The position numbers and the translations under genes were made by a program. Shown here piece after piece: positions 1-33,409 of a stretch of DNA of 33,409 bases (within the stretch, counting starts at the first letter, position 1; every line of letters begins with the position of its first letter). The notes below the pieces were generated by a model that was given only the letters and a program-made list of their open reading frames with translations, had not been told where the DNA came from and ran no database searches. Source of the stretch: Clostridia bacterium DTU065. Lineage in GTDB: Bacteria; Bacillota; DTU065. Where the stretch lies: assembly GCA_001512545.1 (NCBI GenBank), contig LFSI01000051.1:1-33409 (forward strand). Reading direction: 5' to 3'.

Positions 1-13
1 ATTAAACCTAACA

Positions 14-67
14 AAAAAGGGAGCGTTGCTCCCTACTTAATTAGTAGTTTTGCAACACTCCCTTTTT
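14..67. terminator. Bidirectional terminator-like inverted repeat
   Basis: Arms aaaaagggagcgttgc (14-29) and gcaacactcccttttt (52-67) are complementary apart from one G-T pair, with A and T tracts on either side; lies just 3' of the minus-strand NifU-like CDS. Confidence 0.75.
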
Positions 68-72
68 ATGTC

Positions 73-294
73 TTAAACAGCCAAAACAGATTGTACTTCA
101 GGCACGTTTTCCTTCAGAATGCGTTCGATACCATTCTTCAGAGTAAGGGTAGACATCGGGCAACCAGCACAAGCACCTACCAGTCTGACTTTGACGATAC
201 CGTCATCGCTTACATCTACAAGTTCAACGTCGCCGCCGTCTGCCTGAAGGCTTGGACGAATTCTATCCAAGATGGCCACTACTTTCTCTTTCAC
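73..294 (-). CDS. NifU C-terminal (Nfu-type) Fe-S scaffold domain protein
   Basis: 73 aa with [13 protein letters not shown]...[27 protein letters not shown], including the CxxC of the Nfu domain; GTG start preceded by aggagg. Confidence 0.92.
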
Positions 295-759
295 TAAAAA
301 ACCTCCTCAAGCAAATTCGTCTATGTGAATAGTATTGCAGAAACAAACTTTCTCTACTATCGACCATGGTTTAATTCTAAGTAGTTTGGTCGCCTTTGTC
401 AAGTTTAAACTAAGTGCCCATCAAGTGTCTAAGCGTCTGTGGTTACCCACATTAGGCAGAAAGTACCAACTGGTTCTTTTAGCAATCATCGCACGAAACC
501 TGGACAAAAGGTATCGCGGCAGTGGAGAGGGTCTAGCGTTAAGCTTTTATATGTGACTTCACTCCATACTCCATAACTGCACCCTTCAGGATGATGCAAT
601 TTTGAGAACTTAAGAAGTGAAGCCAAAAAGATCCTACGATTTTGACATATCCCTAATCTTGGTGTGGAAATCGTAAAGGAATAATCTTGCAATTAGAGAA
701 ATTAAGGGTTAAACGAAAGTTCCGCTCATTTGCTAAACCAACGTAAGGTGGTAGTCGGA

Positions 760-2460
760 ATGGATCTTGTCAAAACTTCACCCCGTGATCCACTAAATTC
801 GGAAATCTCCATTTCTGAACTGGGACTGTCGACTAGAGCAGTAAATGCTCTAATGAGTGTTGGGCTGGACACGCTGGAGAAAGTCTCCAGCAAGACCTAT
901 GAGGAATTACTCAAGATCCCAAGAATTGGACAAGTTACGGCTGCTGAGATAACCAGAAAGGTTCACCGAACGATGCGCGACACTGGGAAACCGACTAAAG
1001 GTTCTCTAGCAGCGATCATGGATCTTGACCTTTTGGTTCTGGCGTTAGACCGCAGGGCTTTTAGAAGTTTGACAAATGCCGGCATTTCCACCGTAGGTGA
1101 GCTGATAGCTCTCGACAAAAAAACCTTACTCACCTTCAAGGGTATCGGCGAAAAGACCTGCGAACTCATCGACAGAGCTCTCCAACACTTCTTGAAGCAG
1201 AGAGAAGAGGGAGACATCGCTATCGCTAACCTAGGACTGGACAACAGAACTCTCAATGCTCTTAGCAAAAACGGCATTTTTTACGTGAGCCAGATAGCCA
1301 ACATGAGCAGAGAAGAGCTTGCAAGCCTTAGCGGTATTGGGACAACTTCCTTAAACAATCTGCTCACCCGCTACACCCTGGTGACCGGCAAAACCATTGC
1401 AAGCAGCAGAGAGAAGTACAAGTTGGATCACACCTGTGAAAGCAAAACCCCTCTTGAGAAGTTGGATCTCCCCAGCAGGGCTTACAACGCTCTGAAAAAC
1501 AGCGGCTTTTCCTTCGTTGAGGAGATCATCAACCTCAAAGACTCCGATTTCCTCAGCATCAAAAATATCGGAGAAAGATCGCTTAAAGCTATTTTGCATG
1601 AACTGGAAAGGTTCAATGGCAGGGGAAGCGCAATGCGGGAAGTGAAGTCTTTGGACGACTGCATCTACCTCCTCGAAACCGTACTTTCAGACCGGCAAAG
1701 AGATATCTTAAACAGGAGACTGGCGATTTGGGCTAAGTACCCTGAAACCCTCGAGAGTATTGCAAAGGACTACGGTCTCTCCAGAGAAAGGGTTAGGCAG
1801 ATTGAAAAGAAAGCTCGCAAAAAGTTGTTTGCAGCATCGAATATCAAAACTATCTCGCCCCTGTTAGAGGAGCTTAGAGGTATCCTTAGAAGTTTTGGTG
1901 GAGTCTGCAGTATTAATTACATTGCTGCAGAGCTCTTAAAGAAATTCAAAGCAAGACGGGCGAACACCGTGACCGTGATTCCGCTTTTCCTTGGTCTAGC
2001 AGGTTGCAGAGAACTGTCAGAAGGACTCTGGGCTTTGGACGGGATAACCAAAGATCAGATAGATGCCATATGCGAGAGAGCGGAGTCTATCATTGTTGAG
2101 AAAGGACATCTTGACCTAGATGAGCTGGTGGACTCGATCGCAACAGCATTTGCCGAGACCGAAAAGAGTTTGATCAGGGCGGTTGTTGCCAGTTCTAAAA
2201 AACTGGTAGTCGCAGCAAACGGTAAAGTGCAGCTTTCGGAGAGAATACTCGCTTCAAAAAGCCGAGTGGACTACGCCAAAGTGGTACTCAGAAGGTTGAA
2301 ACGTCCAGCGCACTACAGGGAAATCACCGAGCTGATCAACGAAATGCTGCCAGAGAAGAATCGTTACTCGCCGAAATCTATCCAAGTAGCGTTGGGCTCG
2401 TCGAAGGACATGGTAAGGGTCCAGGTTGGCACCTATGCTCTCAGAGAAGATGTTAATTAA
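760..2460 (+). CDS. Multi-domain DNA-binding protein: four RNAP alpha-CTD-like HhH repeats, sigma-70 region 4-like HTH, HARE-HTH-like C-terminus
   Basis: Repeated motifs such as LGLSTRAVNALMSVGLDTLEKVSSKTYEELLKIPRIGQVTAAEI (four copies), then LSDRQRDILNRRL...ESIAKDYGLSRERVRQIEKKARKKL (sigma region 4), ending in PAHYREITELINEMLPEKNRYSPKSIQVALGSSKDMVRV. ATG 760 with upstream aaggtgg is preferred over the ORF-track TTG 730. Confidence 0.85.
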   Translation: MDLVKTSPRDPLNSEISISELGLSTRAVNALMSVGLDTLEKVSSKTYEELLKIPRIGQVTAAEITRKVHRTMRDTGKPTKGSLAAIMDLDLLVLALDRRAFRSLTNAGISTVGELIALDKKTLLTFKGIGEKTCELIDRALQHFLKQREEGDIAIANLGLDNRTLNALSKNGIFYVSQIANMSREELASLSGIGTTSLNNLLTRYTLVTGKTIASSREKYKLDHTCESKTPLEKLDLPSRAYNALKNSGFSFVEEIINLKDSDFLSIKNIGERSLKAILHELERFNGRGSAMREVKSLDDCIYLLETVLSDRQRDILNRRLAIWAKYPETLESIAKDYGLSRERVRQIEKKARKKLFAASNIKTISPLLEELRGILRSFGGVCSINYIAAELLKKFKARRANTVTVIPLFLGLAGCRELSEGLWALDGITKDQIDAICERAESIIVEKGHLDLDELVDSIATAFAETEKSLIRAVVASSKKLVVAANGKVQLSERILASKSRVDYAKVVLRRLKRPAHYREITELINEMLPEKNRYSPKSIQVALGSSKDMVRVQVGTYALREDVN

Positions 2461-2582
2461 ATAACGTATTTCCAGGAATAGGAGGTTCTCTCTTATTCCT
2501 ACTTTTTTACCATTCTCTAAAGGTAAATTTCAGGTGAGTGGAGAAAGTTGTTGAAGAAAAACTGTTGAGGTGGTGGATAAGT

Positions 2583-4217
2583 TTGTTAAAACTAGTGGTT
2601 GTTGCAATAATGCTACTCACAAGCATCGTCAGCGCCAACGAAGCATTCGAGTTTCAAGGGTTTGACGCATGGTATTTGCAGCAGAAAGACTGGGTCAAAA
2701 CAGACAATACTCTTTCCTGGCCCCATGTCAGCTGGGCAGAAGCCAGATTGGGAGAGTTCCAGTGGACAGACTATGATCTAACCTTTACCGTAGTACCAGA
2801 AGAGTACGGTAAGGATGGCGAGGTCAGACTGTACTTCAGACAGACAAAGCCGTTTCACACATACGGTCTGCATATCAGAGAAGACGTCATTTTCGTGAGC
2901 CGTTTCGATTCAACTGTAGAGAACTACAGAATTCTGGAACAAGCCGATGGTGTCGGAGTAAAGCAGGGCGAAGAAGCAAAGATCAGGCTTGTTTGTAAGG
3001 AAAGCGATTTTTATGTGTATTTGAACGATGAACTCATTCTTGAGATTTATAGCATCAAGTACAAAAGTGGCGGTATCGCTTTCTGGGCAGAAAACACTAA
3101 GTTCACCGTTAAGGACTTCTCCATAACAGGTGTAAGGGATGAAACCAAAGTCTCTACTGATATGGGATTCTTCCCTCAGAACGATCCCCGCAGTGGCGGC
3201 GTCAATCACATGATGCTCATCTACAATAACAGCGGATACAACTGGATGATGATCGATGCACTTCCATACGTTTCCTACATCGCACCGTTGATGGGCAACT
3301 ACGAGCTGAAAGTGGAAGACTACTTCTTCGACACATTCCTGTTCTTGGCGCTAACAGCACCAGATGGTCATGCGTTCGACTCTCCGTCTAGAGGTACCCC
3401 AGCCAAAAAAGAACAGTGGCAGTGGTTCATAGACAAGATCTTCCATGAGAACAATCAGCTTTCGGCTTTCGAAAAAGCATATGAGTTTACCAACGATGCT
3501 TTAGGCGGAGACGTTAAGGGTAAGATCTTCATCATGATCCCCAATCCGATGGTTGAGATCAAGGATTTCGGCGATGTCGACGGAACTGGTTCCCTCAACT
3601 TCTCCTGGAAAGATGCGGAGAAAGCCAAAGAACACCGCTTTAAAGCAGTTAAGTGGTATATCGACGAGGTTCTTGCAAGATGGGAAGCTGCTAACTACCA
3701 GAACTTAGAACTTCTGGGCTTCTACTGGGTTGAAGAGTGGATTCACTACAGCAATCCAGGCGAGTTAGAGTTGATCCAAATGACCTCAGATTATATCCAT
3801 GAACTAGGTTACAAGCACACCTGGATCCCGTACTTCACATCTTCCGGTCACAACCGTTGGGAAGAAGCAGGCTTTGATTTCATCATGCATCAGCCAAACC
3901 ACATGTTCAGAGCCGACTCTACCATCGACAGGTTTGTACACACCACAAACCACGCGTTGAAGTACGGACAGGGTCTCGAGATCGAGGCTGAAGGCAACAG
4001 CGTCACCAGAGATCCGGTAAAGAGAAAGAAGTTCCTTGATTACCTTCGAGCAGGCGTCACCCTCAACTGGCAGAAAGAAGCCGTCCACGGCTACTACCAA
4101 GGCGTAAACTACTTCGGTTCCTGCGCGATCTCAGACGATCCGAAGGCTAGAGAGATCTACGACCTGGTCTACCAGTATGTTAAAGGAATATTTGACGAAC
4201 CGCTAGGAACGAAATAA
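2583..4217 (+). CDS. Secreted protein with N-terminal LamG/DUF1080-like beta-sandwich and C-terminal DUF4855-like (putative glycoside hydrolase) domain
   Basis: TTG 2583 after aggtggtgg gives a signal peptide MLKLVVVAIMLLTSIVSA; C-terminal part has MMLIYNNSGYNWMMIDALPYVSYIAP...FFDTFLFLAL, typical of DUF4855. Confidence 0.75.
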   Translation: MLKLVVVAIMLLTSIVSANEAFEFQGFDAWYLQQKDWVKTDNTLSWPHVSWAEARLGEFQWTDYDLTFTVVPEEYGKDGEVRLYFRQTKPFHTYGLHIREDVIFVSRFDSTVENYRILEQADGVGVKQGEEAKIRLVCKESDFYVYLNDELILEIYSIKYKSGGIAFWAENTKFTVKDFSITGVRDETKVSTDMGFFPQNDPRSGGVNHMMLIYNNSGYNWMMIDALPYVSYIAPLMGNYELKVEDYFFDTFLFLALTAPDGHAFDSPSRGTPAKKEQWQWFIDKIFHENNQLSAFEKAYEFTNDALGGDVKGKIFIMIPNPMVEIKDFGDVDGTGSLNFSWKDAEKAKEHRFKAVKWYIDEVLARWEAANYQNLELLGFYWVEEWIHYSNPGELELIQMTSDYIHELGYKHTWIPYFTSSGHNRWEEAGFDFIMHQPNHMFRADSTIDRFVHTTNHALKYGQGLEIEAEGNSVTRDPVKRKKFLDYLRAGVTLNWQKEAVHGYYQGVNYFGSCAISDDPKAREIYDLVYQYVKGIFDEPLGTK

Positions 4218-4221
4218 GCGC

Positions 4222-4248
4222 AAAAAGAGCCCGCATGGGCTCTTTTTT
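4222..4248 (+). terminator. Rho-independent terminator
   Basis: agagccc gcat gggctct followed by a T run. Confidence 0.9.
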
Positions 4249-4421
4249 GATGCGGCACTGTTTTAGATGTTGAAGGCGAATCGGGTGTAAAAGGAGAATA
4301 AGTTTGCCAGTAGGATGTTTGTTACATTCTACTTCGCTGCGTTTGAAAGAACTGAAATGGGTTTTTCAGACGAAACGATAATGGGAATGTATTAAGGAAA
4401 GCTCGAAAAGGCGGGATCAGG

Positions 4422-7400
4422 ATGTTCGTTCACACACACGTGCATACAGACGGCAGCCTTCAGGACGGACTGAGTACTGTCGAGGAGATCATAAAAAAGG
4501 CAGCGGAAGACAAGCAACCAGCTGTGGCTATCACAGATCACGGAAACATGTTCCGCGAAACCAAAGCCCACAAGCTGGGCAAAGAGTATGGAGTAAAGGT
4601 GATTAGTGGATGCGAGCTTTACTTATCTAGAGGTAAAAAAGGGGAGAAGGTCCCCAAACCCTATCATTTGGTTGCTTTAGCCCAAAATGAGAAGGGCTAT
4701 AAGAATTTGATTAGGCTAGTTAGCCTTGCACAACAGCAGTTCTACTACAGACCCCAGATCTATTGGGAGGATCTAGAAGAGTTCCACGAAGGGATAATCT
4801 TCCAGTCGGCGTGTCTCGGCGGCACCGAACCCCAGTTGATTTTGGCAGGTCTCAGGGAAGAAGCCAAGCAGGAAGCCCTTAGGCGAGATGAGCTTTTCGG
4901 CCGTGGCAACTACTATCTCGAGCTGCAGGACCACGGCATGCCAGAGCAGCTGATAGTTAACAGAGAGCTCCTGGAAATCAGTAAGGCTACCGGCATTCCT
5001 GTTGTTGCATCTAACGATTCGCACTTCACTGAGAGAGATCAAGCGGAACTCCACAGGGTACTGGTTTGCCTGCAGTGGGGTATTACCCTAGACGAATATG
5101 CGGTAAGAGCAGAGGAAGCTTTCTCCAACGAACACTACTTCAAGACTGCTAGGGAAATGCAAGAGATCTTCAGGGAAGTACCCCAAGCCATCAAAAATAC
5201 TTTGGTTATAGCGGAAAAATGCGAGTTCGAGATGAAGTTCGGCGAGTTGCACCTGCCGGAGTTCCCTCTGGAGGGCGGAAGCATCCACGAGTACTTCAGA
5301 AGACAGGTTCAACTTGGTCTGGAACAGCGCTACGGTAAAAACCCCAGTAGGGAAGTGCTTGAGCGCACCGAGTTCGAGATGAAGGTCATCGAGCAGATGG
5401 GTTACGAATCGTACTTTCTGATCGTCAGCGACTTCATCAACTGGGCCAAGAAAAACGGCATTCCTGTAGGCCCAGGAAGAGGCTCAGCAGCTGGTTCTAT
5501 CGTAGCTTATCTGTTGGGCATAACTGAAGTCGACCCTTTGGTTTACAACCTTCTCTTTGAACGCTTCCTTAATCCCGATCGCATTGGCATGCCTGACATA
5601 GACGTCGATATCTGTCAGAGAAGAAGACCGGAAGTTATTAACTATGTCAAAAGCAAATACGGAGAGGACCATGTAGGTCAGATCATTACTTTTGGAACAT
5701 TTGGTGCAAGAGGCGTTGTTCGCGACATCGTAAGGGTTTTAGGTCTTCCTTACAGTTTGGGCGACAAGATCGCCAAGTCGATTCCAGCCGCTTTAGGTAT
5801 GACTATCGACAAAGCTTTAGAAGGCGAGTTGGGCCAGCTTTGCAAGGATGATCCAGAGATCGATCGCGTAGTACGTTACGCTAAAGGTCTGGAAGGTCAT
5901 GCAAGGCATGCATCACTGCATGCTGCAGGCATCGTAATCACGCCCAAGCCCATTTACGAGTATGTACCTATCTATAGAGCGGCTGAAGACACCTATGCCG
6001 TGCAGACCGATATGGATGCCACAGAAGAGCGCGGCCTCTTGAAAATGGACTTCTTGGGTCTTAGGAACCTTACGATCATCGATGATGCACTGAAGCTTAT
6101 TCCCAGGGAAATAGACCTGGCTTCGTTACCACTGGACGATCCTGCAGCTTACCAGATCCTCCAGGAAGGGGATACCCTCGGCGTGTTTCAGCTGGAGTCT
6201 GATGGGATGCGTAGCTTGTGCAGAAGGCTAAAGCCAAGCGAGTTTGAAGACATCATAGCTCTTATTGCCTTGTACCGGCCGGGGCCACTTGAAAGTGGGA
6301 TGGTAGACGATTTTATAGCTTGTAAGCACGGAGAAAAAGAAGCGCACTATCTACACGAGAAACTCATACCGATTCTCAAGTCCACCCATGGCGTGTGGGT
6401 TTACCAGGAGCAGCTGATGAGTGCAGCGATGATTCTCGCAGGATACACCAGAGGCGAAAGCGATGAACTCCGTAAAGCCGTTGCTAAGAAAAAGAAAGAC
6501 CTGATGGACAAACACCGGGAGAAGTTCATCAGTGGCGCAAAGAATGTGGGTCTCATTTCAGAAGAGGAAGCCACCAAACTCTGGGACGAAGTGTTCGTAG
6601 GGTTTGGAAGTTACTGCTTCAACAAGGCCCACAGCGCAGCCTACGCTCTTATCGCCTATCAGACGGCGTATCTCAAAGCACACTATCCAGTTGAGTTCAT
6701 GACCGCACTGCTTAACAGCGTTATCGATAACTCGGACAAAACAACGCTCTATCTGGACTATATCAAGAAAGAGTTGAATATAAAGGTTCTTAACATCGAT
6801 ATCAACGCCAGTGACGTTTACCACACAGCAGTAAATGGTAGTATTCGCCTGGGGCTTGGGGTAACCAAAGGCGTGGGTTTGGGAGTTGCAGGTCAGATAG
6901 TCGAAAACCGCCGAGAAGAGAGGTATACTGACCTCTTGGATTTCTGTAAGAAAAACAAAGAATCTCTGGACAGTAGAACGTTGGAAAACCTCATCAAGGC
7001 CGGTGCTCTTGACGCGTTCGGCCACAGAGCGAGCCTCCTTGAGGTTTCAAAGACAGCACTTGATCGCGCGAAGAAGGACAATGCCCATCAGCTTTCACTA
7101 TTTGAACCTGAGGACATATCTCTGGAGCTTCCCAATGTGCCTGAGTGGAGTGTAAAGGAAGTGTTGGCCAACGAAAAAGAAGCGTTAGGCTTCTACCTTT
7201 CTGGTCACCCTCTTGATGCTTACCGGGACGTTTTGAAGAGATACCGCCTGGACAGCATCAAAGATCTCCCAGACAAGCCTGACGGGTCTGAGATCGTCAT
7301 TGCAGGTATCGTGACCAAGGTGAATCTCTATGCAGATCGCAAAGGACAGACCATGGCTTTCGTCGATATCGAGGACTACCTTGGATCTGTCAATGTGACC

Positions 7401-7559
7401 GTGTTTAGCGAACTCTATGCAAAACACAGGCCAGAGGTCGGGCAGGTTTTCTTCATCAAGGGTATTCTGCAGTTTTCAAGCTTCGGCGACCAAGAAGAAG
7501 TTAAAGTGGTAGCTAGAAATCTTCTTCCTATAGAAGAATTGGCAACCCGTAAGAAATAA
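4422..7559 (+). CDS. dnaE: DNA polymerase III alpha subunit (DnaE type)
   Basis: PHP motifs (FVHTHVHTDGSLQDG, ITDHGNMF), GPGRGSAAGSIVAYLLGITEVDPL, PDIDVDICQRRRPEVINYV, LIALYRPGPLESGMVDDFI and a C-terminal OB-fold region. Confidence 0.98.
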   Translation: MFVHTHVHTDGSLQDGLSTVEEIIKKAAEDKQPAVAITDHGNMFRETKAHKLGKEYGVKVISGCELYLSRGKKGEKVPKPYHLVALAQNEKGYKNLIRLVSLAQQQFYYRPQIYWEDLEEFHEGIIFQSACLGGTEPQLILAGLREEAKQEALRRDELFGRGNYYLELQDHGMPEQLIVNRELLEISKATGIPVVASNDSHFTERDQAELHRVLVCLQWGITLDEYAVRAEEAFSNEHYFKTAREMQEIFREVPQAIKNTLVIAEKCEFEMKFGELHLPEFPLEGGSIHEYFRRQVQLGLEQRYGKNPSREVLERTEFEMKVIEQMGYESYFLIVSDFINWAKKNGIPVGPGRGSAAGSIVAYLLGITEVDPLVYNLLFERFLNPDRIGMPDIDVDICQRRRPEVINYVKSKYGEDHVGQIITFGTFGARGVVRDIVRVLGLPYSLGDKIAKSIPAALGMTIDKALEGELGQLCKDDPEIDRVVRYAKGLEGHARHASLHAAGIVITPKPIYEYVPIYRAAEDTYAVQTDMDATEERGLLKMDFLGLRNLTIIDDALKLIPREIDLASLPLDDPAAYQILQEGDTLGVFQLESDGMRSLCRRLKPSEFEDIIALIALYRPGPLESGMVDDFIACKHGEKEAHYLHEKLIPILKSTHGVWVYQEQLMSAAMILAGYTRGESDELRKAVAKKKKDLMDKHREKFISGAKNVGLISEEEATKLWDEVFVGFGSYCFNKAHSAAYALIAYQTAYLKAHYPVEFMTALLNSVIDNSDKTTLYLDYIKKELNIKVLNIDINASDVYHTAVNGSIRLGLGVTKGVGLGVAGQIVENRREERYTDLLDFCKKNKESLDSRTLENLIKAGALDAFGHRASLLEVSKTALDRAKKDNAHQLSLFEPEDISLELPNVPEWSVKEVLANEKEALGFYLSGHPLDAYRDVLKRYRLDSIKDLPDKPDGSEIVIAGIVTKVNLYADRKGQTMAFVDIEDYLGSVNVTVFSELYAKHRPEVGQVFFIKGILQFSSFGDQEEVKVVARNLLPIEELATRKK

Positions 7560-7561
7560 AG

Positions 7562-7595
7562 AAAAGGCTGTGTTGCTTCAAACACAGCCTTTTTA
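7562..7595 (+). terminator. Rho-independent terminator after dnaE
   Basis: aaaggctgtgtt gcttca aacacagcctttt hairpin with T run. Confidence 0.9.
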
Positions 7596-7635
7596 GCACT
7601 AATTCACTTTTCAGTTAAATAAAAAATAGAGATAA

Positions 7636-7651
7636 CCTCCGTTAGTGGAGG
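7636..7651 (-). terminator. Putative terminator for nrdG on the minus strand
   Basis: cctcc gttagt ggagg hairpin; on the minus strand followed after a short gap by a U-rich tract. Confidence 0.5.
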
Positions 7652-7663
7652 CTTGGAAATGCT

Positions 7664-8209
7664 TTACAGGGCGGAAGAGATCTTCTCGGCCTCAATATGT
7701 TTAAGGAAATCTATGATGTCTTTTCTCTCGATGATGCGCTGGTTGGTAGAGCCTACAAAAGGATGGGTTAGACTCCTAAGTTCCTGAACAAAAGGGCCGT
7801 CGATCAAGACATCTACATACTCGAGAAGCTCCAAAGCACAAGGCACAGACGGCAGGTCCTCAATGGTATAGCCGGTGTAGGCGATCAGGTCAATCCCTAA
7901 CTCTTTGATGCCTTTGGCAAGATGGACCAAGACGTTGGCCTGGGAAAACGGTTCGCCGCCGCTGAGGGTAACCCCTTGAAGGAATGGGTTTTCTTTTTTG
8001 GCGAAGGCGATCTGCTCTAGCAGTTCATCTACGGCAAAGGAAGTCCCGCCGAAAAAGTCCCAAGTATCCATATTGTGGCAGCCAGAACAGTGATGGGGAC
8101 AGCCCTGTACAAAGATGGTAAAACGTACACCAGGTCCGTCTACATAACTTTCAGGAACGATTCCAGCAACTCTTACCTCGTAGTTGGAAAGGGGCGCTCG
8201 GGAGTTCAT
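7664..8209 (-). CDS. nrdG: Anaerobic ribonucleoside-triphosphate reductase activating protein (radical SAM)
   Basis: CPHHCSGCHNMDTWDF (CxxxCxxC cluster), QGVTLSGGEPFSQ, DVLIDGPFV; ATG preceded by gaggtg. Confidence 0.95.
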   Translation of the reverse strand: MNSRAPLSNYEVRVAGIVPESYVDGPGVRFTIFVQGCPHHCSGCHNMDTWDFFGGTSFAVDELLEQIAFAKKENPFLQGVTLSGGEPFSQANVLVHLAKGIKELGIDLIAYTGYTIEDLPSVPCALELLEYVDVLIDGPFVQELRSLTHPFVGSTNQRIIERKDIIDFLKHIEAEKISSAL

Positions 8210-8286
8210 AGTGACACCTCTTCAGTTTTCCCTGATGTTATTATCAACTAGTCTACCACAGATTTTCCTTAAATGCTATAAAAAGG

Positions 8287-8310
8287 GCTGCACTTCGATT
8301 GAAGTGCAGC
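8287..8310 (-). terminator. Rho-independent terminator downstream of BY-kinase
   Basis: Perfect 10-bp stem gctgcacttc gatt gaagtgcagc; minus-strand transcript continues into a T run. Confidence 0.85.
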
Positions 8311-8317
8311 GGCCATT

Positions 8318-9049
8318 TTAAGCTTCGCTGTCATCTTGATAGTAGTAATAGTAGTGTGAGTAATAGGAACCGTATGATTTTTGCGGATCAGCTCTATTGA
8401 GAACTGCACCAAGAATCTTGCATTTAGCGTTTTCTAGCAATTCTTTGGCGGTTTGAGCTGCTCTTCTGTCTGTAGAGCCACTGGCCACGATCAACAGGTA
8501 GCCATCAATCAACGGGCTTACAACGAGAGCATCAGTCACGGAAATCACAGGAGGGAGGTCGCAGATGATGGTAGAGAAGGCTCCTCTGAGTTTCTGCATT
8601 AGCTCTTTCATCTTCCTAGAACCTAAGAGTTCTGAAGGATTCGGAGGAATCGCACCTGAAGGCAGGAGCTTTAGACCCTCTACATCAGTATCAAGAATGC
8701 ATTCTTCTACCTCTTTGACACCTGTGAGCACTTCCGTTAAGCCTACAGGTCTTCTATGGATTCCGAAAATTTTGTGCTGTGAAGGCCTGCGAAGGTCGGA
8801 GTCTATAAGAAGGACGGAACTGCCGCTCTGTGCCATAGCAATGGCAAGGTTAGCCGCGGAAGATGATTTTCCTTCAGTTGGGCCGGAAGAAGTACAGCCA
8901 ATAACCTGAATAGGCATGTCCGCACTGGCGTACATGATGTTCGTTCTGAGAAGTTTGAACGCTTCCACTGCCGGAGACTTTGGGTTTAGTTTGGTGATCA
9001 AAATGTTTCCGTTGTCGGATCTACTTTGTCTTCTTCTTCTTCGAGCCAC
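8318..9049 (-). CDS. CpsD/CapB-family tyrosine-protein kinase (BY-kinase)
   Basis: Walker A SSGPTEGKSSSAANLAIAMAQSG, VLLIDSDLRRPSQHKIF, IICDLPP and a Tyr-rich tail KSYGSYYSHYYYYYQDDSEA. GTG 9049 after ggaggtgat gives MARRRRRQ and is preferred over the track start 9088. Confidence 0.92.
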   Translation of the reverse strand: MARRRRRQSRSDNGNILITKLNPKSPAVEAFKLLRTNIMYASADMPIQVIGCTSSGPTEGKSSSAANLAIAMAQSGSSVLLIDSDLRRPSQHKIFGIHRRPVGLTEVLTGVKEVEECILDTDVEGLKLLPSGAIPPNPSELLGSRKMKELMQKLRGAFSTIICDLPPVISVTDALVVSPLIDGYLLIVASGSTDRRAAQTAKELLENAKCKILGAVLNRADPQKSYGSYYSHYYYYYQDDSEA

Positions 9050-10439
9050 GCATATCACCTCCGCTAGCGATTTCTGGAATAGCTGCAAGAACAGTGAGTT
9101 CTAGATATTCTTCAACGTCCTGCTTAGTGACGAGAGTGTTGTCAAGGTATTCAAACAGGAAGGCCAACATAGCTGCGAGGAACAGACCGAGGAAGGATGC
9201 CACAGCTACGTTCATCAGCTTCCTTGGGCTTACTGGGCTATTTGGAACGATCGCCCTGTCGATAACCTGAATATTTGCTGTCTGCATTGCTTCTTGAATT
9301 CGGTACTCTTCTCTGGTCTGGAGAAGCATCGTGTAGATGCTCTCTGTTACCTGATAGTCGCGAGTAAGTCTTGCTAGCTCCATTTCCTTCTCAGGAAGAG
9401 CGTCGAACTCGATCTCGGTTTCCTTGATAAGTTCGGTTAGGGCCGAAATTCGAGCTTCGAGAGCAGTCAGACTGGATTGAGCTTGGCTGATAGAAGCAAT
9501 TAGCTGTTGGTATAGTGGGTTTGTGGTTTCGGTCTGAGACGTTACTATCTTTTCAACCTGCTGATTCAGCTGAGCTTTTAATGTCTCGATCTCTTTCTGC
9601 AGGTTCTGTACTTCTCTGCTATTTTCCGTGCTCTTAGTCAGAAGTACCTGGAGCTCGGTTTCTTTGGCAATTAGTTGGGTTTTTATGTTGGTAACCAGAG
9701 GGTTTGTGCCAATGACTTGAGACGAGATGTAGGTGTTAGTTTCTTTCTCGAGCTGCAGGAACAGATCATCTAGTTTTGCTTCTAGTTCGCGCTTAGAGAC
9801 GATCGCTTCACTACGAGCAACATCGAAGTTAGTTACTTTGTTGATAATCGCTTTAGCTTCTTCGCTTGGATTGTAGACTTTTTCAGTTCCTTTGAACTCG
9901 CTCAAGCGATTTTCAACATCTTTAAGCTTTGCTTCTAAAGTTACCAGCTGATCTTCGATGAAGTCGCGAGCGGCACGAGCTTCTTCACGAGACTTGACCA
10001 ATGAAGACTCTATAAAAGCGTCAACCAGAGCGTTGACGGCTTGCATGGCAAACAGTGGATCTTCACTCTGATATGTTATTCTAATGAAATCGGTCCCTTG
10101 GACTGGCTGAACAGAAAACTTCTTTCTAAATCCGTTGAGCTCAGGAGTTCCAAGTGCATAATCGAGACCGAGTATCTCGGCCGCATTGTATGCTAAAGTG
10201 CGGCTCTTAAGTATTTCGACGCTGTTTTGAATCTGGTTGCGCGATTGGCCTGTCAAGTCTCCGAATAGTGACGTGATACCAGCTTCTGATGCTTCCCTAA
10301 TGAGAATTCTAGCATCTGCTTCATAGATAGGGGGCATGATCGAGCTAAGTACACCTGCAATTACTGCAGCAACAAGTGTTAGACCTACAATAAGATACCA
10401 ATATTTCTTTAGTATATTAATGTATTCTATTAGTTCCAA
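9021..10439 (-). CDS. Wzz/GumC-like polysaccharide chain-length determinant protein
   Basis: N-terminal TM segment YWYLIVGLTLVAAVIAGVLSS, long coiled coil, GNVR-like DYQVTESIYTMLLQTREEYRIQEAMQTANIQVIDRAIVPNSPVSPRK, C-terminal TM. TTG 10439 is 9 nt from ggaggg and preferred over 10487. Confidence 0.9.
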   Translation of the reverse strand: MELIEYINILKKYWYLIVGLTLVAAVIAGVLSSIMPPIYEADARILIREASEAGITSLFGDLTGQSRNQIQNSVEILKSRTLAYNAAEILGLDYALGTPELNGFRKKFSVQPVQGTDFIRITYQSEDPLFAMQAVNALVDAFIESSLVKSREEARAARDFIEDQLVTLEAKLKDVENRLSEFKGTEKVYNPSEEAKAIINKVTNFDVARSEAIVSKRELEAKLDDLFLQLEKETNTYISSQVIGTNPLVTNIKTQLIAKETELQVLLTKSTENSREVQNLQKEIETLKAQLNQQVEKIVTSQTETTNPLYQQLIASISQAQSSLTALEARISALTELIKETEIEFDALPEKEMELARLTRDYQVTESIYTMLLQTREEYRIQEAMQTANIQVIDRAIVPNSPVSPRKLMNVAVASFLGLFLAAMLAFLFEYLDNTLVTKQDVEEYLELTVLAAIPEIASGGDMRGSKKKKTK

Positions 10440-10545
10440 AGCAAACATCCCTCCTGATTTGTGCCAGTCCTTAATTAAGTTCAACACACTATTTGACTAT
10501 CCTTCTCTTTATTTCCTATCGGTTCTTTTATTTTCAGTAAACGTA

Positions 10546-10569
10546 AAGGCGGCCCGCGAGGGCCGCCTT
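10546..10569 (-). terminator. Strong hairpin (terminator-like) between small membrane protein gene and wzz
   Basis: Perfect 10-bp stem aaggcggccc gcga gggccgcctt; weak T tract on the minus strand. Confidence 0.6.
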
Positions 10570-10570
10570 A

Positions 10571-10750
10571 TCAGACTTTGTATCTTTCTTCCTCTTTCTT
10601 GCGCCGATACCATGTGAGCATCGAGACGCCAAAACCAAGAACTAAGCCGATGACTATTCCCCACCACATACGACCACCAAGTAGGGAACCAAACAGCAAG
10701 CCGGCAATACCTCCGAACAACGTCCAAAGAATAATGTCACGTACTTTCAA
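10571..10750 (-). CDS. Small membrane protein, 59 aa (absent from ORF track)
   Basis: TTG start preceded by gggaggggaactgg; MKVRDIILWTLFGGIAGLLFGSLLGGRMWWGIVIGLVLGFGVSMLTWYRRKKEEERYKV: two glycine-rich TM helices and a basic tail. Confidence 0.75.
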   Translation of the reverse strand: MKVRDIILWTLFGGIAGLLFGSLLGGRMWWGIVIGLVLGFGVSMLTWYRRKKEEERYKV

Positions 10751-10874
10751 CCAGTTCCCCTCCCTTTATTCAGTTGAGGTAAAAAGCCACCCACTTTCTA
10801 CCCTGTACATATTATAGCATATTTTCCCAAAAAACCTGAGGGAATCTTCTGCGTTTTAGGTAAAAAAAACAGAA

Positions 10875-10897
10875 GAGAGACTCACTCGGAGTCTCTC
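10875..10897 (-). terminator. Rho-independent terminator overlapping the 3' end of the redoxin gene
   Basis: gagagactc actcg gagtctctc, perfect 9-bp stem, minus-strand T run (a-tract at 10862-10869). Confidence 0.85.
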
Positions 10898-11157
10898 ACT
10901 GAACTATCGTGGTTTGTTAGAAGTTCTCTAATTTGCTCGCGGGTTAAGACAATACCTTGAGAAACAAGTTTCTCGTTGATCACCAACCCGGGCGCTTCCA
11001 GGCAGCCGTATTTGACCATGCTTGTTAAATCGTTAACTCTTTCCAAATCGTACTTAAGACTCAATTCGTCTAATACCGCGAGCACGTTCCGCTCCAGCAG
11101 AGAGCAGTTGCCTGAACAGCCTGCTCCCAAGACCTTAATGTTCAGAGGTTGGCTCAA
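10882..11157 (-). CDS. Small thioredoxin-like (MTH895-type) redoxin with CSGNC motif
   Basis: IKVLGAGCSGNCSLLERNVLAVLDELSLKYDLERVNDLTSMVKYGCLEAPGLVINEKLVSQG matches the small redox-active disulfide protein pattern including the cis-Pro (APGLVIN). Confidence 0.85.
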   Translation of the reverse strand: MSQPLNIKVLGAGCSGNCSLLERNVLAVLDELSLKYDLERVNDLTSMVKYGCLEAPGLVINEKLVSQGIVLTREQIRELLTNHDSSVRDSE

Positions 11158-11169
11158 AAAACCGCCTCC

Positions 11170-13308
11170 TTAAGATTTCTCGTGCGGACGCCTGTTTTGG
11201 TACTCGGCTTTCTTGCCAGTGGTAAAGCGGTGTAGGTAGCTAAGGTAACCTGTTACTCTGCGGACGCGATTGATTCTCTGTGATCCGCACACCGGACACT
11301 CGAGATCTATGATGCCGCTGTGGGCGCAGTCAACGCATTCATCGATGGGGAAGTTCACTCCGCCATAGCCCATGTCAGCTGCGCTCATAGCTCTGTGCAG
11401 GCTTTCCAAAGCCTCTGGGTTGTTTTCCAGAGGAGCTTCTACTTCGACGTACGAAATGTGACCTGCGTTGCAGTATTTATGATACGGTCCTTCAATGCTG
11501 ATTTTCTTGAATGCGGAGATGTTGTAGTTCACTGGAATGTGGAAGGAATTGGTGTAGTAGTCTTTATCGGTAACACCGGGGATGGTGCCAAAGATCTTTT
11601 TGTCGATGGCGATGAATCGTCCGCTCAACCCCTCTGCAGGAGTTGCATAGCAAGTGCAGTTCAACTGGTCTTCTTCAGTGATTCTATCGCAGTAAGCTCT
11701 GATGCGGCGCACGATCTCCAGCCCGAGCTCTTGAGCTGCTTCGTTTTCACCGTGGTGGTTTCCTGTGAGAAGGATCAGAGCTTCAGCAAGACCGATAAAG
11801 CCGATATTGACCGAGCCGTGTTTCATGGCTTCCCAGATACTGTCGTTTGGGTTCAACCCTTCAGAACCCATATAGAGGTGTTCACCCATGACAAAAGGTA
11901 TGTCGCTTACAGTGCGCTCTTTCAACACTTCTACTCTGTGGAGCAGCTGTCTTCGGCACAAAGCTAGAATTTCATCAAGCTTTTCGAAGAAGTTATCTTT
12001 GCTTCCGCAGGACTCTAGTGCAAGTCTGGGCAGGTTGATGGATACTGGTGCTATGCTGCCTCTTCCTTCAGGGGTAGATTCGCCGTAAATGTTATCCATG
12101 AGACGGCTCCTACAACCCATGTAGCTTGCTCTATCGCCAAAAGGTTTGTTCATGCTGGAATCCATAAACGAGAACGTTGGGTTCATTCTCCTGCCAGCGA
12201 CTTTGAGTGCCAGCTGGTAGAGGTCGTAGTTTGGATCTCCAGGGTTGAAGTTTACGCCTTCCTTGAGCCTGAAGACTACATTGGGGAAAATCGGTGTCTC
12301 GCCACGGCCAAGGCCAGCATAGAACGCTTTCAAAAATTGCTCTGTAACCAGCCTTCCCCTAGGAGTGGTGTCGGTTCCGAAGTTCACCGATGAAAACGGT
12401 ACCTGGGAACCTGCTCGTGAATGCATGGTGTTGAGATTGTGGATTGTGGCCTCCATAGCTTGATAGACTTCTTTTTCGATGCTCTTTTTAAGTGCCTGTT
12501 CCTCGTCTGTGAGATTATCTCTGAGAAGGTCGTCGTACCTTGGGTCAACGTACTTGGCCAAGGTCTTGTCCATCCACGGGACAGACTGTCCTCCGTACAT
12601 ATCGTTTTGCGAAGATTGGATGATGATGCACATCAATGCTGCTGCAGACCCGATGCGTTTAGGCGGTCTGATGTAACCATAGCCGGTGGAAAAGCCCTTT
12701 TCCAGAAGTTGATCCAGAGGGATCTGCATGCAGTTAAGGGTTTTTCCGTAGCTGTCCAAGTCGTGAATGTGGATGTACCCTTCTCTATGTGCTTTTGCGA
12801 TATCCTCCGGCAGCAGCTCGTTTTCGTAGTACCACTTAGACGCAGCACTGGCGATCTGTAGAAGTTTGGCAGAGAAGTTGTGACCTACGTTGGCGTTGCC
12901 TTCTATACCAATAGGCGACTCCCTAATGATTTCGCCAATCTGTTTTAGAAGATTCGAAGCTTCTGCTCGGGATCTGGTGCGGGTTTCGCGGTAGGCAAGA
13001 TAAGTATCGGCAAGACGATCGAGATCGTTTTCTCTGAGCACCTTGATAACAATATCTTGGATGTTTTCGACATGCGGTATAGTAAATTGTGGAAAGTCTT
13101 TATTGATAATCTGGATAACTTTTGCTGTCATCAGTAGAGCGATTTCTTGAGGACGGGAGTAGCCAATTTGCTCTGCGGCTTTGGCAATGGCGATGGTAAT
13201 TTTGGTTGCATCAAAGGGAACAATTCGACCATCGCGCTTTCTCACTTCGGTGATTCCTTCAGTCTTATTGACAGCTGAATGCAGATTATAGGTAGCCATT
13301 TTTATCAC
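11170..13308 (-). CDS. nrdD: Anaerobic ribonucleoside-triphosphate reductase (class III)
   Basis: ATP-cone (VRKRDGRIVPFDATKITIAIAKAAEQIG), TPAEGLSGRF, Zn site CVDC...CPVCGS, glycyl-radical motif RVTGYLSYLHRFTTGKKAEYQNR. Confidence 0.97.
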   Translation of the reverse strand: MIKMATYNLHSAVNKTEGITEVRKRDGRIVPFDATKITIAIAKAAEQIGYSRPQEIALLMTAKVIQIINKDFPQFTIPHVENIQDIVIKVLRENDLDRLADTYLAYRETRTRSRAEASNLLKQIGEIIRESPIGIEGNANVGHNFSAKLLQIASAASKWYYENELLPEDIAKAHREGYIHIHDLDSYGKTLNCMQIPLDQLLEKGFSTGYGYIRPPKRIGSAAALMCIIIQSSQNDMYGGQSVPWMDKTLAKYVDPRYDDLLRDNLTDEEQALKKSIEKEVYQAMEATIHNLNTMHSRAGSQVPFSSVNFGTDTTPRGRLVTEQFLKAFYAGLGRGETPIFPNVVFRLKEGVNFNPGDPNYDLYQLALKVAGRRMNPTFSFMDSSMNKPFGDRASYMGCRSRLMDNIYGESTPEGRGSIAPVSINLPRLALESCGSKDNFFEKLDEILALCRRQLLHRVEVLKERTVSDIPFVMGEHLYMGSEGLNPNDSIWEAMKHGSVNIGFIGLAEALILLTGNHHGENEAAQELGLEIVRRIRAYCDRITEEDQLNCTCYATPAEGLSGRFIAIDKKIFGTIPGVTDKDYYTNSFHIPVNYNISAFKKISIEGPYHKYCNAGHISYVEVEAPLENNPEALESLHRAMSAADMGYGGVNFPIDECVDCAHSGIIDLECPVCGSQRINRVRRVTGYLSYLHRFTTGKKAEYQNRRPHEKS

Positions 13309-13410
13309 CCCATTAGCTTTGAGTTACCCTAGGCTTTAATTTTATAGATACCTGGTAAAAAAAGCAAACTGATTGGATGGTGGTTTAAGGTAGATAAGAA
13401 AAGCTAATCT

Positions 13411-13446
13411 CATCTAACCTCTTCATGAGTAACCAGACGTTAGATG
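13411..13446. repeat. Inverted repeat catctaac/gttagatg in intergenic region
   Basis: 8-bp perfect arms separated by 20 nt, between nrdD and the DUF4838-like gene. Confidence 0.5.
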
Positions 13447-13617
13447 GATTTTATCGAACACGATAATTTGCCATCGAAACCTTGTGAAAAACTCACGATG
13501 AAAACGGGACAAACCGTTGGTAAGCAGCGCAAAACGGACACTCTGTACTGCTTTTTTACATTCCTGCAAGACGGCAAAAAAGATTAGAGTGAGGTAGCTC
13601 TAGCTGGGTTCTTCACA

Positions 13618-14574
13618 TCACCTGGTCCAGAGGATTTCGCTGTACCTTTTTACCGGAGGAACTCCAAATTCACGTGCATAGTCTTCTCCCAGAAAACAAC
13701 CGAAACTTGTGAGGGACTCAAAGCCTTTTGTTCTGTAGTACTGAACATCTTTTCTGAGGACTTCTTCGTCTAGCTTCAGTTTTTTGTAGGGAAGCTTCCA
13801 ACCGCAGAATCTAGAATTGTCCATCCAGTATTCCAGCACCTGAGAGTTCTTTGCCCCAAAAACCTGAATTAAACCGTCAATATGTCGGACTTGATCCTGA
13901 TTTTCCTTGCAGTTTGGGTCATTGATTGGCAAACTTGAGTCTCGTAAAAAAGGGGCGTATTCCAGAAAAATCCCCTCTTCCGGGCGAACGTTTACAGGTG
14001 GAGCGATGGCGTCCAAGTATGCAAGATAGCTTTGGGTGGCGTCCTTGTTTACTGTTTTGATTCCGCTTAAAATATGGTTATATATGATCATTGCTTGATC
14101 TGAAGGAGTCAAACCCTTACATCGAGAACAGTGACAGAAAGCTTTGGCATCATCCACCCAAAAGAAGTATCTATCGGTATTATAAGGAAGCTTTTGTGCC
14201 AACAGAGCAGATCTCTCTGCGATATACTCCAAAGCATCGGGGTTAGAGGGGCACATGTTGTAGTCGTTCACCCGCTCCCCTTCCTCATTCATGCGAAACC
14301 AATCCTTACGGGTATCATATAGGTTTCTATCTAGAAGCCAGGACAAAGCATGGAACTCATACTCCAGTGCGATTCCCTTACCCCTAACCTTTTCGGCAAA
14401 GCTCAAAAAAGCATCTGTTTTTACAAATTCCAGCATGTCACTAAGAGTGTCCGAAGCTGCGGCCCCTCCCTTTGGATGAATCGCTACAAGATTTAAGTCG
14501 GACTCAACTAAGATCTCAGCCCAGTAGTCTCCAACCTCCTCTGGATGGATCAAAATCCCCCTCTTGCTGATCAT
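13618..14574 (-). CDS. DUF4838-like domain protein (putative glycosidase family, no signal peptide)
   Basis: RYFFWVDDAKAFCHCSRCKGLTPSDQAMIIYNHIL is characteristic of DUF4838; the second ATG (14574) has better spacing from aaggag than 14583. Confidence 0.75.
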   Translation of the reverse strand: MISKRGILIHPEEVGDYWAEILVESDLNLVAIHPKGGAAASDTLSDMLEFVKTDAFLSFAEKVRGKGIALEYEFHALSWLLDRNLYDTRKDWFRMNEEGERVNDYNMCPSNPDALEYIAERSALLAQKLPYNTDRYFFWVDDAKAFCHCSRCKGLTPSDQAMIIYNHILSGIKTVNKDATQSYLAYLDAIAPPVNVRPEEGIFLEYAPFLRDSSLPINDPNCKENQDQVRHIDGLIQVFGAKNSQVLEYWMDNSRFCGWKLPYKKLKLDEEVLRKDVQYYRTKGFESLTSFGCFLGEDYAREFGVPPVKRYSEILWTR

Positions 14575-14831
14575 AGGTTTCATCTCCTTACAGTTTTGTA
14601 TCGCGTAAAGTCAATTCATTTTAACAAGTCCAATGTACCAGTAAAGTCTATTTCAATACTCGGAACGGGAAATCTTCTACCACTTAATCTAATTATGTAA
14701 TGACTATTTCCATATCGTTAAAGAACGGCAAATACATACCGCCCTTTTGTTTTATATGGGGATCACTTTGTAGAGATTTGCCTTGTTGTTAAATGGAGCG
14801 TGTTTACTCGAAAAGATTGGGGTGAACGGAA

Positions 14832-15569
14832 ATAACAGAGTACGACCAAGTAAAAATCGAAACTGTCAAGTTCATGCGCGGGAACTACCGGTTGGATGAA
14901 GTGGCAGGGATGTATTACAACATCCCTTGTGTGAGATTTCGTCAAGGAAAGAAAACTATCGTGTCCATAAACCTTCACGAAGATTATTACGATTTCCAAA
15001 TCGTTCTCGGCAGAGTAGAAAGAGAGAAGTTTGAAGTAGTAAAACATGAGTTTCCTCTGGAGATCCAAGAATTGTACGACCGCGAACCTACAAGACACGA
15101 TGGTAAATGGCTCTTGATTCGTGTAGCTGATTTGAAGACTCTTGAAGCCGTCAAAAAACTGATACTCATAAAGAAGAAGCCAAACCGCAAGCCGTTTTCT
15201 AAGGAAAACGCTTTATACGGGAAGTGTGGACATCGCTGCGACTTGTGTGTGCATTATACTGGGATTAGCGAAGAGTTTAGACAAATGCTCATTCCGCATC
15301 TCAATGCTGTGTACGGCGTTTCTTTTTGGGATATGCGCTGCACTGGCTGTGACACAGTTAACTGTCATTGCTATCAAGATGGGGGTCAGCTGTGCGAACC
15401 ATTGAAATGCATACAAGAGAAGCAGCTAGACACTTGCTTCAGTTGTGCTAGTTACCCTTGTAAACAAGCAACCGTTGGATACAGGCAACTAGAACATAAA
15501 AGCATTACCGCTGATGATGTTACTTGGGCAATTTTGCCTTATGTTCCCAATCAATACGAGCAACCATAA
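14832..15569 (+). CDS. DUF3788-like plus DUF3795-like Cys-rich fusion protein
   Basis: DGKWLLIRVADLKTLEAVKKLILIKKKP (DUF3788-like), then YGKCGHRCDLCVHY...CTGCDTVNCHC...CEPLKCIQEKQLDTCFSCASYPC (DUF3795-like). First in-frame ATG is 14874; 14832 is a possible ATA start after ggggtga (next upstream codon set is closed by tga 14823). Confidence 0.7.
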   Translation: MTEYDQVKIETVKFMRGNYRLDEVAGMYYNIPCVRFRQGKKTIVSINLHEDYYDFQIVLGRVEREKFEVVKHEFPLEIQELYDREPTRHDGKWLLIRVADLKTLEAVKKLILIKKKPNRKPFSKENALYGKCGHRCDLCVHYTGISEEFRQMLIPHLNAVYGVSFWDMRCTGCDTVNCHCYQDGGQLCEPLKCIQEKQLDTCFSCASYPCKQATVGYRQLEHKSITADDVTWAILPYVPNQYEQP

Positions 15570-15700
15570 TGTGCTACAGGACCATACAAGTCACTTTCTT
15601 TGATCGTTTCATTTCGATGATTAACCCCATACATTTACGGGAGGTTGGAGTCCGATTCACGGTTTATTTCTCCCAGGTCATTACCGGAGGTTACAGCATC

Positions 15701-16918
15701 ATGAACTACAATGAAGCAGTTGCGAAGTTGCAGAGATACGGGCAGGAGCATTTACTTAAGTATTACGAAGAACTAGATGCTCAAGAGAAAGAGGCCCTTT
15801 TAGTGCAGATTGAATCTACTGATTTTAACGTTATTAAAGCAGGCAGATGCCCAAGTCCAAGAGGGGTGATCACTCCTCTTGAGATTATGACTCTCGATAA
15901 GATCGAAGCGAGCAAACAGCATCTGTTTGAAGTCGGCATAAAAGCAATTAAAGCCGGCAAGGTAGGAGCAGTTCTACTTGCAGGCGGTATGGGAACGAGA
16001 CTTGGTTCAGATGAGCCAAAGGGCATGTATGATATCGGTGTGACAAGACAACTCTACATTTTCGAGTGCATTGTTAACAACCTTATGGACGTTGTAAAGC
16101 AGACCGATACATGGATTCAGTTGTTTGTCATGACAAGTGAGAAGAATAACGATGACACTATTGCTTTTTTCAAAAAGCATGATTTCTTCGGATACAATCC
16201 TGAGCATGTAGCTTTCTTCGTACAGGACATGGCTCCGACCTCAGACACTAACGGTAAGGTTTTCCTTGAGGAGAAGGGAAGAATCTCAACATCTCCAAAT
16301 GGCAATGGCGGCTGGTATCTTTCAATGAAGAAGAGCGGCATGCTTGATATCGTCAAAACAAGGGGAATTGAGTGGCTCAATGTGTTCGCTGTAGACAACG
16401 TTCTTCAGAGAACTGCAGATCCTGTATTTGTAGGTGCCGTTATCGAAGGTAACTTCAGTGCAGGTTGTAAGGTTGTTCGTAAGATTAATCCAGAAGAAAA
16501 CATCGGCGTTCTGTGTATGGAGGACGGCAAACCGTCCATTGTCGAGTACTATGAGCTTACTGACGATATGCGTTACGAGAAGAACGATAGGGGCGAGTAC
16601 ATTTACAACTTCGGTACTATCCTTAACTTCTTGTTTAAGGAGTCAGAACTTGCTAATCTTCTTGAGAAAGAGCTTCCTATTCATGTGGTAGAGAGGAAGA
16701 TTCCTTACATTGATGAGAATGGTAACCTGGTCAAACCTGAGCAGCCAAACGGCTACAAGTATGAGCAGCATATTAATGATATGGTTCATATGATTGGCAG
16801 TTGTCTACCATTTGAGGTGCTTAGAGAGCATGAGTTTGCTCCAATCAAGAACAAGGAAGGCATTGACTCAGTAGAGACAGCCAGAGAGCTCCTAAGGAAA
16901 AATGGTGTAATTCTTTAA
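15701..16918 (+). CDS. UDPGP-family (UAP1-type) UTP--sugar-1-phosphate uridylyltransferase
   Basis: VLLAGGMGTRLGSDEPKGMYDIG, MTSEKNNDDTIAFFKKHDFFGY, SPNGNGGWYLSM, NVFAVDNVL. ATG 15701 follows ggagg; upstream track extension is unlikely. Confidence 0.92.
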   Translation: MNYNEAVAKLQRYGQEHLLKYYEELDAQEKEALLVQIESTDFNVIKAGRCPSPRGVITPLEIMTLDKIEASKQHLFEVGIKAIKAGKVGAVLLAGGMGTRLGSDEPKGMYDIGVTRQLYIFECIVNNLMDVVKQTDTWIQLFVMTSEKNNDDTIAFFKKHDFFGYNPEHVAFFVQDMAPTSDTNGKVFLEEKGRISTSPNGNGGWYLSMKKSGMLDIVKTRGIEWLNVFAVDNVLQRTADPVFVGAVIEGNFSAGCKVVRKINPEENIGVLCMEDGKPSIVEYYELTDDMRYEKNDRGEYIYNFGTILNFLFKESELANLLEKELPIHVVERKIPYIDENGNLVKPEQPNGYKYEQHINDMVHMIGSCLPFEVLREHEFAPIKNKEGIDSVETARELLRKNGVIL

Positions 16919-17290
16919 CAGAACATAGAGCGGCTTTGTTTGCCCCACCTTTGCAGGTGACTTAGTGTGAAAGGCATTTCAGAACAAGTCTGATTGGGTA
17001 TATAATGAGTCAAAGAACATTGTGGCTCTCGAGGAGCCGGTGTGTCTGTAGAAAGCGGCATTCCGTACCTTAGAAGTAAGAACAGGTTATCCAAGTAGGA
17101 CTAGTGGAGTTTCAGCGAGAACAGCTGGAGCACCCGCTGGCAAGAGACGGTTAATACCTGGTTTGGAAGAGTTCTTGGTTTATTTACGCAAAAACAGTAT
17201 CTTGCGGGAAGGAATATGCTATGGTTAAGGTGTATATTCCTATATTCTAACGATCTGAATTCGCAAAACTAGATGGAAGGAGTAGTACTT

Positions 17291-17842
17291 TTGAGTAACG
17301 TTATGCATCCCGATGTGGAAAAAATCATTATTTCTCAAGAGCAAATACAGAACCGAGTGAAAGAACTTGGCAGGCAGCTGACTGAAGACTACAGAGGCAA
17401 GGAATTGGTGGTTATTGGCATTTTGCGGGGCGCTGCAGTGTTTTTGGCCGACCTTATTCGCGAGATCGATTTGTACATGGAAATTGACTTCATGGGTGTA
17501 TCCAGTTACGGATTGGCAACGAAAAGTTCAGGTGTTGTGCGCATCACCAAAGACCTGGAGTCAACAATAACTGATAGAGACGTACTTATCGTTGAAGACA
17601 TTGTAGACAGCGGTCTGACCCTCAAATACATTGTTGAAAACCTCAGATCCAGAAAACCAAGGAGCATCCAGATTTGCACCTTGCTGGACAAGCCTGCACG
17701 CAGAGTAGAAGGTGTGGAGGTTGCGTACAACGGTTTTGTAATTCCCGATGAGTTTGTAGTTGGTTACGGTCTCGACTATGCAGAGAAGTATAGGAACCTT
17801 CCCTATGTTGGGGTGTTGAAACCAGAGATATACACCACATAA
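17291..17842 (+). CDS. hpt: Hypoxanthine phosphoribosyltransferase
   Basis: VIGILRGAAVFLADLIREID, VLIVEDIVDSGLTLKYI, FVVGYGLDYAEKYRNLPYVGVLKPEIY; TTG 17291 after ggaaggag. Confidence 0.95.
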   Translation: MSNVMHPDVEKIIISQEQIQNRVKELGRQLTEDYRGKELVVIGILRGAAVFLADLIREIDLYMEIDFMGVSSYGLATKSSGVVRITKDLESTITDRDVLIVEDIVDSGLTLKYIVENLRSRKPRSIQICTLLDKPARRVEGVEVAYNGFVIPDEFVVGYGLDYAEKYRNLPYVGVLKPEIYTT

Positions 17843-17926
17843 AAAGCGATCATTATATACCGAAAAAAAGGAGGGATAGCTGCATCGATTCTCAAGCAAA
17901 GAAGCGGGGGTCATGCAGCATCTTAC

Positions 17927-19213
17927 GTGAAAGACACTTACGCTTATGAAACTGTCCTTGTAATCGACTTCGGTTCGCGGAAAAGCCAGGATGTTGCCCG
18001 CATGATCAGGAAACAGCACGTGTACAGCGAAGTCTTCTCCTACACCAAAGCTTTGGAAGCTATCAACGAGAAAAGCCCCAAAGGCATTGTGCTTTGTGAG
18101 GAAGGCAACGCAGACCTGGTTGCGTCACTGGAGAAAAAAGCCGAAGAACTCGGCATTCCAGTGCTTAAAACCACAGAAGAACTCGATCTGGATGCGCTGA
18201 ATACGTCTGAAGCGGAACAGACAGTTAAAGATTTTCTGTTTGTCAGATGCGGGGTGCAGGCATCCTGGACTATGAGTGCTTTTGTGGAAAAAGCTACAGA
18301 CGACATTAGGAAACAGGTCGGAGACGGAAAAGTTATCTGCGGTCTCAGCGGCGGCGTGGATTCGGCGGTAACTGCCCTTCTTGTCCACAAGGCTGTTGGA
18401 GATCAGCTGACCTGTATCTTTGTAGACCACGGATTGATGAGGCTTGGCGAGCCAGAAGAAGTTGTGAAGACCTTCAGAGACCGCTTCAACTTGAATATCG
18501 TCCATGTTGACGCTTCCGAGAGATTCCTCGCCCTTCTTGAAGGTGTCACCGATCCCGAACAGAAACGCAAGATCATCGGGACGGAATTCATTAGAGTATT
18601 CGAAGAAGAAGCCAAAAAGATCGGAGATGCTAAATTCTTAGCACAGGGTACCATCTACCCAGATGTGATCGAAAGCGGAATCGACTCTAAGGGTACGATC
18701 AAGAGCCATCACAACGTTGGCGGACTGCCCGAAGACATGAAGCTGGACCTTGTGGAGCCACTGCGCTTGCTCTTTAAGGATGAAGTTCGCGAGGTGGGTC
18801 TGGAACTGGGTATGCCAGAAAACCTGGTCTACAGACATCCCTTCCCCGGCCCCGGTCTTGCAGTGAGAGTCATAGGCGAGATCACCAAAGAGAGACTGGA
18901 TATCTTGCGGCAGGCTGACGCCATTTACATCGACGAAATCAGGAAACACGGCCTTTACAACGAAATCTGGCAGGCGTTCTGCATCCTGACCGACACCCGC
19001 ACTGTAGGAGTTTCCGGTGGTGAGCGGACGTATGCTTATATGCTTGGACTCAGAGCTGTAAACAGCACGGATGCCATGACGGCAGAATGGTATCCTTTCC
19101 CGCATGATGTTTTGCAGAAGATCTCCAGTAGGATTCTGCAAGAAGTACCGCAGGTAAACCGCGTCGTTTACGATGTCAGTTCAAAGCCACCTGCGACAAT
19201 CGAGTGGGAGTAA
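17927..19213 (+). CDS. guaA: GMP synthase-like protein with intact ATP-PPase/dimerisation domains and degenerate glutamine amidotransferase domain
   Basis: [66 protein letters not shown] and C-terminus [16 protein letters not shown] are GuaA hallmarks. The N-terminus keeps only [16 protein letters not shown]...PKGIVL...GIPVL. Confidence 0.93.
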
Positions 19214-19443
19214 AGTTCAAACAAGTGTAGACGCCAATCAGGCAAAACCGTTGAGAAGCCTCAATGGAGGTTTTCAGGTAGGATATGATGTAGGTTGGAA
19301 CAAATAATAGAACAAGACTAAAGAAGACACTATCAAGTACCTGTTTCGGGCAATTGTGATACGGTCGTTCTGACTAAAGGGTATTGAGGTAGTTTTTCGC
19401 AAGAGAAAAGGTAAAGATCCGTTGTAGTAGTTGCGGTTGTAGG

Positions 19444-19470
19444 AAATGAGGCTAGCTTTTGGTCTCATTT
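19444..19470 (+). terminator. Terminator/attenuator-like hairpin just upstream of fetA RBS
   Basis: aaatgag...ctcattt (7-bp arms) followed by tttatt, then ggaggggtg RBS. Confidence 0.45.
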
Positions 19471-19490
19471 TTATTGGGAGGGGTGAAAAA

Positions 19491-20210
19491 ATGGAGTTTA
19501 AGCTCGAATCGGTGAGTCTGCAGAAGCAAGAAAAGACGATTCTCTCAAGTATCAGTTTGGAGATCCCTGCAGGTTCGATTTTCATTCTCATAGGCCCGTC
19601 GGGCTCGGGGAAGAGCAGCTTACTCAGACTGCTAAACAGGTTGGATGCACCGACAAGCGGCAGAATCCTTTACAAAGACCAGCCTATTGAATCCTACCCT
19701 GTTCAGGAACTCCGCAAAGAGGTAGGCATGCTGTTTCAACACCCTGTTATGATCAACGGAACGGTCCGAGACAATATTGCTTTAGGGCACAAGCTGCAAA
19801 AAAAAGACCTTCCTGAAGAAAAGGTCTTGGAACTTATCGAACGTGTGGGATTGGAAAAGGATCTGATAGACAAAGATGCCTCCGTTTTATCGGGAGGACA
19901 AAAGCAGAGGGTAGCTCTTGCGAGGACTCTTGCCAACGACCCTAAGGTTTTGTTGCTTGATGAGCCCACATCGGCCTTGGATCCAGGGGCTGTAGTTCAG
20001 GTGCGAGAAACCCTGATCCAACAAGCGAAAAGAGGCATAACCCTTGTGTGGGTCACCCACGACATGGATGTTGCTTCCGATGTCGCCACAGGTGGAGCAC
20101 TTCTCGTTGGAGGGAAGATCGTGGTGCAGGGTGGTCGAGAAGAACTCTTCGAGGGCAAGAACCAGATTGCTCAGACTTTCCTCAAAGGGGAGTTGAAAGA
20201 AAATGAATAA
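19491..20210 (+). CDS. fetA: ABC transporter ATP-binding protein, FetA/YbbL type
   Basis: Walker A GPSGSGKSSLL, LSGGQKQRVALARTLANDPKVLLLDEPTSALDP; immediately upstream of a FetB-type permease; ATG after ggaggggtgaaaaa. Confidence 0.85.
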   Translation: MEFKLESVSLQKQEKTILSSISLEIPAGSIFILIGPSGSGKSSLLRLLNRLDAPTSGRILYKDQPIESYPVQELRKEVGMLFQHPVMINGTVRDNIALGHKLQKKDLPEEKVLELIERVGLEKDLIDKDASVLSGGQKQRVALARTLANDPKVLLLDEPTSALDPGAVVQVRETLIQQAKRGITLVWVTHDMDVASDVATGGALLVGGKIVVQGGREELFEGKNQIAQTFLKGELKENE

Positions 20211-21003
20211 TCAGATCAGCAATGTTACCTTCTTCCTGTCTTGGAGCTTTATCGGCTTCAGCATGCTGATCGCTCTTTGGCAAGGCCTCAAGATGGAAAA
20301 GGATATTTTGATTAGTGGGATAAGAGCCTTCCTGCAACTTATTGTTACAGGGTATCTTTTGCAGTTCATCTTTGATGCTCAAAGCCCTTATCTGACCGCT
20401 TTGGTGCTTTTGATTATGACCGTGGTTGCAGGCAGAGATGCCAGCAAGAGAGGTCAAGGTTTGCCTAACGTCTTTCTTATTGTTACCATCGCCATCGGTC
20501 TTGGCGAGATCGTCACTCTAGGCATACTACTTCTCATCCGAGTAATCTCGTTTTCCCCAGCAGAAGCCATACCCCTTTCCGGAATGATTCTGGGAAACAG
20601 TATGATAGCCGCGTCTATAGCTTTAGATAGACTGAAAGGCAGCATGGCGCAGCGAAAAAACGAAGTGGAAGCCCTTCTTGCACTGGGTGCAACTCCAAGG
20701 CAAGCTGCTAGCAATGCTCTTAGAGAGACGCTCCGCGCGGCTATTATTCCCACTGTAGACAGGCTGAAAACCATGGGAATCGTTTCGCTGCCGGGAATGA
20801 TGAGCGGTTTGATTTTGGCAGGTCAGGCACCTACAGAAGCCGTAAAATACCAGATTATCGTAATGTTCATGCTGACATTAACGGTCTCTGTTACCTCTAC
20901 GGCTATCGGCCTTTTCACCTATAAAGGTTACTTCACCAGCTATTGGGGAATCAACGAAGTTGTTATGACCGCAACAGGAAGTTCAGATAAGGCCAAAAAG
21001 TAA
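20203..21003 (+). CDS. fetB: FetB/YbbM (UPF0014) family ABC transporter permease
   Basis: MEKDILISGIRAFLQLIVTGYLL, EALLALGATPRQAASNALRETLRAAIIPTVDRLKTMGIVSLPGMMSGLILAGQ is diagnostic for the family. Confidence 0.92.
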   Translation: MNNQISNVTFFLSWSFIGFSMLIALWQGLKMEKDILISGIRAFLQLIVTGYLLQFIFDAQSPYLTALVLLIMTVVAGRDASKRGQGLPNVFLIVTIAIGLGEIVTLGILLLIRVISFSPAEAIPLSGMILGNSMIAASIALDRLKGSMAQRKNEVEALLALGATPRQAASNALRETLRAAIIPTVDRLKTMGIVSLPGMMSGLILAGQAPTEAVKYQIIVMFMLTLTVSVTSTAIGLFTYKGYFTSYWGINEVVMTATGSSDKAKK

Positions 21004-21504
21004 GCTGATAACCCCGCTGCCGAGGAGAATCACTATTGGGTTTAACCAGTTTTTCCACGACAGAATCAGAGCTCCAGCGAAAAGGATAATGTCTAAAGGA
21101 CGCACAATGGATTGAGGGGCTAAGGATAGAGCTGCAGTGATAATCATTGCAGTGACCGCCGGACGCATTCCCTTAATACCACTTTGTGCGTCTTTGTTAT
21201 CCTTAAGCTTGTTAAGGATGAACGCAAGGAGAGTAATGGAGATAAACGAAGGCAGAACAATTGCCAATGTCGACACTAAAGATCCCCAGAAACCGGAAAG
21301 CTTGTAGCCGACAAAAGTGGCAGTGTTAATGGCGATCGGTCCTGGAGTCATTTCAGCCGTAGCGACGATGTCAAGGAAGTCGCTCTGTGTTAGCCAATGG
21401 TTTCTCTCGATGATATCCCTCTGAAAGAGAGGCAGCATGGCGTATCCTCCGCCGAATGTAAATGCACCGATTTTCAGGAACGTTAAGAAAAGCTTGAGCA
21501 GCAT
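20983..21504 (-). CDS. Chromate transporter, half-size CHR protein
   Basis: FLKIGAFTFGGGYAMLPLFQRDIIERNHWLTQSDFLDIVATAEMTPGPIAINTATFVGYK. Confidence 0.92.
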   Translation of the reverse strand: MLLKLFLTFLKIGAFTFGGGYAMLPLFQRDIIERNHWLTQSDFLDIVATAEMTPGPIAINTATFVGYKLSGFWGSLVSTLAIVLPSFISITLLAFILNKLKDNKDAQSGIKGMRPAVTAMIITAALSLAPQSIVRPLDIILFAGALILSWKNWLNPIVILLGSGVISLLFGLI

Positions 21505-22067
21505 TACTGGTCACGCCCTTTCTTTTCAGAGGCATTGGACTTTTCGCTTATCCGTGAGAGGAGGATACCGATGGCAGCGCCCATAACAAGAAGAACCACT
21601 GGATGAAACTTCAGTACTAAGGCCAAAAGGGCAAAAAGCAGGGTTAGTGCGATTTGGATTTTTGAGTGCAGGATACCTTTGCCTAATTTCACCCCTGCAA
21701 CGAGAATGAGGGCAATAACTGCAGGTCTTACCCCTGCGAAGAAGTTCGCAATGTAGGGGTTCTGATACCAACTGGTAAGGGTTGATGCGATAAGCAGAAT
21801 GATCAAGAAAGAAGGCAGTACCGAACCGATTGTTGCGGCAATAGCGCCTGGTATGCCAGCAATCTTTCTTCCCAGATAGATGCTGGAGTTGACGGCGATT
21901 GCGCCTGGGACCGTTTGAATGACTGCCATCATATCAACGAAGTCCTCTTCGGAAACCCATTTTTTCTTGGTGACGAATACTTCTTTCATCACAGGCAGCA
22001 TGGCATATCCACCGCCTATGGTTAAAGCCCCTACCTTAAAGCAATTGATAAATAAACTCCAAAGCAT
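21504..22067 (-). CDS. Chromate transporter, half-size CHR protein
   Basis: CFKVGALTIGGGYAMLPVMKEVFVTKKKWVSEEDFVDMMAVIQTVPGAIAVNSSIYLGRK; stop/start overlap (TAATG) with the next CHR gene. Confidence 0.92.
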   Translation of the reverse strand: MLWSLFINCFKVGALTIGGGYAMLPVMKEVFVTKKKWVSEEDFVDMMAVIQTVPGAIAVNSSIYLGRKIAGIPGAIAATIGSVLPSFLIILLIASTLTSWYQNPYIANFFAGVRPAVIALILVAGVKLGKGILHSKIQIALTLLFALLALVLKFHPVVLLVMGAAIGILLSRISEKSNASEKKGRDQ

Positions 22068-22426
22068 GTCTTCACCTCTAGATAAATGATAGACTGGATA
22101 GACTTGTGCTCAGTCTAGTTGGAACCAAAAGTGTTTGGACTTACTAATTATAACACTTTTACTTCCCTTAAGTAGTCTTTCCCAGGCAGAACCTCTTCGG
22201 TCTGAAAATTAAGACATCAAGGCTTTTTGGGCTTTACGATAGTCGTTTTCCCACCATAAAGGTCTGTGTTATAGAACAAACGAAACCTTGATAATTCTGG
22301 AAAAGGAAATTTTTCTACTCAATGAAGGAATTGCATGAGATTCATAGAAGAAGAAAATGTAGATGTACCCATCGTATAGACGGACATCTCGTGGGGAACA
22401 ATTACAATCAGAGGGGGGTTTTTCCT

Positions 22427-23053
22427 GTGAAAAAAACCTTAACAGTTTTGCTGGTGTTGGCACTGGCAGTTGTAACATTTGCAGCTCCACAGTTGATCTA
22501 CGAGGCCAACTTCAACAAGACAGATGGCAAGAATGTTGACTGGGTACCGGTCAATGGCGATTGGGATATTGACGGGGAGTATATGGTCCAATACGATCTG
22601 AACGATGGAAACACCAACATTTGGCAGGAGCTGGCACAATACGGCGATGGACTTTTTATCTATGAATACAAAATCACTTACGATGTAGCCGGCGGACAAT
22701 GGGCACCTGCAGCAGGTTTGCACTTCATGGCTTCTGACGGTGATGCACCACAACGTGGCAACAGCTACCTGGTATTCCAAGACCTCAATGAAATGCAGCT
22801 CTACCGCTGCGAGGGTGGAGGAATCGTAGCAGTTAAACGCACCGGTATGGATCCTGCTATCGAAGGTCAAACAAATGTCATTCGTGTAGAGTTTGAGACC
22901 ATCACCGGCCGTATCGCCGTATTCCTCAATGACAGGCTGGTCATCGAGTGGTTCGACGACTACCCAATCCTGGACGGTGACTTCATCTCCTTGAGAACTA
23001 ACCAAACTGCAGTACGTTATGACTACGTAAAAGTTTGGTACCAAAAAATGTAA
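22427..23053 (+). CDS. Secreted LamG/DUF1080-like beta-sandwich protein
   Basis: GTG 22427 gives signal peptide MKKTLTVLLVLALAVVTFAAP; body resembles concanavalin-like sandwich (NVIRVEFETITGRIAVFLNDRLVIEW). Confidence 0.75.
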   Translation: MKKTLTVLLVLALAVVTFAAPQLIYEANFNKTDGKNVDWVPVNGDWDIDGEYMVQYDLNDGNTNIWQELAQYGDGLFIYEYKITYDVAGGQWAPAAGLHFMASDGDAPQRGNSYLVFQDLNEMQLYRCEGGGIVAVKRTGMDPAIEGQTNVIRVEFETITGRIAVFLNDRLVIEWFDDYPILDGDFISLRTNQTAVRYDYVKVWYQKM

Positions 23054-23062
23054 TTGAGCTTT

Positions 23063-23091
23063 AGGCCTTGCGAAAAGCAAGGCCTTTTTTT
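23063..23091 (+). terminator. Rho-independent terminator
   Basis: aggccttgc gaaaa gcaaggcct followed by ttttttt. Confidence 0.92.
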
Positions 23092-23239
23092 GTGTCCAGC
23101 CCCCTTAGCTTGCTTTTAGCTTTGCCCAATGATATGATTTATTTTGGTACAAGCCCGAAGAGGGCTTTTGTGTTTGTTTTGACTTCTATGCTGATAAATC
23201 GCAGCTTGAGCGTCAGGCTAAGCTAGACAGGTGTGAATC

Positions 23240-23776
23240 ATGACCAAGAAATCTAATCTAAGAGCTAATCTAGCAACGGCAGTTCTAATCAGCATCGCCA
23301 GCATTCTTCACGTGTTTGAAGGCCTGCTGCCACCGCTTCCCGTTCCAGGCGCGAAACTGGGACTAGCCAATATCGCATCGCTCATCGGGTTACGGATGCT
23401 GGGCTTTGGCTCTGCTATAGTAATTAGCCTTACTCGATGCTTCATAGGTGCCCTTTTTGGAAGTGGTCTTTTTGGACCTTCCTTCTACCTCAGTCTTGCC
23501 GGATCCCTCAGCAGTGCGATTGCCATGGGACTTGCATCGAAGATAAAGGGTATTGGGAACAAGAATATAGTCGTCAGCGTGGTTGGAGCGCTCACTCACA
23601 GCACCGCTCAGATTGTTGTTGCATCATTTCTTCTCAGTCACCAAGGCATTTGGTGGTATCTCCCGTATCTTTTGGGACTTTCATCAATTACAGGCGTATT
23701 CATCGGCATAGCCTCCGACAAGCTGCTGGTCTACCTGCCTCGAGCGATAGGGTTGGAGCCACAGAGCAAAAGCTGA
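23240..23776 (+). CDS. Gx transporter family protein (Hpre_diP_synt_I type membrane protein)
   Basis: IASILHVFEGLLPPLPVPGAKLGLANIASLIGLRMLGFGSAIVISLTRCFIGALFGSGLFGPSFYLSLAGSLSSAIAM. Confidence 0.88.
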   Translation: MTKKSNLRANLATAVLISIASILHVFEGLLPPLPVPGAKLGLANIASLIGLRMLGFGSAIVISLTRCFIGALFGSGLFGPSFYLSLAGSLSSAIAMGLASKIKGIGNKNIVVSVVGALTHSTAQIVVASFLLSHQGIWWYLPYLLGLSSITGVFIGIASDKLLVYLPRAIGLEPQSKS

Positions 23777-23803
23777 AGGCCGAATACCGGGAGTGGTTTC
23801 TTT

Positions 23804-24190
23804 ATGCAGCAGAAAAAAAAGCAGGACTGGATTCTCATTTTGGCTTTTCTTGCCTTGGGCGCTGGCCTGATTTTTGGTGGGAAGTTCTTTATGGGACTTC
23901 GAGAAGCTGAAGAAGGTCTCAAAGCCAACATCTACGAGCTGACTTCTGATGGGCGAAAACTCCTCGAGTCGTTTACCCTTAAAGAAGGTGAACAGGCTGT
24001 ATACGAGTTCCACGGCAAGCTTGGTGTGACTGTGGTAGAGATCGACGGCCTCAAGGCCAGAGTCAGATCTTCGCCTTGTCCAGATCAAGTTTGCGTCCAG
24101 TTCGGGTGGTTGCAGTTTCACGATGATTTTGCCGCTTGCCTCCCCAATTCGATGATCGTGGTTCTCGAAGGTGATGGCGTAGGATATTAA
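23804..24190 (+). CDS. NusG domain II-containing protein, membrane-anchored
   Basis: One N-terminal TM helix then VVEIDGLKARVRSSPCPDQVCVQFGWLQFHDDFAACLPNSMIVVLEG, the NusG_II CPDxxC...CLPN pattern. Confidence 0.88.
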   Translation: MQQKKKQDWILILAFLALGAGLIFGGKFFMGLREAEEGLKANIYELTSDGRKLLESFTLKEGEQAVYEFHGKLGVTVVEIDGLKARVRSSPCPDQVCVQFGWLQFHDDFAACLPNSMIVVLEGDGVGY

Positions 24191-24208
24191 TCTTATATAG
24201 AACGATTT

Positions 24209-24244
24209 AAGTTTAGAGACAGTATTGTTTCTAAACTTTTTTTG
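24209..24244 (+). terminator. Rho-independent terminator
   Basis: aagtttaga / tctaaactt 9-bp stem followed by a T run. Confidence 0.8.
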
Positions 24245-24300
24245 TTGCAGGAGAGTCTTCTTAGGCTACGAATTATATCCATGCTGGGAGGTAGATAACT

Positions 24301-26289
24301 ATGGCGAACGTCATCGCAGCTCCGATAGGTTTCGGCTGGTCAATTACAGAAAAAGACAGCTCTATTCAAATTGATGTTGGCTTTAAAGTGGAGATCGATC
24401 GAAAGAGTGGGGCATTGACTGCTCTCGGCGCCCACAAAGTTGACGGACCCTTTAGGATCAAAAAGGGCGAAAGCTGGTTGGGACCGAACGACTTGGAGCT
24501 GGTAAGTGCCACATGGAACAACGAAGACTCATCGCTCACCTTGACTTACAAAGATGAAACCGCTTTGACGCTTTTTTTTGCGAAAAACCAGATCACCGGC
24601 AGGCTCACCGGCGTTGCTTCACTTTATAGATTCCCCTATCTCGCCGGTTTGAAAGTCGACAACGATGAACTGATTACAACCAACAACTTCGGCGAACTGA
24701 TACCAGACCCGGTTAATACCATGAAGCTCCCTGTGAAGACCGCCAGCTGTTCGTGGCACAACTACTTTGTGGCAAGACCTGTTGAAGGCATACCAGGATG
24801 CGTTCATCTAGAAGACAAGAACGTCTATCGTTTGGGCTACGCAGGTCTAGCTTCCATGCCCTGGCTGTTTTACGGGAACAAAGCAGAAGGCTTTTATATT
24901 GCGTCATATGATGATAGATTCTACAACACCTACATGCATATCGAAGGCACCGATTCAATACTCCTAGCTCTGGAGAAGTTCGGCGGAGAAGAAAGATTCG
25001 ATTCGGGTATTGCCGAGCTCTCTTACGTGAAAGGCGACTGGCACGAAGCTGCAAGAAGATACAGAAAGTGGCTTCTAACCTGGTATAAACCTGGGCCTGT
25101 TCCAGAATGGGTTTGGGAAGAGAACGGTCTGGTTGTACACTACGACTTTAAGTTCCAATCTGGAGAGATCTGCCACAGGTTCGAAGATATTCCAATGCTT
25201 TTCGACATGGCGAAAAAAGCAGGGTTTAAGCATCTGTATGTCTCTGCATGGAATGAAGGTGGATTCGATACACTCTATCCGCAGTTCTTCCCCGATCTTG
25301 AGCTGGGAACTATCAGAGATCTTAAGAAAGGCATCGATTACGTGAAGGCCAATGGCGGGAAGATCAGTTTTTATATCAATACTAGGATCTTCAACCACCG
25401 CTCAGAGTTCTACAACACTCTTGGCAAAAAAATGGCCGCACGGAATGCCGAAGGAAACGAGTACACCGAGAAATACGGCAAGGAAACCTTCAGCTGCATG
25501 TGCCTCGGCGAGAAGAGTTGGACTAAGATCCTCAAAGATACCATTTTGTGGCTGGTAAACGACATGGGTGCAACTGGTATGTACATCGATCAAGTAGGGT
25601 CTTTCCCGAGAATCTGTTACAGCAAAGAACACACCCACGATCGTCCGGACATGTGGAGTTTGGGGTACATCGATCTGTTGAAATCGCTGAATGAAGAGGC
25701 CGAAGGCGATCCCTTCTTCATCATGGAAGGTTGCGGTGATACGTACAGTCAGTTTGTTGGAGCACAGCTGGTTCACGCAAGCTGGGGTCTGTATACGCCA
25801 TATGGGCATCCCGAAATCTACAAGTATACTCTCCCTGAGATTATTCACATCGATATGGTTCACCCCAAACCAGTGCCTATCGACGTGGATGCAATAGGTC
25901 TAAACCCTGTACAGGTCTCTTCAAAGATGTTTCTATTGGGAACTCACTTCTGGATGTACGACCATGTGCTCGAAGACCCTGAACTCTGGGACTTCCTCAC
26001 CAAACTGTTTAAGATCAGAACAGAGATCCAACCACAATTGAGAAGAACTCAGTTTGTGGATACAGACGGTCTGCAGAGCGACTTTGCCAAACGCTACACC
26101 TCGCTAGAAGAAGAAATGATCCTCTTCTACAACCCCGAAAACAAGGCAGAGATCGAGTTGGACATCCCAGTTCCAGAGAAAGTTCAAGCAATGTTCTTAG
26201 GCGACGAAGAGCCTCAGATTATCGAAACCACATCTGGAAAACTGCCAACAAAAGACAGGAGTCTTGGCGTTTTCATATGGTATAAATAG
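24301..26289 (+). CDS. DUF6259-like putative glycosidase (TIM barrel)
   Basis: WVWEENGLVVHYDF, FDMAKKAGFKHLYVSAWNEGGFDTLYPQFFPD, NDMGATGMYIDQVGSFPRICYSKEHTH; no signal peptide. Confidence 0.75.
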   Translation: MANVIAAPIGFGWSITEKDSSIQIDVGFKVEIDRKSGALTALGAHKVDGPFRIKKGESWLGPNDLELVSATWNNEDSSLTLTYKDETALTLFFAKNQITGRLTGVASLYRFPYLAGLKVDNDELITTNNFGELIPDPVNTMKLPVKTASCSWHNYFVARPVEGIPGCVHLEDKNVYRLGYAGLASMPWLFYGNKAEGFYIASYDDRFYNTYMHIEGTDSILLALEKFGGEERFDSGIAELSYVKGDWHEAARRYRKWLLTWYKPGPVPEWVWEENGLVVHYDFKFQSGEICHRFEDIPMLFDMAKKAGFKHLYVSAWNEGGFDTLYPQFFPDLELGTIRDLKKGIDYVKANGGKISFYINTRIFNHRSEFYNTLGKKMAARNAEGNEYTEKYGKETFSCMCLGEKSWTKILKDTILWLVNDMGATGMYIDQVGSFPRICYSKEHTHDRPDMWSLGYIDLLKSLNEEAEGDPFFIMEGCGDTYSQFVGAQLVHASWGLYTPYGHPEIYKYTLPEIIHIDMVHPKPVPIDVDAIGLNPVQVSSKMFLLGTHFWMYDHVLEDPELWDFLTKLFKIRTEIQPQLRRTQFVDTDGLQSDFAKRYTSLEEEMILFYNPENKAEIELDIPVPEKVQAMFLGDEEPQIIETTSGKLPTKDRSLGVFIWYK

Positions 26290-26420
26290 GTATGGGTAAA
26301 CAATTAGAGCTGCCGGAAGCCCCGGTAGCTCTTAATTTTGCTTTGGATGCAGATGCGATTGAGCGATGCAGATTGGCTCGCAGCAGAAACGAACAGTTGA
26401 TGCTTTGATGGAAACCGCTT

Positions 26421-27740
26421 CTACAGCTCTGCAAACAGATCGCGGTTCTTCCAAAGCCACAGAAGCATGGTTCGGTTCCGTACAGCAATGTCTTTGTACT
26501 GTGGGTAGGCCTCAAGCCAAGCGATGGAAATCATCTGGATTGAGTAGATGACGTAGGGAATAGCCTGCTTCTCGGCAGGTGTCAGTTTGCTGTTTCGGTC
26601 ATATCCCGAGATGATGCCGGAAAAGATCTCCGGCCATTTTTCAAAGCCGTCATGGACAATGCCCACAGCTTCGGACAAAACACCCGTTCCACAGTAGCAG
26701 GGATCAAACAGTCGGACGTTACGTTCACTAATGACAAAATCAACGGACCCCGTAACCTTGCCATCTGCAAAAATTATGTTCGATGGGTTGGGATCTCGGT
26801 GGATGATGTGACGTGGTAGCCTGCGATAGAGGTCTGGGAAAACGAGCTCGTATTCTGTGTAAAACTCATCTGGTAGGGCCAGATTCCACTGTTCCATGAT
26901 CCTCTTTGTCTCAGGCAATGCCCAGGAAAGGACAGTGTCCAGCAGATTATTGTCGTTCACTTCGATGGAGTCATCGTACTTCTCCAAGATCTTGTGGAGC
27001 TTACTGATGGCTTTGCCATACTCCCAGCCGGTTTTAAACCGATCGCCACCGTAGCGCTCCTCAGGAGTCAGTGGACTGCCCTTAATCTTGTGGGTGAGAA
27101 CGTAGTACCGGTCATCGATGGTAATGAAGTCTTCACCAGACCTGGTGGCTATAGGGTAGGCAGCTTCCATGCCGCTTTCTGCCAAAGCTCTAGAAATGGC
27201 GATGTGAGTTTTTAGTCCGGCCGGGTTCTTGCCGGTTTTAAGAACGAACTCTGTACCGATTGTCCAGGCTTCATTAGATGGCTTTGCATTGCCTAGATAC
27301 ACCGGTCCAATCTCCAATTTCTCGTCGATTGGCCAGTTGGTAAGCAGCTGTCTTATCTGTGTTTGGGTTAACATAATTTTCCCCTCCGTAACAAGGTTTA
27401 CTGGCCTAGGCTTTCTTACCTTATTCACTTTCAAGTACTTGGTGGGGGAACAGCCGAACTCGCGTTTGAAGGCTTTGTAGAAACCTGCGTGGGTGTCAAA
27501 GCCGTATGCTAGTGCAGCGTCGGTTACTCTAGCGCCGCTTTGGATATCGTAGACTGCAGCCAAGAGCCGACGCTTTGTAATGAAAGCGGCAACTGGCATA
27601 CCAACAGTGTTGCCGAAAACATGGCAGAAGTGGTACTGTGAAAAACCGATTAGATCTGCGAGTTCGCGGATACTCAGTTCTGATGTGAGATTTTTCTCGA
27701 TGTAGTCAACGCATTTTTGCATTAGCTGCAGTGTATCCAA
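26421..27740 (-). CDS. AraC-family HTH domain fused to APH-type phosphotransferase domain
   Basis: N-terminus LSIRELADLIGFSQYHFCHVF...VTDAALAYGFDTHAGFYKAFKREFGCSPTKY (AraC HTH); C-terminus HIIHRDPNPSNIIFADGKVTGSVDFVISERNVRLFDPCY (APH catalytic loop). TTG start after gaggaggg. Confidence 0.9.
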   Translation of the reverse strand: MDTLQLMQKCVDYIEKNLTSELSIRELADLIGFSQYHFCHVFGNTVGMPVAAFITKRRLLAAVYDIQSGARVTDAALAYGFDTHAGFYKAFKREFGCSPTKYLKVNKVRKPRPVNLVTEGKIMLTQTQIRQLLTNWPIDEKLEIGPVYLGNAKPSNEAWTIGTEFVLKTGKNPAGLKTHIAISRALAESGMEAAYPIATRSGEDFITIDDRYYVLTHKIKGSPLTPEERYGGDRFKTGWEYGKAISKLHKILEKYDDSIEVNDNNLLDTVLSWALPETKRIMEQWNLALPDEFYTEYELVFPDLYRRLPRHIIHRDPNPSNIIFADGKVTGSVDFVISERNVRLFDPCYCGTGVLSEAVGIVHDGFEKWPEIFSGIISGYDRNSKLTPAEKQAIPYVIYSIQMISIAWLEAYPQYKDIAVRNRTMLLWLWKNRDLFAEL

Positions 27741-27886
27741 TAGATTTCCCTCCTCAAAGTACAGTTTCGTACGGTAACTAAATCATAGCAAAGAGAAAAC
27801 CAGAAAACCTTTCCCAACTTGCGGAGTTGGAGTCAGAGCGAATTAGACGCCCGATGGACAGAGGGGTTCTTCTCTCCGCACAAAAC

Positions 27887-27913
27887 AGGGCGAGGCTCAT
27901 ATAGCCCCGCCCT
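27887..27913 (-). terminator. Terminator-like hairpin downstream of solute-binding protein gene
   Basis: agggcgaggct / agccccgccct with one mismatch; short T tract on the minus strand. Confidence 0.7.
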
Positions 27914-27933
27914 TTGCGTACAAGTTCTTCGGT

Positions 27934-29232
27934 TTACTCCTCTGGAAGGAGTTTGAGGAATCTCTCGAACTCTTTAGCCTTGCGCTGCATCTCATCTGTT
28001 ACTTCTTTTGCTGCTACTTTGATGGCAGCCTCTGGGTCCTCGCCAGCGAGGATGGCTCTTGCCGTAGCATTTTCAACATATCTCCAGACTGTCTCTCCGC
28101 CTAAAGCAAACGGAATGCCGATATCTTCAGAAAGCTGTTTCATGAAGACTTCTCTGTGGGCGTCTGGAACTTGCATGTTGGCCATAGCTTCCATGTTAGG
28201 CGAGAAGTGGAAAGCGCCGGGAAGCCTTTTCTGGTATTCGGCGGCATACATGGTTTGCACCTCAGCGCTTGTGAACCACTTGATCCACTCAAATGCTTCG
28301 CGCTTGTTTTGGGACTTCTCGAAGATGGAGAAGTTATTGGTTCCGAGATAACCTGAATGACTGATAGTACCGTCTTTTCTAACGGTGCCGGGTACTAGTG
28401 ACATAGACCATTTTCCGGCAAGCTCTGGCGTGCCGTACTGATAATGTCCGTAGACGACAGTTGTGGAGATGGTAAGCATCGGAATGTCTCCACGTCTGAA
28501 GTCTTCTACCTGTTGAATGGCTTTAGGTACGCCGTGCTTGGTAAACAGTTCGACAAAACGAACGAAACCATCAATTGATTCTGGGGTGTCTAGGGTTGAG
28601 CGAGTTCCACCAGACTGGTAAATGTCGCCACCTGCTTGCCTCAAGAAAGCAGAAGCAACAAACCAGCTGATGCTGTCTTTGCCGTAGTGGATACCATAGT
28701 TCATTCCCTTGGCTTGCATTTTGGGAAGCAGGTTATACAGTTCATCCCAGAGAAGCGGTACTTCCCAACCGTTCTCGGCAAAGATGTCGTCTCGCACGTA
28801 AGTAGTCATGTTGCCTAAGGATGCCGGAACTCCCCAAGTGGTTCCCCTGAACTTGATCGGAGTCAGTGCTCCAGGGTACATACGATCCATGATTTCTTGA
28901 GTTTCCTCAGGGTACGCTTGGGCTAAGTCGAATATTCCGCCGCGGAGTCCGAACTCGCACTGCCAGGTCGATCCCATCTGGGCGATATCCGGTACATCTC
29001 CCGAGGCCATCGCTAGATAGATTCTGGAAAGTGCGTCGTCCCAGGTCATGGTTGAAAAGAGCACTTCAACACCAGTCTGCGGTGTCCAGTAGTTGTCGGT
29101 AAGTTCTTTGATGAGCTTCGCTTGTTCAGTTGATGCCACAAGCCAAATCATCAACTCTTTGGCCACGGCATTTGCTGCTAGCGTGAAGCAGAGAAGTAGC
29201 AAAACGACCAAAACCCCTACTTTGCGTTTCAC
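27934..29232 (-). CDS. Extracellular solute-binding protein (sugar ABC transporter type)
   Basis: Signal peptide LLLLCFTLAANAVA, MIWLVASTEQAKLIKELTDNYWTPQTGVEVLFSTMTWDDALSRIYLAMASGDVPDIAQMGSTW, WGVPASLGNMTTYVRDDIFAENGWEVP; GTG start after gaggggg. Confidence 0.9.
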   Translation of the reverse strand: MKRKVGVLVVLLLLCFTLAANAVAKELMIWLVASTEQAKLIKELTDNYWTPQTGVEVLFSTMTWDDALSRIYLAMASGDVPDIAQMGSTWQCEFGLRGGIFDLAQAYPEETQEIMDRMYPGALTPIKFRGTTWGVPASLGNMTTYVRDDIFAENGWEVPLLWDELYNLLPKMQAKGMNYGIHYGKDSISWFVASAFLRQAGGDIYQSGGTRSTLDTPESIDGFVRFVELFTKHGVPKAIQQVEDFRRGDIPMLTISTTVVYGHYQYGTPELAGKWSMSLVPGTVRKDGTISHSGYLGTNNFSIFEKSQNKREAFEWIKWFTSAEVQTMYAAEYQKRLPGAFHFSPNMEAMANMQVPDAHREVFMKQLSEDIGIPFALGGETVWRYVENATARAILAGEDPEAAIKVAAKEVTDEMQRKAKEFERFLKLLPEE

Positions 29233-29259
29233 AGTGAATCCCCCTCACAAATGGTTTTT

Positions 29260-29279
29260 CAGAGGGGTCTTCCCCTCTG
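29260..29279 (-). promoter_or_regulatory. Leader hairpin upstream of solute-binding protein RBS
   Basis: Perfect 8-bp arms cagagggg tctt cccctctg in the 5' leader of the minus-strand gene. Confidence 0.5.
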
Positions 29280-29532
29280 ACTTCTGATTGGTTAACAGAT
29301 GAATGATTTGTAAAAATGGTCCATAAAAAGATTTCTTGCCTTATGTAAAACTTCCTTTTTTCTCTGACGAATTACAAACGAATCTAAAAAAAGAAGGACA
29401 TATCTAGAAAACGTAGAAATAGCTAAATACATATTAGTCCCGGTTAAGCCAGGACAACAAAGATGCGCATCGAGAAAGGGCTCTTCGATACCGAGGGGCC
29501 CGTTCTTCTTCCGGGAGAAAGGAGTTACTTTC

Positions 29533-30252
29533 GTGAAGCGGATTTTGCTTTTGATGGTAGTGTTTCTTTCTCTCCAGTGTAGTGCAGCATTGATCATTAC
29601 ACCGGCAATTGTTGAAGGTGTTGCTGGTGACTTCCCAGAGACCTTGACAGTGGATATCTACAACCAGGGGCAAGAAGCAGTTGTTTTGGAAGTAGAGGTG
29701 TTTCAGCTAAATCAAAAACCGAGCGGAGTGATTGCTCAGGGCCCGTCCGGCAATACTCGGCTTACTCCAGAAAGGACCACAGTGGTGGTAGAAGGAGCAG
29801 GCAAAGGTGAGATTAGCTTCGCCCGAGACAACGCTGAAGACTCTCTGTATGAGGTTGCGATAATCAAACAGACTAGTCTCACACAAAGCACGATCGCTCA
29901 AGCGATTGCGGTGCCTTTTATCTTGAAAAAGGGAAGCAGTGAGGTTTTCGCAAGCCTGGATAGCGTTAATTATGATCGGGAGACCGGGATTTGGGAAGTT
30001 ATCGTCAATAACAAGGGTCCGGAGCATTTCAAAGCCGGAATTACTCTTGCTGTGCAAGGAGAGTCGGGACCAAATACCGGCTCTGTCCAGGGGATCGTTC
30101 TTCCTGGAGTTGCCAGAGTATTTACATTGGAACTTCCGCTTGATTCCTCTAAAGGTGAGGGGCAGTTAGAGGTAGAGCTAGGAAACAGCAGCCAGACCTA
30201 CTGCATTCGCATCGATTCCAACGGCGCTGTAGAATGCATTGAGCAAAAATGA
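29533..30252 (+). CDS. Secreted PapD-like (pilus assembly chaperone-like) protein
   Basis: Signal peptide MKRILLLMVVFLSLQCSA; LIITPAIVEGVAGDFPETLTVDIYNQGQEAVVLEVEVFQL...LTPERTTVVVEGAGKGEISFARDNAEDSLYEVAIIKQ...QAIAVPFILKKGS matches the two-Ig chaperone layout; GTG start after aaaggag. Confidence 0.6.
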   Translation: MKRILLLMVVFLSLQCSAALIITPAIVEGVAGDFPETLTVDIYNQGQEAVVLEVEVFQLNQKPSGVIAQGPSGNTRLTPERTTVVVEGAGKGEISFARDNAEDSLYEVAIIKQTSLTQSTIAQAIAVPFILKKGSSEVFASLDSVNYDRETGIWEVIVNNKGPEHFKAGITLAVQGESGPNTGSVQGIVLPGVARVFTLELPLDSSKGEGQLEVELGNSSQTYCIRIDSNGAVECIEQK

Positions 30253-33206
30253 GTTTTGTTGTTGCAGTTGTCGTAGTTCTTTCTCTTTTGGGTTGTGCTT
30301 CGAGCGGAGAGCTGCTCGACATAAACCTATCAGGTGCCCCTAACAGCTGCGGCAGCCAGGTTGTCGAATCTATAAATCTTTTTGTAGATAGCGAGGGAGA
30401 CTGGGAACTTGCAGTATCGGCAGAAGAACTCCGAGCACAAGCCGAGGGCAGGGAGGTAGTGCTTCCTCCAGATAGGCTCAGTGTGAGGGTAAACGATGGG
30501 CCATGGGTTAAGCTTCAGAAGACCGGCCAACTTCTTCTATCTGGCAGCGGGCCTTCTGGAGTCAAGCTCGAATACCGCTTCGATCCCCTATGGGAAGACT
30601 CATGTCACGGAGAGGTATACGACACACGCCTAACATACGATCTTTCTTCCGGTAGGCTTTTTGCATCTTTCTGTTCACCAGGAAGCGCAGCTCCCGGAGA
30701 TAGTGTAAAGATCGTTTTTGCCCGTGAAAAGCTGGAAAAGGCAGAGGTCCAGGTAGAGAAAGATGGCGAGGTTGTATTTCAGCAAGCTGTAACTAATGCC
30801 AAACAGGTGCAGATCCCCACAAAACATCCCAACGGCACGTTTTGGGGAAGCGGCAGGTACGACTATCAAGTATCATCTTTTGGCGCGATGATAACCAAGG
30901 GAAGCTTCAGTGTTTGTGATCTACCTGAGCGGGGTGCGATCCGCAGTGCAACCGTAAAAAGCGAAGAAGAGATTCTATTTGTTGAAGGCTCTATAGTTCC
31001 CACCGCAGTTCAAGAAGGAAGTCGAGCGGTCCTGAGCCTTGACATCTGCAATCTCTCAGCTGAACCTTTGGAGGATATTTTGGTAGAGATCACGCTGCCT
31101 GAAGGTGCAGTTTGGTTTGCAAATAGCGAGCGTCGCTGGACAAAGGCATACAAGGAACTTGCTGGCTTGGAGAAGACCCATATTTCTTTGGACTTTGCCG
31201 TTTTTCCCTCTGCCAAAAAAACCGAATACGCTTGTGAGGTTAAAGTCAGCGTTACTCAAGACGATGGCAGGCATATCGTCGCGGCGAAGTCCTTGGCTTT
31301 CCAAGTAAAGCGAGGTCTACTCAGCGAGCCGGGAATAGTGGTAGGAGAGGTTCCCGACGCGGTTTATTTCGCGGATGGTACTAAAGTTGTGCCGCAAGAC
31401 GGATACTTTTCCCTGCAGCTAGAACCGGGAAGTTACGGCGTCTTGTTGGGAGACCGGCCGTACGTCCTAAACGTTTCGCGCTATTCCGAAAGGACAACCC
31501 TTGCAGTGGGAGATAGGAAAAAATTGGGGTTGATAGAGCTGAAAGCGGACATCTCTAAAAGCCCTGCTTTTGGGGTAAAAGGCTTTTGCCAGACAGACCA
31601 CCTGCAGCTTGCGTTTGTCTATCCGTACAAGAACTTCCAAAATTATCATCATACCTCTTACCCCTCATGGGGAACGAAACAGAGGATACTTGAAAGAACG
31701 CCCTGGCAGATGAACTTCTCTCGTGGCGACTTTCACTTCACCGCAGGCACAGTCTACTCTTCTTCTCCTTTAGAAGGCCCTTTTTCATCAGCTGCACTAG
31801 TGGGAGCAGAAGTGGGTCTGGCTCCGGGAAATGGCTTGCAGCTACAAGTCGTTGGTGGCTTTCATCTGGAAAAGCTGGTGGAGGAGGAGTTTTTGGCAGA
31901 CGGGACCACAGGTCCTTACTTGTTGAAGTCTGCACCGACTCAAGGTACGGTAAAGGTGATTGTAGAGTCTAGAAACAGCCGTAACCAGGTTGTGAAGACT
32001 TCCACTTGGGACTTCTATGTAGATGGGAAGTCCGTAAGACTAAAAAAGCCCCTAGCTGAAAGCGATCAGTTGGGTCTGAAAAACTACCTTGTTGTGTCCT
32101 ACGTTTCCGAGACAGAAAAACGCAGCGATAAGTTTTTTGGCGGAGGACACGTCGGATTTAGACAGGGTGAAAGCGGCCTTTTTCTCTACAGGCACCTGCA
32201 GGATGAAGGGATCATGGGCACTCTTAGCTACAAAGGCCTGACTATTGGTGGGAATCTGGGAAGCAACGCACAGGAAGTTTCTTTAGCGGTGACAGGTTCT
32301 ACTGCGCGCCATCAACTGCAGCTGGCTAGTACCGATGGAATTGGACTTGCTTATAAGTTCGATTACCATCATAATTTTGATGCAGGCATTTTGATATCCG
32401 GTAAAACTGGCGAAGCTATAAGTAAAGGTGAGTTGGCGTTCGATTTTGAAAACAGCCTGTTTAAAGCCACGCTGAGGCAAAAGCTGATTAAAGAAAAGGA
32501 ACAGACTAGAGACTTCTCTGGGGAGTACGCCTTTTACTCAGGCTCCCTGAAGTGGCCAAAAAACCTTACTTGGAGCATTAGCTTGGAAAAGTTTAACGGT
32601 AGAAAAAGCGAGAGCTTTTCCACCAGAATGATGTATAAGCTTCTAGGTTTTTCCGGATATGTCGAAGGAACTTGGAAGTTTGCCGATGGTAGACCTAGCG
32701 TTTTTGTAAACATCTCTCACGACAAAGTGCCACTTACTGTAAACGCAGAGTGGGAGCACATCAGCCCGGAGTTCTCCTTGCTGGAAGTCTGTTATGACAC
32801 GAAAGCGTTATGGACCAAACTTTCTCTCTGCGCCGAGAAGGCCGGGTTGAAGAGAACCCTTGGAGTAACCGTTGTGCCCAAAGAGGGGCTTCTGTATCTG
32901 GGGCTCTCTGGAGACGACTTGAAGACCGAGTACCACGTACCGCTTTCGAGGACCGGCTTCAAGTTATCTGTATCGGGGAATCTGGACACCAAGATCCTGG
33001 TAATGGCATCAGAGCTAGACGTCGCGCTTTCTCAGCGGAGCCACATTGGCGTTTCCGGGGCTTGGGAGTCTGGACTAAATAACAGTTTCCGGTTGGAGGG
33101 TTTCTATAGATTCAAGACTGACAACTTACAGCTAGAGACACGCCTTAGTGAAAGAGAGACCGGGGTTTATCTCACCTATCTCATTCCTCTTGGACGGAGT
33201 AGTTAG
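30249..33206 (+). CDS. Large lipobox-containing protein with N-terminal beta domains and predicted C-terminal beta-barrel (usher-like candidate)
   Basis: ATGA overlap with the upstream gene; lipobox SLLGCAS; Ig/DUF11-like region (GSIVPTAVQEGSRAVLSLDICNLSAEPLEDILVEITLPEGAVW), small DGYFSLQLEPGSYGVLL domain, then about 500 aa of alternating amphipathic strands. Confidence 0.6.
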   Translation: MSFVVAVVVVLSLLGCASSGELLDINLSGAPNSCGSQVVESINLFVDSEGDWELAVSAEELRAQAEGREVVLPPDRLSVRVNDGPWVKLQKTGQLLLSGSGPSGVKLEYRFDPLWEDSCHGEVYDTRLTYDLSSGRLFASFCSPGSAAPGDSVKIVFAREKLEKAEVQVEKDGEVVFQQAVTNAKQVQIPTKHPNGTFWGSGRYDYQVSSFGAMITKGSFSVCDLPERGAIRSATVKSEEEILFVEGSIVPTAVQEGSRAVLSLDICNLSAEPLEDILVEITLPEGAVWFANSERRWTKAYKELAGLEKTHISLDFAVFPSAKKTEYACEVKVSVTQDDGRHIVAAKSLAFQVKRGLLSEPGIVVGEVPDAVYFADGTKVVPQDGYFSLQLEPGSYGVLLGDRPYVLNVSRYSERTTLAVGDRKKLGLIELKADISKSPAFGVKGFCQTDHLQLAFVYPYKNFQNYHHTSYPSWGTKQRILERTPWQMNFSRGDFHFTAGTVYSSSPLEGPFSSAALVGAEVGLAPGNGLQLQVVGGFHLEKLVEEEFLADGTTGPYLLKSAPTQGTVKVIVESRNSRNQVVKTSTWDFYVDGKSVRLKKPLAESDQLGLKNYLVVSYVSETEKRSDKFFGGGHVGFRQGESGLFLYRHLQDEGIMGTLSYKGLTIGGNLGSNAQEVSLAVTGSTARHQLQLASTDGIGLAYKFDYHHNFDAGILISGKTGEAISKGELAFDFENSLFKATLRQKLIKEKEQTRDFSGEYAFYSGSLKWPKNLTWSISLEKFNGRKSESFSTRMMYKLLGFSGYVEGTWKFADGRPSVFVNISHDKVPLTVNAEWEHISPEFSLLEVCYDTKALWTKLSLCAEKAGLKRTLGVTVVPKEGLLYLGLSGDDLKTEYHVPLSRTGFKLSVSGNLDTKILVMASELDVALSQRSHIGVSGAWESGLNNSFRLEGFYRFKTDNLQLETRLSERETGVYLTYLIPLGRSS

Positions 33207-33272
33207 GGAGATTCCCAGCAGAAATCACTAACCGGCACTAATCAATCTCTAGAAAGGATGAGTTGTTAGGCA

Positions 33273-33409
33273 ATGAAAAAATGGTTGTTGTTAGCGGTTT
33301 TACTGTGCGTTGCGGTAGGAGTCAGAGCTGACTTTTTTACGCAGCAGGTTACAGCCAAGATCGAACCGATGATTCAGATCGAGTGGCCCGATGCGGAGTT
33401 CAGCTTTGG
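33273..33409 (+). CDS. Small secreted protein, truncated at window end (candidate structural subunit)
   Basis: ATG 33273; MKKWLLLAVLLCVAVGVRADFFTQQVTAKIEPMIQIEWPDAEFSF...: clear signal peptide; no stop before window end. Confidence 0.55.
   Translation, partial: MKKWLLLAVLLCVAVGVRADFFTQQVTAKIEPMIQIEWPDAEFSF

Follow-up and report, generated by a model that had tools for sequence, protein, structure and literature searches.

Do the three exported proteins encoded at the end of this stretch of DNA form a chaperone-usher-like system and, if so, what takes the place of the usher? The window, i.e., the whole stretch of 33,409 nucleotides that was analysed, covers positions 1–33409 of contig C23 of a 2.2-Mb genome. 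The first-pass annotation had read the three genes, in this order, as chaperone, outer-membrane pore and subunit. The first and the last of these assignments stand, the chaperone through its fold and profiles and the subunit through its N-terminus and profiles, while the middle protein is not established as a pore or usher. The reading considered probable is that these genes serve to assemble fibres, in a chaperone-usher-like manner, in a diderm member of the Bacillota that carries LPS genes.

Organization and conservation of the locus

The genes, named here P1, P2 and P3, are consecutive on the plus strand, and each one starts with a hydrophobic, signal-peptide-like segment; inspection of the open reading frames and their translations bore out this part of the earlier description. 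P1 (29533..30252) encodes 239 aa from a GTG start codon, which is preceded by AGGAG at 29520..29524 (plus strand), the likely ribosome-binding site. P2 (30249..33206) encodes a 985-aa exported, beta-rich protein, and its start shares ATGA with the stop codon of P1; this overlap had been noticed before, and it extends to the relatives of the locus, with 4–10 nt. P3 starts at 33273 and runs, with 45 codons, to the window end at 33409, where an assembly gap interrupts the gene. The first-pass annotation had described it as a small secreted protein cut by the window end; its homologues have 165–169 aa. The contig extends to 49935, and P3 picks up again after a run of N and ends ahead of an alpha-mannosidase gene. 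The locus has one subunit gene only and no obvious tip adhesin, which speaks against a fibre system.

The P1-P2-P3 trio recurs in the same order in four further genomes of the same family, in one of which (G003) it is divided between two contigs. Three of the four are the public metagenome-assembled genomes Bacillota bacterium STF2_155, SL1-B34.1 and AS05jafATM_29, and in all four the genes downstream of the trio are again those for the alpha-mannosidase and for polysaccharides. Identities among the trio genomes are 28–52% for P1 and 40–51% for full-length P2, and the P3 homologues are mutually 43–54% identical. Among 300 sampled genomes of the phylum, only these five had full P2 homologues. 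A single-sequence scan of the genome contigs found nothing.

P1, a PapD-type chaperone by fold and profile

The sequence of P1 gave only noise in Pfam, NCBIfam and PDB sequence searches, none of which named it. The weak match most common among the P1 relatives was Pfam WxLIP_PGBD (5 of 12, best E 0.001). The AlphaFold model of P1 (pLDDT 77) displays two consecutive PapD-type Ig-like domains, the layout that the first-pass annotation had proposed. The suggested comparison of this model with known chaperones was run against the PDB with Foldseek. The best match was WxLIP of Enterococcus faecium (E 8e-11), with CsuC (2e-9) and CfaA (3.5e-9) next, followed by many pilus chaperones; the matches including CsuC, CfaA, CupB2, EcpB and Caf1M had TM values of 0.41–0.60. 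A WxLIP-WxL complex was also among the top fold matches.

Profiles were compared with hhalign, using reversed sequences as control. The P1 family matched the chaperones of the sister loci described below with 97.9% over the full length. The pooled P1-like chaperones matched the E. coli FimC-type chaperones with 94.4% (E 8e-8; reversed control 7%) and EcpB/EcpE with 95.3% (E 2e-8; reversed control 0.1%). P1 alone gave no significant match to E. coli chaperones (FimC 8.5%), so that the link passes through the sister chaperones. This direct score is uninformative, because accepted relatives, the FimC-type chaperones and EcpB/EcpE, reach only 6% by the same method. Taken together, the predicted fold and the profile relations, which agree with the PapD-like layout proposed earlier, show that P1 is a PapD-type, donor-strand-type chaperone at these two levels.

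Concerning individual residues, chaperones anchor the subunit C-terminus through Arg/Tyr in the archaic type and Arg/Lys in the classical one. Possible counterparts of the CsuC residues are an Arg close to where domain 1 ends, which four of the five P1 proteins have, and R195, in LPGxxR, which is invariant across the P1 family. By inspection, a C-terminal transmembrane helix is absent from P1.

P3, very likely a pilin-like subunit

The sequence of P3 also gave only noise in Pfam, NCBIfam and PDB searches, and no significant match was obtained when it was compared directly to E. coli pilins. Its relations appear at the profile level: in other families, genes for P1-like chaperones have subunit-like proteins encoded next to them, and the P3 family matched these with 98.8% and 96.2% (hhalign), the latter value being that for subunits of the sister loci. 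The subunits of the sister loci in turn matched E. coli pilins weakly (66.3% over 152 columns). Right after the signal peptide, all P3 homologues contain F-x-Q-x-V-x-A-x-I/V-x-P, with every second residue conserved, an alternation as expected for a donor strand. In all the full-length homologues, a short beta-like stretch closes the chain, and Ile is the last residue. The role of subunit given to P3 by the first-pass annotation is thus strengthened by the donor-strand-like N-terminus and by the links to subunits of loci with real usher homologues; on these sequence relations, P3 is very likely a pilin-like subunit of P1. As a separate matter, P3 was considered as a WxL protein, and this assignment was rejected because, by inspection, its homologues do not contain the two W-x-L motifs.

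Sister loci with detectable ushers

One or more subunit-like proteins, a chaperone and a protein of 930–1020 aa are encoded, in that order, on two other contigs of this genome (C41 and C9) and in several other families. When 14 such large proteins were pooled and compared to seven E. coli ushers, 676 colinear columns were aligned (95.3%, E 2e-8; reversed control 0.5%), among them those on and near the plug of FimD. At their ends, two SdrD_B/CarboxypepD-like domains stand in place of the usher C-terminal domains. The Pfam Usher model gave no match above its cut-off in any of the 300 Bacillota genomes, and its single sub-threshold match was one of these proteins (G196:C90). Since the large proteins match E. 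coli ushers and the order is subunit-chaperone-usher, these sister loci are, as judged from profiles and gene order, divergent chaperone-usher loci, whose ushers are detectable homologues of FimD.

These loci bear on the best surviving alternative, namely that the trio is the diderm counterpart of a WxL cluster, in which a WxLIP-like P1 completes and holds a single P3 molecule at the surface and P2 is its anchor in the outer membrane, with donor-strand complementation and no fibre. The WxLIP structures, a WxLIP-WxL complex included, at the top of the fold matches of P1, the weak WxLIP_PGBD matches of its relatives and the single subunit gene would fit such an arrangement, and so would the prediction that a WxLIP strand completes the WxL sandwich (PMC10599100). 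Against it stand the P1 proteins without transmembrane helix, the P3 proteins without the double W-x-L motif, the alternating N-terminal extension of P3, which is expected for polymerisation, and the real usher homologues of the sister loci. On balance, this alternative is unlikely, and a chaperone-usher-like fibre system is the preferred reading.

P2, a probable outer-membrane platform

P2 opens with a pilin-like domain (about aa 20–140; 30306..30668, plus strand) that has no N-terminal donor-strand extension. The same type of N-domain occurs in UshW, a related type of protein of 1294–1554 aa, and also on its own, as a protein of 198 aa whose gene lies among those for subunits in genome G264. 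When the N-domains of P2, UshW and the stand-alone protein were pooled, they matched pilin-like subunits with 97.0% (hhalign, E 1e-10; reversed control 0.2%), so that the pilin-like domain noticed by the first-pass annotation is real. The link requires pooled profiles, the N-domain of P2 alone giving a non-significant 0.8% with the P3 family. Because it has no N-terminal extension, this domain could accept a strand and not donate one. It is followed by an E-set-like segment, by an Ig/CARDB/NEW3-like domain (about aa 243–355; 30975..31313, plus strand), modelled by AlphaFold with pLDDT 60–80 and weakly matched by NPCBM_assoc in the homologue of genome G001, and by a conserved PGSYG segment. About 75 residues that the relatives have near aa 233, a SpaA/CarboxypepD-like segment, are missing from the P2 of the window.

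The rest of the protein (about aa 430–985; 31536..33206, plus strand) is the predicted beta-barrel region. Nowhere is P2 more conserved than in these last 555 residues, which are rich in aromatic (11.8%) and low in aliphatic residues, as barrels are, and whose hydrophobic alternation also fits a barrel, with the proviso that sugar-binding proteins and Ig domains score like barrels on single measures of composition or alternation. AlphaFold predicted six strands, a possible plug-like segment and about twenty-two further strands, all of them in a part of the model (aa 382–985) with pLDDT below 50; this order recalls that of ushers and is suggestive only. The plug-like segment (ADGTTGPF...DFYVD, about aa 547–622; 31887..32114, plus strand) is conserved in the alignment and is common to UshW at 34% probability only. 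The sequence stops with the last predicted strands, with no domain after them.

With hhalign and the Pfam Usher model, P2 showed no sequence or profile relation to FimD or EcpC, nor to the divergent ushers encoded in its own genome, and Pfam, NCBIfam and PDB sequence searches gave no match beyond noise. The place in the operon, the composition and the predicted order of strands fit the outer-membrane role proposed earlier, and neither do the profile comparisons make P2 an usher nor does the low-confidence model show a closed barrel. It can be said that a C-terminal barrel is plausible as a prediction, and that P2 is probably an outer-membrane platform, judging from position, composition and conservation. 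The term usher-like is used here in a functional sense, with reference to these three features, and does not denote a member of the usher family; P2 would be an unusual platform, possibly non-homologous to ushers.

Four other indications were set aside. A carbonic-anhydrase match (E 0.07) was taken as chance. The Foldseek list of P2 (complement, arrestin) was dismissed as generic similarity of Ig chains. A beta-signal motif at the end of P2 was discarded as barrel evidence, since 17 of 198 background open reading frames have it as well and the Omp85 of the same genome does not have it in that form. Finally, the lipobox SLLGC(AS) pointed out by the first-pass annotation is present in this genome only and is not a family feature, the relatives having no Cys at the site; P2 was therefore rejected as a lipoprotein.

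In a second alternative, P2 would be no platform at all, and instead a secreted protein rich in beta structure or a large adhesin of the surface, with P1 acting as chaperone for P2, P3 or both, and with another route of export through the outer membrane. It would accommodate the pilin-like and Ig-like domains at the start of P2, its lack of homology to known ushers, and the low pLDDT and uninformative fold matches, which leave its barrel a prediction. The barrel-like composition and high conservation of the C-terminal 555 residues argue in the opposite direction, as does the occupation of the same gene position by usher homologues in the sister loci. This explanation is considered improbable in comparison with P2 being the platform of a chaperone-usher-like system.

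Outer membrane of the host

The pore claimed by the first-pass annotation implied a host with an outer membrane. In agreement with this, Omp85 and LpxC genes were found on contig C4 of the same genome, and because of them the host is likely diderm, with an LPS-type outer membrane. In the phylum sample, Omp85 was above cut-off in 77 of the 300 genomes, and P1-like chaperones (E up to 0.01) occurred in 33, of which 32 were Omp85-positive. The odds ratio of this co-occurrence is 158, with p 1e-20, or 8e-18 leaving out the family of the window, these p values overstating independence because the genomes are related and not phylogenetically independent. Despite this kinship, the association of P1-like chaperones with Omp85 is clear.

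Proposed mechanism

The mechanism that we propose is as follows. P1, P2 and P3 would be exported by Sec, as their signal peptides suggest. P1, in keeping with its chaperone fold, would bind P3 and lend it a beta-strand. The N-terminal extension of P3, with its alternating pattern, would later replace the chaperone strand in a neighbouring P3, giving rise to a donor-strand-exchange polymer. The C-terminal half of P2 would lie in the outer membrane, where it would take chaperone-subunit complexes and let the fibre out, and its pilin-like N-domain may accept a strand of either P1 or P3, and act as first acceptor or as a site for docking. A bolder version, which is offered tentatively and seems somewhat more doubtful than credible, is that P2 represents a new class of outer-membrane platform, not descended from FimD-type ushers and with a built-in, pilin-like acceptor of the first donor strand, working with a chaperone lineage placed between the WxLIP of monoderm Bacillota and the PapD of Gram-negatives.

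That the three are instead unrelated beta-sandwich secreted proteins in a carbohydrate-metabolism operon, as the flanking genes for a sugar-binding protein, glycoside hydrolases and polysaccharide biosynthesis might suggest, is highly improbable, since these neighbours lie on either side of a trio with a coupled start of its own and a conserved order, and P1 is homologous to chaperones and P3 to subunits of usher loci.

Comparison with known systems

In the open literature, to which the search was confined (subscription papers were outside its scope), no description of chaperone-usher systems in Firmicutes, Negativicutes, Halanaerobiales or Limnochordia was found. With diverged chaperone-usher-like loci in diderm Bacillota, the pathway would reach one more lineage of diderms, and both its origin and its relation to WxL/WxLIP of Gram-positive bacteria become testable. 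If P2 is a barrel, the platform would have been solved in a second way. If the reading of P2 as a new class, with an intermediate chaperone, were true, it would suggest that one ancestral donor-strand chaperone was kept in both envelope types.

An usher has an outer-membrane barrel of 24 strands, with a plug between strands 6 and 7, as well as an N-terminal domain and, following the barrel, C-terminal domains. Like the FimD/PapC ushers (PF00577), P2 has a place in an operon with a chaperone and a subunit, a large, predicted beta-rich C-terminal half and, with low confidence, about six predicted strands followed by a plug-like segment. Unlike them, it displays no sequence or profile similarity to the family and has neither the N-terminal nor the C-terminal usher domains.

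WxLIP (DUF916-DUF3324), whose partners are WxL domains, has a membrane helix at its C-terminus and is not known to build fibres, which, as it is the best fold match of P1, speaks against the fibre reading. The WxL cluster of monoderm Bacillota resembles the locus in that the fold of P1 is closest to WxLIP, and differs from it in that the membrane helix is missing from P1 and the WxL motifs from P3, and in having a candidate for the outer membrane. The insertion of a WxLIP strand into WxL, which has been predicted (PMC10599100), is akin to donor-strand complementation.

Concerning the archaic and alternative pathways (CsuC/CsuD/CsuA-B; CfaA; EcpB/EcpC/EcpA), the differences are that P2 has no Pfam Usher match, has a pilin-like N-domain and has nothing after its barrel-like half. 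Also, the archaic family has been described from Proteobacteria, Cyanobacteria and Deinococcus-Thermus (PMC4654587), whereas the present locus is in Bacillota. The likenesses are the tandem-Ig fold of P1, with CsuC and CfaA as its best matches among chaperones of such pathways, the donor-strand-like N-terminus of the subunit, the three-gene core and the diderm host. The locus is thus filed as a variant of the chaperone-usher kind, of a sort that the standard Pfam Usher model misses.

The pilin-like subunit gene P3 (start at window position 33273) is interrupted in this genome by an assembly gap, a run of N (window 33409; C23:33410-33467 of the same contig), while its homologues in the relatives are intact. 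A 198-aa free-standing homologue of the N-terminal domain of P2, the putative outer-membrane platform, occurs with subunit genes around it (L034:9803-10399), and this suggests that P2 originated by the fusion of a subunit to the platform.

Elsewhere in the window, a GuaA-like GMP synthase (17927-19213) has only 428 aa, its N-terminal glutaminase part being short and apparently degenerate, and a 576-aa protein (730-2460) contains repeated helix-hairpin-helix/alpha-CTD-like units with a sigma-region-4-like segment attached.

In families f73 (L068:7248-8811), f62 (L069:7719-9267) and f49 (L074:9507-10986) no usher-like gene lies beside the adjoining genes of a subunit and a chaperone like P1 (PapD-like, tandem-Ig); the platform for these pairs may be encoded at another place in the genome.

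Besides P1-P2-P3, the genome of the window carries two more subunit-chaperone-usher loci, on contigs C41 (L067:6410-10810) and C9 (L084:2540-8838). Their ushers, which were not recognised by Pfam, are FimD homologues that carry a Cu_amine_oxidN1-like domain at the N-terminus and two SdrD_B-like domains at the C-terminus.
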